From Tropicimonas marinistellae (GTDB lineage: Bacteria > Pseudomonadota > Alphaproteobacteria > Rhodobacterales > Rhodobacteraceae): 64,000 bases of DNA. Position 1 is the stretch's first letter, and every line of letters begins with the position of its first letter. Under the pieces are notes generated by a model that had not been told where the DNA came from, made no database searches, and saw nothing but the letters and a program-made list of their open reading frames with translations. The position numbers were made by a program, and so were the translations under genes. Below, piece by piece: positions 1 to 64,000 of the stretch. The stretch lies in assembly GCF_001509585.1 (NCBI RefSeq), contig NZ_LNCI01000004.1, positions 1-64,000 of the forward strand, read 5' to 3'.

Positions 1-309
1 AGTGTTGGTCGGCTGACTGTGCATTGCCGACCTCGAGCCTCCAAGGGCAAGGTCCGGTGTGGGACCATTGCGGACCCTTGCTATGAAGCGTTCAACCGTC
101 GCGACCCGGCCCAAACCCGACTTTCACCACAGCTGTCGCGAACGTCAGTTAACTGCCCTGCTTGCGGATCATCAACCTCAAGAACGATTGCGGTTTTCGT
201 GTTGCAGATCCATGTTCCATTCAAAGGTGAAAAACTCGCTTCAAAAAAGTCCGGCTCAAGATTTGACAATGCGCACCAGCCAGCGCCGCAATGCCCCGGG
301 AAGGCCAGA

Positions 310-654
310 ATGGACTTACAACGATCGACCCGGACTGATGGACACTCGTCGCGCGTATTGCCCTGGAATTTCGTCGCCATTGTCTTTGCCGCGCTTGCGA
401 TTGCAGCCGTGGCCACCGCCTGGCTCCTCGAACGCCCCATGGTCCCGGCGGCATTGGCCGGCACGATCATGGGTTTCTTCGGAACGGTTCTGGCCAACCT
501 GGCGCGAGCGCTGTTCGCTGGTGCGATAGTCCTGCTTGCAAGCCTGGCCGGCAGCGAGGTTCCTGCCTGGATGATCCCGGCCATCATCGCGCCGCTGTTA
601 TGCGCCTTTTCCGGTTGGGAAATCGGCAAGACAGGCACCCGCGCACATGCATAG
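310..654 (+). CDS. membrane protein, probable N-terminal half of a split FUSC-like protein
   Basis: This 114-residue protein begins with a basic, polar stretch and then has about three hydrophobic segments (roughly residues 17-40, 45-75 and 78-100). The chosen ATG follows an AAGG ribosome-binding sequence; the frame is open further upstream, but that part looks non-coding. It ends in a stop at 652-654, and the next frame continues straight on with more membrane segments resembling the second half of FUSC (aromatic acid/fusaric acid exporter-like) proteins. I infer that the two pieces were one inner-membrane protein, but neither half carries a decisive motif on its own. Confidence 0.5.
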   Translation: MDLQRSTRTDGHSSRVLPWNFVAIVFAALAIAAVATAWLLERPMVPAALAGTIMGFFGTVLANLARALFAGAIVLLASLAGSEVPAWMIPAIIAPLLCAFSGWEIGKTGTRAHA

Positions 655-671
655 GGCTTCTTGCCTGGATC

Positions 672-1289
672 ATGCTCATCGGACCGGCCGGCAACGGCTC
701 CGCACTGGAACTTTTCGCCGCCTACCTTGTCCCACTCCTGGTTGGGAGCCTGCTCGCTGCCGGTCTCGGGGCAGAGGCGCTCGCATCGAGACCGCCTGCT
801 GGCGCCCGCTACGGACGAGCCCACGCGATTGCCCTAGCCATCGGCCTCTCAACATCGATCATCCTGTCCTGGCAGTTCGACCACCCCGGAGCACATTGGA
901 TCATGACACTGTTTGTCGTGCGCGCTCTGGGCGATCCCGGCACGCACAGGAAAAAGGCTCTCTGGACCGGGCTTGCAACGATGCTCGGCGCGGTGACGGC
1001 GGCCCTCGTCACTTTTGTCCCCTTGCCGCCATCACTGTTCACGGTTCTGGGGGCTCTGTTCCTCCTGATCGGTCTCCGACTTATGCCCCTGCCGGATGCG
1101 AAATCGTCCCTGTTCATGTCTGCCGGCGTGGTCCTGGCCACCGCGCCGACCCTCGACGCCGCCCTGTATCGCGGCGGGGCGGCCTTGGCCGCATCGCTGC
1201 TCGCGATAATGCTCTCCTACGCATCGGCCCTTCTGACCGAACGGCTCGAGCGGACGAGGCTTGCCCAGGGAGATCATGACGAGATCTAG
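672..1289 (+). CDS. FUSC-like inner-membrane protein (C-terminal part)
   Basis: About 205 hydrophobic residues with five or six membrane segments. The stretch HWIMTLFVVRALGDPGTH (near residue 75), followed by a glycine-rich membrane segment, resembles the FUSC_2 signature (PF13515) of fusaric-acid/aromatic-carboxylate efflux proteins. The frame is already open at 600, overlapping the end of the preceding gene by 55 bases in a different frame. Either this is a separate protein starting at 672 or it is the continuation of one ~325-residue protein after a one-base slip near 651. The family call rests on this short stretch and on topology, so it is tentative. Confidence 0.55.
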   Translation: MLIGPAGNGSALELFAAYLVPLLVGSLLAAGLGAEALASRPPAGARYGRAHAIALAIGLSTSIILSWQFDHPGAHWIMTLFVVRALGDPGTHRKKALWTGLATMLGAVTAALVTFVPLPPSLFTVLGALFLLIGLRLMPLPDAKSSLFMSAGVVLATAPTLDAALYRGGAALAASLLAIMLSYASALLTERLERTRLAQGDHDEI

Positions 1290-1362
1290 TGGCAACCCAG
1301 ACCGATTTGATGCTCTACTGGGTGAAAGGTCTTGAACAAATGTCATTTGGAGTAGAGCTGTT

Positions 1363-3252
1363 ATGCCCGCAATGATCAGACGACATTTCCTGAAGGCGGC
1401 CCTGTCCGGTTCGACCGCCATGGCGCTTCCCGGAATCGGATGGGCGCAATCGATTTCCTTGTCGGATATCGGTGGATCGATCCTCGGTGGGCCGCCGGCA
1501 ACCGTCTTCACGGCCCGCGAGATCGTGACCCTCGACGCATCCAGACCCCTCGCGCGGGCCGTCGCCGTCGTAAACGACCGGATCCTTGCGACCGGATCGC
1601 TGGAGGAGGTCGAGGCCGTCCTTGGCGATCAACCCTACGAGATCGACGCCCGTTTTGCGGACCTGGTCATTGTGCCCGGTTTCATTGCCCAGCACGATCA
1701 TCCGATCCTCGCTGGCCTGACCATGTCTTCGCTCATCCTATCCATCGAGGATTGGGAACTACCAAACGGAACCGCGAAAGCAGTCTCTGACAGGGACGAT
1801 TTCATGACGCGGCTTGCAGCCGCCGAGGCAGACATGACCGACCCCGACGCGCCCTTGCTCACCTGGGGCTACCACGCGTCCTTCTTCGGACCTCTGACTC
1901 GCGCCGACCTCGACACCATCAGCCGCGATAGGCCGATCTTCGCTTGGGTGCGTTCCTGCCACGAGTTTGTCCTGAACACAGCGGCTATGGAGAAAGCCGG
2001 CGTGACCAAGGAACTCATTGCAGGCTGGTCAGCCACCGAGCAAGCCCAATCGAGCTTCGAGAATGGCCACTTCTGGGAGCAGGGTCTCTTCGCCGTGCTT
2101 CCGAAAATCGCCCCCATGGTTGCTGAGCCTGGTCGGTTTCGCCACGGGCTGGAAATCATGCGGGACTACATGCACGCCAAGGGTGTCACCTTCGGCAACG
2201 AGCCGGGCGGCATTCTGGCCCGACCCGTGCAGGAAGCCGTGAACGAGGTGATGTCATCGCCCTCCATGCCCTTCCGCTGGAGTTTTACCCCTGACGGGAA
2301 GAGTCTGGTCGCCGCTTATGACGATGACCTCCGGGTGCTCCGCGAAACCGAGGCGCTGATCGACTGGTACGGGGGCATGACCAGCATGGCGGAGAAAAGC
2401 ATCAAGCTGTTCTCTGACGGGGCGATCTATTCACTCGCCATCCAACTGCGCGATCCTCCGATTGGGGATTACCATGGCGAATGGATGATGGATCGCGATG
2501 CATTCGAGCGTGCCTTCCGCATTTACTGGGACGCCGGCTACCAGATGCATGTGCATGTAAATGGCGATGCCGGGCTTGATCGGGTTCTGGACGCGCTTGA
2601 GGAAAACCTGCGGCGCAATCCGCGCTACGATCATAGGACCGTGATCGTTCATTTCGCGGTCAGCGCCCCGGACCAGGTCGAGCGAATTAAACGGCTCGGG
2701 GCCATTGTCAGTGCAAATCCTTACTACGTGACGGCCCTGTCGGATCGATACAGTGAAACCGGCCTCGGGCCGGAACGGGCAGACCAGATGGTTCGGCTCG
2801 CGGACGTCGATCGCGCCGGGGTTTCCTGGTCGCTGCATTCTGACATGCCCATGGCACCTGGTGACCCGCTGTTCCTGATGTGGTGCGCGGTGAACCGGAT
2901 GACCAGTTCCGGGCGTGTCGCCGGCGAAAACCAGAAGGTATCGGCCGAGGCTGCACTACGCGGCGTCACGATCAACGCTGCCTACTCGCTCCGGCTGGAG
3001 AAGGACCTTGGCAGTATTGAACCCGGCAAGCGCGCGAATTTCACCGTTCTCGACAGGAACCCCACAACAGTCGACCCGATGACGATCAAGGATATCATTG
3101 TGTGGGGGACCGTAATGGAGGGTGATGTCCTGAAGATCCAGCCTGCCGGTCAGGACGACGCCACCTTGCGTCAAGGCTGGGAGTCCAACGTGCATGACTT
3201 CGCAAGTCACGCTCTCCGCCACGCACTGTCCGCAGTCCATAGCCACATTTGA
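1363..3252 (+). CDS. Tat-exported amidohydrolase family protein (YtcJ-like)
   Basis: A 629-residue metal-dependent hydrolase of the amidohydrolase superfamily (Amidohydro_3/YtcJ group). The N-terminus has a twin-arginine signal, RRHFLKAA at residues 4-11, followed by a hydrophobic segment and an AQ cleavage-type site, so the enzyme should be folded and cofactored before export to the periplasm. The metal-site strand appears as QHDHP (near residue 109), where the family usually has HxH; further His residues lie at HVHVNGD (near 396) and HSDMP (near 490). The C-terminus has the usual beta-sandwich return ending with LEKDLGSIEPGKRANF. The substrate cannot be told from sequence. It is a single gene with no clear operon partner. 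Confidence 0.85.
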   Translation: MPAMIRRHFLKAALSGSTAMALPGIGWAQSISLSDIGGSILGGPPATVFTAREIVTLDASRPLARAVAVVNDRILATGSLEEVEAVLGDQPYEIDARFADLVIVPGFIAQHDHPILAGLTMSSLILSIEDWELPNGTAKAVSDRDDFMTRLAAAEADMTDPDAPLLTWGYHASFFGPLTRADLDTISRDRPIFAWVRSCHEFVLNTAAMEKAGVTKELIAGWSATEQAQSSFENGHFWEQGLFAVLPKIAPMVAEPGRFRHGLEIMRDYMHAKGVTFGNEPGGILARPVQEAVNEVMSSPSMPFRWSFTPDGKSLVAAYDDDLRVLRETEALIDWYGGMTSMAEKSIKLFSDGAIYSLAIQLRDPPIGDYHGEWMMDRDAFERAFRIYWDAGYQMHVHVNGDAGLDRVLDALEENLRRNPRYDHRTVIVHFAVSAPDQVERIKRLGAIVSANPYYVTALSDRYSETGLGPERADQMVRLADVDRAGVSWSLHSDMPMAPGDPLFLMWCAVNRMTSSGRVAGENQKVSAEAALRGVTINAAYSLRLEKDLGSIEPGKRANFTVLDRNPTTVDPMTIKDIIVWGTVMEGDVLKIQPAGQDDATLRQGWESNVHDFASHALRHALSAVHSHI

Positions 3253-3302
3253 GGTGATCCAGCTGCATCCATCGGCGTAGCCGGTGCGCCAAGCGCCAGC
3301 CG

Positions 3303-3890
3303 AATGGCATTTCGTCTACGCTAGTTCTAAGCGCCGATAAGCGGCCATACGTTGATTGTGCAGCAAACTTCCGTTCCCCGCCCTTTTTTGACTATTGCTG
3401 CACGGCAGCGCGACGATCGCCATCGGTTGGGGTTTCACAGCACCGACGTCAAATGACAGTTTTCGGGTCTCAAGCCAGATTATTAGATTGAAGGCGGCAT
3501 GTTAGCTGTGTTCGATAGCGCTGGCTGCGAGCCCTCGCAACCATAATTTATACACGATATCAATTGCTTAAAGTCGACATCGGCCGATCAAGTTTTTGAT
3601 GTCGCGTATTGCATCAACGCAAGATCAACGTTTGACGAGTCCACAGGATCGAACGGCTGGAATCGATGCTCTGGCATGGCCCAGCGAAGGCACCGCTCCA
3701 ATTCGTACCCAAGGTAGTGTTCTTGATATCGGCTCGTGAAACAAAAGAACTGACGACATCGGATTTCCATGTTTCGGATCGCGCGCTCGAGCAGGCTCCC
3801 ACTGCCCGAAAGGACCCCTCTTCTGTTCCCATCTGCCTCCAGGCTGCGATCATTGACGTTGTCACCAATGATTGCCTGGTGCCAGATCGC
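3303..3890. other. intergenic stretch with no recognised gene
   Basis: Between the amidohydrolase and the convergent epimerase there are nearly 600 bases in which I find no convincing coding frame on either strand. The short open frames here lack family resemblance and ribosome-binding sites. It is somewhat lower in GC than its surroundings (for example around 3480-3600), so a decayed gene is possible, but I see no recognisable remnant. Confidence 0.5.
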
Positions 3891-4823
3891 TCATTCACCT
3901 GCTGAAATCGGTATCGGTTCAACGTGGGTTTTTCTTGGATCTTCGACGTAGTCGCGCCAGTCGTGCTTCTGCTCGAAACCAAGCATGGTGCGGATCTTCA
4001 GGTTGGAGAATAGTGCTTCGTTCTCGTGCAGCTCGCGCGTCACCGGGACATCCGCATAGAACCGCCGGATGATCTCGCTGTTGGGAATATCCACCGAATT
4101 GGTGTCGTTACCGGCATTGAAGATCTGGAAGCCGAGCCCGTCGGCCTTGAGGCACAGATCGACGATCTGCCCGAGGTCGCGGGCGTCGATGTAGCAAAAG
4201 ATGTTGCGCCGCCGGCAGCCCGGATCGGCAAAGAAGCCCGGGAAGCGTTCGTATTCATGCGGCTCCATCACGTTGCCGATGCGCAGGCCATAGATGTCGG
4301 CCCCCGAACGGCGCTGAAACGCGCGGGCGGTCTTCTCGTTGACCACCTTCGAAAGCCCGTAGCTGTCCATCGGGTTGGTATCGTGCTCCTCGTCCACCGG
4401 CAGGTAGTCCGGATGCGCGACCCCGTCCGCAAAGCAGACACCATAGGTTGTCTCTGACGAGGCAAAGACGATCTTGGGGATGCCGAGCTTCACCGCCGCC
4501 TCGATCACGTTGTAGGTGCCGATGGTGTTCACCCGGAAGGTCTCGTGGTCGGGGTTGATCAGGATCCGTGGCACGGCCGCGAAATGCACCACCGCGCCTA
4601 AGGCAGGCACCCCGCTGCCCGGATCCAGCTCGTCGAAATTGGCATAGCTGGTCATCACGTTGAACATCGACCCGCTGTCGGTGATGTCAGCAATCAGGTT
4701 GTCGATGCCCGGCTCGTCAAGCGGGCTGAGATCTACATTGACAACCCGATGCCCCTTGTCCCGCAGATACCGGCAAACATAGCGCCCGGCCTTGCCAGAC
4801 CCGCCTGTGAACAGAATACGCAT
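3891..4823 (-). CDS. NAD-dependent epimerase/dehydratase (extended SDR)
   Basis: A 310-residue extended short-chain dehydrogenase/reductase. The N-terminal Rossmann motif GGSGKAG (residues 7-13) binds NAD(P), and the catalytic pair is in SYGLSK (near residue 155), the YxxxK signature. FASSETTYG supplies the conserved Ser region. Family members act on sugar nucleotides or other hydroxylated substrates; the exact reaction is not visible. The ATG is preceded by AAAGGAAA at normal spacing. It lies directly downstream of the VIT-family gene on the same strand; the apparent 91-base overlap disappears if the upstream frameshift is corrected, leaving 16 bases between the genes. Confidence 0.88.
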   Translation of the reverse strand: MRILFTGGSGKAGRYVCRYLRDKGHRVVNVDLSPLDEPGIDNLIADITDSGSMFNVMTSYANFDELDPGSGVPALGAVVHFAAVPRILINPDHETFRVNTIGTYNVIEAAVKLGIPKIVFASSETTYGVCFADGVAHPDYLPVDEEHDTNPMDSYGLSKVVNEKTARAFQRRSGADIYGLRIGNVMEPHEYERFPGFFADPGCRRRNIFCYIDARDLGQIVDLCLKADGLGFQIFNAGNDTNSVDIPNSEIIRRFYADVPVTRELHENEALFSNLKIRTMLGFEQKHDWRDYVEDPRKTHVEPIPISAGE

Positions 4824-5605
4824 CGGCAGTGTTTCCTTTCTATCCCCCTACTGTCGCTCCGACCCCAAAGGGCGACCACCGCGCAGACATTTCCGACAAG
4901 AACCATTTCACCGACACAGCGCAGCACACTCTCTCGCGTTGACCACCATCGCAGAAGTCCAAGCAGCACCAGCGCCGCAAAGGTCGCAAACAGAGATGCG
5001 ATGAAGGTCGCCGTCGTCGGTGCGAACAAAAAGTATTGCGTCAGCGGGATAGACCCGAAGGCGACGAACGAGAAAAAGGTCATCAAACCGTCGAGCGCCG
5101 GGGATCCGTTGCGCATGTCGGGCATCTCCAGCTCGTAGCTCATCATCATGTCGGCGATGAGTTCCGGGCACTTTTTCAATTCGCGCGACATCCGGTCAGC
5201 CGGAATGGGTTCGAGACCACGTTCGACCAACATCTGTACGATCTCGCGTCGCTCGCGTTTGGGGTTGGCATTCAACTCTTCCAGTTCGATCCTACGGTGG
5301 GAAATGTAGAGATCGCGCTGCGACCGTGTTGAAGGGAACTCGCCCAACCCCATCGAAACCGCGTCCGCAAAGAGATTGGCCAGACCGAACACGAGGACTG
5401 CCAGCGCACAGATCTGCGCCGCGCCGTCAGCCGAGGCACCCGCGAATCCCGCAACGATGGCGAATGTCGTGACAATCCCGTCATTGCCGCCATAAACGAT
5501 CTGCTTCAGCGATTCCTGAATCTGGCCGAGGCCGTGTTCTTTCCGGCGATGAAGTCCCCCGTCGATGTCCACTTGTGCCGCCTTTGTTCGCGTATCGTTT
5601 TCCAA
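4733..5605 (-). CDS. VIT1/CCC1-family metal transporter with a 3' frameshift
   Basis: An integral membrane protein of the VIT/CCC1 family, which moves Fe(II) or Mn(II) across membranes. The family motif KQIVYGGNDGIVTTFAIVAG is near the N-terminus, followed by the FADAVSMGLGEF second helix, a charged cytoplasmic insert and three C-terminal membrane helices. No ATG lies at the expected place; a TTG at 5605 sits downstream of an AGGAGG (spacing ~12) and is my preferred start, though the frame is open to 5677. After VCAVVA the frame runs into 45 unrelated residues. Removing one base in the CCC run near 4870 restores FGVGATVGG and a stop at 4840, a normal family ending. A mutation or a sequencing error is possible. 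Confidence 0.78.
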   Translation of the reverse strand: MENDTRTKAAQVDIDGGLHRRKEHGLGQIQESLKQIVYGGNDGIVTTFAIVAGFAGASADGAAQICALAVLVFGLANLFADAVSMGLGEFPSTRSQRDLYISHRRIELEELNANPKRERREIVQMLVERGLEPIPADRMSRELKKCPELIADMMMSYELEMPDMRNGSPALDGLMTFFSFVAFGSIPLTQYFLFAPTTATFIASLFATFAALVLLGLLRWWSTRESVLRCVGEMVLVGNVCAVVALWGRSDSRGIERKHCRCVFCSQAGLARPGAMFAGICGTRGIGLSM

Positions 5606-5698
5606 ATGATACCTGCACCCTCCTGACAACAGGCTGACGTAAACTCGGAAGGCGGAAGGGCGTGCAAGAACGACCACGAATGCACGGCTCTTGGTTTT

Positions 5699-6136
5699 TC
5701 AATCGTCCTCGAAGATCCCCTGTTCGGCCTGCTTGTGGCAGGCGTTGCAATTGGCCCAGGACTTCGCTTTCTCGAACTGGCGCTTCGAAACCTCCTCCTC
5801 GTGCTCATGCCGGAACCACGGCAAATCGGAGATGCGCAGAGGCACGGCGCTTCCCTTCGAACGATCCCGTCCGGCATTCGCTACGAGATAGGCCTCGATT
5901 TCGGCGCGGGTCTCCCCATACAGTCCGGCATCCTCGCCAAAATGATCGTCCAGAGTGCCCATCATGACTTTCCAGGACTGCGGTGGAAGGAAGCCAGCCG
6001 GATAGACCATGTGACAGGCGCTGCATTCCTCCAACGTCGCCGCATGGGTGACGGGGGGCATGTATTCCATCTCGTCCGAATGTGCGGCCCCGGAGAGCGC
6101 AATGGTGGCAACGGCGAGGAACGGCGTGATTTTCAT
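5699..6136 (-). CDS. diheme cytochrome c (DHC family)
   Basis: A 145-residue secreted cytochrome with a signal peptide (residues 1-20) and two heme-attachment motifs, CSACH at 38-42 and CNACH at 130-134. Between them is the DHC-family core with SWKVMMGTLDDHFGEDA, nearly the same as in the C-terminal domain of the cytochrome b561 fusion two genes upstream, so the two are paralogous domains. It acts in the periplasm as an electron carrier. It is the last gene of a minus-strand operon that starts with the b561-DHC fusion and DUF1924 genes, 18 bases after the latter. Confidence 0.88.
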   Translation of the reverse strand: MKITPFLAVATIALSGAAHSDEMEYMPPVTHAATLEECSACHMVYPAGFLPPQSWKVMMGTLDDHFGEDAGLYGETRAEIEAYLVANAGRDRSKGSAVPLRISDLPWFRHEHEEEVSKRQFEKAKSWANCNACHKQAEQGIFEDD

Positions 6137-6154
6137 GTTCGGTTTCCCTATGGG

Positions 6155-6547
6155 TCAGAAGCTGTCGAGCCAGGCGAGCACATCGGCCTTTTCGGCGGCA
6201 GTGCAGTCGCGACCGAGTACAGAGTTGCAATTCCGGCCGAACCATTTCTCGACGAACTTGACGTCGGTGAACCGTTCCGGGTTGGAAGAGGGAGCCAGTG
6301 GCTCAACCGGCTTGCCGGTCCGTGCTTGCCCAGTGGCTTTCGGGTCGGTCGTGTGACAGGTCGTGCAGGAGGGCGTATCTGGCTTGCCGCCGGTGTGGTT
6401 GGCCATGAACAAGGCCTGCCCGCGCTCGGCGGATGCCTCCGCGCCGGCCTCGGCCGAATATTGGGCCAGAAGATCGGCGGGCGATGTCGACTGCGCGGCG
6501 GCCGGATAGGCCAGTAACGCAAATGGCAAGACCAACAGGTATTTCAT
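6155..6547 (-). CDS. DUF1924 monoheme cytochrome c
   Basis: A 130-residue periplasmic protein with a signal peptide (MKYLLVLPFALLAYPAAAQ), one heme motif CTTCH (61-65), and the DUF1924 pattern GKPVEPLAPSSNPERFTD and WFGRNC followed by a second Cys pair (not a heme site). The ATG overlaps the stop of the upstream b561 gene in ATGA, so the two are translationally coupled. DUF1924 proteins commonly sit beside cytochrome b561 and DHC genes and are taken to receive electrons from the membrane cytochrome; the terminal partner is not known. Confidence 0.88.
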   Translation of the reverse strand: MKYLLVLPFALLAYPAAAQSTSPADLLAQYSAEAGAEASAERGQALFMANHTGGKPDTPSCTTCHTTDPKATGQARTGKPVEPLAPSSNPERFTDVKFVEKWFGRNCNSVLGRDCTAAEKADVLAWLDSF

Positions 6548-7674
6548 TTTGAGGTTTCCTTGGGGATTTCGATCAAAAAGGGGCTGAACCATCCGGTTTC
6601 GGCATCGGCATGGCAGGCCAAACAGTTCAATTTCGAGTAGATCGGCGCACGCAGGAAGGTCTCCTCCGCCACGTTTTCGTGCAGATCGTCCCAGGCGCGG
6701 GTCTCGGTGATGCGACCGGTTGGATCCTTCCGCGCGTTCGCAAACACGTGCGCGGGCCGGGTCTGCGCGCTCGAAGCGTCATGAGCGACCAGCCATTCAG
6801 TGATCCGGGCGTTGGTCTCGTCATCGAGGCGCGCGTCCTCGACAAAGTGATCATCGAGATTGGCCATGATCACCTGCCATTCCGAGCCCGACAGAAGGCT
6901 GGGGTGATAGGCGACGTGGCAGGCAGTGCATTCCTCCGCAAAGACCTCGTCGAGCACGGCCACCGGCGCTCCGTCTGGCACCCCGGTGTCCCGCTGCCAG
7001 ACCTGGACCGTCAGACCGGCCAGAAGGGCAATCACGGTCAGAGCGATGCGGGGACGGGAAACCACGTTTCTGCCGGGATGATCGCCGGGTCGGCGCTCCT
7101 TGGTGCCTGTCACCATGGACCGAACAAGGTTCTCCCGGCTGCGCCGGCTTTCGAAGATCGCGGCCGCGACATGGGCGAGGATCATGACGATGAGCAGAAT
7201 CGCGAGGATTTCGTGGAGTTCCAGACCCGCCTCGCCGATTCCGTAGGGCAGTGAGAGGAGCGGTCCGGTTCTTAAAACTCCCCCGAGCCCGGTCAGTCCG
7301 GCGATCCCGAGCAACTCCACGACCGCCATCAGCCCAAGCATCATCAGGCCACCGGCCGGGTTGTGACCAAGGTGTCGGCCAGCGTCCCCTCCCGTCAGAT
7401 GGGACAGGATCTCGGCGGGCGGGCGCAGGAAGTCCCGGAACCGGGCATGGGTCGGCCCGAGGAATCCCCAAACTATTCGAGCCGCAACCAAAGCCATCGC
7501 GAGCAGTCCCGAGGCGATGTGAAGCGTGATCCAGGGCGCTCCCAGAACGAATCCGGTCACCGCGGCGGTGGCGATGCAGACAACGAGCGCCCAGTGAAAC
7601 AGGCGGACCCAGATATCCCAGACGAGGACCGGATCTCTGCGGGTGGGCATATGGGATGTTGCGGCGTCAGTCAT
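6544..7674 (-). CDS. cytochrome b561 fused to a C-terminal DHC diheme domain
   Basis: A 376-residue fusion. Residues 15-185 form a four-helix cytochrome b561 with His candidates for two b hemes at H27 (FHW), H52 (LH), H154 (ELH) and H168 (AH). A further membrane segment at 208-226 leads to a periplasmic DHC domain with CTACH (249-253) and CLACH (351-355). One polypeptide could thus take electrons from the quinone pool or another donor across the membrane to c hemes and pass them to the two small cytochromes encoded next. The start after GGAGACAGGT is preferred over an ATG 75 bases upstream because the upstream segment is not membrane- or heme-like. Confidence 0.88.
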   Translation of the reverse strand: MTDAATSHMPTRRDPVLVWDIWVRLFHWALVVCIATAAVTGFVLGAPWITLHIASGLLAMALVAARIVWGFLGPTHARFRDFLRPPAEILSHLTGGDAGRHLGHNPAGGLMMLGLMAVVELLGIAGLTGLGGVLRTGPLLSLPYGIGEAGLELHEILAILLIVMILAHVAAAIFESRRSRENLVRSMVTGTKERRPGDHPGRNVVSRPRIALTVIALLAGLTVQVWQRDTGVPDGAPVAVLDEVFAEECTACHVAYHPSLLSGSEWQVIMANLDDHFVEDARLDDETNARITEWLVAHDASSAQTRPAHVFANARKDPTGRITETRAWDDLHENVAEETFLRAPIYSKLNCLACHADAETGWFSPFLIEIPKETSK

Positions 7675-7762
7675 ACCTGTCTCCAACACCCGAGTCGGGC
7701 TGATGGTGACAGGATGGCAGGTGCCCGCTGACGGCGGACTGATCGGCAATGTCAGGGAGCTG

Positions 7763-9118
7763 TCAGGTTGCGGAAGCTACGGCGGGAAGTGTTACATGGA
7801 CGGATAGTCCCGGGGTGCCGGGGTGTAGCTCCAGCTTTCCGCCGAGTGCCTCTGCAAGCTCGGAAGCGATCGCCAGCCCGAACCCGCTGCCGGTCGAAGT
7901 CTCGTCAGCCCGCACGCCTCGGCGCGTCATCTCCGCCAATCGCTTGGGCGGAATGCCGGGACCGTCGTCACTAATCGTGATCTCAACTGTATGGCCGGTC
8001 TCGCGGGCCTTTACACCGACGCGGGACCTCGCGTGGCGGGCGGCATTCTCCGCGAGTGCCCCCAGTATCTCGGTCAGGTCCCCGGTTTCCGCACTGACTT
8101 CCAGCGACGGCACGACGTCCACTTCCCAGGAAAGCGCCTCGCCGGGCGAGGTTCTGATCAGCACCCTAACTACCGATCTTGCGACTTCGGCAACATTGCA
8201 GCGAGCGGTTTCGTGATGCAGCGACGCACGCGCGCGCATCAATTCCCGATCCACATGTCCCCGCATAGTCTCGACGGTGTCCTCGATGGCCTCTGCATGT
8301 TCGTCCTGTCGGTCGTCGCGCAACCGCCCGGCCTCGCCGAGCATCGCCTGAAGTGGTGTTTTGAACCCATGTGCCAAATCGGCGGCACGCATACTGGCAC
8401 GGGAAACCTCTGCTTCCCGTTCTGCGAGGAGCGCGTCAACCTCCCTGGCCAAGGGGATCACTTCGGTTGGAAAGTCCTCGCCAAGCCGCCGCGAGGAACC
8501 GGACCGAATCTCTGCGATCCGGGTCTCAACACGGCCGAGTGGACGCAGCCCGATGGCCACTTGGGCCGCCATCGCGAAAATCAGCACAGCCACCAGGACG
8601 ACGAGATAGGGCAACAGGTCGGTTGTGAATTCTTGGCTGGCGGCCTGAAGGTCCGCCCGGTCCACAGCAACCGCGGCGCGCATCGGTATCTCGCCGAGTC
8701 TTGCAGGCAGGATTACGCTGCGTTCGACCGTCAGGATCGATTGCTCGGCGGGACCTTCAAGCATGTGGACATGCTCGCCCCCATCCGGAAGCTCATCGAC
8801 TGGCAGCGGTATCTCGTGATCCCAGAGCGACCGTGACCGGAGCAACCGCCCCTCCACCACAATCTGCCAATATAGGCCACTGAGCGGACGGTCGAATCGC
8901 GGATCGGCTGGCTGGTGGGAGAGATAGATCTGCCCGTCCGCATCCCGTTCGACCCCGGAGAGAACCTGATCGAGATGCACCGAGAGTTCCGCCAGCGCGC
9001 GGCGGTCGGCGTGGGCCGAGAACAACAGTGATATCCCGACAGCGGCGATCGCCAGCGCGACCACGACCGCCACCGCTCCCGTCGCGAGAAGCCGCCGGCG
9101 CAGCGAATAGGGCCTCAC
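7763..9118 (-). CDS. sensor histidine kinase, PhoQ-like
   Basis: A 451-residue membrane kinase: membrane segments near residues 10-32 and 170-190 flank a periplasmic sensor domain, then HAMP, the H-box LAHGFKTPL (near 248) and the ATP-binding N and G boxes (LAENAARHA and DDGPGIPP). The H-box LAHxxKTPL is the variant found in PhoQ-type kinases rather than the usual HDLRTPL. It starts with GTG in a GTGA overlap with the upstream response regulator stop, so the pair is coupled. PhoQ homologues sense divalent cations or envelope stress; here the nearby EF-hand and PepSY genes fit a cation or envelope signal, but this is inference. Confidence 0.87.
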   Translation of the reverse strand: MRPYSLRRRLLATGAVAVVVALAIAAVGISLLFSAHADRRALAELSVHLDQVLSGVERDADGQIYLSHQPADPRFDRPLSGLYWQIVVEGRLLRSRSLWDHEIPLPVDELPDGGEHVHMLEGPAEQSILTVERSVILPARLGEIPMRAAVAVDRADLQAASQEFTTDLLPYLVVLVAVLIFAMAAQVAIGLRPLGRVETRIAEIRSGSSRRLGEDFPTEVIPLAREVDALLAEREAEVSRASMRAADLAHGFKTPLQAMLGEAGRLRDDRQDEHAEAIEDTVETMRGHVDRELMRARASLHHETARCNVAEVARSVVRVLIRTSPGEALSWEVDVVPSLEVSAETGDLTEILGALAENAARHARSRVGVKARETGHTVEITISDDGPGIPPKRLAEMTRRGVRADETSTGSGFGLAIASELAEALGGKLELHPGTPGLSVHVTLPAVASAT

Positions 9119-9786
9119 CCGTCCGGGTCCGACGGCTCGAGGAAATACCCGAAGCCTCGACGGGTTCCGAGGATTCCCGGACCAAGCTTCCGGCGCAGGC
9201 GCGTGACGACAGCTTCGAGTGCGTTGGCTTCGCGGGCATCCTCGTCGCCGTAGAGATGCTCAAGCAACTCGCTGGGGGTGATGATTCTTTCCCGGTGCAG
9301 CATCAGGTAGGCGAGGAGCCGGTATTCGAGCGCCGTGACCGCCATGGGAACCCCGCGCAGGGAGACCGACATCCGGTTCGTATCGACGATGAGGTCGCCA
9401 GCCTCCTGCAAGGCGGAGCCGCGCCCCGCCGAACGCCGCACAAGCGCCCTTGCGCGTGCAACCAGTTCCTCCATGCGAAAGGGTTTGGGCAGGTAGTCAT
9501 CCGCGCCGGCGTCGATCCCTTCCACCCGTTCCGTCCAGGCTCCGCGCGCCGTCAGCACAAGGACCGGCATGTCCCGATCATTGCCGCGCCAGCGCTTCAG
9601 AACCGTCAGGCCATCGAGCCGCGGCAGGCCGAGATCGAGGACGACCAGATCGTACTCCTCGGTATCGCCGAGGAACCAGGCCCCTTCCCCATCCGCGCAG
9701 GTCTCGACCCGGAACCCCGCGCTCCGCAGCGCCGTTCCGAGGTCGGAGGCAATCCTCGTGTCATCCTCGACGACGAGAGCACGCAT
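9115..9786 (-). CDS. OmpR/PhoP-family response regulator
   Basis: A 223-residue regulator with a receiver domain (VVEDD at 5-9, phospho-acceptor D51 in VVLDLGLPRLDG, conserved Lys in YLPKPF) and a C-terminal winged helix of the Trans_reg_C type (LLEHLYG and VTRLRRKLG). It is the partner of the downstream PhoQ-like kinase. The start at MRALVVEDD is chosen because receiver domains begin there; an ATG 24 bases earlier is in frame. It probably controls the adjacent PepSY, EF-hand and cytochrome genes; no operator is visible. Confidence 0.88.
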   Translation of the reverse strand: MRALVVEDDTRIASDLGTALRSAGFRVETCADGEGAWFLGDTEEYDLVVLDLGLPRLDGLTVLKRWRGNDRDMPVLVLTARGAWTERVEGIDAGADDYLPKPFRMEELVARARALVRRSAGRGSALQEAGDLIVDTNRMSVSLRGVPMAVTALEYRLLAYLMLHRERIITPSELLEHLYGDEDAREANALEAVVTRLRRKLGPGILGTRRGFGYFLEPSDPDG

Positions 9787-9790
9787 GGGG

Positions 9791-10075
9791 TCAGTCCTCC
9801 TCTTCCTCAAGAACCTCGCCGGTCTTTGCGTCCACCAGAACTTCGAGGATGCGCCCGTCAGGCGTGATCAGTTGGAACTCGTAGACATATTGCCCGTGTT
9901 CGCGCTCCAGTTCGACCTCGAGCAGTGTCGCGGAATATCGCTCCGACACATCCTGCATCACCATAGCGAGAGGCAGGATCTCGCTGCGGGCGGTCGCCTG
10001 GCGGGCAAGGTCATGGTCAGACTCGGCTTGGGCGGGTCCGGCAAACGTCAGGATCAGAAGACAGCATACGTATTT
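9791..10075 (-). CDS. PepSY-domain periplasmic protein
   Basis: A short exported protein with a signal peptide ending in GPAQA and one PepSY-type domain, recognised by YEFQLITPDGRILEVLVDAK and the terminal TGEVLEEEED. PepSY domains are small secreted modules thought to bind or inhibit proteases or to act as sensor accessories. I prefer a GTG start at 10075 because the signal peptide begins there; an ATG at 10138 is in frame but adds a non-signal-like leader, and neither has a strong ribosome-binding site. It lies four bases upstream of the response regulator gene, so it heads or joins that operon. Confidence 0.75.
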   Translation of the reverse strand, partial: KYVCCLLILTFAGPAQAESDHDLARQATARSEILPLAMVMQDVSERYSATLLEVELEREHGQYVYEFQLITPDGRILEVLVDAKTGEVLEEEED

Positions 10076-10189
10076 CACAGGCGCCAGTATCGCGGGTTCG
10101 ACCTGACAGCGGCCTGACAGCCGATGCCTTTGTCTCACATACCATGACTTGCAGACGCCCGCACGCCAGTCTGACAGGGGTGACCCGGC

Positions 10190-10675
10190 TCAGCCGTTGT
10201 TCCAGCGCATACCGCGCCCTGGCCCATTGCCGCGCCCATTTCCCTGCCCGGTCCCCATGCCGGTCCCGCCGAAATCCACGGAAGTCAGAACGCCATCGCC
10301 ATTGAGATCCATGCGATCGCGCCAGATCTGCGCTCCGGCGACATATTCATTCCGGGTGACCAACCCATTTCCGTCGGTGTCGATCTGGGAACGGACGATC
10401 TGCCGTGCCCCGCGCAGGGAGTTGGTCTGGCGTCCACCGACAGATTGCGGTGTGATCCGGTCAAACTCTTCAGTGGAGAGGGCGCCGTCGCCATTCGTGT
10501 CATAGGTGGTAAAGAGCGCGGCCCGCCGGGTCTCGACCTCGCCCAGTGTGACCCTGCCGTCATTGTTTGCGTCCCAACGCGCCATGAAACCACCGCCGCC
10601 CGTGAGTTGTTGAGCCATGGCAGAGGTTCCAAGAATGGTCAGCGCCATTGCAAGCGGAAGGGCGAAGCGTGTCAT
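10190..10675 (-). CDS. secreted EF-hand calcium-binding protein
   Basis: A 161-residue periplasmic protein with signal peptide (residues 1-21) and four EF-hand-like loops: DANNDGRVTLGE, DTNGDGALSTEE, DTDGNGLVTRNE and DLNGDGVLTSVD, each with the acidic/Gly spacing of a calcium loop. The C-terminus is a Gly/Asn-rich tail. The start is set by GGAGG five bases before the ATG. Calmodulin-like periplasmic proteins are widespread beside PhoQ/QseC-type systems. It is upstream of the PepSY gene in the same direction, separated by 114 bases. Confidence 0.88.
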   Translation of the reverse strand: MTRFALPLAMALTILGTSAMAQQLTGGGGFMARWDANNDGRVTLGEVETRRAALFTTYDTNGDGALSTEEFDRITPQSVGGRQTNSLRGARQIVRSQIDTDGNGLVTRNEYVAGAQIWRDRMDLNGDGVLTSVDFGGTGMGTGQGNGRGNGPGRGMRWNNG

Positions 10676-11192
10676 GATATCCTCCAAAACAACAACGTCG
10701 CGCATTCCTGATACGGACTCTGCGCCGATTACCGTCGCATGTCTGTAGCAAAAATGTAATCGCTCGAGAGAAGAGTCAGGCCAGTCGCAAGCGCCCCGAA
10801 ATTGGGGATGCGGGACGCTCGCCGGCCTGAATATGGCCTGGCGCTCAGAGGACCACTCAACCCCTCGACGCACCTGAGAAGCTAAAACCTGTCTGCTGCG
10901 TTGGCAATCAAGCGTGTAGAGATCCGCTGCGGGTAGCCGACAAAGCGGTGATTTTCTCTGCACGACTCCACCTCAAGCAACGATTCGACCGGTGAACCCG
11001 GGCGGCGCCAGTAGCATCGGCAAGTCGAGACGGTTTGACGTCTCGCGAAAACGGCCCGGACCAAATCGATGACATCGCCCGACCATGGTCTGAAGAGTTC
11101 GCGCGTCGGGTCGGGTTTTGTGGCGATATCGGGCAAGCGCCCAGCGAAAACACCGCCTCGCGAGTTCCGGGTGGCCAATGGGGAGATACCTT
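10676..11192. other. divergent intergenic region, no gene found
   Basis: About 500 bases separate the minus-strand EF-hand gene and the plus-strand poly-aspartate gene. I see no credible coding frame. The region should hold the two divergent promoters; a GGGGAG ribosome-binding sequence lies just before the plus-strand ATG. No clear operator repeat was found by eye. Confidence 0.45.
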
Positions 11193-12014
<822 letters not shown>

Positions 12015-12017
12015 GGA

Positions 12018-12671
12018 TCAGGTCTCTGGCCAGCGGTCGTGCGCCATCAGCGCGGCCTCTGTCCGGTTCCGGACCTGAAGTTTCTGAAGAATGATGGTCA
12101 TGTAATGCTTGACCGTCTTTTCCTGGAGGTCGAGCGTCCGCCCGACCTCCTTATTGCTTTTTCCGGTCGCAACGAGCCGAAGGATCTCCTCTTCACGTGC
12201 GGTCAGGCTGTCTAAGGGGTCTTCCTCGGTTTGTTCCTTCGCGGGAGACCGCATCGCCTGCAGGACCTTCATAGCAAGACCCGGCGAGACGTAACTGCGC
12301 CCGGCTGCCAGATCCTCGACGGCTGCGAGCAGGTCCTTGCCGCCGATCCCTTTTAGGATGTAACCGTCCGCGCCCGATTTGAGAGCTGTGAAGACATCGT
12401 CATCCTCCTCGGAAACGGTAAGGATTGCCACAACCGGCGGCGTGTCGAACTTCTTGATCTCGCCAAGTGCCCACAACCCGCCATCCGGCATGGAAAGGTC
12501 AAGCAGCACAAGGTCAGGCTGATGCGCCGCGGTCAAGTCCACAGCATTTCGCCCCGTGTCTGCCTGTCCAACGACTTGGGTTCCCTCGTGAGATCCGAGC
12601 AAGGCCGCGACGCCTTCGCGAAACAGCGGGTGGTCATCCGCGATCAAGACGCGCAAGAGAGTCATATCCAT
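12018..12671 (-). CDS. NarL/FixJ-family response regulator
   Basis: A 217-residue regulator: receiver domain with ADDHPLFREG near residue 11 and phospho-acceptor D58 in LVLLDLSMPDGG, then a LuxR-type helix-turn-helix (LTAREEEILRLVATGKSNKE and the recognition helix around KTVKHYMT). It overlaps the upstream kinase gene by 10 bases, so the two are coupled. Its likely targets are the neighbouring cytochrome or regulator genes, by position only. Confidence 0.9.
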   Translation of the reverse strand: MDMTLLRVLIADDHPLFREGVAALLGSHEGTQVVGQADTGRNAVDLTAAHQPDLVLLDLSMPDGGLWALGEIKKFDTPPVVAILTVSEEDDDVFTALKSGADGYILKGIGGKDLLAAVEDLAAGRSYVSPGLAMKVLQAMRSPAKEQTEEDPLDSLTAREEEILRLVATGKSNKEVGRTLDLQEKTVKHYMTIILQKLQVRNRTEAALMAHDRWPET

Positions 12672-14056
12672 TCTCCCAGATCGAACTCCAACCGAAGCTT
12701 GCCGCCACTGCCTTCCGCCCGCCTCCCGGCATGGAACACGCCGCCGAGGCTCTCCACGCGGTCACGCAAACCCGACAGGCCGAGTCCAAAGGGCGTCTGC
12801 TCCGGATCAAAACCGGAACCGGCATCGCGTACCGACAGGATGAGCCTCGCCTGTTCACAGGCGAGTTGAACCTCCATGCCAGCGCCATCGGCATGACGGC
12901 TGGCGTTATTCAGGCCCTCCTGCACGAAGCGGAACAGGCAAAGGCGCGCGGCAAGCGGCATGTCCACGGACAGCTCGCAGGAGATGATTTCGTCGACGGA
13001 GTTTCCGGTCCGGGAGCGATGCTCCTCCACAGCCATCGCGACAATCTCGGCGGGTTGACGCTCCGCAACATCCGGAAGTGAAAGGCCGCGCGAAATTGTT
13101 CGGATCTCGGTCAGCGCCGCCTCGATGGCGCATTCGATCCCATCAATCTCTTTCTGCGGTTCCGAGGACGAATGCCGATCCCGCAAGCTGTCAAGGCTAA
13201 GTGCGGCGAAGGCGAGTTGTTGCGCCGGACCGTCATGCAGGTCTGCCCCGATCTGGCGCAACGAGCGATCAGCACGTTCGGCCGACCGCCCGGCAGCGTC
13301 GCGGACGCGCCGGCGCAAATCCTGGTTGCGCTTGGAAAGAGCTTCAAGGTCTTGGAACTGCTTCTGAAGCCGGTCCTGCTGGCGCTCGATAACCCGGCTC
13401 CCCCGGAGCACGATCAGGTAGAGAGCGAGCCCCAACCCGCCGAAAGCCCCGAAAACGGTCAGCCAGGAGTCCCGGCGAGCCCGTGAGAGATCCGCCGCAA
13501 GTTGTTCGTGAACCTCGTAAAACTCGGCCACGGCGATGATATCGCCAGAATAGTACTCCCGGATCGGTGAGTAGATTTCGAGCAGCGGCAGACCGAGCTG
13601 CTGCTCTCCGGCATCCTCGGCGTCGCCCAATGCTTCGAACTCCGCCGCGACCTCTCCCTCCCATGCAGATCGCAGCCCATCGGTCACCGGAAAGACCTCG
13701 CCGACAATCGCCTGATCTGAAGCTTCGACGACTCTCCCACCTGGTTTCCAGATCTTGTAGGAAATCACCCGTTCGCCAATCGGGGTGTTCTGAAATATCT
13801 CCTCCAGCCCTCGCCTTGCGCCGGGAGAAAGGCTCTCCTGATCCGCCAGTTGCTGTCCGATTGGCGCCAACACGCTCTCCATGAAAAGCGCCGTCGAGTT
13901 CGCACTGTTGCGAACCACGTTTTCCTCTATCCGCGCTGAAACGATCATTCCAACGAGGATCGCAGCGACAACAAGAACGGCGCCGCTGGCGACCGCATAT
14001 TGCGTGGCCAACGGCGCGCCTTTCCAGAGGGATGACTCGTTCGAGAGGTGCTCCAT
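12662..14056 (-). CDS. NarX/DegS-type sensor histidine kinase (HisKA_3)
   Basis: A 464-residue kinase. A membrane segment at ~20-42 and another near 200 flank a ~150-residue periplasmic sensor domain of unknown ligand. A short coiled coil then leads to the dimerisation box ADLHDGPAQQLAF, with the phospho-accepting His of the HisKA_3 family, and to an ATPase domain with DAGSGFDP and GLGLSGLRDR. It pairs with the NarL-type regulator encoded downstream with a 10-base overlap. Systems of this type often respond to respiratory or envelope signals; the neighbouring cytochromes favour a redox signal, as inference. Confidence 0.88.
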   Translation of the reverse strand: MEHLSNESSLWKGAPLATQYAVASGAVLVVAAILVGMIVSARIEENVVRNSANSTALFMESVLAPIGQQLADQESLSPGARRGLEEIFQNTPIGERVISYKIWKPGGRVVEASDQAIVGEVFPVTDGLRSAWEGEVAAEFEALGDAEDAGEQQLGLPLLEIYSPIREYYSGDIIAVAEFYEVHEQLAADLSRARRDSWLTVFGAFGGLGLALYLIVLRGSRVIERQQDRLQKQFQDLEALSKRNQDLRRRVRDAAGRSAERADRSLRQIGADLHDGPAQQLAFAALSLDSLRDRHSSSEPQKEIDGIECAIEAALTEIRTISRGLSLPDVAERQPAEIVAMAVEEHRSRTGNSVDEIISCELSVDMPLAARLCLFRFVQEGLNNASRHADGAGMEVQLACEQARLILSVRDAGSGFDPEQTPFGLGLSGLRDRVESLGGVFHAGRRAEGSGGKLRLEFDLGEWI

Positions 14057-14126
14057 CCCCCTCCTTATGGGATGTTTTAGATGCGCCGAATACGGGCTTT
14101 AGTCCGAAGCCCGTGAACAGGCTCGG

Positions 14127-14324
14127 TTACGACGCCTTCGAAATCGGGCAGGTCTTAAAGCCGAAGATCGCGTAGAGCGGGCAGAAGCCGATCAGGCCGG
14201 TGACGAGCGGGATGAGACCGACCAATCCCCAAGGGGTTGCCGGCCCGACAAAGACCAGTGACAGCAGGATCAGGCCAAGAATGATACGCAGCGCGCGGTC
14301 GAAGGTGCCTTCGTTTCGAGACAT
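14127..14324 (-). CDS. DUF2892 inner-membrane protein (YgaP membrane-part-like)
   Basis: A 65-residue protein beginning SRNEGTFDRALR and holding two membrane helices, with the family ending CPLYAIFGFKTC. It corresponds to the DUF2892 hairpin found alone or fused to rhodanese domains, as in YgaP. The two Cys residues at the C-terminal side are typical. It follows the Crp/Fnr-type gene by 66 bases in the same direction and is probably co-transcribed; a role in sulfur or persulfide stress is known for some relatives but not shown here. Start chosen at the second Met, where family members begin. Confidence 0.82.
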   Translation of the reverse strand: MSRNEGTFDRALRIILGLILLSLVFVGPATPWGLVGLIPLVTGLIGFCPLYAIFGFKTCPISKAS

Positions 14325-14390
14325 TTTCGCTCTCCATTGCAAGTTTCGAGCTCAGTCTTGCAAAGGGGAACGGCCATGTCGGTGACTTTG

Positions 14391-14993
14391 TCACCCGGTC
14401 TCCTGCGCGATCCGCCCGAGTCCGTCGAAATCAAGGATCTCGATCTCGCCGCGGCGACGCGTTATGATCCCCCTTCGCTCGAACTCCGCGAGGCGCCGGC
14501 TGACAAAGGCGCGCCCGGAGGCCGTTTCCGCGGCAAGGCTCTCATGTGTAGTCTGAAGTACATTGTGGGTGGCAAGCCGGATCAGGACGCGCGCCAGCCG
14601 GGCATCGAAGCCGGTCAAAGCGACCTCTTCGACCAACTGCTCGTAATCGGAGAACCTCTCCGCGACAGCCCGGAACACATCGGCACGAAAACCCGCGTCA
14701 TCCGCGAGCAGACGCTGGAACGCGCCGTGCGATAGGATTTCGCCATCAATATCTGTCTCCGCGCGTCCTTCGGCCGAATAGGTTCGACCATCCAACAGGC
14801 AGGAGAAAGTCTGCAAGCATAACTCACCCGGTGCGACGCGGTAAAGCACCACCTCCCGACCGTTTTCGCCTGACAGCGAAACACGAATTGTGCCTGCGTT
14901 CAGCCGAACGAAGCCCGGGCACTCCTGGCCAGGGCTGAAGAGGAGAGACCCGGCACGTAGGTGAAGCGGTCGAGAATACAATGGCGTGTTCAT
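14391..14993 (-). CDS. Crp/Fnr-family transcriptional regulator
   Basis: A 200-residue regulator with a cupin-like N-terminal sensory domain (LHLRAGSLLFSPGQECPGF, then GTIRVSLSG) and a C-terminal winged helix (ASGRAFVSRRLAEFERRGII). Cys residues at GQEC and in GELCLQTFSC could allow redox or reactive-sulfur sensing, unlike cAMP-binding Crp. It heads a two-gene unit with the DUF2892 protein. It may also act on the cytochrome genes upstream of it on the same strand; no binding site was identified. Confidence 0.87.
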   Translation of the reverse strand: MNTPLYSRPLHLRAGSLLFSPGQECPGFVRLNAGTIRVSLSGENGREVVLYRVAPGELCLQTFSCLLDGRTYSAEGRAETDIDGEILSHGAFQRLLADDAGFRADVFRAVAERFSDYEQLVEEVALTGFDARLARVLIRLATHNVLQTTHESLAAETASGRAFVSRRLAEFERRGIITRRRGEIEILDFDGLGRIAQETG

Positions 14994-15093
14994 GTCGCGC
15001 CCCTAGCGCCGGTCATGTTGATTTGTGACCGCGGCAAAGCGAGCCGCAGCCGCAGGCAATCCGAGTCACTCCGGACTTCCGCAAATGACGTCT

Positions 15094-15984
15094 CTACCTA
15101 GATGCGGGGACGGCCTTCAAATAGGCCGCGATCGCCGCACGGTCGTCATCCGTAAGTTGACTGGTGTTTTCAATCACGGCCGCCATCTCGCCCCCGGCTG
15201 AGTCATACTCTGGAGTGAAACCGGATTTCAGGTACTCGGCGATATCCGCTTCGGACCAGTCAAGGCCGCCAGGAGTGATATCGGGAATGCGCCCTTTTCC
15301 ATCGGGACTCGGCGCTCCGGCAAGCCATTCGCCTCGGTCTAGGCCCCCGAGCGCATTCCGGGCTGTGTGGCATTCGCCGCAGTGTCCCGGTCCTTCGACG
15401 AGATAACGACCGCGTTGTTGGACGTCGGACAGCTCGCTCGACACAATCCAGCCTTCTGTCGCGAAGAACCACTTCCAGCCGCCCAGAAAGCGGCGAATAC
15501 TGAACGGGAAGCCGACTTCATGCGGCGCGCTGGCCGTGGCGTCGGTTGGCAACGTCTGAAGGTAAGCATGGAGCGAAACCGCGTCCGCGACACTCATCCG
15601 AGCATAGGACGTATATGGGAAGACGGGATAATAATGCGTCCCGTCGGGCGACGTTCCCTTCAGCAGCGCGTTGGCGAACTCGGTCGATGTCCACTCCCCG
15701 ATGCCTTCTTCTGGATCGGCGGAGATGTTCGGAGCAATGAAGGTGCCGAAATCGGACGGAAAACGTTGCCCGCCGGACAGGACAAGCTTGGCGTCTCCCT
15801 CGGCACCCGGCGCAGAATGGCAGGATACACAGCCGCCGGCGTAGAACAGAGTTTCGCCCAGGGCGAGATCCGGGGGAACGCCCTGTACGGCCGATGGATC
15901 GAAGCGGTCGGGAGCGGTGAGATACCACCCGCCCCCGACCGCGAGAATCCCGGCGGCAAGAACTGTTCGAAGCGCCGAGGTCAT
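15094..15984 (-). CDS. membrane-anchored diheme c-type cytochrome
   Basis: A 296-residue cytochrome with an uncleaved or signal-anchor segment (residues 4-22) and two class I heme motifs, CVSCH (52-56) and CGECH (202-206), with axial Met candidates in each domain. It resembles the cytochrome subunits of periplasmic alcohol, gluconate or aldehyde dehydrogenases, but no dehydrogenase gene is adjacent. It lies 11 bases downstream of the cytochrome c' gene, so the two form an operon. Confidence 0.87.
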   Translation of the reverse strand: MTSALRTVLAAGILAVGGGWYLTAPDRFDPSAVQGVPPDLALGETLFYAGGCVSCHSAPGAEGDAKLVLSGGQRFPSDFGTFIAPNISADPEEGIGEWTSTEFANALLKGTSPDGTHYYPVFPYTSYARMSVADAVSLHAYLQTLPTDATASAPHEVGFPFSIRRFLGGWKWFFATEGWIVSSELSDVQQRGRYLVEGPGHCGECHTARNALGGLDRGEWLAGAPSPDGKGRIPDITPGGLDWSEADIAEYLKSGFTPEYDSAGGEMAAVIENTSQLTDDDRAAIAAYLKAVPASR

Positions 15985-15995
15985 GCTGAGCTGAG

Positions 15996-16463
15996 TCAGT
16001 TTTCCGGTGCGCGGTAGGCTTTATGGCAGGCACCACAGGCGCCTCCTACGCCACCCATCGCGCCTTGAAGGGAGGCAAGATCTGTACCCGCGGCCGCTTG
16101 CATCGCGGTCACAGCGTCCGACAGGGCATTACCCTTGACCACTACATCGTCAAAGTTGGTCCAGATATCCGGCAGGGCGCGGGTGTTGGGTTCCGCGGAG
16201 TTGTCGGTCCCTTGCGGCCAGAGTGCCGATTGATCAAGCTGGACCAGCAAGGCGAGATTGCCGGCGGCCTTGGAGGCCGCGTCCGCGTCGTAGGCCACTT
16301 GTTCCTTTGCCATCGCGCCCAGTTGGCCGAGGTTGAATGCGTACAGTTGCATGATGTTCTGCCGGGTGGAAACGGCGGGGTTCGGTTTGTCTTGGGCCAG
16401 GACGGTGCCAGCAAGGAGGGTCGCTGCGAAGCCGCAGCAGGCGAGTTTGAACGCATTGCGCAT
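15996..16463 (-). CDS. cytochrome c' (cytochrome_C_2 family)
   Basis: A 155-residue periplasmic protein with signal peptide (cleavage after VLAQ) and a four-helix-bundle sequence ending in the typical C-terminal heme motif CGACHKAYR (143-151). Cytochromes c' bind NO and CO at a five-coordinate heme and help resist nitrosative stress. First gene of a two-gene cytochrome operon, divergent from the LysR gene at 16562, which may regulate it. Confidence 0.88.
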   Translation of the reverse strand: MRNAFKLACCGFAATLLAGTVLAQDKPNPAVSTRQNIMQLYAFNLGQLGAMAKEQVAYDADAASKAAGNLALLVQLDQSALWPQGTDNSAEPNTRALPDIWTNFDDVVVKGNALSDAVTAMQAAAGTDLASLQGAMGGVGGACGACHKAYRAPEN

Positions 16464-16561
16464 CGTTTCATTCCTGTCCGTAGTTCTGGTTACGATACGT
16501 CAATCGTAGCGTGTTAATATTTCTCTATGATTAGCCATACATTTTTGTTATTTGTTAAAAA

Positions 16562-17422
16562 ATGAACAAGTCACAATGGGACGACATCCGCTACGTTCTC
16601 GCGGTGGCGGAAACGGGCTCACTCAATGCAGCGGCCGCTAAACTCGGCGTAACACATGCAACCGTGCTCAGGCGCGTGTCGATCTTTGAGCGACATCACG
16701 GTCAGGAAGTTTTCCAGAAGTTGCCGACCGGTTATCGGTTGCTACCGGATGCAGAGCCAATCCTTGTCGCAGCGCGCAACGTCCGCGAAGCGGTCTTGTA
16801 TATGGACAAGGTTTTTGTTGGTGCAGATCCATTGCTGTCAGGTCCCGTGCGCATCGCATCGACCGACAGTGTTTGCTCGACAATCCTCGCACCGATCGTA
16901 GAGAAAATTTCGAGGAAACACCCCGATCTGAAAATCGTCGTTCTGAGCGCAAACACGCATCATGACTTTCTCAGCCTTTCGGCGGACATCGCCGTCCGTC
17001 CTGCGATCGCGCTAGACCACGAGTTTCTCGGGGTAAAGGTCGGCTACTTCGATTTCGCGGTTTACGAAGCGGATAACGGAAATGACATCTGGCTTGGCCT
17101 CGATGGACCCCTACAAGATATTCCAGTTGGAAAATGGATGCAGGACACGCTCGCGCCCGATCAAATTGGGATCCGTGCCGACAGTTTTCTCGCCCTCCGG
17201 GAGTTCGCCGCTGGCGGATCCGGTCGCTGTTTTCTACCAGATTTTGTGGGCGAATCTGATACGCGCCTCCATCGGTGGCCGGAGGTCGTTCCGACGTTCC
17301 GCACACCTATTTGGGTTGCGACGCTAAGGGAACTCTCGAGCAATGCGCGTTTTCGAGCCGTCAAGGAAATCTTGCAGTTGGAGTTGGCGAAGTTCGTGCA
17401 ACCTGTCTCGCTAAATCCGTGA
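16562..17422 (+). CDS. LysR-family transcriptional regulator
   Basis: A 286-residue regulator: N-terminal winged helix (VLAVAETGSLNAAAAKLGVT and ATVLRRVSIFERHHG) and a shortened substrate-binding domain. The ATG follows an A/T-rich stretch without a strong ribosome-binding sequence. It is divergent from the cytochrome c' operon across 98 A/T-rich bases, the standard layout for a LysR protein and its target. The effector is unknown. Confidence 0.87.
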   Translation: MNKSQWDDIRYVLAVAETGSLNAAAAKLGVTHATVLRRVSIFERHHGQEVFQKLPTGYRLLPDAEPILVAARNVREAVLYMDKVFVGADPLLSGPVRIASTDSVCSTILAPIVEKISRKHPDLKIVVLSANTHHDFLSLSADIAVRPAIALDHEFLGVKVGYFDFAVYEADNGNDIWLGLDGPLQDIPVGKWMQDTLAPDQIGIRADSFLALREFAAGGSGRCFLPDFVGESDTRLHRWPEVVPTFRTPIWVATLRELSSNARFRAVKEILQLELAKFVQPVSLNP

Positions 17423-17587
17423 GCGTTAGTGAAGTTTGAAACTGGCCGAAAGCATCAAAACCCGCCAGCGGTGCTGCCGACTACTGTTGGCCTTACCAAA
17501 TGCCATTAGTTCTTCTGATTGCGGCCTTAGGGCGGTGTGAGGGGAACTTGGCTTGTGACGGGGCAGGTGGCTGGCTAGCGTCCCGGC

Positions 17588-17877
17588 ATGACGAAGCGCG
17601 ACCTGTTCAAGTATTTTGGACCAGCCGGGAAATCATCCGCCTCGCGGTGATGATATACGTCCGGTTCCCCCTCTCGCTGCGAAACGTCGAGGATCTGCTT
17701 CACGAACGCGGCATCGATGTCAGCCACGAGACGGTGCGGTCTTGTTGGCACCGTTTTGGCCCAATGTTCGCGGCCGAGATCCGTCAGAAACGCGCCGAGC
17801 GGTCGCACTCCGGGCCACAGTGGCGATGGCACCTGGATGAGATGTTCGTGAAGATCAACGGAGAGCGCCACTGTCCG
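17588..17877 (+). pseudogene. IS6-family transposase remnant (frameshifted and truncated)
   Basis: The sequence carries the N-terminal half of an IS6/IS26-type transposase: a start MTKRDLFKYF at 17588 in one frame, then TSREIIRLAVMIYVRFPLSL in the next frame, a helix-turn-helix (DVSHETVRSCWHRFGPMF) and the first catalytic Asp region WRWHLDEMFVKINGE. A one-base loss near 17618 breaks the frame, and after about residue 97 homology stops, so the DDE domain is missing. No terminal inverted repeats could be identified. A dead fragment, no longer able to move. Confidence 0.85.
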
Positions 17878-18380
17878 CCCTTCGCGCCGAATGCTGCAAT
17901 CGGCATGGACGGCCGCTTACCATTCCTTCCCCCAGTTAATGGTTTTGGGAAGGTCCTCAAGTTCGGTACGGTAGCCACAAGTGCGTGTAGAGCCGGGTCA
18001 AGGCATTCCGGGTCATAGTAGGCCACACTGCGCCATGCCGCTCCACCCGCCTAAATGGAAGGGCTGCGACGATGAAAGAGCCACTGGGTACCATCGCGGC
18101 ATTTTGCGACCCGGATGCCGCCATGCCGGCACACCTCGCAACTGTACCCGTCCTCCTCTTCGCGGTGGCCGGTGCGCTCGGCAGTCAACACTAGTAAGCG
18201 CTGGTTCAATAAATTCGCTCGCTTTCCGCCAGAGCATCTCGATTTCCTAAAGAGTCGGTCAGAATGTGCGGCGTCGCCGAACACCTGTAAGATATCGCTC
18301 TCACGCTGGCAGATTATCCGCAAGACAACCTCTGCAGTTGGCACTAGGTCCGCGAAAGATCAAAGCCAAGCTGCCGACCG
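17878..18380. other. region with no recognised gene next to the IS remnant
   Basis: About 500 bases between the transposase remnant and the end of the cardiolipin synthase gene. A minus-strand frame at 18051-18344 holds a CxxC-like string (SCEVCRHGG) but has no family match or ribosome-binding site that I can see. The stretch is probably debris left by insertion events. Confidence 0.45.
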
Positions 18381-19796
18381 CTAAAGCAAAGGCGACAGCA
18401 ATCTCGAAACCGGCGCGCCCAACCGGATCTTTCTCGGTTGTTCGGAAAGGCGTTTCTCCAGGCGGAAGGAGCGTTCGAAATCGGCTTCGAGCATCCGTTC
18501 AGTCGCAGACGCGGCTCGCGGATCGAAGAACATGGCCATCGCTTCGAAATTCAAACGGAATGAGCGGTTGTCCATGTTGGTGGTACCGACCGCAGCGAGC
18601 GTGTCGTCGACCAGAACGACCTTCTGATGCATGAAGCCATCATTGTAGCGCCAGACGGAAGCTCCGGCACCCCGGATCTCATCGAAATACGCGAAGGCCG
18701 CGAGCCATGGCACGGTATGGTCGATCACCTCGGGAACCAGGATCCGCACATCGACGCCACGCAGAGCGGCAAATTTCAGGGCCGTCAGAATATCCGTGTC
18801 GGGCACGAAATACGGCGAGGCGATCCAGACCCGTTCCTTCGCTTGGGCAATGCAGGAGAAGAAGAAGAGCGCACCGGTCTCCATGTCATCGGCCGGTCCT
18901 GTTGCCATCAGGAGCGCCGTCATGTCGTCTTCGGCTTTCTCTGGCTCCCAGAACAACTCATCGATCAGGACCTCCCCGCTCGCCCAATGCCAGTCCTCTG
19001 CGAACACCAACTGAAGTTGCGCGACAAGCGGGCCTTCGAGGCGCACGTGGGTATCCCTCCAGTGGCCGAACGTGGGATCGAGGCCCATGTACTCATCACC
19101 GAAGTTCAGGCCGCCTGTGAAACCGGTTTTCCCATCAATGATGATTGTCTTTCGGTGGTTCCGGAAGTTCAGATGAAACCGGGTCTTTGCACCGGGGGTT
19201 TCTTTTGGGTTCACGAATTCGACACCGGCTTCCTTCAGTTCAGTGAAGTAACTCGCGGGCAATTTGATGCAGCCAACGGCATCGACCAGAAAGCGCACTT
19301 TCACCCCGCGCTTCGCCGCAGAGACCATGTGCTCCTTCAGGCTACGCCCAACGCCGTCATCATTCACGATGTACGATTGCACCAGGATGTAGTCGCTAGC
19401 TGCGTCCATCGCGCGAAAGATCTCCCCGAAGGTCTCCTCGCCGTCGATCAGCAAGCGCATGGAGTTGCCTCCAACAGCTGGAAACTCGGAGATCCGCTCG
19501 AACACCACTGTTGGCATCACGGTTTCTGTTGCCGGGACGTTTGCCTCCCCATGCGCACGAATGCCTTCCACGACTCGCTCGCTGGTACGCCGGGAGAGGA
19601 TGAAGCCCTGGTATCTGTGATGCCCGAGGAAAAGGTAGAGAGGCACTCCGAGGTAAGGTGCAGCAATTAGAAAGACCACCCAGCCGATTGCGCCTTGCGG
19701 GGTGCGAGAACCCTTAATGGCGCGCCACGCGAACGTGATCGCGACGATCTCCAGCAAGATCAGAATTGCGGCGAGGATATATCCCACTGTATTCAT
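18381..19796 (-). CDS. cls: cardiolipin synthase (phospholipase D family)
   Basis: A 471-residue inner-membrane enzyme that joins two phosphatidylglycerols into cardiolipin. Two N-terminal membrane helices (residues 4-24 and 38-58) precede two phospholipase D HKD motifs: HRKTIIIDG with GGLNFGDEY, and HQKVVLVDD with GTTNMDNRSF. Length and layout match ClsA-type enzymes. The start at MNTVGYIL is chosen because it opens the first helix; the frame is open 138 bases further upstream. Neighbouring genes encode other envelope proteins (MscS, DUF1269, YihY). Confidence 0.92.
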   Translation of the reverse strand: MNTVGYILAAILILLEIVAITFAWRAIKGSRTPQGAIGWVVFLIAAPYLGVPLYLFLGHHRYQGFILSRRTSERVVEGIRAHGEANVPATETVMPTVVFERISEFPAVGGNSMRLLIDGEETFGEIFRAMDAASDYILVQSYIVNDDGVGRSLKEHMVSAAKRGVKVRFLVDAVGCIKLPASYFTELKEAGVEFVNPKETPGAKTRFHLNFRNHRKTIIIDGKTGFTGGLNFGDEYMGLDPTFGHWRDTHVRLEGPLVAQLQLVFAEDWHWASGEVLIDELFWEPEKAEDDMTALLMATGPADDMETGALFFFSCIAQAKERVWIASPYFVPDTDILTALKFAALRGVDVRILVPEVIDHTVPWLAAFAYFDEIRGAGASVWRYNDGFMHQKVVLVDDTLAAVGTTNMDNRSFRLNFEAMAMFFDPRAASATERMLEADFERSFRLEKRLSEQPRKIRLGAPVSRLLSPLL

Positions 19797-20181
19797 CTCC
19801 GTTTTGCGCCGGTGTTTGATTGATAGACTACCGGTTCGGTAGCCAGCCGGTGAAAACGCCAGTTCCGGTTCAGTGCTCAGCGTGCGCCGGCTGGCCGCGT
19901 CCGCGCCAGCCACGGCGACGAAGCCAAAATGCACGGCTTGGCGCTCTCATTGACGACCGTCTGAGTTCCAAGGTCACTCTTTTTGGTTCGTGCACAAGCA
20001 GGTTGTCGACAGAATGGGCGCCGAAACTGGGTCCCACGCAAGACTTCGGCGCGCGTTACCCGGCGCTGAAGTTACCCAAGGTGTCTGCAGCACAAGCAAC
20101 ATGCGACTGTGCGTTTCATGTCTAAACGAGACCGCGCCTTCGGGGAAATGGTCCGCGATCGTCACTGTATTTCGGACGGTA
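19797..20181. other. intergenic stretch, nothing recognised
   Basis: Roughly 385 bases upstream of the cardiolipin synthase gene, downstream of the Cys-rich protein gene. I see no supported coding frame; it presumably holds the cardiolipin synthase promoter. Confidence 0.4.
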
Positions 20182-20628
20182 CTACTTGATCTGTGACAAG
20201 ACGCGTTTTCCCGCCTCAGTACAGGATCCACTCAACTTGGATTCTCGCGCGTACAGACATGCCAAGATGCGCTCGTCTGCTGTACTTACACTTGGGCATA
20301 GCCGCGCTGCGTCAGAGGTACAGGCTGCGCGGAGTTCGGCTTCGTAGGGTGTTCCTTTGAGCTCGGTGATGCCGGAAGGAACAAATCGTGCAACCGATCG
20401 TGAGTTTCCGGCGGCTTGAACATCGCTTGCGCAAGCCCCATCCAGCTTTTCCGAGTTTGCAATCAGGCAAGCGGCAACTCGCCCTTTTCCCTTCCGGACA
20501 TCTTCGCAATACCTGCCAATCTCGGCTTTGCAGCTTGACATGATGTCAGGCAGAGCGGGACCAGCGGACGTAGCAATCAGAACCACCGCCAGGAGCGGGG
20601 GAACAGCCAAGTAAAATGGGGAAAGCAT
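20182..20628 (-). CDS. secreted Cys-rich repeat protein
   Basis: A 148-residue exported protein with an N-terminal hydrophobic signal and two Cys-rich repeats of the type CKAEIGRYCEDVRKGKGRVA and ACTSDAARLCPSVSTADERI, each with the C-x(n)-C-x(n)-ACL-x(n)-C spacing of the Cys_rich_FGFR (Golgi apparatus protein 1-like) repeat seen in many proteobacterial periplasmic proteins. Function unknown. It stands alone on the minus strand between the cardiolipin synthase and mechanosensitive channel genes. Confidence 0.75.
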   Translation of the reverse strand: MLSPFYLAVPPLLAVVLIATSAGPALPDIMSSCKAEIGRYCEDVRKGKGRVAACLIANSEKLDGACASDVQAAGNSRSVARFVPSGITELKGTPYEAELRAACTSDAARLCPSVSTADERILACLYARESKLSGSCTEAGKRVLSQIK

Positions 20629-20788
20629 GGATTACCTCCATAAATCATAGGGTTGATTTGTGTTTTGCCGAGACATCTGTCTCGGCGCCTGGTCTTCTTT
20701 TTGTTGACCTTGTCTCGCGGCGCGTCCCGCCATCTTGCGTACCGGGAAGGATCGTTCGGACAGTTCGCCCACCGTGCAGTCGCGCATC

Positions 20789-21928
20789 TCATACAGACCG
20801 GTGAGGTTCGCGGTTCATAACCTGCGGATCCAGACTGTCCGCGGTCTTGATTGTATGCGTCGGGTAGGCGAGCTCGGTTCCGGCCCCGTTGACGGCGTGA
20901 CGGATTGCTGCGACGAGGCGCCCGCCAGCCTCAATGAAAGGCTGATATTCTTTGGTTTGCGTGAATCCCAGTGCGAGGATCTCGATCGCATTCTCGGACA
21001 GACCCTTTGGACACACGATCAGCGGACAGCTCCCGTCATGAACGAAATCGTCGCTTTCCTGCATATGCGCTCGGATCGCGTTACAAACCTGCTCCACCTG
21101 AGCATCGGTGGCGTCCAGCACCAGTCCAATTGTCCAGTAGATCCGCCGGTGATCCATGCGACTCTTGTTGAGCACAATTGCATTCGACAGTTCACTGTTG
21201 GGCACGTAGTGCGGCACGTGATCGAACCCCATGACCGTGGTCGAGCGTACGTCAACGCGGGTGACCGTGCCCTCCACGATCCCCGCAACAGCAATCCAGT
21301 CCCCCGTCTCGAAGCGCTTTTCACTCATGTTGTTCATGCCGGCGACGAGGTTTCGAATGAAGTCCTGCGACGCAATTGCGAGACCCGCGCCAAGGACGCC
21401 AACCCCGGTCAATGCGCTGGAAATGTCGATCTCCCAAACGGCGAGTAGGGCGGTGATTGACATCAGAACAACTACGAATTGTCCGAGCCGAACTATCCAA
21501 GACGTGTCTATGGCAGCTACCCCGATCTTACGCGGATTGATAAGAGCAACCATCGGTTCGACCAGCCGGTACCATGCCGCGAAGATTGCCAGGACAAGAA
21601 TGGAGATCAGCAACCGACGGGCGACACCACCGGCGAACTCGGGAAGCGCGACGACTTCTTGCGCCAAAAGCAGGCTGCCGGTTACGAGCAGGACGCGAAG
21701 GAAGGTCTCGATCTCCGAGTCGACCTCCTCCCCCAGCGTAATCGACAGGGTGCCGAGCACCCAGCGCACCACCTGCGCCAATCTGGTCGCGAGTGACTTT
21801 CTAAACAGGACGACGAGCGCGACGACCGCAATGGCCATCAGCGCGGGTTCCCGGTCCAGTTTTTCTAGCCAGTCGAGGAATGGGGCGGCGAAGCCAACAG
21901 CAAGATCTGTCAGGGTGTTGTCGTCCAT
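20789..21928 (-). CDS. MscS-family mechanosensitive ion channel
   Basis: A 379-residue channel of the small-conductance mechanosensitive family. Several N-terminal membrane helices are followed by the pore helix region GVGVLGAGLAIASQDFIRN and the beta-domain VGDWIAVAGIVEGTVTRVD-like segment (here FETGDWIAVAGIVEGTV), then TTVMGFDHVPHYVPNSELSN. These proteins release solutes on hypoosmotic shock. It lies in a run of envelope-stress genes on the minus strand, 47 bases after the DUF1269 gene. Confidence 0.9.
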   Translation of the reverse strand: MDDNTLTDLAVGFAAPFLDWLEKLDREPALMAIAVVALVVLFRKSLATRLAQVVRWVLGTLSITLGEEVDSEIETFLRVLLVTGSLLLAQEVVALPEFAGGVARRLLISILVLAIFAAWYRLVEPMVALINPRKIGVAAIDTSWIVRLGQFVVVLMSITALLAVWEIDISSALTGVGVLGAGLAIASQDFIRNLVAGMNNMSEKRFETGDWIAVAGIVEGTVTRVDVRSTTVMGFDHVPHYVPNSELSNAIVLNKSRMDHRRIYWTIGLVLDATDAQVEQVCNAIRAHMQESDDFVHDGSCPLIVCPKGLSENAIEILALGFTQTKEYQPFIEAGGRLVAAIRHAVNGAGTELAYPTHTIKTADSLDPQVMNREPHRSV

Positions 21929-21975
21929 CGTTGTCAGGAATCCCGAGCGGCCCGAAAGGACCGCTCCGGCATGCC

Positions 21976-22833
21976 TCAGAGCAGAGCGTCTGCGGCAAGG
22001 CGCGATGCTTTCTGAAGCTTTGCCTTGCGTTCGTGATAATCCGCAATCAACTCCGACTTGCGCTTGACAAACTTCGCCTTGGCGTCGCCCGCTGCAGTCG
22101 TGATCTGCGCCTCTAGCGCCTCGATCCGGGCTTCGTGCTCGGCATCGAGCTGGTCCATGCGCTTGTCGATCCGATCATTGGTCTGCTGGATCTTCTCTCG
22201 GGTGGCATCGATCTTGTCGTTGATGTCGTCCGCCATCTCGTCCATCGCAGCTTCCATCTCGGCATCGAGTTCCGACAGTTCTCGATCGAGTTCGGTCATC
22301 TCTGCTGCGATCTGATCGTCCTCGACATGGATCCGCGGTTTGCGATACAGCGTTCCCGCCAACTCCTTGACCTTGACGTCAAGAGGGGTGGTCCAGACCT
22401 CCTCAATCGATGCAACGAGGCAGCTTTTGCCTGGGGTCAGTTCGGTTGCGACCATGTCGACAACACCAACATCGATACCGGAGACCCAGAGGTCGCGATA
22501 CATACCCATAAGGCCACCCGACATCGATCCGAGCGCCATGCCGGTGGTCGCAGCCGATGCAGCAGCCGCTGAGCCGGCAATGGCGGCGCCGGAAGCGACA
22601 GCGGCAGGACCGGCCAGAACGCCCACCATTGCGCCCATGAGCATACCGAAAGCCGTCCCAATCGGCCCTTCATCCTCGGATTTCTTCAAAACGGCAACGC
22701 CGTCGAGATCCTTGGTGATGATGCCGTGGGCATAGATCACGAGATCTCCTTTCCGGTGCAGATCCTTGAGCGCCTCAGTCGCCTTGTAGGCCGTGGCTTC
22801 ATCGTCGCAGACGATGGCAATGAATTTGTCCAT
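21976..22833 (-). CDS. DUF1269 membrane protein with long coiled-coil tail
   Basis: A 285-residue protein. Residues 1-60 resemble the DUF1269 N-terminal ferredoxin-like fold (IAIVCDDEATAYKATEALKD), followed by a Gly/Ala-rich membrane hairpin (LMGAMVGVLAGPAAVASGAA) and a second soluble half. Unlike usual DUF1269 proteins (~170 residues) it continues with ~110 charged residues that should form a coiled coil (ELSELDAEMEAAMDEMADDI and onward). Start fixed by GGGGGGAG before the ATG. Likely an envelope stress protein; function not established. Confidence 0.8.
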   Translation of the reverse strand: MDKFIAIVCDDEATAYKATEALKDLHRKGDLVIYAHGIITKDLDGVAVLKKSEDEGPIGTAFGMLMGAMVGVLAGPAAVASGAAIAGSAAAASAATTGMALGSMSGGLMGMYRDLWVSGIDVGVVDMVATELTPGKSCLVASIEEVWTTPLDVKVKELAGTLYRKPRIHVEDDQIAAEMTELDRELSELDAEMEAAMDEMADDINDKIDATREKIQQTNDRIDKRMDQLDAEHEARIEALEAQITTAAGDAKAKFVKRKSELIADYHERKAKLQKASRLAADALL

Positions 22834-23011
22834 GATAATCTCCCCCCGCAGGCTGTTTGACCATGGTTGCTCCGGAAGCGTCGAACGCCTCCGCAATCAT
22901 GCTTGCCCATAATCCGAGGCCTGTCCCCTGCCGACTTCCCTGCAACGGTCGGATTCTGTATCCGAAACCTGCAAAGCAGGGGTGGCCAGCGTCGCAGTAG
23001 ACGATGTCGAT

Positions 23012-23509
23012 CTATTTCCGGAGCGACTTGAGGAGGACCGACAATAGCGGTGCAAGTAGGCTCGGCAGAGTCGCTCCAAACGGGTCGCGCGCAATACGGC
23101 GCACATTCTCGGCCAACTCGCCCGCTTCCGAAAGCACTCCCGCCACTTCGGCCTCGATGTCTTCCACGGCGAGATCGCGGACCTCGATGACGGGCTCGAG
23201 TTCTTTCTCGACCGACATGCGTGCCGCCTGCATCGCAAGCAGTGCAGCGATCACGAAATTGGCCAGGGCAATCACACATCCGGCGGCGGCATTCCCGAGC
23301 GAGTCCGCGATCCAGAAAAAAGCCCCGAGGTTTAGCATGACCACGCCAATTCCGGCAATCAGTGCCGCAAACGCCATGAGACCGGATTGGCTCCGCAGGA
23401 CCGCAAGCCGGCGACGGGCAATGATGCGTTCTGCCCGCATGGCTATCGTGACGTTCCGGCCAATGCGGTTTCCGCTTCGATGCAAGCCCCGAGTGATCTC
23501 GCTGGTCAT
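23012..23509 (-). CDS. small membrane protein, holin-X-like
   Basis: A 165-residue protein with a basic N-terminus, two membrane helices (about 45-66 and 72-95) and an amphipathic C-terminal tail (VIEVRDLAVEDIEAEVAGVL). This resembles putative phage-holin-superfamily/Act_holin-like proteins that sit beside DUF883/ElaB genes in stress-response clusters. It is 12 bases downstream of the ElaB-like gene, so the two are co-transcribed. No lysis genes are nearby, so a phage role is unlikely. Confidence 0.65.
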   Translation of the reverse strand: MTSEITRGLHRSGNRIGRNVTIAMRAERIIARRRLAVLRSQSGLMAFAALIAGIGVVMLNLGAFFWIADSLGNAAAGCVIALANFVIAALLAMQAARMSVEKELEPVIEVRDLAVEDIEAEVAGVLSEAGELAENVRRIARDPFGATLPSLLAPLLSVLLKSLRK

Positions 23510-23521
23510 GAACTCCTCCCC

Positions 23522-23812
23522 CTATTTCGACATCCGCCCGGCGAAAAAACCTAAAGCAAATGCACCGAGTGCCGTGAGAATGGGTTTGTGCTGCGGTAAA
23601 CCTCCTACTTCCTCGGAAAGACGTTTCAGCAAGTTCTCGAAGTCATCGATTTTCAGATCGTGATCAGACAGGAAACGGTCCAGTGCAGTTTCCGCGGCCT
23701 CGGTTCGGGTTTGTTCTGACGAAGCCTTTGCACCCAGCGCTGGCTCGGGACGTGCCGCCATTTCCGCGCGCAGTTTTTCGAGCTCCGCTTCGAGTTCTGC
23801 TTTGGTCGCCAT
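23522..23812 (-). CDS. ElaB/DUF883-like small protein
   Basis: A 96-residue protein with an N-terminal coiled coil (MATKAELEAELEKLRAEMAA), an acidic middle, and a C-terminal membrane segment ending ALGAFALGFFAGRMSK. This is the layout of DUF883/ElaB/YqjD proteins, which tether to the inner membrane by the C-terminal helix and associate with ribosomes in stationary phase in E. coli. The AAGGAGT before the ATG supports the start. Operon partner of the holin-like gene. Confidence 0.7.
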   Translation of the reverse strand: MATKAELEAELEKLRAEMAARPEPALGAKASSEQTRTEAAETALDRFLSDHDLKIDDFENLLKRLSEEVGGLPQHKPILTALGAFALGFFAGRMSK

Positions 23813-23998
23813 AACTCCTTTTCCTTTTGGGTAGACCTGAGTTCAAATGTGCCGAAACGCCTTCGCTGAGCTAAAGAGAATTCCTGTGCGCAGCGGACCT
23901 TGATGGAGCCTAGTCTGCACATCGGGCAAGTACCGGTACACTTGAAGCGCCCGAATTGCAGAATTCGGATAGTGTTTCGTGGATTGTTCTGCGGCGAG

Positions 23999-24596
23999 GG
24001 CGCAGCCTTCAGGGACGAGGTCATGGCGGTGCTGTCGAACAACCCCGGTCTGGGGTCGCTCTTCATCATATTCTGCGGAATCGCGTGGCTATTCGCGCAC
24101 GGTGAGATCGCCCATGCCATCGGACTGGCGGTTTGCGGCTTCGTTGTGGTCGGCACGATCGACAATGTGCTCAGACCAATCCGGGTGGGGCGCGTTTCCG
24201 GTTTGTCCGAAATCCTGACTCTGATCTCCAAACTCGGTGGGCTTGCCGCCTTCGGCGCGTCTGGGCTCGTGCTCGGCCCCTTTTTTTGCCGGGCTGTTCC
24301 TGTCGCTGTGGGAGACAGCACGCAAGACCAGTCGCGACGGTTCTTCGGAAGATGGTTTCGAGGCGGACACCCAGGATGCGAGTTTAGACGATCCCGAACC
24401 TGAACCTGAGCTTTCTGGCGAGGCGCAACTTCTGGATGACGAGTTGACGGCCGAGTTGGAAGAACTCCGCCGCCTGAAGATGGAAAGAGAGGCACGTCGG
24501 GCGGAGCGGACATACGGAGAAACCTGCACACCGCGCCTCACTTCGGCACATCTACGGATCGATCTCCCGAGTTCTGTCGCATCAACTGTCCGTTGA
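23999..24596 (+). pseudogene. AI-2E transporter family remnant (truncated and frameshifted)
   Basis: Only the last third of an AI-2E/UPF0118 permease is present. The frame reads VGTIDNVLRP and EILTLISKLGGLAAFGASGL, the family's most conserved segment, up to LVLGPFF; then a run of seven T (24281-24287) shifts the frame, and the expected continuation AGLFLSLWETARKTSR lies one base away and runs to 24596. Full-length family members have about 350 residues, so the N-terminal membrane helices are absent. The 3' end overlaps the convergent YihY gene by 59 bases. Non-functional on this evidence. Confidence 0.8.
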
Positions 24597-25386
24597 ACTC
24601 TGCCCCGAAAATGAAGATTGCCGACATCAGGTAGAGGAATACCAACGCCCCCATGATGCCTGAGAGGCCGGCATAGGTGACGCTATAGGTGGCGAAGTGG
24701 CGGAAGTAGACGCCGAATGCGGCTCCCGCGATACTCCACAAGAGCACGGTCAGTAGGATGCCAGGGAGCAACCTACGGGCCGGACGGTGGATACCGGGCA
24801 GCCAGGCATGTGCAGCGTAGACGGCGAAAAGTAGCACTCCTGTGCTCAGGGCAGTCCGCAGGGATTCGTTGGTGACGAAGCCGGGCAGGAAGGACGAGTT
24901 CGGACCTGAAACCAGTTGAAGATAGATCGGCACCGCAACTGAGAGCGCCCCGGCGACGCAGATAATCACGCTGCCACCGAGAACGAAAATCAGGCAGAGC
25001 GATCGCGTGCGCCAGACCGGCCGCGGGTCTTCCTCGCGATAGGCTGAGGTGATGGCAAGGCGCACGGCATCGACACCGTTGGAGGCGAAATATGTCGCCA
25101 GGAGACCTCCAAATGTCAGTGTTCGCAGGTTGCTGTCCCCGAGGACCGCTTCCATTTCGCGGACAACCGGGCCGGCAATTGTATCTGGCCACGAGCCGAA
25201 GACGAACTCCGTAAGCGCTTCTATCTCCAAATCCGCGCTCAACATACCGGCCAACGACAGGGAGAAGATGCAGAAAGGAAAGAGCGCCAGCATCATGGAA
25301 AGTGCGACATGACTCGACCGAGACCAGCCGAACTCCGTGTCAAACCGCAACCAGGCATTGCGCAAGGCGAGAATATAGTGGGTCAC
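24538..25386 (-). CDS. YihY/BrkB-family inner-membrane protein
   Basis: A 282-residue protein with about six membrane helices, starting with the family opening in which a cytoplasmic helix is followed by HVALSMMLALFPFCIFSLSL and containing the conserved ATYFASNGVDAVRLAITSAY segment. The YihY family was once called ribonuclease BN, but is now regarded as a membrane protein of unknown transport role. It begins with GTG in a GTGA overlap with the AraC stop, so translation is coupled to that regulator. Confidence 0.88.
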   Translation of the reverse strand: MTHYILALRNAWLRFDTEFGWSRSSHVALSMMLALFPFCIFSLSLAGMLSADLEIEALTEFVFGSWPDTIAGPVVREMEAVLGDSNLRTLTFGGLLATYFASNGVDAVRLAITSAYREEDPRPVWRTRSLCLIFVLGGSVIICVAGALSVAVPIYLQLVSGPNSSFLPGFVTNESLRTALSTGVLLFAVYAAHAWLPGIHRPARRLLPGILLTVLLWSIAGAAFGVYFRHFATYSVTYAGLSGIMGALVFLYLMSAIFIFGAEFNGQLMRQNSGDRSVDVPK

Positions 25387-26348
25387 GCCGCTTTGGTGCC
25401 GAGTGTCTCGGAAGGAAGTTCGCCGAATTGCCTTTTATAGGTCGCGGAGAAGCGCCCGAGATGGAAGAAGCCGTTCTTGATGGCGACCGACTTTATCAAA
25501 CCGCCATACGGGTCGGAGGTCCGTAACGCTCGCCGGACACGATTTAGGCGTATGGTGCGCAACCAGGCGGCCGGCGAACAGCCCACCGCGCGCTGAAAGG
25601 CATAGTGAAGCGTGCGCTCGCCGATTTCCAGCACCTCGCAAAGCTCGACGATGCCGACGGCTTCGTTCGGACGCGACCGGATAATGGCTTCTGCATCCCG
25701 GACGATGGACCGCTCGCGGCGGAAGTTCGGCGGTGCGACTTCTCCTCCACGATGCACAAGGATGGAATAGACGACGAAGCGCTCGATCTGTTCGACCACG
25801 TTGCGCAGAGTTTCTAGATCGTCTTCGGTCGGGTGTTTTGAGCAGGCCGCTTCGAGCATGTCGCAATAAACCCCTGCCTGTTCCTGAAGCGTGGCAACGC
25901 GTTTGGGGCCCAGCCGGGCAAGCCCGTGAAGACCGCCGGGTCCGGGACCATCCTTGCCAGAAAGCGCGGAATGGATCCTCAGAAAGCGCTCTTCCGGGAT
26001 GCTGAGCACAAAGGCATCCCAGGCACGCGGTGCAATGAACTCTGCCTCCCTATCCGGCTGCTGGAGCAACAGGTCATCGAGGCCGACTTTCTCTCCGAGC
26101 CACTGTCCGTTCCCACGCTTGTCGAGGGTCAGCGCAACCGCGTAACTGTCCGGCGGGGTTCGGCCTCGATATCGGATCCGGTTGCCCCATTGCACACGGC
26201 TGGCCTGCAAGCGGTCGAACTGTCCCACCGTTGTTTCGCCGTGAAACGCGCCGGGGGCGATCTGATCGTAGTGGTGATCCCAGCCCGCGAGGGACTCTCG
26301 CAGTTGGTCGAAATCGTTGGAAATGACCTTGCCGACGGCGTTTACCAC
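25383..26348 (-). CDS. AraC-family regulator of the hydrolase locus (copy 1)
   Basis: A 321-residue regulator with an N-terminal AraC_binding_2-like sensory domain and a C-terminal double helix-turn-helix (VGIVELCEVLEIGERTLHYA and the second helix in SVAIKNGFFHLGRFSATYKR). It starts with GTG after GGGGAGGGGAG. It is divergent from the sulfatase gene at 26561 and is a clear paralogue of the AraC protein at 29403-30356: both share DSFAVAL/DSYAVAL, ERTLHYAF/LRTLHYAF and FGELPSETL/FGCTPSQTL segments. It most likely responds to the locus substrate and controls the sulfatase; this is inferred from position. Confidence 0.85.
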   Translation of the reverse strand: MVNAVGKVISNDFDQLRESLAGWDHHYDQIAPGAFHGETTVGQFDRLQASRVQWGNRIRYRGRTPPDSYAVALTLDKRGNGQWLGEKVGLDDLLLQQPDREAEFIAPRAWDAFVLSIPEERFLRIHSALSGKDGPGPGGLHGLARLGPKRVATLQEQAGVYCDMLEAACSKHPTEDDLETLRNVVEQIERFVVYSILVHRGGEVAPPNFRRERSIVRDAEAIIRSRPNEAVGIVELCEVLEIGERTLHYAFQRAVGCSPAAWLRTIRLNRVRRALRTSDPYGGLIKSVAIKNGFFHLGRFSATYKRQFGELPSETLGTKAA

Positions 26349-26457
26349 CCCGCTCCCCTCCCCTTTGCCGTCTCAACCTAAGCGAGAATCGCGATCGATC
26401 AAAACCTGTGGAGAGCAATGCGACCGCGAGCGGCGCATCGTCGTGCCTTTGCAGGAA

Positions 26458-26467
26458 TCGGATATCG
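26458..26467 (+). promoter_or_regulatory. candidate AraC operator element TCGGATATCG
   Basis: The 10-base word TCGGATATCG, with the palindromic core GATATC, lies mid-way between the AraC copy 1 gene and the sulfatase gene. The same word lies mid-way between AraC copy 2 and its divergent DUF3604 gene (30428-30437). It also occurs by chance inside the coding sequence near 1463, so the case rests on position. Confidence 0.3.
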
Positions 26468-26560
26468 GTTTGGTTGGACGCTTCGGCGGCGCCCCGTTCA
26501 CAGTGAGAGAAGCGGCTTTTCGGAACTGCGGAATTCACACGAAAACGGGGGACAGAGATC

Positions 26561-28114
26561 GTGAAATTGCATGGCCATCTTCGAAATCTGCGCGCCGTGC
26601 TGGCAGGATGCATTGCCGCCAGCGGTCTGGCGGCGACGGTTCAGGCGCAGGAGATGCCGAATGTGCTTGTCATCATGGGCGACGACATCGGCTACTGGAA
26701 TATCTCGAAATACAACATGGGGATGATGGGGTATCGGACCCCCAATATCGACCGGATCGCCGATGAAGGGATGGCATTTACCGATGCCTATGGCGAGCAG
26801 TCGTGTACAGCTGGCCGGGCCGCCTTCATCACCGGACAATTGCCCGTACGCACTGGCTTGACGAAGGTCGGCCTGCCCGGCGCCGAGCTTGGCATGCGCC
26901 CCGAGGATCCGACATTGGCTGAGTACCTCAAATCGAAGGGATACGTGACCGGCCAATTCGGGAAGAACCATTTCGGCGACCGCGACGAGCACCTGCCCAC
27001 GAACCACGGCTTCGACGAGTTCTTCGGAAATCTCTATCACCTGAACGCCGAGGAAGAACCAGAGAACCCGGACTACCCAAAGGATCCTGCCTTCCGGCAG
27101 CAGTTCGGCCCGCGCGGCGTGATCAAGGCCTCGGCCGATGGTGACATCCAGGACACCGGCCCGCTCAGCCGCAAACGGATGGAGACCGTTGACGAAGAAT
27201 TCCTCGCGGCAGCGCTCGACTTCATGGATCGCGCGGTCGAACAGGAGACTCCGTTTTTCACCTGGTTCAACACCTCGCGGATGCATGTCTGGACACATCT
27301 GAAACCCGAGAGCGACGGCGTGACCGGTCTTGGACTCTATCCAGATGGAATGGTGGAACATGACGGCCATGTCGGTCAGATCCTCGGCAAGCTCGACGAG
27401 CTTGGCGTGGCGGACAACACGATCGTCATCTACACCACCGACAACGGCGTGGAGAAATTCGGCTGGCCCGATGGTGGCACGGCCCCCTTCCGCAGCGAGA
27501 AGAACTCGAACTGGGAGGGCGGTTTCCGCGTGCCGCTGCTGGTCAAATGGCCGGGCGTGATCGAGCCGGGCTCGATCTCGAACGACATTATCAGCCACAA
27601 GGACTGGTTCCCGACAATTGCCGAGGGTCTGGGCGATGCCGATCTCAAGGAACGGATGCGGGAAGGGCCCGTCTTCGGCGGGGATAACACAGCGGTCTAC
27701 CTGGACGGCTACAGCTTCTACAAGCGCTTCAAGGGCGAGATGGACGAGCCGCCGCGCAACGAGTTCTTCTATTTCTCCGACGGGGGCGACCTGATGAACC
27801 TGCGCTACAACCAGTTCAAGATCGTCTTTGCCGAGCAGTTGACCGAGGGCGTCAGTGTATGGCGCTACCCGCTGGTGGAGCTGCGTTTCCCCAAGATCTT
27901 CAACCTGCGCTCGAACCCGTTCGAGCTTGACGCGGATATCGCCATCGGCCTGCACCGGTGGAATGTCGAACGAATGTTCGTGATGCAGCCAGCAATGGCC
28001 TTCATCCAGGAGAAACTGGCGACCTTCCAAGAGTTTCCGCCGCGGCAGGAGCCCGAGAGCTGGACGCTCGGTGACGTGATGGAAACCATCCGCGCCACCG
28101 CCGGAAACCACTGA
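26561..28114 (+). CDS. periplasmic sulfatase 1 (formylglycine type)
   Basis: A 517-residue arylsulfatase-type hydrolase (PF00884) that removes sulfate from an ester. Signal peptide to AQ at residue 30; metal-binding MGDDIGYW at 39-46; the active-site motif SCTAGRAAF with Cys82 as the residue oxidised to formylglycine (C-x-A-x-R variant of C-x-P-x-R); FGKNHFGD as the conserved Lys/His strand; and YTTDNGVEKF near 295 for the second metal pair. It starts after GGGGGACAGAG. Maturation needs a formylglycine-generating enzyme not found in this window. First gene of a plus-strand unit with the outer-membrane channel protein. The sulfated substrate is unknown. Confidence 0.92.
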   Translation: MKLHGHLRNLRAVLAGCIAASGLAATVQAQEMPNVLVIMGDDIGYWNISKYNMGMMGYRTPNIDRIADEGMAFTDAYGEQSCTAGRAAFITGQLPVRTGLTKVGLPGAELGMRPEDPTLAEYLKSKGYVTGQFGKNHFGDRDEHLPTNHGFDEFFGNLYHLNAEEEPENPDYPKDPAFRQQFGPRGVIKASADGDIQDTGPLSRKRMETVDEEFLAAALDFMDRAVEQETPFFTWFNTSRMHVWTHLKPESDGVTGLGLYPDGMVEHDGHVGQILGKLDELGVADNTIVIYTTDNGVEKFGWPDGGTAPFRSEKNSNWEGGFRVPLLVKWPGVIEPGSISNDIISHKDWFPTIAEGLGDADLKERMREGPVFGGDNTAVYLDGYSFYKRFKGEMDEPPRNEFFYFSDGGDLMNLRYNQFKIVFAEQLTEGVSVWRYPLVELRFPKIFNLRSNPFELDADIAIGLHRWNVERMFVMQPAMAFIQEKLATFQEFPPRQEPESWTLGDVMETIRATAGNH

Positions 28115-28125
28115 CCGGTCATAGA

Positions 28126-28161
28126 CCGGCGGCGCGGGGCCTGCCCGGGCCCGCGCGCCGG
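28126..28161 (+). terminator. GC-rich stem-loop between sulfatase 1 and the channel gene
   Basis: An imperfect stem, CCGGCGGCGCGGG pairing with CCCGCGCGCCGG, follows the sulfatase stop by 12 bases. The run after it (ATTGTTCTTTCC) is only weakly T-rich, so it may attenuate transcription or protect the upstream mRNA 3' end rather than stop transcription fully. Confidence 0.4.
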
Positions 28162-28222
28162 ATTGTTCTTTCCGCTTCCAGTCTGTGACGGACTGGAGGT
28201 GCCCCTTTCAGGAGACGGCACC

Positions 28223-29044
28223 ATGCAACGATCACGAACGCCCTTCTACAAGACCTGGAGCCGTGTCGGCATGTTGCTCCTTGGGATAATTGCCTCGCCG
28301 GCACTCGCGCAGGAGCAACAGGCTTCTAGTTCCGCCGCGGACGCGAACAACCCGTTGGCGAACGTCACGGCGTTCAACATCCAGAACTACTACATAGGCC
28401 GTTTTACGGGGCTACCCGACGATGTGGATGGCAACCAGGTGGTGTTGCGATACGCACAGCCTCTCAGCTTCGGGAACACCAGTTGGCTGCTGCGGGCGTC
28501 TCTGCCCCATAACAGCTTCCCGGTAGACGCCGGCTTTGACCGGGTCAGCGGTGTCGGGGATTTCGACGCTTTCCTGGCTTACCAGTTCGACACGCCTCCC
28601 GGCATCAGTTTCGGCTTTGGTCCGCAGGTCGTCGCGCCAACAGCAAGCGATGATCGTCTGGGCGCCGATCAGTGGCAACTTGGCGTGGCCAATGTTTATT
28701 TCGACGGGCGTTCGCCGAAGTTCCAGTATGGCTACCTTCTGATCTATCGCGCCGGTGTCGGCGATACGCCAGAGGGCCGGACCCGGCCGAACCTTGGCGC
28801 CTTCCAACCCTTCGGTTTCTACCAATTGGGCAATGGCTGGTACACTGGCGGAGCACCGGTCTGGACGTATGATTTCTCAACCGATGATTACAATGTCCCC
28901 TTGGGGCTTCGCTTGGGAAAGGTGGTGCAAAACGGCAAGACAACGGCGAATTTCTTTGTCGAGCCGCAATGGTCCATCGCGCACCGGGGCGACGGGCAAC
29001 CCGAATTCCAGATCTATGCCGCGATCAACCTGCAGTTCCGCTGA
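28223..29044 (+). CDS. outer-membrane channel-like protein (phenol MetA-deg/SphA-like)
   Basis: A 273-residue exported protein: signal peptide ending ALAQE at residue 31, then alternating aromatic/polar strands typical of a beta-barrel (LRYAQPLSFGNTSWLLRASL, FQYGYLLIYRAGVGDT, FFVEPQWSIAHRGDG) and a C-terminal Phe-Arg end. It fits the family of meta-pathway/phenol-degradation outer-membrane transporters that let hydrophobic substrates or products cross. AGGAGA precedes the ATG. It follows sulfatase 1, so it probably supplies its substrate; a related barrel follows the third DUF3604 gene at 59951. Confidence 0.7.
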   Translation: MQRSRTPFYKTWSRVGMLLLGIIASPALAQEQQASSSAADANNPLANVTAFNIQNYYIGRFTGLPDDVDGNQVVLRYAQPLSFGNTSWLLRASLPHNSFPVDAGFDRVSGVGDFDAFLAYQFDTPPGISFGFGPQVVAPTASDDRLGADQWQLGVANVYFDGRSPKFQYGYLLIYRAGVGDTPEGRTRPNLGAFQPFGFYQLGNGWYTGGAPVWTYDFSTDDYNVPLGLRLGKVVQNGKTTANFFVEPQWSIAHRGDGQPEFQIYAAINLQFR

Positions 29045-29099
29045 CCGGGAGCTTCCAACTGCGAGGTAACCGCCCCGGCAAACGGTGTTCGGGTCGTGA

Positions 29100-29351
29100 G
29101 CCAGGGCGCTCGCTGGCACAACTGGCGGTGCAGCGGTCGGCCCGTTCATGGACGAGGGCATTTCCGACGAGTTGATGGAGAAAATGGCGCAATCACTCCT
29201 AGTGGGCCAAGCCATCCTGTTTCAGACCGGGGGCAGCGACAATCTCGATCTGGTTCTAGAAAAGCTCTCGTCCTTCGAGGGCGAAGTTATCAAATCCGAC
29301 CTGCCGGATGAGGTGGTTGAGAAGATCAACGAAGCGCTCAAACGCCTCTGA
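29100..29351 (+). pseudogene. C-terminal remnant of a DUF1269 protein
   Basis: After a stop at 29097 the frame reads ALAGTTGGAAVGPFMDEGIS and then DELMEKMAQSLLVGQAILFQ, VLEKLSSFEGEVIKSDLPDE, ending EKINEALKRL. This matches the Gly/Ala membrane hairpin and second soluble half of ordinary DUF1269 proteins (G-x-x-D-x-F/L-x(6)-L-x-P/V-G-x-ALF, then a VLE-L-F-G pattern). The N-terminal ~90 residues are missing. A short protein could still be made from the ATG at 29148 (67 residues), but it has only a weak ribosome-binding site. Confidence 0.6.
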
Positions 29352-29402
29352 GCGTCACTGCAGGAAGGTTTGGTGCCCAGCGTGTCCGCTGCTGGTTTGA
29401 CC

Positions 29403-30356
29403 TCAAGAGGCTTGCAAAGTCTGCGACGGCGTGCAGCCAAAAAGCCTCTGATACTGCTTTGCGAAATGACCAAGGTGGACGAAGCCATTGTCGATGGCGA
29501 CCGACTTCACCAGCGTTTCGTCGGGCGATGCTTTTATCAGGGTTTTGTGGACGTTGTTAAGCCGGTGCCGGCGCAGCCATGTTGCCGGAGACATTCCCGT
29601 GACGTCCTCGAAGGCGTAATGCAGGGTACGAAGGCTCAGGTCGAGTTGGTTACAGATCTCGGTTAGACCGATTGAATCATTGGGCTGCGACATAACCAGA
29701 CCGGTCGCTTTTTTTACAATCTCGGAATATCCGTTCGTGCAACTCGCAACGTCTTGCTCGCCTTTGGCCGTTTCGACCTCCCAAATGAACCGCTTCACGA
29801 GTTGTTCTGAGAAAATCGCGATCTGGTCCAAATCTTTTGGCTGCGCTTCTCGTGAATAGCAAAGAAACTCCAGGCTCTCCCTTCGGAGCGATGCTGCCAC
29901 ATTAGGCGCAAGGGAAACGAAACTGTGGCTGGGGTCGTCCCGCTCTTCCCGGCTCGACATCGCTGAAACGAGCCTGTGATATTCCTCCTCAGGGACGGCT
30001 AAAATGATCAAGTCAAGCTCCTCGGGCGACACAAGGTCTGCTTCTTGGCCCGGTGCCTGAACGATGACCGTGTCCTCACAGGTCCTTGCCCCCACCCAGT
30101 TCATCGGAGCCGATTGATGCACAGGCAAGGCAACTGCGAAACTGTCCGACGGGGTGGTACCGCGATAGGCGAACTTCCGGTTCCAGCGTTCGCGAAAGAT
30201 TTGCCGCGATCCGACCCGGGTCAGGTCTATGCGACCCTCGAACGGCCCCGGAGCCATTCGGGAGTACTCTTGGTCCCAGTCCGCCGATGCCTCCTGAAGC
30301 TCCTCGAACTCGTTCGTCCAAAAGGACTCGCTGTGCACTTGGCTCGCGTCCGACAT
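29403..30356 (-). CDS. AraC-family regulator of the hydrolase locus (copy 2)
   Basis: A 317-residue regulator, paralogous to the AraC protein at 25383-26348 along its whole length. The N-terminal sensory domain contains FEGRIDLTRVGSRQIFRERW, and the C-terminal DNA-binding domain has SIGLTEICNQLDLSLRTLHY and AIDNGFVHLGHFAKQYQRLF. The start at MSDASQ after GGGAGAGG is preferred to one 165 bases earlier, where sequence loses similarity to copy 1. It is divergent from the first DUF3604 gene and likely regulates it together with the downstream sulfatases. Confidence 0.85.
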   Translation of the reverse strand: MSDASQVHSESFWTNEFEELQEASADWDQEYSRMAPGPFEGRIDLTRVGSRQIFRERWNRKFAYRGTTPSDSFAVALPVHQSAPMNWVGARTCEDTVIVQAPGQEADLVSPEELDLIILAVPEEEYHRLVSAMSSREERDDPSHSFVSLAPNVAASLRRESLEFLCYSREAQPKDLDQIAIFSEQLVKRFIWEVETAKGEQDVASCTNGYSEIVKKATGLVMSQPNDSIGLTEICNQLDLSLRTLHYAFEDVTGMSPATWLRRHRLNNVHKTLIKASPDETLVKSVAIDNGFVHLGHFAKQYQRLFGCTPSQTLQAS

Positions 30357-30427
30357 CCACGCCTCTCCCGTTCCGCGCGACAAAAATGATACAGGAGCAC
30401 GCCGTTCAAACCACAGGATTGCAGTTT

Positions 30428-30437
30428 TCGGATATCG
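30428..30437 (+). promoter_or_regulatory. second copy of candidate operator TCGGATATCG
   Basis: Exact repeat of the word found at 26458-26467, in the equivalent place between a divergent AraC gene and its hydrolase gene. It sits 72 bases from the AraC start and 115 bases from the DUF3604 start, comparable to 110 and 94 in the other region. Confidence 0.3.
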
Positions 30438-30551
30438 AATTCTCGTGCCAACACGGCCGGAACAGAGCCAAATCGTCTTGGACGGGGATAATTTCCGCGG
30501 TTTCGGCCAAGCGCGAGACATCCCTTGGGAAATGGCAGAGAGGAAATCAGC

Positions 30552-32471
30552 ATGGCTTTCGGAGTGCGTGGCGGTGTCTCCGCAACGGCTATCCTGCTGG
30601 CGTCAGTGGCCGTTGCACAGGATCATGGCGAAGGCCTTGGCGGCGGGACTCTTGCTTCGGCAGACGTCGCCGTGAACCAACCGGATTACTCACCCTTCGT
30701 CGATCAGCATATGCCGACAGACGTGTTCTGGGGCGACACGCATATGCACACCTCTTATTCGGTGGATGCCGGGTTCTTCGGAAATGTGCTCAACCCCGGC
30801 CATGCCTATCGTTTTGCGCGCGGCGAGGAACTCACCTCGAGCACGGGCAGCCGGGTGAAGCTGCACCGTCCGCTGGACTGGCTGGTCATGGCCGACCACG
30901 CCGAGTATTTTGGTCTCGCAGATATGCTGGCTGTCGGTGACCCGGCCATTCTGGAAGACCGGGTAACGAAGCGCTGGTACGACATGCGCCAGAGCGGAAA
31001 CCCGGATGAAGGCATGCAGGCCTTCTACGAGGTGGTGGACTCGATCACCAAGTCGAACAACCTTGTCGAGAACCCGAACATCCAACGTACGGCATGGGAC
31101 AAGACCACCGCCTTTGCCGACCAATACAATGAACCGGGTGTTTTCTCGGCTTTCATCGGGTTCGAATGGTCTTCGACCGCAGGCGGCAACAACCTGCACC
31201 GGGTCGTCATGTACCGCGATGGCGCCGACCGCGCCCGCAGTTCCGTGCCCTTCAGCGCGTTCGACTCGGACGACCCCGAAGCTTTGTGGGACTGGATGGA
31301 CGGATACGAAACGAGCTCGGGCGGCCGAATTCTCGCAGCGGCGCATAACGGGAACTGGGGCACGGGTCTGATGTTCCCGGAAACCCGCAACAACGGCGAG
31401 CCAATCGACGTCGCCTACTCGGAGAAGCGGATGCGCTTCGAGCCCATCTACGAGGTGACCCAAATCAAGGGCGACGGCGAGACGCACCCTGTCGTCTCGC
31501 CAGACGATGCCTGGGCCGATTTTGGCACTTGGGACAAGGGCGACCTTGGCGGACGAAACCGTATCACCCCGGAAATGATACCGCATCAATATGCGCGCCC
31601 GGCCTTGCGCCTCGGTCTTCAGCATCAGGCCAGCATCGGCGCAAACCCGTTCAAATTCGGTATGATCGGCTCGACAGATACCCACACGTCGCTTGCGACG
31701 ACTCGCGAGGACAATTTCTTCGGAAAGAACCCTCCCGCTGAGCCCGATGCAGCGCGATGGAGCCACATTTTCATGAAGGGCGAATTGGAAGGGACCGACT
31801 ACTACAACTGGGAAACGCTTGCCTCCGGTCTGACCGGCGTCTGGTCCCGCGAAAACACACGCGAGGCCATCTTCGACGCGATAAACCGCAAGGAGGTCTA
31901 TGCAACCACCGGTTCACGCATCACTGTGCGGGTCTTCGGTGGATGGGATTTCGAGGCGGACGAGGTCGAACGCCCGGACTTCGCCGAGCGCGGATATGCA
32001 GCTGGCGTGCCGATGGGAGGTGACCTCTCCGACGCGCCGGATGGCAAGGTGCCAACCCTGATGATCCGGACCCTGCGCGACCCGGACAATGCCAACCTCG
32101 ACCGCGTACAGATCGTGAAGGGGTGGATGAACGCGGATGGCACAACCAGCGAGAAGGTCTTTGACGTGGCCTGCTCCGACGGTCGAGCAATCGTCGATCA
32201 CGCCTGTGATGGCGATGTCGGGAACACGGTGGATGTGGCGAATGCCACCTATACCAACACCATTGGCGATCCGATGCTGAATGCAGTCTGGGCCGATCCG
32301 GACTTCAACCCGGCGCAGCATGCTTTCTACTACATCCGCGTGCTTGAGATCCCCAAGCCAACCTGGCAGGCACATGATGCCGCCTATTATGGCGTCGAAA
32401 TGGACCCGGAGGTCCCGATGATCCTGCAAGACCGCGCCTACACTTCGCCGATCTGGTACACACCCGGTTGA
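30552..32471 (+). CDS. DUF3604 exported PHP-like metal hydrolase, copy 1
   Basis: A 639-residue secreted protein. After the signal peptide (residues 1-23) comes the DUF3604 metal motif FWGDTHMHTSYSVDAG (HxH at 64-66), then LVMADHAEYFG (D115, H116) and a late D-x-H in MIGSTDTHTSLATTRED. The HxH plus DH plus DxH layout is that of PHP-type phosphoesterases and amidohydrolases, but no reaction is established for the family. The C-terminal ~150 residues (RDPDNANLDRVQIVKGWM, then ILQDRAYTSPIWYTPG) are shared almost word for word by the two other copies in this window. Start at GAGGAAATCAGC-ATG; an ATG 27 bases upstream is possible. Confidence 0.88.
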   Translation: MAFGVRGGVSATAILLASVAVAQDHGEGLGGGTLASADVAVNQPDYSPFVDQHMPTDVFWGDTHMHTSYSVDAGFFGNVLNPGHAYRFARGEELTSSTGSRVKLHRPLDWLVMADHAEYFGLADMLAVGDPAILEDRVTKRWYDMRQSGNPDEGMQAFYEVVDSITKSNNLVENPNIQRTAWDKTTAFADQYNEPGVFSAFIGFEWSSTAGGNNLHRVVMYRDGADRARSSVPFSAFDSDDPEALWDWMDGYETSSGGRILAAAHNGNWGTGLMFPETRNNGEPIDVAYSEKRMRFEPIYEVTQIKGDGETHPVVSPDDAWADFGTWDKGDLGGRNRITPEMIPHQYARPALRLGLQHQASIGANPFKFGMIGSTDTHTSLATTREDNFFGKNPPAEPDAARWSHIFMKGELEGTDYYNWETLASGLTGVWSRENTREAIFDAINRKEVYATTGSRITVRVFGGWDFEADEVERPDFAERGYAAGVPMGGDLSDAPDGKVPTLMIRTLRDPDNANLDRVQIVKGWMNADGTTSEKVFDVACSDGRAIVDHACDGDVGNTVDVANATYTNTIGDPMLNAVWADPDFNPAQHAFYYIRVLEIPKPTWQAHDAAYYGVEMDPEVPMILQDRAYTSPIWYTPG

Positions 32472-32502
32472 ATTCGTCCTGAGCCGTGTTTGCTCGAATG
32501 CA

Positions 32503-32531
32503 GGGGGCGCTCAGCGCCCCCTTTTCCTTTG
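32503..32531 (+). terminator. rho-independent terminator after DUF3604 copy 1
   Basis: A perfect nine-pair stem, GGGGGCGCT with AGCGCCCCC and a one-base nominal loop (opening to about five), followed by TTTTCCTTT. It should end most transcription 30-60 bases after the DUF3604 stop, so the next sulfatase probably has its own promoter in 32532-32738. Confidence 0.8.
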
Positions 32532-32738
32532 GAACACAAAGGATGCACTGGTCTCGACCCGCCATGTCGAGCATCGCAGATTGCATATTTGGGATAATGA
32601 AAAGAGGTGCATTGATCGGCGCCCCGAAGGAACATTTTCGAAGGGGAGAACGATTCAACAAGATATGGGCCGGTCCGCGCAACGAACGCTCCCCCTTGAA
32701 ACGCATTTCGAGATGTGAATCGCCCCGGGGAGATTTCG

Positions 32739-35096
32739 ATGAATAACGCGGTTCTTGCGGCGCTCGCCTGCCTGACACTCGCCGGGGCAGAGCCCGTTTT
32801 TTCACAGCAGAGCAATGAAGATAGCTGGGACCGTTCGGTCCTGCCGATCCCGATGACGCAGTTTGAAGGGCATATCGGGCTGCGTACCGCGGAATCCGCG
32901 CTCGATTTTCCACGCCAGGTAACAGCTCCGGAAGGCGCGCCGAACATCCTTCTGATCATGCCCGACGATGTCGGCTTCGCCGCTCCGACCGCATTTGGCG
33001 GGCCGGTTCCCACGGTGGCCTATGACCGGCTGGCAGAGGACGGGCTCATGTTCACCCGGATGCACACGACCGCGCTCTGTTCTCCGACCCGCGCGGCACT
33101 GATTTCGGGCCGCAACCACCATTCCAACGCCACCGGCGTAATCATGGAGATCGGCACCGGGTTCCCAGGCTACAACTCGCTAATGCCGAAAGAAAACGGC
33201 ACGATTGCAGAAATCCTGAAGGGCAACGGCTACAACACTGCCTGGTACGGCAAGAACCATAACGTTCCAGACTGGCAGTCCAGCCAGGCCGGACCATTCG
33301 ATCTCTGGCCAACCGGTCTCGGGTTTGAGCAGTTCTTCGGGTTCATCGGTGGCGACACCAGTCAGTTCACACCGGCGATTTTCGATGGCACCAAGCCGAT
33401 CGAGCCGCCCAATACCGAGGATTATCATCTCGACGAGGACATGGCGGATCGCGCGATCAATTATATTCGGGAACAACACGCGCTGGCACCGGAGAAGCCC
33501 TTCTTCGTCTACTACGCGCCCGGAACCTCGCACGCGCCACACCACGCCCCCAAGGAATGGATCGAAAAGTTCGAAGGTCAGTTCGACATGGGCTGGGACG
33601 CCATGCGCGAACAGATCCACGCGAATATGCTCGAAAAAGGCATCATTCCGGAAGGCACGAAGTTGACGCCGCGCCCGGAACAGCTCCGAGCGTGGGACAC
33701 GCTCAACGATCAACAGAAGGAACTCTACGCCCGGATGATGGAGGTCTATGCCGGCGCGCTGTCGCATATGGACCACCAGATCAACCGCATTCTCGATGCC
33801 ATCGAGGAAACCGGCGAGATGGACAACACGTTGATCATCTACCTGATGGGTGACAACGGCGCGAGTGCCGAGGGCAGCCCGGACGGGTTGCTGAACGAGA
33901 TGACCTTCTTCAACAACATCATGGTGCCTTTCGAGGACACCTACGCCCGGATGGACGAGCTGGGCGGCCCGAACACTTTCGGCCATTTCCCATCCGCCTG
34001 GGCCCACGCGATGAACACTCCGTTCCAGTGGACCAAGCAGATCGCCAGCCATTTCGGCGGCACGCGCAACGGGATGATCATCCGCTGGCCGGCCGGGATC
34101 GAGGCGAAGGGCGAGGTGCGGGACCAGTTCCACCATGTCATCGATATCATGCCGACGATCCTCGAAGCTGTTGGCCTGCCGGCGCCGACCTCGATCAATG
34201 GCGTCGCGCAGTCGCCGATCGAGGGCACAAGCATGATGTACGCGTTCGATGATCCGGACGCCCCCTCGACGCGCCGCACCCAGTATTTCGAGATGATGGG
34301 CAACCGGGCGATTTACAGCGACGGCTGGGTTGCCACCACCACGCCGCCGGAAGCGCCATGGATCAGTGTCACCAAGAAGAGCGACGTGATCAATGACTGG
34401 GAATGGGAGCTTTACAACGTTGCCGAGGACTTCTCCCAGTCGATCGACCTCGCTGCGGAGAACCCGGAGAAACTGAAGGAACTTCAGCTTCTCTTCTACG
34501 GCGAGGCGGCGAAGTACAACGTCCTGCCGATCGACAATGACAAGGTCACGCGTCTTGACGTGTCTCTGCGTCCCAGCCTGACGGAGGGGCGGTCCGAGTT
34601 CACCTATTACGACAACATGACCCGGATCCCAGAAGGCACCGCGCCCGACTTCAAAAACAAGTCGCACACGATCACCGCCCATGTGGAGATCGGCAAAGGG
34701 GACACGGACGGGATGCTCGTCACGCAAGGTGGCCGCTTCGGTGGCTGGGCGCTCTACGTTCTGGGTGGCAAGCCGGTCTACACATACAACGTCGCCAATC
34801 TTGAGCGGTACAACATCGAAGGCGAGGCCCTTGCCCCGGGCAAGCACGTCATTCGATACGAGTTCGAGTACGACGGCGGCGGTGCGGGGCTTGGCGGCAA
34901 CGGCAAATTGTTTGTCGATGACGTTCTGGTCGGCGAGGGCCGGGTCGAGCGGACAATGGGCTACCGCATCTCGCTGGATGAGACCTTCGATGTCGGATCC
35001 GACGCGGGCGAACCGGTGAGCGAAGACTACCACGTCCCGTTCGACTTCCCGGGCAAGCTGGAAAGGATCGAGGTCAAGCTTGATCTCGGCACCTGA
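32739..35096 (+). CDS. large periplasmic sulfatase 2 (formylglycine type)
   Basis: A 785-residue sulfatase, longer than the usual 500-600. Signal peptide to ~residue 22; metal residues in IMPDDVGFAAP; the C-S-P-T-R formylglycine motif (TALCSPTRAALISG, Cys114); catalytic-strand YGKNHNVPD; and DNGASAEGSPDG as the second metal site. The last ~200 residues (from about 590) form an extra beta-sandwich domain with FGGWALYVLGGKPVYTYNV and a GNGKLFVDD strand, as in the group of large arylsulfatases; such domains may shape substrate access. GGGGAG before the ATG sets the start. Followed by the DUF1254 gene after 112 bases. Confidence 0.92.
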   Translation: MNNAVLAALACLTLAGAEPVFSQQSNEDSWDRSVLPIPMTQFEGHIGLRTAESALDFPRQVTAPEGAPNILLIMPDDVGFAAPTAFGGPVPTVAYDRLAEDGLMFTRMHTTALCSPTRAALISGRNHHSNATGVIMEIGTGFPGYNSLMPKENGTIAEILKGNGYNTAWYGKNHNVPDWQSSQAGPFDLWPTGLGFEQFFGFIGGDTSQFTPAIFDGTKPIEPPNTEDYHLDEDMADRAINYIREQHALAPEKPFFVYYAPGTSHAPHHAPKEWIEKFEGQFDMGWDAMREQIHANMLEKGIIPEGTKLTPRPEQLRAWDTLNDQQKELYARMMEVYAGALSHMDHQINRILDAIEETGEMDNTLIIYLMGDNGASAEGSPDGLLNEMTFFNNIMVPFEDTYARMDELGGPNTFGHFPSAWAHAMNTPFQWTKQIASHFGGTRNGMIIRWPAGIEAKGEVRDQFHHVIDIMPTILEAVGLPAPTSINGVAQSPIEGTSMMYAFDDPDAPSTRRTQYFEMMGNRAIYSDGWVATTTPPEAPWISVTKKSDVINDWEWELYNVAEDFSQSIDLAAENPEKLKELQLLFYGEAAKYNVLPIDNDKVTRLDVSLRPSLTEGRSEFTYYDNMTRIPEGTAPDFKNKSHTITAHVEIGKGDTDGMLVTQGGRFGGWALYVLGGKPVYTYNVANLERYNIEGEALAPGKHVIRYEFEYDGGGAGLGGNGKLFVDDVLVGEGRVERTMGYRISLDETFDVGSDAGEPVSEDYHVPFDFPGKLERIEVKLDLGT

Positions 35097-35208
35097 CAGC
35101 GGCGGGGCCGCTGGCCGGTGGGCGCGCACGCCTGCCGTCGGTCTCGACCATCCCGGGTGCTCTTTCAAGGAGCCCTGCGGCAACACAAATCCAACAGGAC
35201 AGCATTCC

Positions 35209-36780
35209 ATGAAAACACCACGTTTCGCTTTTTCAACCGCAATTGCAGGCTTGTTCTGCCTTGGAACGACGGCAATCGCCGAAGAAATCCGCCTGCAGGA
35301 CATTCAGAGTGACGACGACTTCGCGGCGGCGATGCCGCTGACAGGAACGGTCGAGACCTTTTTCGGGGATTTCGAGCTGGAGCACAGCTTTCCCACCGAG
35401 GAGACAGCCGCGCGCATTTATGAACTGATCGACCATCAGCGCGCCGCACAGCTCTACCTCTGGGCGTTGCCGATCGTGGCACAGGAACGGCTTGCCCAGA
35501 ACTACTTCAACAATTTCGACTTCGAGTACGGCGATTTCGTGAGGATCGAGTCATTCAACGAGCGTCGCGGGTACCTTACCGCGAACGAAACCACGAATTA
35601 TGCCCTGGGTCTGCTCAACACCAGCGGTGCCGCCACCGTACTCGACGTCCCGCCGGGCATCGTCATCGGCATGGTCATCGACATGTGGCAGGAATCCCCA
35701 ACCGACATTGGCATCTTTGGGCCGTTCGAGGGCAAGGGCGGCAAGCACGTCATCGTCGGGCCCAACACGCCGCAGAACATGCGGCCCGACCAGAAGAAAC
35801 TTGGCGATGATTTCCAGGTCCACGAGATCGGAACGGATCGGGCCGTCGTTCTGGCGCGTGTGGCCGGGGCGGATGTCGAAACCGTTCAGTCGACGTGGAA
35901 CCAGATCCAGATGTATCGCTACGGGGACGAGCCGAGCACCACAGTTCATCCGGGCCAGGACATGTTCCTGCCGACGATCCAGCCGCGTGGCCTGGCGTTC
36001 TGGAAGGTGCTACACGCCGCGATCAACAACGAGAACCTCGCCGAACGCGACCGCCTTTTCATGTATTGGCTGCGCACTCTCGGCATCGAGCGTGGCAAGC
36101 CATTTGAGCCCAATGAACAGCAGACCAATGCCCTGCTGGACGGTTCGAAGGTCGGAGAGATGATGGCGAAATCGTTCGTCTTCAGCGAACGGTTGCCCGG
36201 CGTGCTACGGGAGTATGATTGGCGCTATGTGCTCGGCGGCGCATGGGGCGATGGTATGAAATATGATCAGAGTACCCAGAACTTTGATATCTTCGATCCC
36301 CGTGCGCGCTACACCTATGAGGCGCAACTCACATCTCCATCCATGACGGTTCCCCGCCCGGGCAAGGCGCAAGGCTATGTCGCAAAATTCGAGGATTCGG
36401 ACGGAGAGCGGCTCAAGGGTGAAGAGCGGTACGTGATGAAGTTCGATCGTGAACCGAAGACCGACCTATTCTGGTCACTGACGATCTACGATCCGGACAC
36501 GCGCGTTCTTCTGGACAATCGCGGTCTGGAATCAGGCGATGACGTGACCATCGACAGTCTCGAACACAAGCCGAAGATGAACGATGACGGTTCCTTCGTG
36601 GTGATGCTCGGGCCTGATGCCGCCCCGGAAGGCTGGGAAAGCAACTATGTCCGCACCCTGCCGGGCCGGGGCTGGTTTCCTTATATCCGCGCCTATGGGG
36701 CGCATGCCGAGTTCTATGATGGCACGTTCCAGCTTCCGAATATCCATCGGGTGGAAACCTTCGACGAGTGGACCAAGTAG
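35209..36780 (+). CDS. exported DUF1254/DUF1214 protein
   Basis: A 523-residue periplasmic protein with signal peptide (to AIAEE, residue 26). The DUF1254 domain occupies about 60-220 (RIYELIDHQRAAQLYLWALP, NETTNYALGLLNTSG, VLDVPPGIVIGMVID) and DUF1214 the C-terminal third (MKFDREPKTDLFWSLTIYDP, then LGPDAAPEGWESNYVRTLPG and WFPYIRAYG). No reaction is established for this pair of domains. It lies between two sulfatases in the same direction, which suggests a binding or accessory role in the same pathway. Confidence 0.9.
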   Translation: MKTPRFAFSTAIAGLFCLGTTAIAEEIRLQDIQSDDDFAAAMPLTGTVETFFGDFELEHSFPTEETAARIYELIDHQRAAQLYLWALPIVAQERLAQNYFNNFDFEYGDFVRIESFNERRGYLTANETTNYALGLLNTSGAATVLDVPPGIVIGMVIDMWQESPTDIGIFGPFEGKGGKHVIVGPNTPQNMRPDQKKLGDDFQVHEIGTDRAVVLARVAGADVETVQSTWNQIQMYRYGDEPSTTVHPGQDMFLPTIQPRGLAFWKVLHAAINNENLAERDRLFMYWLRTLGIERGKPFEPNEQQTNALLDGSKVGEMMAKSFVFSERLPGVLREYDWRYVLGGAWGDGMKYDQSTQNFDIFDPRARYTYEAQLTSPSMTVPRPGKAQGYVAKFEDSDGERLKGEERYVMKFDREPKTDLFWSLTIYDPDTRVLLDNRGLESGDDVTIDSLEHKPKMNDDGSFVVMLGPDAAPEGWESNYVRTLPGRGWFPYIRAYGAHAEFYDGTFQLPNIHRVETFDEWTK

Positions 36781-36793
36781 GTCCGACCGGCGT

Positions 36794-36820
36794 TGGGTGG
36801 CCGACGATGTGGGCCACCCA
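36794..36820 (+). other. intergenic hairpin after the DUF1254 gene
   Basis: TGGGTGGCC pairs perfectly with GGCCACCCA across a nine-base loop, 13 bases after the DUF1254 stop. No T-run follows, so it is more likely an mRNA-processing or stabilising hairpin than a terminator. Confidence 0.6.
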
Positions 36821-36865
36821 GATCGCCCAGCCGCTTTGTGCCCCCCAAACGCGAAAGGAGATCAG

Positions 36866-38326
36866 ATGAGAGCCAGGTTTCGAACGCTTGCAACTGTCGC
36901 GTTTGCACTGTTGGCGCCTGCCGTTCAGGCTCAGGACCGGCCCAATGTCGTGCTCATGCTGGCCGACAATCTCGGCTTCGGCGATCTCAGCACCTATAAC
37001 AGCGGCACGCGGGGTGGGATGGTCACGCCCAATATCGACCAACTTGCAACCGAAGGGCTGAAGCTCACGCAATTTCTCGTGGAACCGGGCTGCACGCCGT
37101 CGCGTGCGGCTTTGCAGACCGGGCAGTATTCCATCCGCAACAGCATGTCGCTTGTCATCACGCCGGGTGCGGGCGGCGGACTACAGGACGATGATGTCAC
37201 GCTGGGCGAGCTGTTCAAATCGGTCGGCTACAACACGACCTATGTCGGCAAGTGGCACCTTGGCCCTGAACCAGTCAGCCAGCCGCAGAACCAGGGTTTC
37301 GACCAGTGGCTTGTCGGCTTCAAGGGCACCAGCGACTCCTCGGTCTACAGCACGAACGTCAAAGCGCTTGGCATGTCGGATGAGGCGGCCGAGGCTTTTG
37401 GAGCAAGGATTATCGAAGCGCGCGGCCCCGGCGAGCCTTCCTATGTGCGGCCCTATGATTTCGACTACCGCAAGCAGATTGAGGCCGACATTGCCGCAGT
37501 CGCCTCAGCCTATATCGCCGAACTGGCGCAGAGGGATGACCCCTTCTTCCTCATGATCGGCTGGACCCGACCGCATTTTCCGAATGACACTTCGGCGGAA
37601 TTCGTTGGTAGCTCTGGCGCCGGGAAGTACGGAGATTCCGTCGTCGAGTTGGATCACCGAACGGGCGAGGTGCTCGGTGCAATCGAGAGGGCGGGCATCC
37701 GGGACAATACCATCGTCATCTGGATCTCCGACAATGGCGCGACAGTGACCGCGACCACTGTCGACGAGGTGCATCAGGGCGACAACGGGCCGTTTCGCGG
37801 CGAGTTGGGTGACGCCTATGAAGGCTCTATCCGGACCGCCGGCATGATCCGCTGGCCAGAGGCTATCACACCGCGCGATTCGAACGAGATGTTCGCCATC
37901 CACGATTTCTTTCCAACGCTTGCGAAACTGATCGGCGCCGATTTGCCCGATGACCGGCCAATCGACGGCGTAGATCAGAGCGCGTTCCTGCTGGGGCAAT
38001 CCGAAACCTCTGCACGCGACAGCCTGATCACCTTTATTGGAGACCGGATCGTTGCGGTCCGCTGGAAGCAATTCCGGATGTACCCGGTCGAGATCACGAC
38101 GTCGAACACGAACCCGGCCGAGGGCGGATACATGGGGATGATGCTGGAGACGGCTGGCTTCCCGCAGATCTACAATATCGAGTCCGATCCAAAGGAGCGG
38201 GTAAACCTCGCCCACGCCGGCGCCGGCTGGACGCTGCCTGCCTACATGCAATCGATCGCAACCTATCTCACGACGCTGGAGGAGTACCCCAATCCCCCTG
38301 CGCCGAACATGACCGACTTCCGATAG
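36866..38326 (+). CDS. periplasmic sulfatase 3 (formylglycine type)
   Basis: A 486-residue sulfatase with a signal peptide (cleavage near AQ at 23), metal motif MLADNLGFGDLS, formylglycine motif EPGCTPSRAAL (Cys76), YVGKWHLGPEP and WISDNGATV. The first metal pair reads DN (34-35) rather than DD; Asn occurs in some active sulfatases, so activity is still likely. GAAAGGAG precedes the ATG. Lies 85 bases after the DUF1254 gene and 72 before DUF3604 copy 2, all on the plus strand. Confidence 0.92.
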   Translation: MRARFRTLATVAFALLAPAVQAQDRPNVVLMLADNLGFGDLSTYNSGTRGGMVTPNIDQLATEGLKLTQFLVEPGCTPSRAALQTGQYSIRNSMSLVITPGAGGGLQDDDVTLGELFKSVGYNTTYVGKWHLGPEPVSQPQNQGFDQWLVGFKGTSDSSVYSTNVKALGMSDEAAEAFGARIIEARGPGEPSYVRPYDFDYRKQIEADIAAVASAYIAELAQRDDPFFLMIGWTRPHFPNDTSAEFVGSSGAGKYGDSVVELDHRTGEVLGAIERAGIRDNTIVIWISDNGATVTATTVDEVHQGDNGPFRGELGDAYEGSIRTAGMIRWPEAITPRDSNEMFAIHDFFPTLAKLIGADLPDDRPIDGVDQSAFLLGQSETSARDSLITFIGDRIVAVRWKQFRMYPVEITTSNTNPAEGGYMGMMLETAGFPQIYNIESDPKERVNLAHAGAGWTLPAYMQSIATYLTTLEEYPNPPAPNMTDFR

Positions 38327-38398
38327 CATATTGCGTCACGCCCTGCGGGCGCTGATCCGACAAAGTGCCACTCGCAAGTCCTTTACACGGAGGAAAAA

Positions 38399-40300
38399 AT
38401 GAAAGGGCTAAACTCGAGAGTATTGGCGCTTGTTGCTGCAACCGGCTTCGGCACAGTTACTGCTGCGCAGGATGTCCTGCCATCTGTGGAAGACGTGGCC
38501 GTGCCCAAGGCCGAGTATTCACCTTACGCGGACGATCACTTCCCAAATCGCGTTCTGTTCGGAGACACTCACCTGCATTCGTCCTGGTCCACGGACTCCG
38601 GATTGGCAGGCGGCACGCTCGATCAGGATGCCGGCTACAGGGTGTCACGCGGCGAAGAAGTGACCAGTCACCTCGGCTGGAGGGTCAAGCTCATCCGCCC
38701 CCTGGATTTCATCGTCATGGCCGACCATGCCGAGAACCTCGGCGTTGCGGATTTCATCCGCCGGTCCGATCCGCTGATCCTTGCCAATGAGACCGGCAAG
38801 AGATGGCACGACATGGTCAAGGCGGGGAACGGGCATGAAGCTTTCCTCGAATGGCTGCGCGCGAATGACACCGACCTAATCGATGAGCCGAAAATCCTCT
38901 CCTCGGCTTGGGATGGCGCGACGAGCAATGCCGACAAGTATTACCAGCCCGGCACCTTTACCACTTTCCACGGCTTCGAATGGACGTCTCACCCCGGTGG
39001 CAACAACATGCACCGGGTGGTCATCTTCCGTGATGGCAAGGACCGTACATCGCAGGTTCTGCCGTTTTCGCAGTACGATTCCACGAACCCCGAAGACCTT
39101 TGGGATTACATGGCCGACTACGAGGAAAGGACCGGCGGACAGGTTCTGGCAATTCCGCATAACGGGAACCTCTCCAACGGGTTGATGTTCGCACTGGAAA
39201 CGCTGGACGGGCCACAATTGTCGGGCGAGGCCATTGACGCGGATTACGCGGCCAAGCGGATCCGCTGGGAGCCCCTGGCCGAAGTCACCCAGCAGAAGGG
39301 GGACGGCGAAGCGCACCCGCTTCTGTCGCCCGACGACGCTTTCGCCGATTTCGAAACGCTCGATGCGGGCAATCTGAATGGCCAGCAGGCGAAGACACCG
39401 GAGATGCTGCCGCGCGAGTATGCCCGCGAAGCGCTCAAGGTAGGCTTGAGCGTGGAATCGGAACTGGGCGTGAATCCGTTTAAGTTCGGGATGATCGGCT
39501 CATCCGACAACCACACAGCGCTTCCGACTACGCGCGAGGAAAGCAACTTTTCCAAGGCTTCGTTCGTCGAACCGTCACCGGACCGGGCCCAGCACGCGCT
39601 CATCGATGCGCCCGATCCGGCGCTGTCGGTGATGGAGGCCGACGTGGGTGCTTCCGGCCTTGCCGCGGTCTGGGCGCGCGAAAACACCCGGGAATCGATC
39701 TGGGATGCTATGGCGGGCAAGGAGACATACGCGACCACCGGAACGCGGCTGTTGGTCCGCCTGTTCGCCGGGTGGGATTTCAAGGCGGATGAAGTGGTGC
39801 GCCCTGATTTTGCACGAAACGGATATGCCCGCGGTGTACCGATGGGCGGAGACCTCAAAAACGCTCCGGACGGCGGCGCACCGACGCTGATGATCCGCGC
39901 TCTGCGCGATCCGGACGGGGCAAACCTCGATCGTGTCCAGATCGTAAAGGGCTGGCTCGATGACGATGGCAACACGCATGAAAAGATCTTCGACGTGGCC
40001 TGCGGTGAGCGGGCCATCGTCGACGATGCCTGCGATGGCGATGTCGGCAACACGGTTGACGTTGCGGATGCCTCATACACCAACACGATTGGTGAACCGC
40101 TTCTGACAGCGCATTGGATCGATCCAGAATTCGATCCGAAGCAAAAGGCATTTTATTACGTCCGCGTCATCGAGATCCCGACCCCACGGTGGACGGCCTA
40201 TGACGCCAAGTTCTTCGGCGTCGAGATGCCGGAAGGCACTGCCATGCAACTGCAAGATCGGGCCTATACCTCTCCGGTCTGGTACACGCCCGAAGACTAA
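38399..40300 (+). CDS. DUF3604 exported PHP-like metal hydrolase, copy 2
   Basis: A 633-residue secreted protein with signal peptide (to TAAQD, residue 25). Motifs: LFGDTHLHSSWSTDSG (HxH 58-60), IVMADHAENLG (D109, H110), PHNGNLSNG and MIGSSDNHTALPTTREE (DxH). It ends with the shared MQLQDRAYTSPVWYTPED. GGAGG lies six bases before the ATG, a strong ribosome-binding site. It is closer to copy 3 (57905) than to copy 1 in the metal-site loop (NRVLFGDTHLH in both). Probable substrate link to sulfatases 2 and 3, which lie upstream. Confidence 0.88.
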   Translation: MKGLNSRVLALVAATGFGTVTAAQDVLPSVEDVAVPKAEYSPYADDHFPNRVLFGDTHLHSSWSTDSGLAGGTLDQDAGYRVSRGEEVTSHLGWRVKLIRPLDFIVMADHAENLGVADFIRRSDPLILANETGKRWHDMVKAGNGHEAFLEWLRANDTDLIDEPKILSSAWDGATSNADKYYQPGTFTTFHGFEWTSHPGGNNMHRVVIFRDGKDRTSQVLPFSQYDSTNPEDLWDYMADYEERTGGQVLAIPHNGNLSNGLMFALETLDGPQLSGEAIDADYAAKRIRWEPLAEVTQQKGDGEAHPLLSPDDAFADFETLDAGNLNGQQAKTPEMLPREYAREALKVGLSVESELGVNPFKFGMIGSSDNHTALPTTREESNFSKASFVEPSPDRAQHALIDAPDPALSVMEADVGASGLAAVWARENTRESIWDAMAGKETYATTGTRLLVRLFAGWDFKADEVVRPDFARNGYARGVPMGGDLKNAPDGGAPTLMIRALRDPDGANLDRVQIVKGWLDDDGNTHEKIFDVACGERAIVDDACDGDVGNTVDVADASYTNTIGEPLLTAHWIDPEFDPKQKAFYYVRVIEIPTPRWTAYDAKFFGVEMPEGTAMQLQDRAYTSPVWYTPED

Positions 40301-40309
40301 GAAGTGGTC

Positions 40310-40341
40310 GGTTGCGGCGCGACACGACCCGTGCCGCAACC
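40310..40341 (+). other. intergenic hairpin after DUF3604 copy 2
   Basis: GGTTGCGGC pairs perfectly with GCCGCAACC across a 14-base loop, nine bases after the stop. A weak A/T-rich run follows on the plus strand, so partial termination is possible; it separates the DUF3604 gene from the small periplasmic protein gene. Confidence 0.6.
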
Positions 40342-40387
40342 ACAAATCCGACCAATCATGGTCAGCATTCAGTTAAGGGAGAAACAA

Positions 40388-40915
40388 ATGAAAAAGTTCA
40401 CACGCCTCGCTGCAACGGCAATCATCGGTATTGTGGCAAGTCACGCAGTATTTGCGTCCGACGAAGTGCTCCCGTCATCTGACTCGACGTTTCGGGCTTG
40501 GGGCGAGGAATCCGGATGGAACATCCTCGTCGATGAGGGGCGCAACTCTTGCCTCATTGAGAAGATGGACGAGAACGCCAATGTCATTCAGATGGGACTA
40601 ACCAAGGACCACGAGTTCGGCTATCTGGGCGTTTTCACCAAGAACGTCGACCTCGAGGGCAGGAAAGAACCCATCGTCATTTCCTTGGGTGACAACCTCT
40701 ACTCTGGTGAATCCCGTCAGAAAACGAAAAACCTCGCTGACGGGTACATGGGTGGGTATGTGCTGACCAACAATCCGAACTTCGTCGAAGATATAATGAA
40801 GCAGTACGAAATGGTCGTCTTTCCCGAGGATACGTATGCGTGGATCGTGAGCCTCGACGGAACGATGAAGGCGATCGAAGCTGCTCGTAAATGCAATTTG
40901 GAAGTTGGCGGCTGA
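40388..40915 (+). CDS. small periplasmic protein of unknown function
   Basis: A 175-residue exported protein with a clean signal peptide (MKKFTRLAATAIIGIVASHA, then VFAS). The mature part has two Cys (in NSCLIEK and RKCNLE) that could form a disulfide and an alternating strand pattern. It resembles periplasmic proteins that answer to envelope or invasion-associated locus B-type families only in general layout; I do not recognise it. The start follows AAGGGAGAAACAA. Last plus-strand gene of the hydrolase run. Confidence 0.72.
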   Translation: MKKFTRLAATAIIGIVASHAVFASDEVLPSSDSTFRAWGEESGWNILVDEGRNSCLIEKMDENANVIQMGLTKDHEFGYLGVFTKNVDLEGRKEPIVISLGDNLYSGESRQKTKNLADGYMGGYVLTNNPNFVEDIMKQYEMVVFPEDTYAWIVSLDGTMKAIEAARKCNLEVGG

Positions 40916-41464
40916 TCTCGAAACGGCGACTTTGTCGTATCCTCAAGACGAGGGTACGACCCATTTGTTGTAGAGGGGAGCTTGCGGCGGCTTTGTGGTA
41001 CCACTCGTCCCGCGAGTGCACTGCCCTTTTCCCTGCGGGGTCATTCGTTACAGTCGATTGCAGCCGTTCCGCGGCTGAGAACCGGTGCATGAGAACGTTG
41101 CGAGTGTGGATTTCGCCGGGTTGCCTGTCGGGTCTCCGGCCATGATTTTCTCGCCGAATGTCTTGAGACTTCCCATCCTCACCTCAACGCGACTTCGGAC
41201 GTGATACCCGCTCTATTGCTACCGGAGTGGTCTGCCGAAGCGCTGCGAGACTTGCCGGATTCAGTTTCGAGCTTTGGCGGCAAGTTCATCCTCCTTCCAC
41301 AATCGTCCTTTCGTGCGTACTGGAATGTTCCGCCTATGCGTTTCGCGCGATGATGGCTGGGTGGTATCTGCGCGTGTCTCACGCCGTCTTGGAAGAAGCG
41401 ATCCGACTGTCGGTCAAGCCCACCTGCCTCCCCGTCACCTCGACGCAACCTGAGCGGCGCGGTC
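40916..41464. other. intergenic region between convergent genes, no gene found
   Basis: About 550 bases between the small periplasmic protein and the convergent phosphatase gene. Short frames on both strands lack ribosome-binding sites and family resemblance. I see no clear terminator hairpin. Confidence 0.45.
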
Positions 41465-43159
41465 TCATTGCCCCAGAACCTCGAGCAGAACGTCTCCCGC
41501 GGCTCCAGAAGGAGGCCGGGTCTCGGCCACGGCAGATAGGGTCATAGCCACGTCGACGGTGTGAACCCGCCGCGCGACTTGTCGGGGCTTCACCCCGTGC
41601 CCCGCAAACATGATCGGAACGAAGGTGTCATACCGCCAGGGCGACCCATGGGTCACGGTCACGGACAACCCGTCCATGTCGTTGATGAACCACTCCGGCT
41701 GGAAGACGAGGTAGATGTCTCCCGAACGGTCAGGGTGGTAGTTGTTCAGCACCGCTCGCGTCAGTGCGTTGTCGGGCAAGGAACCTTCTCGCAGACGCGC
41801 GCTTGGCACTGCATAGGCCACACCCTCGAAGGAAACGAGTTCGTCGGCAATTGCGGTTTCCAGCGCAACCCGGTCGAGTTCGGGATTGTTTCGAACCGCG
41901 TCGCTCAGGTTCAGGTAAGGGTGGTCGTAACCCACGAACAGATCACCACTCAGCCCGAAACGTTCCTTGATCCGCTGCACGGCCGCAGCCGTGTTCCACT
42001 GGTCCGGCGTCACATACCCACCCGGCATACCGAGCGCGCGTAGGTGGCCGGGCGCATCGGGCGCCCCGTGATCGGAAGATAGCACGACAAGCGTGTGCTC
42101 CAGGCCGACTTCCGCATCAACGAAGCTGAGCAGGTCGGCCAGGGTTCGGTCGAGGTGAAGAAGGTTGTCCTCCGCCTCCAGGCTCGACGGTCCGAAGAAA
42201 TGCCCAATGTAGTCGGTTACGGAGAAACTGACGGCGAGGAAGTCGGTCACGTCGTCATCCCCAAGCCCCTCGGCGTCAATGAGGGTCTTGGCGAAATCCG
42301 CCGTCATCTGGTCGCCGAACGGGCTGAGTGTCAGGAAGGTCGTGAAATACCGACCGTCCGCCGCGCCCATCGGGTGCGGAAAGGTACTCCCGAAGCCAGC
42401 AAAATCCGGCTTGTAGCCCTGGTCGTTGTCATTGCCGAAGAGATAGGTCTCGACCGGGTTCAACAGCTCCCAGGACTGGCCGGCATAGCTGAAGGGAAGC
42501 CGCCTAGCGTTCCATTCGTCGACCCATGAAGGATAGGCATCGTAGTAGTAGTTGCTGGTTACGAACTCGCCGGCGGACTTGGAGAACCAGAAGGCCTTCC
42601 CGGCATGTCCTGCCATGGCGACAGCCCCCCGGTCCTTGATCGACACCCCGAAGACCTTGGCGGCTCCCGCGGTATTGACCGCCAACTCGTCACCGAATGT
42701 CGAAGTCAGGATCGCGCGCGGGGAGCGTCCGTCCGTCTTTGCCGCTCTCTGGGTCGGGTCGATCTCTGTTTCGTCGTCCACATCTGCGCCACTGGTGAGG
42801 ATAGAGAAGTCAGGGTCCTCGATGTTGTAGACAGTCCGACCACTCGACCGGTCGTACCAGAGATTGCCGACCATTCCGTGCGCCGCCGGATTGGCGCCGG
42901 TTGCGAGCGTCGTGTGCCCAACGATGGTCTCTGTGTTCGCGTGCGTATGGTGCGCGTTCGTGTAGTGGATCCCCGCTTCCATCAGGTAACGGAAACCGCC
43001 TTCTCCAAACTGGCTCCGGTGCCGGGCGGGCATGTCACCGCGCAACTGGTCCACGGTGATCTGGAGGATCAAACGGGGTTTCTCCTGAGCAAAACCAGCA
43101 ACGGGAACCAGGCTCATTGCAATGAGAACCAGCGCTCCGGTTCTGGTCAGACCTGCCAA
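41465..43159 (-). CDS. PafA-like alkaline phosphatase-superfamily hydrolase
   Basis: A 564-residue secreted phosphatase/phosphodiesterase of the alkaline phosphatase superfamily. Signal peptide to FAQEK (residue 24). ITVDQLRGDM carries the first metal Asp; THANTETIVGHTTLATG holds the expected Thr nucleophile (T78) before GH, as in PafA and NPP enzymes; DYIGHFFGPSS and LSSDHGAPDAP supply the remaining metal ligands. Starts with TTG after GAGGGGGAA at six-base spacing. It is on the opposite strand to the sulfatases but belongs to the same superfamily, and would fit release of phosphate from a substrate also bearing sulfate (inference). Confidence 0.88.
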   Translation of the reverse strand: MAGLTRTGALVLIAMSLVPVAGFAQEKPRLILQITVDQLRGDMPARHRSQFGEGGFRYLMEAGIHYTNAHHTHANTETIVGHTTLATGANPAAHGMVGNLWYDRSSGRTVYNIEDPDFSILTSGADVDDETEIDPTQRAAKTDGRSPRAILTSTFGDELAVNTAGAAKVFGVSIKDRGAVAMAGHAGKAFWFSKSAGEFVTSNYYYDAYPSWVDEWNARRLPFSYAGQSWELLNPVETYLFGNDNDQGYKPDFAGFGSTFPHPMGAADGRYFTTFLTLSPFGDQMTADFAKTLIDAEGLGDDDVTDFLAVSFSVTDYIGHFFGPSSLEAEDNLLHLDRTLADLLSFVDAEVGLEHTLVVLSSDHGAPDAPGHLRALGMPGGYVTPDQWNTAAAVQRIKERFGLSGDLFVGYDHPYLNLSDAVRNNPELDRVALETAIADELVSFEGVAYAVPSARLREGSLPDNALTRAVLNNYHPDRSGDIYLVFQPEWFINDMDGLSVTVTHGSPWRYDTFVPIMFAGHGVKPRQVARRVHTVDVAMTLSAVAETRPPSGAAGDVLLEVLGQ

Positions 43160-43606
43160 ATCACTTCCCCCTCAAATCGAAACGTCGAGCACCAACCATG
43201 CAACGATCAATTGGACCCGGGCAAGACATCGGAGCGCAACCGTGTGACTAACGCCGATGCCTCCCCGTTTCGCGATGCTTCGCCAGACTCGGGGAACGAA
43301 CGGCCCGGGTCAGTCCCATCGCCGCGGCATATATGGGGATTGCAAGGTCATGTGGATACGGCTGTATCGTTCCGACCGGCTCTCAAGCACCGGACTTGCC
43401 AAAGCTACAGAATTGCGTCCGGCACCTTGATTGAGGCATGGGTGCCACGAAGTGCTGGCGTTGTATGACGTGTCACCTGAACGAAGGTTCCCGTTTCTCC
43501 AGCTGGAGGACTCGTCAAATGTTGACGTGGCGTTGATGTAAAACGCGACAATTACAACTTGATCGGCCGAAGCCGACTTCAAGTCTCGGATACTGTGTAG
43601 GACTTT

Positions 43607-43655
43607 TGGTTACGGGGGTAGGATTTGAACCTGCGACCTTCAGTTTATGGGTCAA
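43607..43655 (-). tRNA. 3' fragment of tRNA-fMet (attachment-site remnant)
   Basis: On the minus strand the bases read an anticodon stem and loop with CCATAA, then AAGGTCGCAGGTTCAAATCC (variable region, T stem and loop) and TACCCCCGTAACCA, the acceptor end with CCA. This matches the 3' two-thirds of bacterial initiator tRNA-Met. The D arm and 5' acceptor strand are absent, so it cannot be functional. It sits 83 bases beyond the terminase gene end of the integrase-bearing element, as expected of an attR left by tRNA integration. Confidence 0.75.
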
Positions 43656-43738
43656 CCAAAGCTTCGAAACCGTGTTGGTCCGGTTCAGAGATCGTTTGAC
43701 CCAGATCGTGCTTTCTTCGGCCCTCAAATCACCTATCA

Positions 43739-44344
43739 TCAATTGCCACGCCTGGGCGGCGGCAATGAGTCCATGTCGTCAGCGTCGCAAGCGGTCTGCT
43801 GCGTCATGATTGGCATCGACCCGGCGTGCGAGCAGATCGCATTCGCGAGTGCGCGAAGCCCTTTTGTATGTTCTTCCTCCGGGTCAGTTTCGTCGTAGTA
43901 ACCTTGGAGTTTTGCAATCTCGACGAGCGCCGCGCGTTTGTCCGAAAAGCGGATTCGATTGACGCAAACGACGTCTGCTTCCTCACCCTTTTTGGTGGGT
44001 ACAGTCCGTGTCACCACATCGACTGCGGCGATTGCCCCCGCAATGTCGTCATCGAGGTCGGCGACCGCTTTCAGCTTTCCGTCCGCTGTGAAGATCTTGC
44101 GGATGTCGGCGAAGCCGATCTTGGCCAGGCCCTGTAAAACCGCGTCCTGCGAAAGACGCAAACGCCGCGACCGCTCCGCCTGCGCCGCCGAAATGGCCGC
44201 CGAAATGTGAGGTTTTGTCATGTTTTCATAACCTATTTCTCTCGCGGTCTGCTGGCTATATCCGGCACGGATTGCTGCTTGCGTGGCGTTGAGATCCGTG
44301 AGGTATTCCTCGACGAACCTTCGTTGCTTGGGGGTGAGTTTCAT
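43739..44344 (-). CDS. terS: terminase small subunit (TerS)
   Basis: A 201-residue protein of the Terminase_2 family. The N-terminal DNA-binding part reads LTPKQRRFVEEYLTDLNATQ and AAIRAGYSQQTAREIGYENM, followed by the coiled oligomerisation segment (HISAAISAAQAERSRRLRLS) and KRAALVEIAKLQGYY. It recognises pac/cos DNA for packaging, working with a large subunit that is absent here. The start is the ATG following GAGGGC; the upstream open frame lacks similarity. It is the last gene of the element, next to the tRNA remnant. Confidence 0.9.
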   Translation of the reverse strand: MKLTPKQRRFVEEYLTDLNATQAAIRAGYSQQTAREIGYENMTKPHISAAISAAQAERSRRLRLSQDAVLQGLAKIGFADIRKIFTADGKLKAVADLDDDIAGAIAAVDVVTRTVPTKKGEEADVVCVNRIRFSDKRAALVEIAKLQGYYDETDPEEEHTKGLRALANAICSHAGSMPIMTQQTACDADDMDSLPPPRRGN

Positions 44345-44486
44345 GGTGCCCTCGTTGTTTGGTGAGTTCCGGTTGTTCTTCGTCGATCCGAGGTCGGGCG
44401 ACAGCGCGCGCAGGCCAAGACCTCGATGCCGTAAAGGGCTGTGCGGATAAGGGAGCGGGCATGCGCGACGGCGCGGATTGCGGGCA

Positions 44487-45392
44487 TCACAGTAGTCCGA
44501 CAGCGCGGCATTCAGCCGCCGTGACGAGATCATCCGCGATCAAACGTCTCGCGGCGGCGGCAGTAACTCCTGACAAGAGGTAGTGTTTGCGCTGCTTTAT
44601 TGCCTCAACTGTCATTGCATTAGAGGCGGTTCGGTTGGTTTCGTTGCTCATTTCGTGGCTAGATTTCTCGCTTTTTAAGATCGAATTTACGTATGCCACC
44701 GCGTCTGTTGCGCCTGCCTTTTCCGCCTTGTCTAACGCTGCGAACACGGATTGATCACCGTAGTCGCTTCGCCATTTTCCGATTACTGATCTTGCCTGCC
44801 GATCCGTGAGGCCCTGCGCGAGGAGAATCTCCACGCCGCTTTCGAAGAGAAGCTTTCGCAGGTTGACGGGGGGGGTGTCCTCTCGAAGAGAGGAAAGGTT
44901 TGGTAGTTGGAAAGGAGCTCTCCGCGGACAGTCCCCGGATGGATCTACGGAACTAACCGTGGTTGCAGGCGTACTTATATTTTTCAATGCCTTAGCGGGT
45001 TTCTCACTTCGTTTTCGATCAGATTGCCGTTTTACGTGCTGTTCGACGAAACGCGCCTCTTTTCGCAAGTTTTCGGAGGTAAGCCGACCATCAACTTCCG
45101 AGAAGAGCGGCAGGACGGCCGGTCCAATACGGGAATTCCACAAGCGCAAAGAAACGCGAGCGACCTTTGCGAGGCGGCGCGGATCGTTGGGCAAGTCGCA
45201 TCCCTCGCGCGACCACATTGCGAAATTTAGCAAAACAAGGGCGCCAACCTCGTCTGCGGCGAGGAGTTGAGTATCGCGCAAGAACGAGTCGATCCATATC
45301 GGACGGGGGCGCCTGGTTCGCGCAAGCTTTGCATTGAATTCACCGTCGTCGTGCATTTCTACGAGTGCTCGACTTTGCGGCTCTCGAGCCAA
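44487..45392 (-). CDS. DUF1376 replication-type protein
   Basis: A 301-residue protein with an N-terminal DUF1376 domain (WIDSFLRDTQLLAADEVGAL and FAMWSREGCDLPNDPRRLAK), found in YdaU-like phage replication-initiation proteins, a basic linker, and a C-terminal helical part (LFESGVEILLAQGLTDRQAR). It probably initiates or directs element replication. It overlaps the AlpA gene by 34 bases. GC content in the middle is lower than the genome around it, as is usual for acquired phage DNA. Confidence 0.82.
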   Translation of the reverse strand: MAREPQSRALVEMHDDGEFNAKLARTRRPRPIWIDSFLRDTQLLAADEVGALVLLNFAMWSREGCDLPNDPRRLAKVARVSLRLWNSRIGPAVLPLFSEVDGRLTSENLRKEARFVEQHVKRQSDRKRSEKPAKALKNISTPATTVSSVDPSGDCPRRAPFQLPNLSSLREDTPPVNLRKLLFESGVEILLAQGLTDRQARSVIGKWRSDYGDQSVFAALDKAEKAGATDAVAYVNSILKSEKSSHEMSNETNRTASNAMTVEAIKQRKHYLLSGVTAAAARRLIADDLVTAAECRAVGLL

Positions 45393-45568
45393 GTTCTCAT
45401 GTCAATTTCACGCCAACCAACCGCGCGGCGACCAATCCGCACTGGGCGGGGAAACTCGTCGCGCGCCATCATCGCGTAGATTGTCGAGCGGGACAGGCCG
45501 GTAATTTCCTCGATCGCTGTCCGGCGAAAAATCCTACCGAGGCCGTCCCAGGTAGTGTTTCCTTCCAA
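45359..45568 (-). CDS. alpA: AlpA-family excisionase/regulator
   Basis: A 69-residue MerR-like winged-helix protein: RTAIEEITGLSRSTIYAMMA then DEFPRPVRIGRRAVGWREID and TWLESR, the AlpA signature. AlpA proteins switch on or help excise P4-like elements and satellites. It lies between the unknown gene and the DUF1376 gene with an overlap into the latter. In PICI satellites AlpA is a marker gene for induction by helper phage. Confidence 0.9.
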   Translation of the reverse strand: MEGNTTWDGLGRIFRRTAIEEITGLSRSTIYAMMARDEFPRPVRIGRRAVGWREIDMRTWLESRKVEHS

Positions 45569-45671
45569 TGTTTTTCATCCCTTTCGTGCTTGCTCTTTCG
45601 GGCACACTCAGGAACGCAAAAAACGATGGAAGGCGCAAATCGGCAAAAATGCCAAAAAATCGAGAAAGAAG

Positions 45672-46748
45672 CTAATCGATTGTATTTATTGCTCTATTTA
45701 ATGTCCGTTGGCTGACGCTTTCGCCGAGCTCGCGCTCGACGGCGCGCAGAACAACCTTCTCTGGAATGTTGCCGTGCCCAAGCGGAAACACGCGTTTGTA
45801 GGCCGCCTGGACTCTTGGTATCATCGGCGGACGTCCCTTCCGTCGTTTTCCTGTGGTCTCAGCGCCCGACGTAACAACACCACCGATCGTAGCTTGCCCG
45901 GCGAAGGGTTCGGCTGGGCAATTTGGGGTCGGGAACAGCCCACGGAGATCGGAGAACCGAACCATGGTAGCATCGAATTCGCCGCGCGGGGATCTGAGCC
46001 GGTCCGAGTCCCAATCATGGTTGCCTGCGCGCCAGTCTTCAGGTCGGATGTCCACGAAGCGCCCGGCTGGCTGTCCTTCAACCGGATCGTGTACCAAACG
46101 CCCGATGCGCTCCGCCCTGTCGAATTCCTGCCAACCTCGGGCACTCAGTCGCCCTGCCTCCAGCGCAACAAGAAGAGCGTGACGGGCGCTCGCCAGGGGC
46201 TTGGTAAAGACCTCCTCTTGCGCGCGCGCCCATTCGTACTCCAAAACGAACGGTACGGCCTTCTCGACCGTTTCCTCGATAGCGCATTGGTGGGCGGCGT
46301 CAGAAGCGTCCCACTCGGCTTGATCGCCTGGCGGTGCCCATCCGAGGGTTTCCATGCGATCTGCACGTGCCAACCGCCGCACGTCGTCGAGGAACTCCTC
46401 CACATCCATCCCGTGCAATCCCTGCAGCGCCCGCAGGTAGCGTTGATGATCGATGTCTGTTCCAACCGCTCGAAACTCTGGCTCGGAAAACCTGTACTGA
46501 CCGACGTCCCGGGTCAGACCGAGCCAGTACGCATCCTCGCCTAACCTAATATCGATCGTTGCGATGGGGCTTGCGCCGCCGTTCCCGTCATTCGGGAGAT
46601 CCTCTCCAGCGTCGTCGTCAATCCACTCGGTTTTGCGCGGCGGAACCCGTCCCAGCGCGATCCATAACGCCGCTTCGGACAGGTAACAGAATTCTGCCGG
46701 CTCGATGGTCGCGTAGAGCGCGCCGACGTCGTCGCGTACATCAGGCAT
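45672..46748 (-). CDS. unknown element protein with C-terminal helix-turn-helix-like region
   Basis: A 358-residue acidic protein. The N-terminal 300 residues match nothing I recognise. The C-terminal ~60 residues (GRPPMIPRVQAAYKRVFPLG, then AVERELGESVSQRTLNRAI) look like a small winged helix-turn-helix of the kind found at the end of element-borne proteins. Its ATG shares the A of the integrase TGA (TGATG), so it is translated with the integrase. This unknown conserved position next to the integrase makes it the main candidate for a satellite-specific function such as interference or immunity, as inference only. Confidence 0.7.
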   Translation of the reverse strand: MPDVRDDVGALYATIEPAEFCYLSEAALWIALGRVPPRKTEWIDDDAGEDLPNDGNGGASPIATIDIRLGEDAYWLGLTRDVGQYRFSEPEFRAVGTDIDHQRYLRALQGLHGMDVEEFLDDVRRLARADRMETLGWAPPGDQAEWDASDAAHQCAIEETVEKAVPFVLEYEWARAQEEVFTKPLASARHALLVALEAGRLSARGWQEFDRAERIGRLVHDPVEGQPAGRFVDIRPEDWRAGNHDWDSDRLRSPRGEFDATMVRFSDLRGLFPTPNCPAEPFAGQATIGGVVTSGAETTGKRRKGRPPMIPRVQAAYKRVFPLGHGNIPEKVVLRAVERELGESVSQRTLNRAINTID

Positions 46749-47959
46749 CAATTCTGTCCCGTGAACTGAACCACTTCGCCGCCATTCGATTCGAGGTATG
46801 TCGACCAGGCGTGCATCATCTTGCGCCGCTTCTCGAACAGGTCGGAGCGGGCATAGGCCTGTTCGACGGCGTTGCCTGTCTTGTGGGCGAGCGCGGCTTC
46901 CGCCACCTCGCGCGGAAAGTTGGTGCGCTCCTGCACCCAGGTGCGGAATGACGTGCGGAAGCCGTGAACGTCGGCGTCAAATCCGAGCTCCTTCACCAGC
47001 TTAGACAGCGTCATGTCCGACAACGCCTTTCCTCGAATGCTCGGGAACAAGAGCCCCGTGTCGTCGCGCAGCGTCGCCGCCGCGTCCAGGATCGCCATGG
47101 CGCGTGCCGATAGGGGCACCCGGTGCGGGCGCTGCATCTTCATCCGCTCTGCCGGGATCTCCCATGTGGCCGAGACCGTGTCGATTTCCTCCCAGCGTGC
47201 CAGTCGCACCTCTCCCGAACGGCTCGCGGTCTGCACCAGGAACTCCAGCGCCAGTTTCGTCGACACCCAGGCCTTCGAGGATTGGACCGTCTCAATGCAA
47301 TCGGCCACATCCGAATAGCGTAGTGCCTTGCGGCGCTTTGGCTTCCGATCGGTGCGCGGTAAAGCGAGAGCTTGCGCGATCGACGGATTGTCGGTGCACA
47401 TGCCCTCGGCGATGCCCCACTTGAAGACGAATGAGCACCGATAGGTCAGCTTCTTGGCAACGCCCGGTGCCTTCTCTCTGGCCGCCAGAATGGCCTGCCG
47501 CACGTCGGCACTCGTGACCTCGGGCAAAGGAACTGCGCCGAACCGCGGGAAGATGTAGGTCTCCATCGAGGACAGAAACGCCGCCCGGTCTTTGGGGTTC
47601 TTCCAGGTCGGAGAAAGCTCTGCGTGGGTTTTTCTGGCAGCCTCTTCGAATGTGAGGATGGCCCGCGCTCGTCGTTTCTCGCTCAACGGATCTCCGCCGC
47701 CGCGCGCGAGACGCTTGTTCTCGATGGCCTCCTCCCGTGCGGCGGCCAGGCTGACAATTGGAGGGCTCCCCAGGCCAAGCTCGCGACGCTTGCCGCGAAT
47801 GGTGATGCGCTGAACCCAGAAACGCCCGCCTGTCGGCTTCACCAGAAGAAACAGACCCGTGCCCTTGCCGTCGTGATACTTGCCGGGTTGGGCGACATGC
47901 TTGACGAATGCGGCGGTCAGGCCCGTTCCAGATTTGTTCAGGTATCCCTCTTTCGCCAT
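46748..47959 (-). CDS. int: P4-type tyrosine-recombinase integrase
   Basis: A 403-residue integrase: N-terminal DUF4102 arm-binding domain (GKGTGLFLLVKPTGGRFW and the strand RGKRRELGLGSPP), SAM-like core-binding domain, and catalytic domain with Arg in TASRSGEVRLARW, HGFRTSFRTW (HxxR) and the Tyr in EQAYARSDLF. Such integrases usually insert in tRNA 3' ends, in line with the tRNA-fMet fragment at the other end of the element. The start after GGGGGAACGAG is preferred over one 42 bases upstream. Confidence 0.92.
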   Translation of the reverse strand: MAKEGYLNKSGTGLTAAFVKHVAQPGKYHDGKGTGLFLLVKPTGGRFWVQRITIRGKRRELGLGSPPIVSLAAAREEAIENKRLARGGGDPLSEKRRARAILTFEEAARKTHAELSPTWKNPKDRAAFLSSMETYIFPRFGAVPLPEVTSADVRQAILAAREKAPGVAKKLTYRCSFVFKWGIAEGMCTDNPSIAQALALPRTDRKPKRRKALRYSDVADCIETVQSSKAWVSTKLALEFLVQTASRSGEVRLARWEEIDTVSATWEIPAERMKMQRPHRVPLSARAMAILDAAATLRDDTGLLFPSIRGKALSDMTLSKLVKELGFDADVHGFRTSFRTWVQERTNFPREVAEAALAHKTGNAVEQAYARSDLFEKRRKMMHAWSTYLESNGGEVVQFTGQN

Positions 47960-48112
47960 CTCGTTCCCCCTAGGGATGCCGGAACGGACGGGAACACTCA
48001 TGAACGATTTGGAGCTAGATGGGAAAAAAACACATTGAATCTAAAGAAGTAGATGAACATCGCCGGAACCTCGTGTAACAACATATGGCGCTCCCAGCGC
48101 GCCAGCGATTTC

Positions 48113-48142
48113 AAAGGGTTAGGCCGCAGCGCCTAACCCTTT
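48113..48142 (+). terminator. strong hairpin terminator with T-run, plus strand
   Basis: AAAGGGTTAGGC pairs with GCCTAACCCTTT around the loop CGCAGC, followed by TTTTCTTTCTCTTT on the plus strand. All nearby genes run on the minus strand, so it has no obvious gene to terminate; it may be the leftover of a gene removed on integration. Just upstream is a second small hairpin (TGGCGC with GCGCCA, 48086-48104). Confidence 0.75.
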
Positions 48143-48305
48143 TTCTTTCTCTTTGGGGATCCACATCCTGGGGAACGAGCAGGGTAGCTTGCGGCCGACA
48201 ACATGCCGCATCCAAATTGCCGGCATCCGTATCCGCGGCCTGCGTTCAATCGGATTCGCCGGAATATCCGGACACGACACGTAGTGTATTGCTGCGATCC
48301 GGTTT

Positions 48306-48554
48306 CTACAGCTCTCGTTGGGAGGCCGTTGCGAACCATGAAACGACTGTCGCCTCAAGTCGGTCAAGATGGTCCGGCGGCATCCCCTGCGCCCGCTTGC
48401 CTATCCGATTGGCGAGCATTTCCGCGTCCTCGCCGATTATGAAATGGACGAGCGACACGCCCATGGCATAGCTCAGCTTCAGCAATGTCACAGTATTCGG
48501 GTTCTGCGATTTGCCGCTGCGTATGTCGCGAACGTCGGGAGCAACCGTGCCAGT
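48306..48554 (-). pseudogene. XRE-type repressor remnant
   Basis: After a stop at 48557-48555 the frame reads TGTVAPDVRDIRSGKSQNPN and TVTLLKLSYAMGVSLVHFIIG, the recognition half of a CI/XRE-like helix-turn-helix, then an amphipathic C-terminus to 48306. The first two helices are missing or in another frame, so this is a truncated repressor. A GTG at 48491 could start a short product, but without the DNA-reading helix it would not act as a repressor. Probably the decayed regulator of the adjacent element. Confidence 0.5.
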
Positions 48555-48805
48555 TCACCCCCCCAAAGTGAGAGAGCGGACTCGCAATGTCATCGAGATA
48601 ACGCTGCGAGTTTCTGGCAATTGCACATTCGCCCTGACCGCGCTCCGCCCCCTAGGAAGCGCTAGCTGCAACGCAAGAACTACGCCGCGACCAGAAAACC
48701 TGGAAAGTAATTGTTATTTATAGATATTTTGTGACTACCCAAAAATGATTCACCTTGTCATCGCCGACTCAATTCATATCGGCGGACAAGGATCAGGAGA
48801 TGGAC

Positions 48806-49102
48806 ATGTTGGAAGAACGCGTTTGCGCGAGTGATTTCGCAATGCGCGATGTTTCGGAGTTGCACCTGCAGGCGCAACACCTGCGCGGCCTGTTGTACGC
48901 GCTCACAGAGTTTGAGCCACATGATAGACGTCGGACGAACGTTCCCGGCTTTAGCGCTACGCTAGCTCCGACGCCGTGGTACGATCGATGGCCCGCGTGC
49001 GATGCCCCTCTTGAGAGGCTCGCCGAAATCTGGTGCGCGTTCCGATGCGTGTTCTTGATTATGGTGATGCGGCGGTTAGGCGCCGGCTGCGAGCGTTCCT
49101 GA
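48806..49102 (+). CDS. small hypothetical protein next to the element
   Basis: A possible 98-residue protein on the plus strand, starting MLEERVCASDFAMRDVSELH after a CAGGAG at correct spacing, with an A/T-rich promoter-like stretch at 48711-48735. It matches nothing I recognise, and its C-terminal part (from about residue 75) looks non-coding. It may be a truncated cargo gene of the element or a chance frame. Confidence 0.3.
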   Translation: MLEERVCASDFAMRDVSELHLQAQHLRGLLYALTEFEPHDRRRTNVPGFSATLAPTPWYDRWPACDAPLERLAEIWCAFRCVFLIMVMRRLGAGCERS

Positions 49103-49297
49103 ACGCTACGCGCGAAGTTTCCCGCATCCGGTCACGTATCAAAGGCCTCTTGTCCCGAACTGGTAGGTACGGCGTTCGCGATGAGCGCGGTCAGGATCGG
49201 GCATGCACACGTCGCGACCGTGAGCGGAGACGAGCCTCTCGTCCAGGTCCCTTCGACCGAACTGGCAAGGCGCCCCCACCTCCGGGGCGCCACTACG

Positions 49298-50965
49298 TCA
49301 CCTGGCGATGGACTGTTGCTTCAACAGGAAGGCATCGACGGCTGCCTGCGTCTCGGGGCGCAGGTTCTCGATCCCCTCGTAAGGCACGCCGCGTGCCGGG
49401 CCGGTGTCGGGATATTTCTCCTTGCGCGCCTTGTGGCGGCCGAGAATGCGGACGAATTCCTGCCCGCCCCAGGCGCCGACCTCGGTGGACACAGGGTATT
49501 TCTCATGCGTGTCTCGGAAGATGTCGTAGAAATCGGCGAGGATCGCGCTTTCCCCGGCACCCGGGAGGTTCAGCTTCAGCTGATCCTTCACGATCGCCTT
49601 GGGCGTCGCCACCGAATAGACGATTACATGATCCCGACGCCCTTTCGACTCATCGTCCATCAGGATCGCCGCCGATTGATCGACCCCATCGACAAGCCGG
49701 TCGCGCGGGATCGCATCGCTCGCACCTCCGAGGCGCGCCAGCGTCGTATACAGGTCGGAGACGTGGATGATGTTGTTCACCAGGGAATCCGCAGGGATCA
49801 TCCCCGGCCAGCGGATAAAGGCATCGACGCGGATGCCCCCCTCGGTCGTGTCGCCCTTACCTCCACGGAAGATCATCGGCGTGAAGCCCGATTGCGGGGA
49901 GTATTTGGTGAAATGCCCGTTATCGCCCATCAGGACAACAATCGTGTTGTCGGTCACGCCCAGCCTGTCCATCTCGTCGAACAGATCCCCGAGCCAGCGG
50001 TCGAGCAGCTGCATCTTGTCGACGTAGAGCCCGCCATTGGGGCTCTCGGGGCCGGTCCGGCCGGTGCGGGTATTGTGCAGGGGGATCATTGGCCAGTACT
50101 GCAGGAAGAACGGCGTCTCGCCTTCGGATAGCCGCTGCAACTCCTCCAGGGTCTTGTCCTGGAACGCCTCGTTCATCTCGTCGTATTTCGCGGTGTTCCA
50201 GCGCTCGCCCGGCTGCATTCGAATCTCGCGGATCGGGCCGCCTGCCTCCCCTTCGATCACCGTCGCCATGGCGGAAGCATCGGGGCGGAACAGGGTATCG
50301 AGCGTATAGGTCGCCTCGAAATCGGAAATCCCGACGGAGACCTGCTCGCGGATCGCGTCATCGTGGAAGATCGTCAGCTGCCCCTGCTGGTGGATGGCGT
50401 GCTGGGCATAGTCGAAGCCCTGGTTCATCGCCCAGCTCTCCGGGATGTCGCCCATATGCCATTTGCCGACATGGCTGGTGGCATAGCCCGCGGACTTGAG
50501 CACTTCGGCCAGCGTCACCTCTTCACCCGGAAGCCCGAACCCCGCAATGTCGACCGTGGTGTCGCCCATGCCGATCCGCACGGGCAGCCGTCCGGTCATC
50601 TGGGCCACCCGCGTGGGCGTGCAGGAGGGCTCGGTGTACATCCGCACCATCCGCATCGCCTCGTCAGAGAAGGCGTTGATATTGGGCGTCTCGTAGCCCC
50701 GCACCGCGTTCAACTCGGGAATGCCCATATCGCCGAAACCCAGGTCGTCGATCAGGATGCTGAGGATATTGGGCGGCTTGCCGCCATTGCCCTCCCGGAA
50801 TGTCGCGAGCATCTCGTCGACGGCCGCATCGTCCGCGGCCCATTGCTCTGCGTGCTGCGCTTCGAGGATGTAATACTCGGCATCGTGAATGATCGGCGCG
50901 TCCTGCGATTGCGACACGCTGGCCGTCATCGCGAGAATCATGGCCACGAAGGGGGGTTTCATCAT
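49298..50965 (-). CDS. periplasmic sulfatase 4 (formylglycine type)
   Basis: A 555-residue sulfatase with signal peptide (to SQSQD, residue 22), metal motif LIDDLGFGDMG (72-82), formylglycine motif TEPSCTPTRVAQM (Cys115), HVGKWHMGD and VLMGDNGHFTKY for the second metal pair. AGGAGAGAC precedes the ATG. The open frame continues upstream of 50965 but is unrelated to sulfatases. It lies 70 bases downstream of the DUF3179 gene on the same strand and continues the sulfatase theme past the mobile element. Confidence 0.92.
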   Translation of the reverse strand: MMKPPFVAMILAMTASVSQSQDAPIIHDAEYYILEAQHAEQWAADDAAVDEMLATFREGNGGKPPNILSILIDDLGFGDMGIPELNAVRGYETPNINAFSDEAMRMVRMYTEPSCTPTRVAQMTGRLPVRIGMGDTTVDIAGFGLPGEEVTLAEVLKSAGYATSHVGKWHMGDIPESWAMNQGFDYAQHAIHQQGQLTIFHDDAIREQVSVGISDFEATYTLDTLFRPDASAMATVIEGEAGGPIREIRMQPGERWNTAKYDEMNEAFQDKTLEELQRLSEGETPFFLQYWPMIPLHNTRTGRTGPESPNGGLYVDKMQLLDRWLGDLFDEMDRLGVTDNTIVVLMGDNGHFTKYSPQSGFTPMIFRGGKGDTTEGGIRVDAFIRWPGMIPADSLVNNIIHVSDLYTTLARLGGASDAIPRDRLVDGVDQSAAILMDDESKGRRDHVIVYSVATPKAIVKDQLKLNLPGAGESAILADFYDIFRDTHEKYPVSTEVGAWGGQEFVRILGRHKARKEKYPDTGPARGVPYEGIENLRPETQAAVDAFLLKQQSIAR

Positions 50966-51035
50966 CTTGGAGTCTCTCCTCGTGGTTGGCGAGCGCCGAT
51001 GCTGGGCGTGCGTTGTGGCCTCGGGGCGCGTCGGG

Positions 51036-52286
51036 TTAGGCTGCATCTTCCGCTCCGTTTGACGCAGGATCGCCCACGCGGTTGATATCCGTGTGCCGAA
51101 AGAACTCGGCCCAGACGTGCCAGAACAAGCCCGCCTTGACATCGGGCGAGCGGGCAAGCTGGTGGCCGTCGGAGGTCTTTCCGAAGAAATCGACCTCCGC
51201 CACATCCGCGCCCGTATCGTTGATCCAGACGTTGAGGCTCTCGTAGAGCGGGCTCCAGGAGACGACGAGCGCCTGCCCGCCAACCACCGCGTTGACGGTG
51301 TTGCCCTGAGCGACCACGAAATCATCGGTCCAGCAGGTCGCGTCCGAGCCGATATTGACGCCCCAGACATAGGTCTTGGTCGGCAGGCGCGGGTCCACAG
51401 GGTGTTCGAGGTTCTGCATTATCGGCTTCGCCTCGGTATGGTGCTTCTGGATCGTCGCGGTGAAGGCCAGTTCCATCGCGAAGTCGAGCAGCCTGAGGAA
51501 CGGGTTTGCGGGCGGCTTGTTGAGGAACACCGTGCCCTCGGGATAGGCCTTCTGGAACCCCCGGAAGGTCATGCGGAAAGTCGGCCAGGGCTGCATCGCG
51601 AGGCTCTGGCGTAGCGGGCAGACCGGCCCGTCGGCTGATGTGTCGGCATCCCTGGCCCGGAACCCGTAGATCTGCTGGATCGGCTCGCCGGTGTTGTTGT
51701 CCCGCAGGACGAGGTTGTTGCCGTGCTGCGCCAGCACCTCCAGTTCGATCTTCTCGCCCTCTACCTCCGGCGTCATGCCAAGCCCGAGATTGGCGATGGC
51801 ACAGAAGGTCATAACGACATTGGAACCTTCGAGCCCCTCTTCCGTCCCGGCAAGGTGCGGGCGCATGATCTGGGATTGCGGATGCGCGCGCGCCACGCCG
51901 TTCTTCTCCAGCACGATGACCTGCGTGGTCGGGCTGACAAATTCCCTTGCCTCTTCAATGCTGTAGTACCTGGCCGTGTCTTTCTGGTTGCGAAGCCCCT
52001 TGTGCACATAGACCCAGACGAAAGCGACCAGCGCGCCGGTGAGCACTGTCGCCGCCCAGAACAGCCAACCGGGGCCCGCACCGAAACCGAGATGTGCAAT
52101 CGCCGACACGAGCCACGCACCGCCCCCAATCGCGAGGAACTGGTACTCGTTGCGGATGAACCGGTCGACGTTGACCCGCTTGGTCTTCATGACCAGTTGC
52201 GGAATGTCCCCGAGGTCTCGGAAATACAGCAGGCCGATGGTCAGGGAGATCAGCAGGCCGGCATAGAACAGAAGACTTCCAATCAT
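51036..52286 (-). CDS. DUF3179 membrane protein
   Basis: A 416-residue protein. Three membrane segments occur in the first 130 residues (about 5-22, 52-70 and 78-98); a soluble DUF3179 region follows: VIVLEKNGVARAHPQSQIMR, NVVMTFCAIANLGLGMTPEV and the strands LEVLAQHGNNLVLRDNNTGE. In standard DUF3179 proteins the VTYCPLC strand contains two Cys; here only FCAIAN is seen. Function of the family is not established. Overlaps the small upstream gene by four bases, so they are co-translated. Confidence 0.82.
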   Translation of the reverse strand: MIGSLLFYAGLLISLTIGLLYFRDLGDIPQLVMKTKRVNVDRFIRNEYQFLAIGGGAWLVSAIAHLGFGAGPGWLFWAATVLTGALVAFVWVYVHKGLRNQKDTARYYSIEEAREFVSPTTQVIVLEKNGVARAHPQSQIMRPHLAGTEEGLEGSNVVMTFCAIANLGLGMTPEVEGEKIELEVLAQHGNNLVLRDNNTGEPIQQIYGFRARDADTSADGPVCPLRQSLAMQPWPTFRMTFRGFQKAYPEGTVFLNKPPANPFLRLLDFAMELAFTATIQKHHTEAKPIMQNLEHPVDPRLPTKTYVWGVNIGSDATCWTDDFVVAQGNTVNAVVGGQALVVSWSPLYESLNVWINDTGADVAEVDFFGKTSDGHQLARSPDVKAGLFWHVWAEFFRHTDINRVGDPASNGAEDAA

Positions 52287-52552
52287 GTCTCAGACCCTTT
52301 CGGTTGGCCAGTTTCGCGCGAGGGATAGGTCCTCGGCCCTTTGGAATGCACGCTGAGGTACCCCCGGATTTCCTGTTCCAGCCCCGTGAGGCTTTCGTGG
52401 ATGTCCGGCAAGATGGGGTCATCGGCGGCGCAGGGCAGCAATCCCAAAAGGGTCTCGTAATCGCGGCAGATCTCGGCAAAGACGAGGTTCTCTCCGCGCA
52501 GACGCTCGATCTCGTCGGCATGATCAAGAAACTTGCGTGTCCAGGCCTCCAT
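52283..52552 (-). CDS. small acidic protein upstream of DUF3179
   Basis: An 89-residue soluble protein rich in Glu and Leu (HADEIERLRGENLVFAEICR), probably a short coiled coil, no signal peptide. No known family. Its stop overlaps the DUF3179 ATG in ATGA, and AGAGGGAG lies before its own ATG (52552), which supports the start over one 78 bases upstream. As first gene of the DUF3179-sulfatase 4 unit it may be a regulator or accessory, undetermined. Confidence 0.65.
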   Translation of the reverse strand: MEAWTRKFLDHADEIERLRGENLVFAEICRDYETLLGLLPCAADDPILPDIHESLTGLEQEIRGYLSVHSKGPRTYPSRETGQPKGSET

Positions 52553-52710
52553 GGCTCCCTCTCCATTCGGCGCGACGCACGCCTCGTCCTGTTCGCCTTC
52601 GGGACAACTATCGGTGGAGAATTCCTGCACGTGTAGGTATCTTGGAGTATGTTACGCCGTAACATGCACTGATTTCATGGGCTTACGGTCGAGGCTATGC
52701 GGAGAAACCC

Positions 52711-54084
52711 TTGTTTGGCGGCAAAAGGAAAAAGCCATCAAATGGCGGCGAGGCTGGTCCGGGAGTCGATTCACAGTCCGTTCGAGACGCGTTGGGCATC
52801 GTTGTCGCCAGTCCGGAATTCCATGGCGCTGAACGGTTGCAGGCTTTTCTGACCTACGTCGTCGAAGAAAGCCTCGCCGGACGCGGCGAGCGTATTCGTG
52901 CCAAGACGATTGTCGAAGATGTCTACGAACGCTCACCCGGCAAAGGGCGTGATCCCATGGCGGTTGTCCGCGTGGATGCCGGACGTTTGCGACGGCGCCT
53001 GAAGGACTACTATAACGGGTCGGGGGCTGGATCGACGCTGCAGATCCACATCGATGCGGGTGGGTATGCGCCACGTTTCGAACACCTCGATCCGTTTGAG
53101 CATGAGCTTCCGCACGCCGCGCCGCCTTCCGCCGACACTCAATTGCGTCGTGTTCTGGTGGTTGCCGGCGGGATTGCAGCCTTGTTCGCACTTGGGTGGT
53201 TTGTTGTCGGCCAGACCTTCAATTCTGCGCGCCTCACGAAGGATGAACGTCGAGCCGACGATGTGCGAGAGGCATTGTTCAATACTTCACCGGCCAAACT
53301 CCAGGCGGCGAACCTTGCCGAGCAGTCGCGGGCACTGCTGTTTCCCGCATTGGACCCGGAGCGTTTGACGCTGGTGCTGGCATTGTTCAAACGCGCTATC
53401 GAACTCGATCCGGACTATTTCGGCGGATATGCCGGAAGTGCACAGACGCTGGCAACACTCGCAATCACATCTCCACCGGGTCCGCATCGCGAAGAATTGG
53501 AAGCCCGAGCCGCGCAGCGCGCCGAGCGCGCCTTGGAACTCGGACCTGCCGAGGGGTGGAGTCATTCGGCGTCCGCGCTCGTCGCGATGGCCGGGAAGAA
53601 CTACGACGCGGCGCTGGCGCAATCGTCCAGAGCGTTGGTCCTGTCTCCTGAGGATGTCTGGGTTCGGAATGTGGACGCCCTTATTGCCCTGTTCAGCGGC
53701 GAGTTCGAGCGCGCAATCCAGTCGGCCGAGATCGATGGGCAGCAAGCCAGTATCGGGGACAGGTTTCCCCACCGCAACGTCATCGCATCGGCAAAGTTCC
53801 ACCTCGGGCACTATGGCGAGGCAATCAAATGGTACAACGAAGCGGCTCGGGAAGGCGACCCGATCAGCGCCATCAGCGTGGCCTATCTCGCTGCTGCGCA
53901 ACAGCGACTGGGAGAAACCGAAGCGGCAGTCGGAATGCTTGAACTGATGGAGAAGGCTTGGCCCGGTTTCCCGATCGAAACACTGTTTCTGTCGCTCTTC
54001 CGAGATAAAGGCCATGCCTTGGAAATCACGTCAGCCTTGGAAGAAGCCGCAAGCGCCCACCGTAGCCCGGCACCGCCGCGTTGA
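52711..54084 (+). CDS. winged-helix-like plus TPR membrane protein
   Basis: A 457-residue protein. The N-terminal 110 residues (FHGAERLQAFLTYVVEESLA, then VVRVDAGRLRRRLKDYYNGS and IDAGGYAPRF) match the conserved DNA-binding-like domain found in front of TPR or adenylate-cyclase domains in many proteobacteria. A membrane segment (VLVVAGGIAALFALGWFVVG) at about 147-168 is followed by TPR-like repeats (RAIELDPDYFGGYAGSAQTL and others). It starts with TTG after GGAG; no in-frame ATG is available. Possibly a membrane-bound regulator of the divergent small acidic/DUF3179/sulfatase 4 genes. Confidence 0.72.
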   Translation: MFGGKRKKPSNGGEAGPGVDSQSVRDALGIVVASPEFHGAERLQAFLTYVVEESLAGRGERIRAKTIVEDVYERSPGKGRDPMAVVRVDAGRLRRRLKDYYNGSGAGSTLQIHIDAGGYAPRFEHLDPFEHELPHAAPPSADTQLRRVLVVAGGIAALFALGWFVVGQTFNSARLTKDERRADDVREALFNTSPAKLQAANLAEQSRALLFPALDPERLTLVLALFKRAIELDPDYFGGYAGSAQTLATLAITSPPGPHREELEARAAQRAERALELGPAEGWSHSASALVAMAGKNYDAALAQSSRALVLSPEDVWVRNVDALIALFSGEFERAIQSAEIDGQQASIGDRFPHRNVIASAKFHLGHYGEAIKWYNEAAREGDPISAISVAYLAAAQQRLGETEAAVGMLELMEKAWPGFPIETLFLSLFRDKGHALEITSALEEAASAHRSPAPPR

Positions 54085-54289
54085 TGCGCTCCTGAGCCGA
54101 CCGCGGACGCCGGTTCGATCGCGCCGGACCGCGGTCGCCCGGGATTGGAAAGGTGGGTGGTCAGTTGCTGAGAACGGCTTGAACGCCATCCTGACATAGC
54201 ATGCCATTCAGTGCCCAACGCAAATTCAGCAACGATATGGGTCGTCGCCGGTGTCCTTCTATGCAGGACGCCGTCCCCGCCGGGCGACC

Positions 54290-55114
54290 CTATTCCGGCC
54301 AGCGCTCTGCGGCGTAGTCCATTGTCTCGCGCACGTCGAGCGCACGGGTGGAGTTGCCACTTCGAATGAGGAATTCAGCCTTGCCGCCTTGCGTCAGGTA
54401 GACAGGCTTCGGCGCCGGTTCGACGATGACGAGGCAGACATCAAGTCCCTCCACTTCGGAGAACACGCTGTGCACATGTGGAGAAACATGACCTCCCAGG
54501 AATCGTTTCAGGATGTCCCGCAGCAGCAGTTCGAATCCGTCTCGGTCCTTGGACCGCAAGGTCGCATAATCGCTTTCGAGTCCGTGAATCGCACCCTCAT
54601 CGGTCACCCCGATCAGCAGGGTGCCGCCCTTCGAGTTAAGAAACCCGGCGATCGTCTTTGCGATGACCATCTCAAGCGCCTTGTTCGGCTGACCCTTCCT
54701 GACGTCCCACCGCATGGAAGACTTGAACTCCACCCGCGCGCTTTCGCCTCCCGCGATCAGGTCGGGGATGGAGTCGCCGACGACTTCCGACAGCACCCGG
54801 AGATCGGCCTCCCGTCTGATCTGGGCCCGGGCGATGAGGCCGAAGCCCCAGCCCATCGCGGCGCCGATGGCCGCAAAGGCAAGACCCATGCCGATGTTCG
54901 ACGGCTCGGTCAGTTTGTTGGCGTGGTTCAACATGAACTGGCCATAACCGTCCACGCCATCGACAGATCGGGAGAACTCGATCCAGACCAGCGACAACAC
55001 CAGTGGATGAAGCACCAGGAAGCCGAAGACGGCGCCGAGCAGGGCAAGACCGGGCACAAACCACGCGCCGGCGGGGCGCGTGCCGGGACCGAGGATCGAT
55101 TGCAGGAACGGCAT
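54290..55114 (-). CDS. membrane-anchored AlbA_2 (Schlafen-type) protein
   Basis: A 274-residue protein. Two hydrophobic segments (about 18-46 and 73-92) lie in front of a cytoplasmic domain with ARVEFKSSMRWD, ALEMVIAKTIAGFLNSKGGT and LLIGVTDEGAIHGLE, the AlbA_2/Schlafen AAA_4 signature (DUF4062-like putative DNA- or nucleotide-binding domain). Most AlbA_2 proteins are soluble and linked to a winged helix; a membrane-tethered form is less usual. It stands alone on the minus strand. Function is unknown; some relatives act in defence or transcription. Confidence 0.8.
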   Translation of the reverse strand: MPFLQSILGPGTRPAGAWFVPGLALLGAVFGFLVLHPLVLSLVWIEFSRSVDGVDGYGQFMLNHANKLTEPSNIGMGLAFAAIGAAMGWGFGLIARAQIRREADLRVLSEVVGDSIPDLIAGGESARVEFKSSMRWDVRKGQPNKALEMVIAKTIAGFLNSKGGTLLIGVTDEGAIHGLESDYATLRSKDRDGFELLLRDILKRFLGGHVSPHVHSVFSEVEGLDVCLVIVEPAPKPVYLTQGGKAEFLIRSGNSTRALDVRETMDYAAERWPE

Positions 55115-55692
55115 GTGTGTTTATCCCAGAGACGTTGCAGCTCACGAGAGTCGACCTGCAACCAAGAAAGGAGCCCGTCAACCGGCATTCGCGATACAGT
55201 CCAAGCGCTGACGCCTGGGTCCCCTTCCCGCGAGGGAATAGCAACCCCAGAGCTCGTCCATCTCATCACGAGAGCCGGGATCCGGGACGCGGCAACGCGG
55301 CCTTGGATTCCCGCCTCGATGCCCCGAGTAGGTCGTTCACGTCCATCCAGTTCGTGCAACAATTGCAGCACCCTAGCACCACGACTGGCAGTTTGGCGCA
55401 AGAAACGGACTGTGCTGAAGAGTGTGAGCGCGCTGCTTTCGAACTCGTTGCCACGCCGCAGGCACCTGTCGTTCGAGCGCGCCAACCACGTTGCCATTCG
55501 CCGTGATCGCGCATTCGTCCCGTTCGGGTGTGTCGTATATCGGTGAATGGTGAAGCGCGGCAGTTGAACCAACTGCGAGCCGGAGACAGGCCGTCAGGAA
55601 AGCCCACATTCGTTTCGACGGGTGCGGGGTATCTCTGGTGCGTACCTTGCGGCCTGGCCAACAGCGTTCGCTCCTGTCGAGGTTGCTCGTTC
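55115..55692. other. intergenic region, no gene found
   Basis: Almost 580 bases between the AlbA_2 gene and the aminotransferase gene, both on the minus strand. Open frames here lack ribosome-binding sites and family resemblance. It presumably holds the AlbA_2 promoter. Confidence 0.45.
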
Positions 55693-56868
55693 CTAGGCCT
55701 CTGCTGCGCTCTCGAATGCGGGCAAGCTTGCCTCGATCATCTCGGCGGTGCCCGTGAGGCATATCCGGAAGTCGCTTGGCCGGTCGAACAAGGTCCCCGG
55801 CATCACGAAAACACCCTTGCGCGCAAGTTCTTCGGCAAAGGCAACCGAATCCCCGCTCGGCGCCCGCCCCCAAAGGTAGAACGTGCCAGCCGGCTTGGTG
55901 AGTTCATAGCCCCATTGCGTCAGCGCACCGTGTATCCGGTCGCGTTTAGCCTCCAGCGCAGCCACGTCGATTGACAGTTTCTCAAGGTCGCGGATCGCGT
56001 ATTGCAGCGGCGCGTCGGGGAAAGCCCAGCCCTCTGACACCTGTGTCGTTGTTGCGTAGGACTGGATCGCTTCGCGCTCATCTGCGGGCATCTGCGGCGA
56101 AATCGCCAGGTAGCCGATCCTCAGACCCGGGGCGAGCAGTATCTTCCCGTAGCTGTAGTCAATCAGCGTGCGTGGATAGACGGCCGCGGGGCTTGTGAAA
56201 TCCACGCCGTCGAACCTGATCCGACGATAAGGTTCGTCCGACAGGATGAAGATCGGATGGCCGATCTCACGGGATTTGGTCTCGAGCAGATCGGCGAGTT
56301 CGGCCAGCCGCTCACGGCTGTAAATCACGCCGGTCGGATTATGCGGCGTGTTGACGATGACAATCTTCGTACGAGGCGTGATTGCCTCCGCGATCGCACC
56401 GATGTCGAGGTCGAATGTCCCCTCCGCCAGGGGAGCAGGAACGGCGCGGGCACCGCGCGCAGCCAGCATCGTGCTGTAGCAGAACCACCCCGGTAGCGGA
56501 ATGATGCACTCGTCGCCGGGGTCGAGGAGCATCGAAAACGCGAGCGCGATTGCGCCAAAGGCGCCTGCCGTCATTGCGATGTCCTCGGGGGTGAACGCGA
56601 GCCCGAGTTCTTGGCTCAACGCTTCGGCAACCGCCGCGCGAGGTTCTTCCTCGTTCGATTTGTACGCGAACCAATCAACAGATTTGGGTTCGACCCGGTG
56701 CTTGAGAGAAGAAACAAGGCCAGGAAGCGGCATTTCGTGCGGATTTCCAAACGTCAGATCCGCAAGCACATCCTCGTCCGGAATGTCGGAGCGATAGCTG
56801 GCGAAAAAGTCGAAAACGGTGCGGATCTCCTCCGAGGCGAGCCGGGAGCGCTGCGAAACCATGGCCAT
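55693..56868 (-). CDS. PLP-dependent aminotransferase class I/II
   Basis: A 391-residue fold-type I aminotransferase: NTPHNPTGVIYSRERLAELA (the NPTG loop that binds the PLP aldehyde side), LSDEPYRRIRFDG (Asp/Tyr of PLP) and DYSYGKILLAPGLRIGYLAI, in which the SYGK Lys forms the Schiff base. It transfers an amino group between an amino acid and a 2-oxoacid; the substrate cannot be decided. AGGAGA before the ATG supports the start. It lies downstream of the Crp/Fnr gene by 208 bases on the same strand, and could be under its control. Confidence 0.88.
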   Translation of the reverse strand: MAMVSQRSRLASEEIRTVFDFFASYRSDIPDEDVLADLTFGNPHEMPLPGLVSSLKHRVEPKSVDWFAYKSNEEEPRAAVAEALSQELGLAFTPEDIAMTAGAFGAIALAFSMLLDPGDECIIPLPGWFCYSTMLAARGARAVPAPLAEGTFDLDIGAIAEAITPRTKIVIVNTPHNPTGVIYSRERLAELADLLETKSREIGHPIFILSDEPYRRIRFDGVDFTSPAAVYPRTLIDYSYGKILLAPGLRIGYLAISPQMPADEREAIQSYATTTQVSEGWAFPDAPLQYAIRDLEKLSIDVAALEAKRDRIHGALTQWGYELTKPAGTFYLWGRAPSGDSVAFAEELARKGVFVMPGTLFDRPSDFRICLTGTAEMIEASLPAFESAAEA

Positions 56869-57076
56869 CGTCGTCTCCTGTGTGTCGTCACAAAGGTAAA
56901 CGCGGCTTCGCCATTACAACAGGAAATTCTCCCCATGGGCAAAGTTGCCCTGCCAAGACGATAGACGATAATCTCTCGCGGTCTGAAGAATGGGTCACCC
57001 CGATGTGGCGCCTCGAACGGCCCGCCGACGCAACTTGCATTCCATGGAGCAACGGCCCGAGGGCCCCGTCGCGATA

Positions 57077-57766
57077 CTACCCGTCAATTGACGAACTGAG
57101 CCCATCAATGTCGGTGATTGTTACCTTCCCGTAGCCAAGGCGAATGAGGTTCTTGCCTTCAAGAAACTTGAGGTGAGGAGACACCTTCGACGGCGCGAGG
57201 TTGGCAAGGTCTGAGAGCTCCTGTTGCGTTATGCTGATTGTTCGCGTTGTCGCCGAACGTTGCAGAACGCCTCGATGACCACCAAGACGCAGCAGGGTCG
57301 CGGCAATCCGCTGGCGTCCGGTGCGCAGTGCAAGGTCGTTCGCGGCCGACATGGCGAGAAGCTGGTTCATCGATGCCAGACGCGCGAGGGCTTCCCACAA
57401 TTCGGGGTGTCGATTGGCGAGGGCACGGAATCTCGCGTAGAGAATCCGAACAAGCGTGGTCTCACCGGAGCTACGCATCTCCACCAGGCCCGGAAGGCTC
57501 AAAACGGGTTCGGACTCGCCCAGCCAGGCGCCGGCATGATGGATATGACCGAGTATCGTCTCGAGTTCATTCAAAGTGACCATGACCCGGACCTGCCCGC
57601 TGATGACGCCCCAGAGGCAGGTCTGTTCGGCGTCCTGCGCATAGACAACTGACTTGTCGGCGAACGAAACCTCGTCGCCCAAGGCGGCGAACTCTCCGAG
57701 GACGCGGTCCGACACGCCCTGCAACCAGGCGGCGGCGAAGACATCGTTCAACGGAGGATTCACCAT
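57077..57766 (-). CDS. Crp/Fnr-family regulator divergent from DUF3604 copy 3
   Basis: A 229-residue regulator with an N-terminal cupin/cNMP-like domain (QTCLWGVISGQVRVMVTL, then HAGAWLGESEPVL) and C-terminal winged helix (SITQQELSDLANLAPSKVSP). It lacks the Arg/Ser pair of cAMP binders, so the ligand is uncertain. It is divergent from DUF3604 copy 3 across 138 bases, which points to control of that hydrolase and of the outer-membrane protein after it. Different regulator family from the AraC proteins used at the other DUF3604 blocks. Confidence 0.87.
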   Translation of the reverse strand: MVNPPLNDVFAAAWLQGVSDRVLGEFAALGDEVSFADKSVVYAQDAEQTCLWGVISGQVRVMVTLNELETILGHIHHAGAWLGESEPVLSLPGLVEMRSSGETTLVRILYARFRALANRHPELWEALARLASMNQLLAMSAANDLALRTGRQRIAATLLRLGGHRGVLQRSATTRTISITQQELSDLANLAPSKVSPHLKFLEGKNLIRLGYGKVTITDIDGLSSSIDG

Positions 57767-57904
57767 TTCACTCCAATTGCCCCCTTTGGGAAAGTCTGAC
57801 CGACCAAGCTGCGTTACCCTACGACACTACACACGCGCGACGAGATTATCCAAACCACTGTCGAACAACGACAAAAGCGAGAGAATTTGCAGGGGGGACA
57901 CTCC

Positions 57905-59815
57905 ATGAAGATCTGTCGGCCGTCGACCAACGTGACGTTTTCGCTGGCTTGCATGGCCCTGTTTGCCATCGCCGGCTCCGCCAATGCGCAGGACGCGCCG
58001 CCGCCGATCCCGGGCGAGCGGGCCTATTCACCCTACCTCCAGCGGGACTATCCCAATCGCGTGCTCTTCGGCGACACGCACCTGCACACCTCCTATTCCC
58101 CGGATGCCGGAATGATCGGCAACAACCTGGGGCCGGAGGAGGCGTTTCGGTTTGCCAAGGGAGAGACGGTGACCTCCTCCATGGGGGTGCCCGTCCGTCT
58201 CGTCCGCCCGCTGGACTGGCTCGTGATCTCCGACCACGCCGAGGGGCTCGGCGTGGCGCCAATGCTGAAACGGGACGATCCAGCGGTGCTCGATACAGAG
58301 TTCGGTCGAACGCTGCATGGCTATGTGCAGGACGGCTCGGCCGAGGCAGCCGGCGCGGCGTGGAACCTGTGGGCCGGCTCCCGGTTCGAGGGGACGAACC
58401 CCTATTCGAACAACCCGGATTTCTCACGCGGCCCCTGGGAAGAGACGATCGACGCGGCCGACGCGGCGAACGAACCCGGTCTGTTTTCGGCGATCATCGG
58501 GTTCGAATGGTCCTCGACGCCCAATGGAAACAACATGCATCGCGTGGTCGTTTACCGTGATGGCAAGGATGTCGCGAACGCGCGCGTCCCGTTGTCGGCG
58601 GACAATGGCGTGAATCCAGAAGACCTCTGGGATTGGATGGCGGCGCTGGAAGCGGAAACGGGCGGGCGGGTTCTGGCCATCCCTCACAACGGCAACCTGT
58701 CGAACGGGCTGATGTTCGATGACACCCGCTACGCTTCGGATGAGCCGATAGACACGGACTATGCCGAACGGCGTGCGCGGTTCGAGCCGCTCTACGAAGT
58801 CACCCAGATGAAGGGCGACGGCGAGGCGCACCCGATGCTGTCCCCCGACGATCCTTTCGCGGATTTCGAGACATGGGACAGCGCCAATTTCGGTGACGGC
58901 GTGAAGACGCCGGAGATGTTGCCAAAGGAATATGCCCGCCCGGCCTTGCGGCGTGGCCTGGCCTATCAGGCGGACCTGGGCGTGAACCCGTTCAAGTTCG
59001 GGATGATCGGGTCGACCGACGCGCATACGTCGCTCGCGACGACACGCGAAGACAATTTCTTTGGAAAGGTCGCGCAGCTTGAACCGACAGCGGACCCGGT
59101 CCGCTTCGAAGAGATCATTGCCGGAAGACTGGGGGCTCCCGAGAACGCGATAGCGGCCTGGCAAACCTCCGCGTCGGGCCTTGCTGCCGTTTGGGCACGC
59201 GAAAACACCCGGGGGGCGATCTTCGACGCGATGATGCGCAGGGAGGTCTATGCCACCACCGGCACGCGCATCCGGGTACGGGTATTCGCGGGCTACAACT
59301 TCGAGGCATCGGACCTGCCCCGCTCCGATTTCGCGGCGTATGGGTACGAGAACGGGGTGCCGATGGGGGCGGATCTCCCGGCCGGCGAGGGCCGCGCGCC
59401 GCGCTTCCTTGTGCGTGCGCTCCGGGATCCTGACGGTGCCAATCTCGACCGGGTTCAGATCGTCAAGGGTTGGCTCAACGCCGACGGCACCACGGCCGAG
59501 CGCGTCTACGACATTGCCTGCGGAGGCCGCGAACTGCTGGACGACGCCTGCGACGGCGTGGTTGGCAATACCGTCGATGCCGAGGAGGCCAGCTTCACCA
59601 ACGCTATCGGGCAGGCGATCCTCGCTGGCCACTGGGAAGACCCGGATTTCGATCCGTCCCAGAGCGCATTCTACTACGTTCGAGTCCTCGAAATTCCGAC
59701 GCCACGCTGGACAACCTTCGACCGCAAGGTGTTCGGCGCCGAACTTCCCGAGGGCGCACCTGTCTCCATACAGGAACGCGCCTATACCTCTCCGATCTGG
59801 TACACGCCGAGGTGA
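57905..59815 (+). CDS. DUF3604 exported PHP-like metal hydrolase, copy 3
   Basis: A 636-residue secreted protein, paralogue of the two earlier copies. Signal peptide to ANAQD (residue 30); LFGDTHLHTSYSPDAG (HxH 59-61), LVISDHAEGLG (D110, H111), PHNGNLSNG, and MIGSTDAHTSLATTRED (DxH). It ends in VSIQERAYTSPIWYTPR, the family ending of this locus. GGGGGACACTCC before the ATG sets the start (an ATG 18 bases upstream is in frame). Its neighbour downstream is an outer-membrane barrel, as with sulfatase 1. Confidence 0.88.
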   Translation: MKICRPSTNVTFSLACMALFAIAGSANAQDAPPPIPGERAYSPYLQRDYPNRVLFGDTHLHTSYSPDAGMIGNNLGPEEAFRFAKGETVTSSMGVPVRLVRPLDWLVISDHAEGLGVAPMLKRDDPAVLDTEFGRTLHGYVQDGSAEAAGAAWNLWAGSRFEGTNPYSNNPDFSRGPWEETIDAADAANEPGLFSAIIGFEWSSTPNGNNMHRVVVYRDGKDVANARVPLSADNGVNPEDLWDWMAALEAETGGRVLAIPHNGNLSNGLMFDDTRYASDEPIDTDYAERRARFEPLYEVTQMKGDGEAHPMLSPDDPFADFETWDSANFGDGVKTPEMLPKEYARPALRRGLAYQADLGVNPFKFGMIGSTDAHTSLATTREDNFFGKVAQLEPTADPVRFEEIIAGRLGAPENAIAAWQTSASGLAAVWARENTRGAIFDAMMRREVYATTGTRIRVRVFAGYNFEASDLPRSDFAAYGYENGVPMGADLPAGEGRAPRFLVRALRDPDGANLDRVQIVKGWLNADGTTAERVYDIACGGRELLDDACDGVVGNTVDAEEASFTNAIGQAILAGHWEDPDFDPSQSAFYYVRVLEIPTPRWTTFDRKVFGAELPEGAPVSIQERAYTSPIWYTPR

Positions 59816-59950
59816 GGCCGGACGGTGCGGGTACCCCTCGGTCCGCGCCCCCCATACACTTCGTGTTCGCGCCGCCGGAAACCTCCTCACACATGGCTGG
59901 CCGCTTCGAACCCCTTGCCGGACTACGAGACATCGACAGGAGACTGGACA

Positions 59951-60943
59951 TTGCAATTCATCGCCCGAAACCCTGTTGCCCCGTGCCTCGCGGCAGTGTT
60001 TTCCGTCGTCCTCTGCCAACAGGCGCAGGCCGTGGAGGGAGGCATCGGAGCCTATTTTCTTGGCTCGCGCGACACCCTTCCGGCCATCGTTCCGCCGCCG
60101 GGCACCTACCTCTCTTTCATCTATGACCGGCTCGAAGGCAGCGTGGAAGGGCTGTCGGTCGGCGGCCTACCCATTCGGGCCGACGCGAACGTCTCGGTCG
60201 ATCTCTATCGGCTGAGCTTCACGCAGGTTTTCGATGCCGAGCTGATGGGAGGCACGCCGGCCCTCAACGTCGCAATCCCGCTGCCCGCCTCGGAGATCGC
60301 CTTCCAGGCGGTTACCGGCCCGCTCGCCGGAACGGATATCGACGACACATCCTTCGGTGTCGGCGATACCGGCATTACCGGCCTTGTCGGCTGGCACGAC
60401 GGCAACATGCACTACAACGCCGGCCTGACGGTTTTTGCGCCGACCGGCTCCTACGACACGGCTTCCGTCGATGTCGGACGCCGGTCGGTCGACATCCTGT
60501 CGAACGGAAAGAACGTCTGGAGTTTCATGCCGTCTGCCGGTGCGACCTATTTCAACCCTGAGTCGGGCGTCGAGGTCTCCGGCGTGGCAAGCCTGCTGTT
60601 CAGCACGAAGAACGAGGCGACCGATTATCAGACCGCCCCGGCCCTTCAGCTTGAGGGCGCGATCATGCAGCGACTGGGATCGGGATGGGGCTTTGGCGTC
60701 GCGGGGTATACCTACCAGCAACTCGGCGACGATAGCGGCTCCGGCGCCGATGCGTTGCGAACGGCGCTCGGGGCAAGCAGCCTCGAGGCGCGCGTCAGCG
60801 GCGCCGGGCCGGTCCTGACCTACAGCGGCGGGAGGCTTTTCGGCGGCGATCTGTCCCTGAAGGTCAAGTACACGTCGGAGTTCGGCGCAAAACGGCGATT
60901 GGAGAGCGATGTTTTCACGTTCAATCTGTCGTTGGCGTATTGA
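59951..60943 (+). CDS. outer-membrane channel-like protein (SphA/phenol-degradation family)
   Basis: A 330-residue exported protein beginning with TTG at 59951 after CAGGAG, then a signal peptide to AQAVEGG. The mature part alternates strands: DRLEGSVEGLSVGGLPIRA, HYNAGLTVFAPTGSYDTA, FMPSAGATYFNPESGVEVSG and GGDLSLKVKYTSEFGAK, ending in LSLAY, a barrel-type C-terminus. It resembles the phenol/meta-pathway outer-membrane transporter group. It follows DUF3604 copy 3 by 135 bases, so a link to uptake of that enzyme's substrate is likely. Confidence 0.75.
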   Translation: MQFIARNPVAPCLAAVFSVVLCQQAQAVEGGIGAYFLGSRDTLPAIVPPPGTYLSFIYDRLEGSVEGLSVGGLPIRADANVSVDLYRLSFTQVFDAELMGGTPALNVAIPLPASEIAFQAVTGPLAGTDIDDTSFGVGDTGITGLVGWHDGNMHYNAGLTVFAPTGSYDTASVDVGRRSVDILSNGKNVWSFMPSAGATYFNPESGVEVSGVASLLFSTKNEATDYQTAPALQLEGAIMQRLGSGWGFGVAGYTYQQLGDDSGSGADALRTALGASSLEARVSGAGPVLTYSGGRLFGGDLSLKVKYTSEFGAKRRLESDVFTFNLSLAY

Positions 60944-61182
60944 ACAGGCGGAAAATGTCTCGCCTATCCACGTGGCGTCGAACTTTGGCAGTGTTGACAC
61001 AAGAGGCTGAAGGCGGGCATCCATCGAGCCCGGCATGAGCCTCGGCCAAGGGCCTATCGCGTCGATCCGGTTTGTGCCCCGCAGGCAGCACCGCAGATTG
61101 AGCATGCGTCAGGTGTGTTCTGATCGCGAAACTGGCCTCCAAATCGCTCTTGATACGTTGGCGCCCGCCAACCGGGCGGCCT

Positions 61183-62202
61183 TCAGCCGCAAATCGGAAG
61201 TACACGAGGCGGCTGCTCCGGCAAGGACCGCCTCCATTGGTTGATGACCGGTTGGAGAGTTCTTTTCGGCCAGAACTTGGGAGAACCGATTGCCTTGAGG
61301 CATGTGTCGTTCCAGTAGAGCCCGGCTTGCGACAGGGATGTCCCGGACGTAACGGCATTTGCAACGGCGCTGATGTCCCTCGACTCGGGATAGATGTACA
61401 GCGTCGTCGGGTTGCCCTCGACCTGCGCGAGAATGGCCTTGGACTCGGCGGGGGACCAGGTTGTGCAGCCGTTGCTGCGGCCGCCTGTGTAGTTCACCAG
61501 CGTACCGTACGGGACATACCCATCCTTGTCGGCGTGCGGGCTCTGCGGATTCCTGAACCGGCATTGCTGTTTCAGGAAGACAGCCTGATGGCCGCCAATG
61601 GCCCGCTCCCGAGCATTCCTTGTATCGCCTTCCCCGTCGAACAACAGGAAGGTGCGATAGAACGGGGTGCGCCGGCCCGAATGGCTGTAATACCCCTTGA
61701 ACGAGGTTCTCGTTTCGGCCGTCACATAGGCGCCGCCCATTGTCAGTTTGGAACCCTCTGCGTTGCTGAAGTTCCTCGCGCACTGCCGACCATTCGCGAA
61801 ATTCGCGCGTTTCAGGTTCCGCCCGTTGCCGTAGCCCGACGAAACAGCAACGAACTTTTTTGACGTCTCGCAGATGACATAGAACCGGCGTCCCGGGTTG
61901 CCGCTGGGCGAAACGCTCGGGCGCGTCGCATCCATGGCAAGGTAGCACGGGTTCCGAACGCCCCCCCTGCGCACCTTGTCCCGATAGAGCTCACGTGCTC
62001 TTTGCAGGACGACGGGCGCGATCTGGCCATCGCCGGGTCCGACGTGCTTTTGCAGCCAGGTCGGGATCTCCGAGGTTTGCGACGCCGCCTTCTGTGGAAC
62101 TGTACTCACCAACGACGCACAGATCGCAATGACGACGAAAAGTCGGTGTGAATGCAACTGCAACTGGTGGTTCTCCTGCCCGATCATCCTCGGCAAGAGC
62201 AT
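61183..62202 (-). CDS. murein L,D-transpeptidase-like protein (YkuD_2)
   Basis: A 339-residue exported protein. The ATG at 62202 leads into a signal peptide (RLFVVIAICASLVSTVPQKA); the catalytic region reads SGYGNGRNLKRANFANG, then GYVPYGTLVNYTGGRSNGCT, in which the S-N-G-C-T Cys matches the nucleophile of YkuD_2 L,D-transpeptidase-like proteins (PF13645). These modify or cross-link peptidoglycan in the periplasm. The frame is open for a further 159 bases upstream without signal-like character. Single gene. Confidence 0.75.
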   Translation of the reverse strand: MLLPRMIGQENHQLQLHSHRLFVVIAICASLVSTVPQKAASQTSEIPTWLQKHVGPGDGQIAPVVLQRARELYRDKVRRGGVRNPCYLAMDATRPSVSPSGNPGRRFYVICETSKKFVAVSSGYGNGRNLKRANFANGRQCARNFSNAEGSKLTMGGAYVTAETRTSFKGYYSHSGRRTPFYRTFLLFDGEGDTRNARERAIGGHQAVFLKQQCRFRNPQSPHADKDGYVPYGTLVNYTGGRSNGCTTWSPAESKAILAQVEGNPTTLYIYPESRDISAVANAVTSGTSLSQAGLYWNDTCLKAIGSPKFWPKRTLQPVINQWRRSLPEQPPRVLPICG

Positions 62203-62525
62203 ACCACATCCCGCCAAAACGACCTGCACCCAAAGGATCGCGGTGAACCGATGTGGCAGAATAGCAAGACCGGATTCGGCGGGGTGCCGACCCGACCCTC
62301 CTCTCGCCGTGAGTGAGAAAGCCCGTCCCTTGTGATCGCAACGAACCTGCAAATGGGGCATGAGGCGGGCGTTCGCCTCAGGTGCTACCTTGAACGTAGG
62401 CGTCGCACGTGGAGCATTTTTGACGCGCCATTTGCCCGGTTTCGCTGCGCGATCAAGGTGCAGTCAGCCGGCCACGGCACGCGTCCGCTCTCCCGCCTTC
62501 GATTTCGAAGGTCCCATGGTGCGCG

Positions 62526-63428
62526 CTACCGGGGCAGGAGTTCTCTGGCGCGAACATGCCGCCGGATGAAGTCGACAAGCAGGCGAATGCGAAGCGGCAC
62601 GACGCTGCCGCCGGCATAGACGATATGCAATGGAATGGCCGGCGGAGACCATTCGGGCAGCAGGCGCACAAGGTCTCCTGTCGCGAGGTGATGGCCCATC
62701 ACCCATTCCGGCATGAGAACGACACCGGCCCCCAAAGCCGCGAACTCGACGAGCGTGTCGCCCTGGTCAGCCGTCAGGTTTCCCGAGACCGGGATATCCA
62801 GAACGGACCCGCGTCTGGAAAAACGCCACGTTTGGGACGCCTTCATCCGGCCGAAGGTCAGGCAGTTGTGCTGCGCCAGATCCTCCGGGCTGATGAGTTT
62901 CGGCGCCTTTTCAAGGTATGCGGGCGCAGCGGCAAGGGTGAGGGGATTGGACGACAGTCGCGAAGCGATCAGGGTCGAATCTTGCAGATGGCTCGCTCGG
63001 ATGGCCACGTCGATGGCGTCTCCCACAATATCGAGATGCTGCTCGGTCAGGAAGGAGACCACCTCGATCCGGGGGTACTCCCTTAGGAACTCGACAAGCA
63101 GCGGCGCGATGACCATCCGTGACAACACGGGCGACATCGAGAGGCGGATATTGCCGGCTGGCGTTCCTGCATCCGCCTGAAGCTGCGCGTCACCAGCATC
63201 CAAGTCCCGCAACACGCGCTGGCAATTCTCCAGGTACGTCTCGCCAAGCGTCGTCAACGTGACCTGCCGGGCATTCCGGCGCAGAAGCTGCACGCCAAGG
63301 TGCTTTTCCAGCGCCGCAACGCGCTTGCTGATCGTTCCCTGCGCCAACCGCTCCAGTTTCGCAGCCTCCTGGAAGCTCCCGGATTGGGCAACCCGGACGA
63401 ACGAACGCATCGCAAGCAGTTGATCCAT
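62526..63428 (-). CDS. LysR-family transcriptional regulator
   Basis: A 300-residue regulator: N-terminal winged helix (MRSFVRVAQSGSFQEAAKLE and TISKRVAALEKHLGVQLLRR) and a full substrate-binding domain. It is divergent from the coiled-coil gene at 63634, which could be its target. The promoter contains A/T-rich repeats at 63430-63463. Effector unknown. Confidence 0.88.
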   Translation of the reverse strand: MDQLLAMRSFVRVAQSGSFQEAAKLERLAQGTISKRVAALEKHLGVQLLRRNARQVTLTTLGETYLENCQRVLRDLDAGDAQLQADAGTPAGNIRLSMSPVLSRMVIAPLLVEFLREYPRIEVVSFLTEQHLDIVGDAIDVAIRASHLQDSTLIASRLSSNPLTLAAAPAYLEKAPKLISPEDLAQHNCLTFGRMKASQTWRFSRRGSVLDIPVSGNLTADQGDTLVEFAALGAGVVLMPEWVMGHHLATGDLVRLLPEWSPPAIPLHIVYAGGSVVPLRIRLLVDFIRRHVRARELLPR

Positions 63429-63429
63429 A

Positions 63430-63463
63430 TTATGAATTCCATTTTAGAATTTTCATTATTCTC
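63430..63463 (+). promoter_or_regulatory. A/T-rich repeat upstream of the LysR gene
   Basis: Two GAATT-centred near-repeats (GAATTCCAT and GAATTTTCAT, 13 bases apart) lie just upstream of the LysR ATG in an otherwise GC-rich region. LysR proteins often bind such a site to regulate themselves. Support is by position and pattern only. Confidence 0.3.
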
Positions 63464-63633
63464 TTGAGAGCATTGGCCAGTCATGAAGATTGTGCAAGGT
63501 TTCTCTCGACCGATCAGCGGTCCACACCCGAAACCGACCTCCGTAGCAACGCCTTTAGGACCGACCGTCCCGAGGTGCCGGGGCGGCTTTGCCCGTTACG
63601 GCTGCGAGGAACATTGCTTGAGAAAGGCACCAA

Positions 63634-64000
63634 ATGGCGGCGCTGTCCGACAAACTTGCCGATCTGTCTGTCCGTGTTGGCGACATCGAGGCCCGCACCG
63701 AGGCGTTCTGCTCCGAGAGCCAGGCCAAGCGCGCCGATAAACTCGACGAGATGAAGTCTGTCGCGGAGGGACAGGAATCAGACCTGCATGTGCTGGCGCA
63801 CTCGCCCAAAGACAAAGTCACGACGGCCTGGGCACAATCAAATCGGTCGATGCAGCTCCGCGCCCAGACGGTTCGGACGCTGATTGGCGAACGGAAGGAC
63901 GCTGTGGACGCAGAGCGCGCCGTCCTGCGTGCCAAACGATCGGAGCGCAATGCCGCACTGGCCCTCGACCACGCGCTTGCCGCGGTGGCGGAGGCGGAAC
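63634..64000 (+). CDS. coiled-coil protein, cut by the window end
   Basis: An open frame from ATG at 63634 (GAAAGG before it) to the window end: AALSDKLADLSVRVGDIEAR at the start and a long run of Glu/Arg/Ala/Leu (AERAVLRAKRSERNAALALD). It should form an extended helix. No signal peptide or membrane segment is visible. Only the first 122 residues are in the window and the family cannot be named. Confidence 0.6.
   Translation, partial: MAALSDKLADLSVRVGDIEARTEAFCSESQAKRADKLDEMKSVAEGQESDLHVLAHSPKDKVTTAWAQSNRSMQLRAQTVRTLIGERKDAVDAERAVLRAKRSERNAALALDHALAAVAEAE

Follow-up and report, generated by a model that had tools for sequence, protein, structure and literature searches.

Is a short run of integrase, regulator, replication, and terminase small-subunit genes in an alphaproteobacterium a phage satellite, or is it what remains of something larger? 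The question is raised by a 64,000-nucleotide stretch of Tropicimonas marinistellae (positions 1 to 64,000 of contig NZ_LNCI01000004.1; hereafter, the window), in which a sequence-only reading had proposed a minimal satellite of the PICI/PICMI kind. Our analysis leads us to think it rather probable that this element is a compact phage-satellite island working like a PICI or like the phage-inducible chromosomal minimalist islands (PICMI) of Vibrionaceae (PMC10803314).

The five genes lie head to tail on the minus strand in the order int, int-overlapping gene, alpA, DUF1376 gene (rep), and terS (Table 1), and Pfam and PHROG searches bore out the sequence-only reading of them as an integrase, an ORF without a family, AlpA, a DUF1376 protein, and TerS. 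Int matched PF13356, PF22022, and PF00589 (E 6e-18 to 9e-17) and contains, in this order, SRSGEVR, HGFR, LAH, and QAYAR, which we take to be its catalytic strings. It is joined to the next gene by a 1-nt overlap (TGATG). The int-overlapping gene matched no Pfam, PHROG, or PADLOC family, had no relatives among the plasmids searched, and matched one other genome of 394 searched, at its C terminus only; its C-terminal 50 aa resemble the genes at the same position in two loci discussed below (L179 and L182). We take the DUF1376 protein to be a putative replication protein on the strength of PHROG names; it had no relatives in the viral contigs searched, and its phage matches came from four records, all partial. 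Pfam gave no match to a DUF3987/DUF5906 primase at E≤1 in the five element proteins, PADLOC gave no matches that would indicate a defense role in six proteins, and no Rfam family reached its gathering score in the window. When 43 selected proteins of the window were compared with PHROGs, integrase, AlpA/excisionase, and TerS families were matched and, among the families listed (25 of 36), no terL, portal, capsid, or tail, in line with the sequence-only reading; nor did we find structural genes in the window that form one prophage with the element.

Table 1 Coordinates of the element's features and of its flanks within the window
Feature	Positions	Strand	Description
int	46748..48001	-	417-aa tyrosine recombinase; arm-binding, core-binding, and catalytic domains; Pfam, PHROG phrog_1
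int-overlapping gene	45672..46748	-	358 aa from likely start ATG 46748 (alternatively TTG 46751); place and overlap as in the iolg of PICMI
alpA	45359..45568	-	AlpA-family regulator/excisionase; PF05930 2.3e-17, phrog_2790
rep	44487..45356	-	DUF1376 protein; PF07120 9e-9, phrog_3992 'primosomal protein' 6.3e-7; likely start ATG 45356
terS	43739..44344	-	201-aa terminase small subunit; PF03592 3.6e-38, phrog_51; likely start ATG 44344, matching start of homologues
40-bp box before terS	44363..44402	-	37/40 identical in second copy of this genome
Probable att core	48086..48104	+	TGGCGC-TCCCAGC-GCGCCA; its right part equals the final 12 bases of tRNA-Arg(ACG)
Hairpin	48105..48150	+	same kind follows a tRNA-Arg in G630; flank, outside element
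Dispersed repeat with tRNA-fMet 3' half	43508..43672	-	~165 bp; flank, judged no end of element

The plan is not confined to one place in this genome. The opposite end of the contig holds a second, diverged copy with an identical gene order. Across the parts in common, identity between the copies is 33% for Int and 46% for Rep, so the compact order was kept across a long divergence. This copy has lost the N terminus of its integrase, its AlpA falls under the Pfam cutoffs, and its terS breaks off where the contig stops and may be followed by a terL; we counted its degraded and truncated state against a satellite. The 40-bp box upstream of terS is more alike in the two copies than are the third positions of terS (32/45 identical); it is a candidate packaging or regulatory site. 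Allowing three or fewer mismatches, a 31-base pattern of the box matched only these two places of this genome among 394 genomes, and a 26-base pattern had no exact match in viral contigs; among the blastn matches to phages listed (20 of 59 records), all fell in the start of terS, outside the box. A third island (C12) spans 9.36 kb between perfect 44-bp repeats, one of them inside an intact tRNA-Asn, and carries int, an overlap gene, an AlpA-like gene, rep, a capsid gene, and terS; we found no terL in it, and none of its scanned ORFs was a portal.

Small related islands sit at tRNA genes elsewhere too. In another genus, L179 is a complete-looking cousin of 4,025 bp between 16-bp repeats at a tRNA-Ser, with int (56%), an overlap gene, alpA (58%), and rep. 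The recurrence of a satellite-like plan was borne out by the second copy and by these small islands at tRNA genes. In two Rhizobiales genomes (L116 and L124), a PrimPol/DUF3987 gene accompanies terS with no terL seen. The exact int-alpA-DUF1376-terS order, for which the sequence-only reading had suggested a search of related genomes, was in no other genome among the matches from sets of 295 and 390 genomes (6 and 7 other genomes with matches, respectively, were inspected for gene order), and scans of IMG/VR returned no contig with the gene plan and no copy of the element. Both absences were counted against a satellite, as was the occurrence of the int-overlap gene-alpA module beside phage genes: with a portal in L182, and with a TerL-sized ORF in L183, where a viral contig of 37.8 kb carries the same int type, overlap gene, and alpA.

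These last loci bear on the main rival, that the element is what is left of a prophage, namely its left arm with the integration and replication genes and terS, severed just ahead of terL. Whether TerS homologues are always paired with a TerL was examined at 80 terS loci, a subset of at least 567 confirmed relatives; the answer is mostly, not always. A terL follows at 61 of the 80 by search (6 of these 61 matches are weak, E 3e-6 to 7e-11: L099, L101, L108, L128, L155, and L165) and at 9 more by eye, 9 are without terL within the fetched flank, and 1 is cut by the contig end; L141 was left out of the judgment, and an integrase search of the same loci gave two ORFs that entered no count. A remnant would fit with terS homologues in prophages and phage contigs mostly preceding terL, with a full-length-like rep homologue ahead of terS-terL in L114, with the module in L183, and with the missing partner att site. 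Against this, the window genes are packed together without the other early genes that L114 and L055 carry, the strongly diverged second copy retains the compact order, and small att-bounded islands without a recognized terL occur both here and outside the genus. We judge a severed prophage unlikely. The terS gene itself returned 300 phage records, none spanning 80% of it (best match, 69% over the first 86 residues).

The ends of the element are placed differently here than in the sequence-only reading. The int-side end is probably an att core that takes in the last bases of tRNA-Arg(ACG) and occurs once in the window; no partner core lies within the window, and the other end is therefore lost or outside it. 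Accordingly, the range first proposed, 43607–48554, was not borne out: the int-side end is placed at 48086–48104, the other end is not in the window, and 48105–48554 is then flank. The tRNA-Arg in G630 that is followed by a similar hairpin holds an element of another integrase. Palindromes of the 6-7-6 form upstream of int are also present in L182 and absent in L177 and L054, an observation that we entered against a satellite, as we did the lack of a partner att. From the repeat edge to the att core there are 4,432 bp, which is a span and not a proven element length. No empty site was found in four same-genus genomes, where the flank genes have other surroundings.

With its att core single in the window, the element could instead be the integration module of a larger, nonsatellite island at tRNA-Arg that extends leftward from 48.1 kb in the window to beyond the beginning of the contig, a length of at least 48 kb, and has captured a terS. 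The intact tRNA-Arg of this genome is 1.6 kb from the start of a contig (C11) with its 3' end toward that start, and in L054, at a tRNA-Thr, int-unknown-alpA-DUF1376 precedes type I restriction genes (as read) and no terS. Yet the relatives with both ends located measure 4.0 and 9.4 kb, no read or contig joins C11 to C34, and the retention of terS and the conserved box in two copies suggests that they are used; we consider a larger island of this kind improbable, more so than a severed prophage. The idea that a 5-kb element ends at the tRNA-fMet fragment (43607–43655), which is real (38/41 bases match the intact gene) and begins only 84 bp beyond the terS stop, is largely refuted, because the fragment belongs to a dispersed repeat whose other occurrences lack anything akin to the five proteins (by blastp of the ORFs of L008, L009, L082, and L083), its 3' end points away from the element, the int side has neither a tRNA-fMet 5' half nor a second 3' half and shows a tRNA-Arg end instead, and 43301–43760 and 47981–49300 share no exact direct repeat of at least 9 bp.

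We favor a phage satellite because of the gene families and their order, the diverged second copy, the C12 island, L179, and L116/L124, and because int, the overlap gene, and alpA match the excision genes of PICMI115, the probable core lies at tRNA-Arg, and the one terL detected in this genome belongs to a gene transfer agent (GTA). Since the partner att site is missing, the window copy is probably stuck, or else represents one end of a larger island. In a functional satellite, Int would recombine the tRNA-Arg(ACG) core. By analogy with PICMI115, we infer that when a helper phage is active AlpA would turn on excision, helped by the int-overlapping protein, and the DUF1376 protein may then start replication. 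The island TerS, perhaps via the 40-bp box, would direct the large terminase and the capsid of the helper onto the DNA of the island, by analogy with TerS-bearing PICIs.

A phrog_2 search and a 25-row terL profile detected no helper prophage in this genome, although a highly diverged terL could have escaped both; the only terL they found is the GTA's, so the helper would be an outside phage. GTA heads hold about 4 kb, and the ~4.4-kb span would fit. It is conceivable, at very long odds, that the GTA itself is the helper, with the island TerS redirecting its large terminase such that GTA particles preferentially carry the ~4.4-kb island; the island would then parasitize a transfer system that the host has domesticated.

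If functional, the satellite would span less DNA than PICMI115 while carrying its own packaging gene, and would extend the core of int, int-overlapping gene, alpA, and rep from Vibrionaceae to an alphaproteobacterium, with swappable parts for replication (DUF1376, DnaD-like, primase) and for packaging (none, terS, capsid plus TerS). The bacterium would also serve as a testable host, since three such islands share its genome and no helper prophage was detected there.

How close is the element to known satellites? According to PMC10803314, the PICMI model makes an integrase plus AlpA and a DUF3987/DUF5906 primase mandatory; 21 of 35 subfamilies have a gene that overlaps int, the overlap being 1, 4, or 13 nt; the excision genes of PICMI115 are int, alpA, and the overlapping gene; and PICMI115, at 6,110 bp, is counted there as one of the smallest phage satellites. 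Like the PICMI described there, the window element is very small, has int, an int-overlapping gene, alpA, and then a replication gene, and shows no capsid-remodeling genes; the mandatory integrase and AlpA pair is present, the 1-nt overlap is one of the PICMI values, and the overlapping gene is familyless, as those of PICMI are of unknown function and in families mutually unlike. It differs in having a DUF1376 protein instead of the primase, in bringing its own terS (the PICMI authors report none), in using tRNA-Arg, judged from the int-side end, rather than fis, and in its alphaproteobacterial rather than Vibrionaceae host. Gram-negative PICIs, as presented in PMC6092414, share with it int, an AlpA-type regulator, and a replication module in a conserved order and one direction, and lack structural and lytic genes, none of which were recognized in the window element; some carry a terS homologue. 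They are typically 12–15 kb, well above its ~4.4-kb span, and no primase was recognized in this element. Induction and packaging of PICIs depend on a phage, as those of the window element would. PICI att sites are described as never being used by prophages; at tRNA-Arg, the element of another integrase in G630 may or may not be a prophage. Capsid-forming PICIs (cf-PICI) are named in PMC10803314 and PMC11389934. No capsid gene was recognized in the window element, nor the terL, portal, and tail genes of a complete prophage. The third island, with a capsid and a TerS gene, resembles cf-PICIs in these two genes. VEIMEs, also named in the initial assignment, are integrative elements that turn up in the particles of marine viruses; the IMG/VR scans showed no copy of the window element. 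The satellite-like plan and its recurrence survive from the initial assignment, whereas PICI or PICMI membership as published is not supported; because size separates the element from PICIs, and primase and fis site from PICMI, we regard it as a variant that would work like them.

The window element consists of five genes read from the minus strand in the order int, int-overlap gene, alpA, DUF1376 gene (rep) and terS. Pfam/PHROG matches and coordinates bear out the sequence-only reading, which had placed an integrase, an unknown gene, alpA, DUF1376 and terS together on one strand.

Genes of the window element
Gene	Position	Strand	Family evidence
int	46748-48001	minus	three integrase domains above Pfam cut-offs
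int-overlap gene	45672-46748	minus	without Pfam or PHROG family
alpA	45359-45568	minus	PF05930 above Pfam cut-off
DUF1376 gene (rep)	44487-45356	minus	PF07120 above Pfam cut-off
terS	43739-44344	minus	PF03592 above Pfam cut-off

When 43 chosen window proteins were scanned against PHROGs, integrase, excisionase and TerS families were matched, and no family named terL, portal, capsid or tail was among the 25 of 36 families listed. The element failed strict tests for PICIs and PICMIs, two known phage-satellite classes, and we therefore class it as a variant: we call it a real, compact, satellite-like island that, judged from sequence and by analogy, would work like a PICI or PICMI. The main idea of the sequence-only reading, a PICI-like satellite, is probably right, and its boundaries are not. 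ARAGORN found no tRNA genes in the window and no Rfam family matched it. One genome of the same genus has a match to a Ruegeria sRNA family, and the host presumably belongs to Rhodobacterales. Elsewhere in the window, three paralogous genes with ∼66% DNA identity (30525-32471, 38399-40300, and 57887-59815), which we take to encode DUF3604 proteins, lie among several sulfatase-like genes, and an ORF at 11118-12014 carries very long aspartate-rich runs.

The tRNA-fMet 3' fragment previously proposed as one end of the element is a genuine tRNA half (43607-43655; 38/41 bases), and we rejected it as an end because it has no counterpart on the int side, no joining repeat and the wrong orientation, and because copies of its repeat occur elsewhere without the island proteins. 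Its 3' end points away from the island genes, neither a 5' half nor a second 3' half was found on the int side, and no exact 9-bp direct repeat is shared by the two flanks. The fragment belongs to a longer repeat with 87% identity over 140 bp to a stretch of contig C7 made up of the intact tRNA-fMet and the DNA downstream of it, and 77% to places on C16 and C34, with more copies in two other genomes (G611 and G630). The five island proteins gave zero blastp matches to ORFs around four copies (L008, L009, L082, and L083). We take the fragment to be a neighbor of the element. The dispersed repeat (tRNA-fMet 3' half plus ∼105 bp of downstream DNA; window 43508-43672 and the same four loci) occurs at several places in the genus; window 3532-3642 and L078:16968-17098 hold only its downstream part and the last tRNA bases, and in L078 this part is an open frame within a 180-aa ORF without Pfam family.

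The opposite edge is probably an int attachment core derived from the 3' end of tRNA-Arg(ACG). Window 48093-48148 is 86% identical over 56 bp to a G630 locus at which the 3' part of a tRNA-Arg and a hairpin adjoin another integrase, and a related hairpin follows the intact tRNA-Arg(ACG) of that genome (G630:C169). The intact host tRNA-Arg (C11:1574-1650) has its 3' end toward the near contig start and different DNA after the gene. We infer that insertion into tRNA-Arg displaced the presumably original downstream DNA to window 48105. A caution is that among five intact tRNA-Arg genes only that of G630 has the hairpin, and the other four are followed by four different sequences, which would fit a hot spot. 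The DNA directly after tRNA-Arg(ACG) differs in all four (L089 of G612, L091 of the host, L092 of G611, and L093 of G007), a pattern pointing to a hot spot for integration in the genus.

The junction itself (48086-48104) reads TGGCGC-TCCCAGC-GCGCCA; its inverted arms flank a 7-bp spacer, the expected layout for a tyrosine-recombinase core. Such palindromes arise 0.09 times per 299 bp of shuffled DNA; one lies upstream of int in L182 and none in L177 or L054, and the tRNA-Ser fragment of L179 shows GGCGGA-CTGTTCC-TCCGCC. Because CCAGCGCGCCA occurs once in the window, the partner core was lost or lies outside the window. Core and repeat edge are 4,432 bp apart. Just outside the core, one minus-strand frame (48306-48560) reads as the end of a Cro/CI-type regulator whose start is absent, probably a pseudogene; its 61-aa ORF has no Pfam match.

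A search for the int-alpA-DUF1376-terS order in related genomes, proposed by the earlier reading, found it in 0/7 other genomes with a rep match (rep matches in 8/390 order genomes, the host included). A diverged second copy of the order stands on the window's own contig, at its far end and behind an ORF read as metH. This second copy has an int lacking its N-terminal part (33% versus the window int), an unrelated gene overlapping int by 8 nt, an AlpA-like protein under Pfam cut-offs (PF05930, 16.2 of 21; HTH_17, 23.5 of 27), a rep with a DnaD-like N terminus whose C-terminal region is common to the window rep (46% over 127 aa), and a terS cut off by the contig end. The 40 bp before terS are identical at 37/40 positions in the two copies (best shuffled, 25/40), compared with 115/135 bases and 32/45 third positions in the first 45 terS codons. 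In either copy the terS reading frame continues open through this box, which may therefore code for an N-terminal extension of TerS.

Related int modules occur in several contexts. On host contig C12, an island of 9,364 bp (L177:1243-10650) is flanked on both sides by a perfect 44-bp repeat, one copy of which lies within an intact tRNA-Asn; the subset of its ORFs scanned includes an int (24%), an overlap gene (ATGA), an AlpA-like gene (17.8 of 21 bits), an ORF with weak HNH likeness, topoisomerase-like (phrog_6247, 6.6e-43) and rep-like (phrog_8102, 4.5e-5) genes, a major capsid gene (PF05065, 4.7e-64) and a TerS under the Pfam cut-off (phrog_83, 1.1e-11). No terL was found for it, and it is possibly a capsid-carrying satellite. 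L179 holds 4,025 bp between 16-bp repeats, one within an intact tRNA-Ser, with an int (56%), an overlap gene (1-nt overlap), AlpA (58% over 55 aa), a rep resembling that on C12, and no terS match. At a tRNA-Thr, L054 carries an int (31%), an unknown gene 16 nt behind it, AlpA-like and DUF1376 genes and, downstream, genes read as type I restriction; its tRNA end is not repeated in 18 kb. Two viral contigs (L182 and L183) share an int (65%), an overlap gene with the window's TGATG junction, and AlpA, followed in L182 by AAA_25 and portal genes and in L183 by Toprim/DnaB genes plus an ORF of TerL size that has no Pfam match. In these two the int module accompanies phage genes, which means that having it does not prove a satellite. 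The main alternative for the window element is a truncated prophage arm. Only 1/15 overlap-gene pairs among the window element, its second copy, L177, L182, L183, and L054 beats all 200 shuffles (window and L182, C-terminal), and the same end recurs in the L179 overlap gene (46% over 50 aa to that of the window).

Searches for terL across the host assembly (5.42 Mb, 41 contigs) found one alone, in a cluster of Terminase_6N/6C, portal, Peptidase_S78, DUF2460 and Gp84/BR0599 genes that we read as a gene transfer agent (GTA) of the Rhodobacter capsulatus type. TerS matches occur in 7/295 family genomes, the host included; TerL lies beside TerS in L027 and L030, TerL-sized ORFs lie near it in L031 and L032, and L028 ends 2.3 kb beyond TerS without TerL in that stretch. 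In L029:9448-11618 (G026), a terS homologue and an integrase gene have 4 nt in common, with no adjoining TerL-sized ORF and apparently without other phage genes beside the pair, possibly a two-gene element. Pairing of TerS with TerL proved frequent and not invariable: in 80 named loci kept from at least 567 confirmed relatives, TerL was found in 61 by search and 9 more by eye, one was cut by its contig end, and for nine no TerL lay within the flank fetched (L096, L102, L111, L116, L124, L136, L148, L150, and L171). AlpA and PrimPol/DUF3987 genes precede terS in L116 (Rhizobiales bacterium 32-66-11), and a PrimPol/DUF3987 gene does so in L124 (Aquabacter sp. P-9).

Among the open-literature matches listed, no title or abstract start names a phage satellite of Rhodobacteraceae, which is weak evidence of absence, and the word "satellite" is absent from the available passages of a prophage survey of the family. 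Passages of the PICMI115 study report that excision requires int, alpA and the overlap gene, that AlpA in trans is enough to start it, and that transfer proceeds as concatemers inside full-size helper particles (PMC10803314); some PICIs, according to parts of another account, carry a TerS that directs packaging (PMC6092414). By analogy, the window element would be excised and packaged by the same steps. It differs from PICMIs in that they carry a primase, whereas in the window element a DUF1376 protein would take the primase's place.
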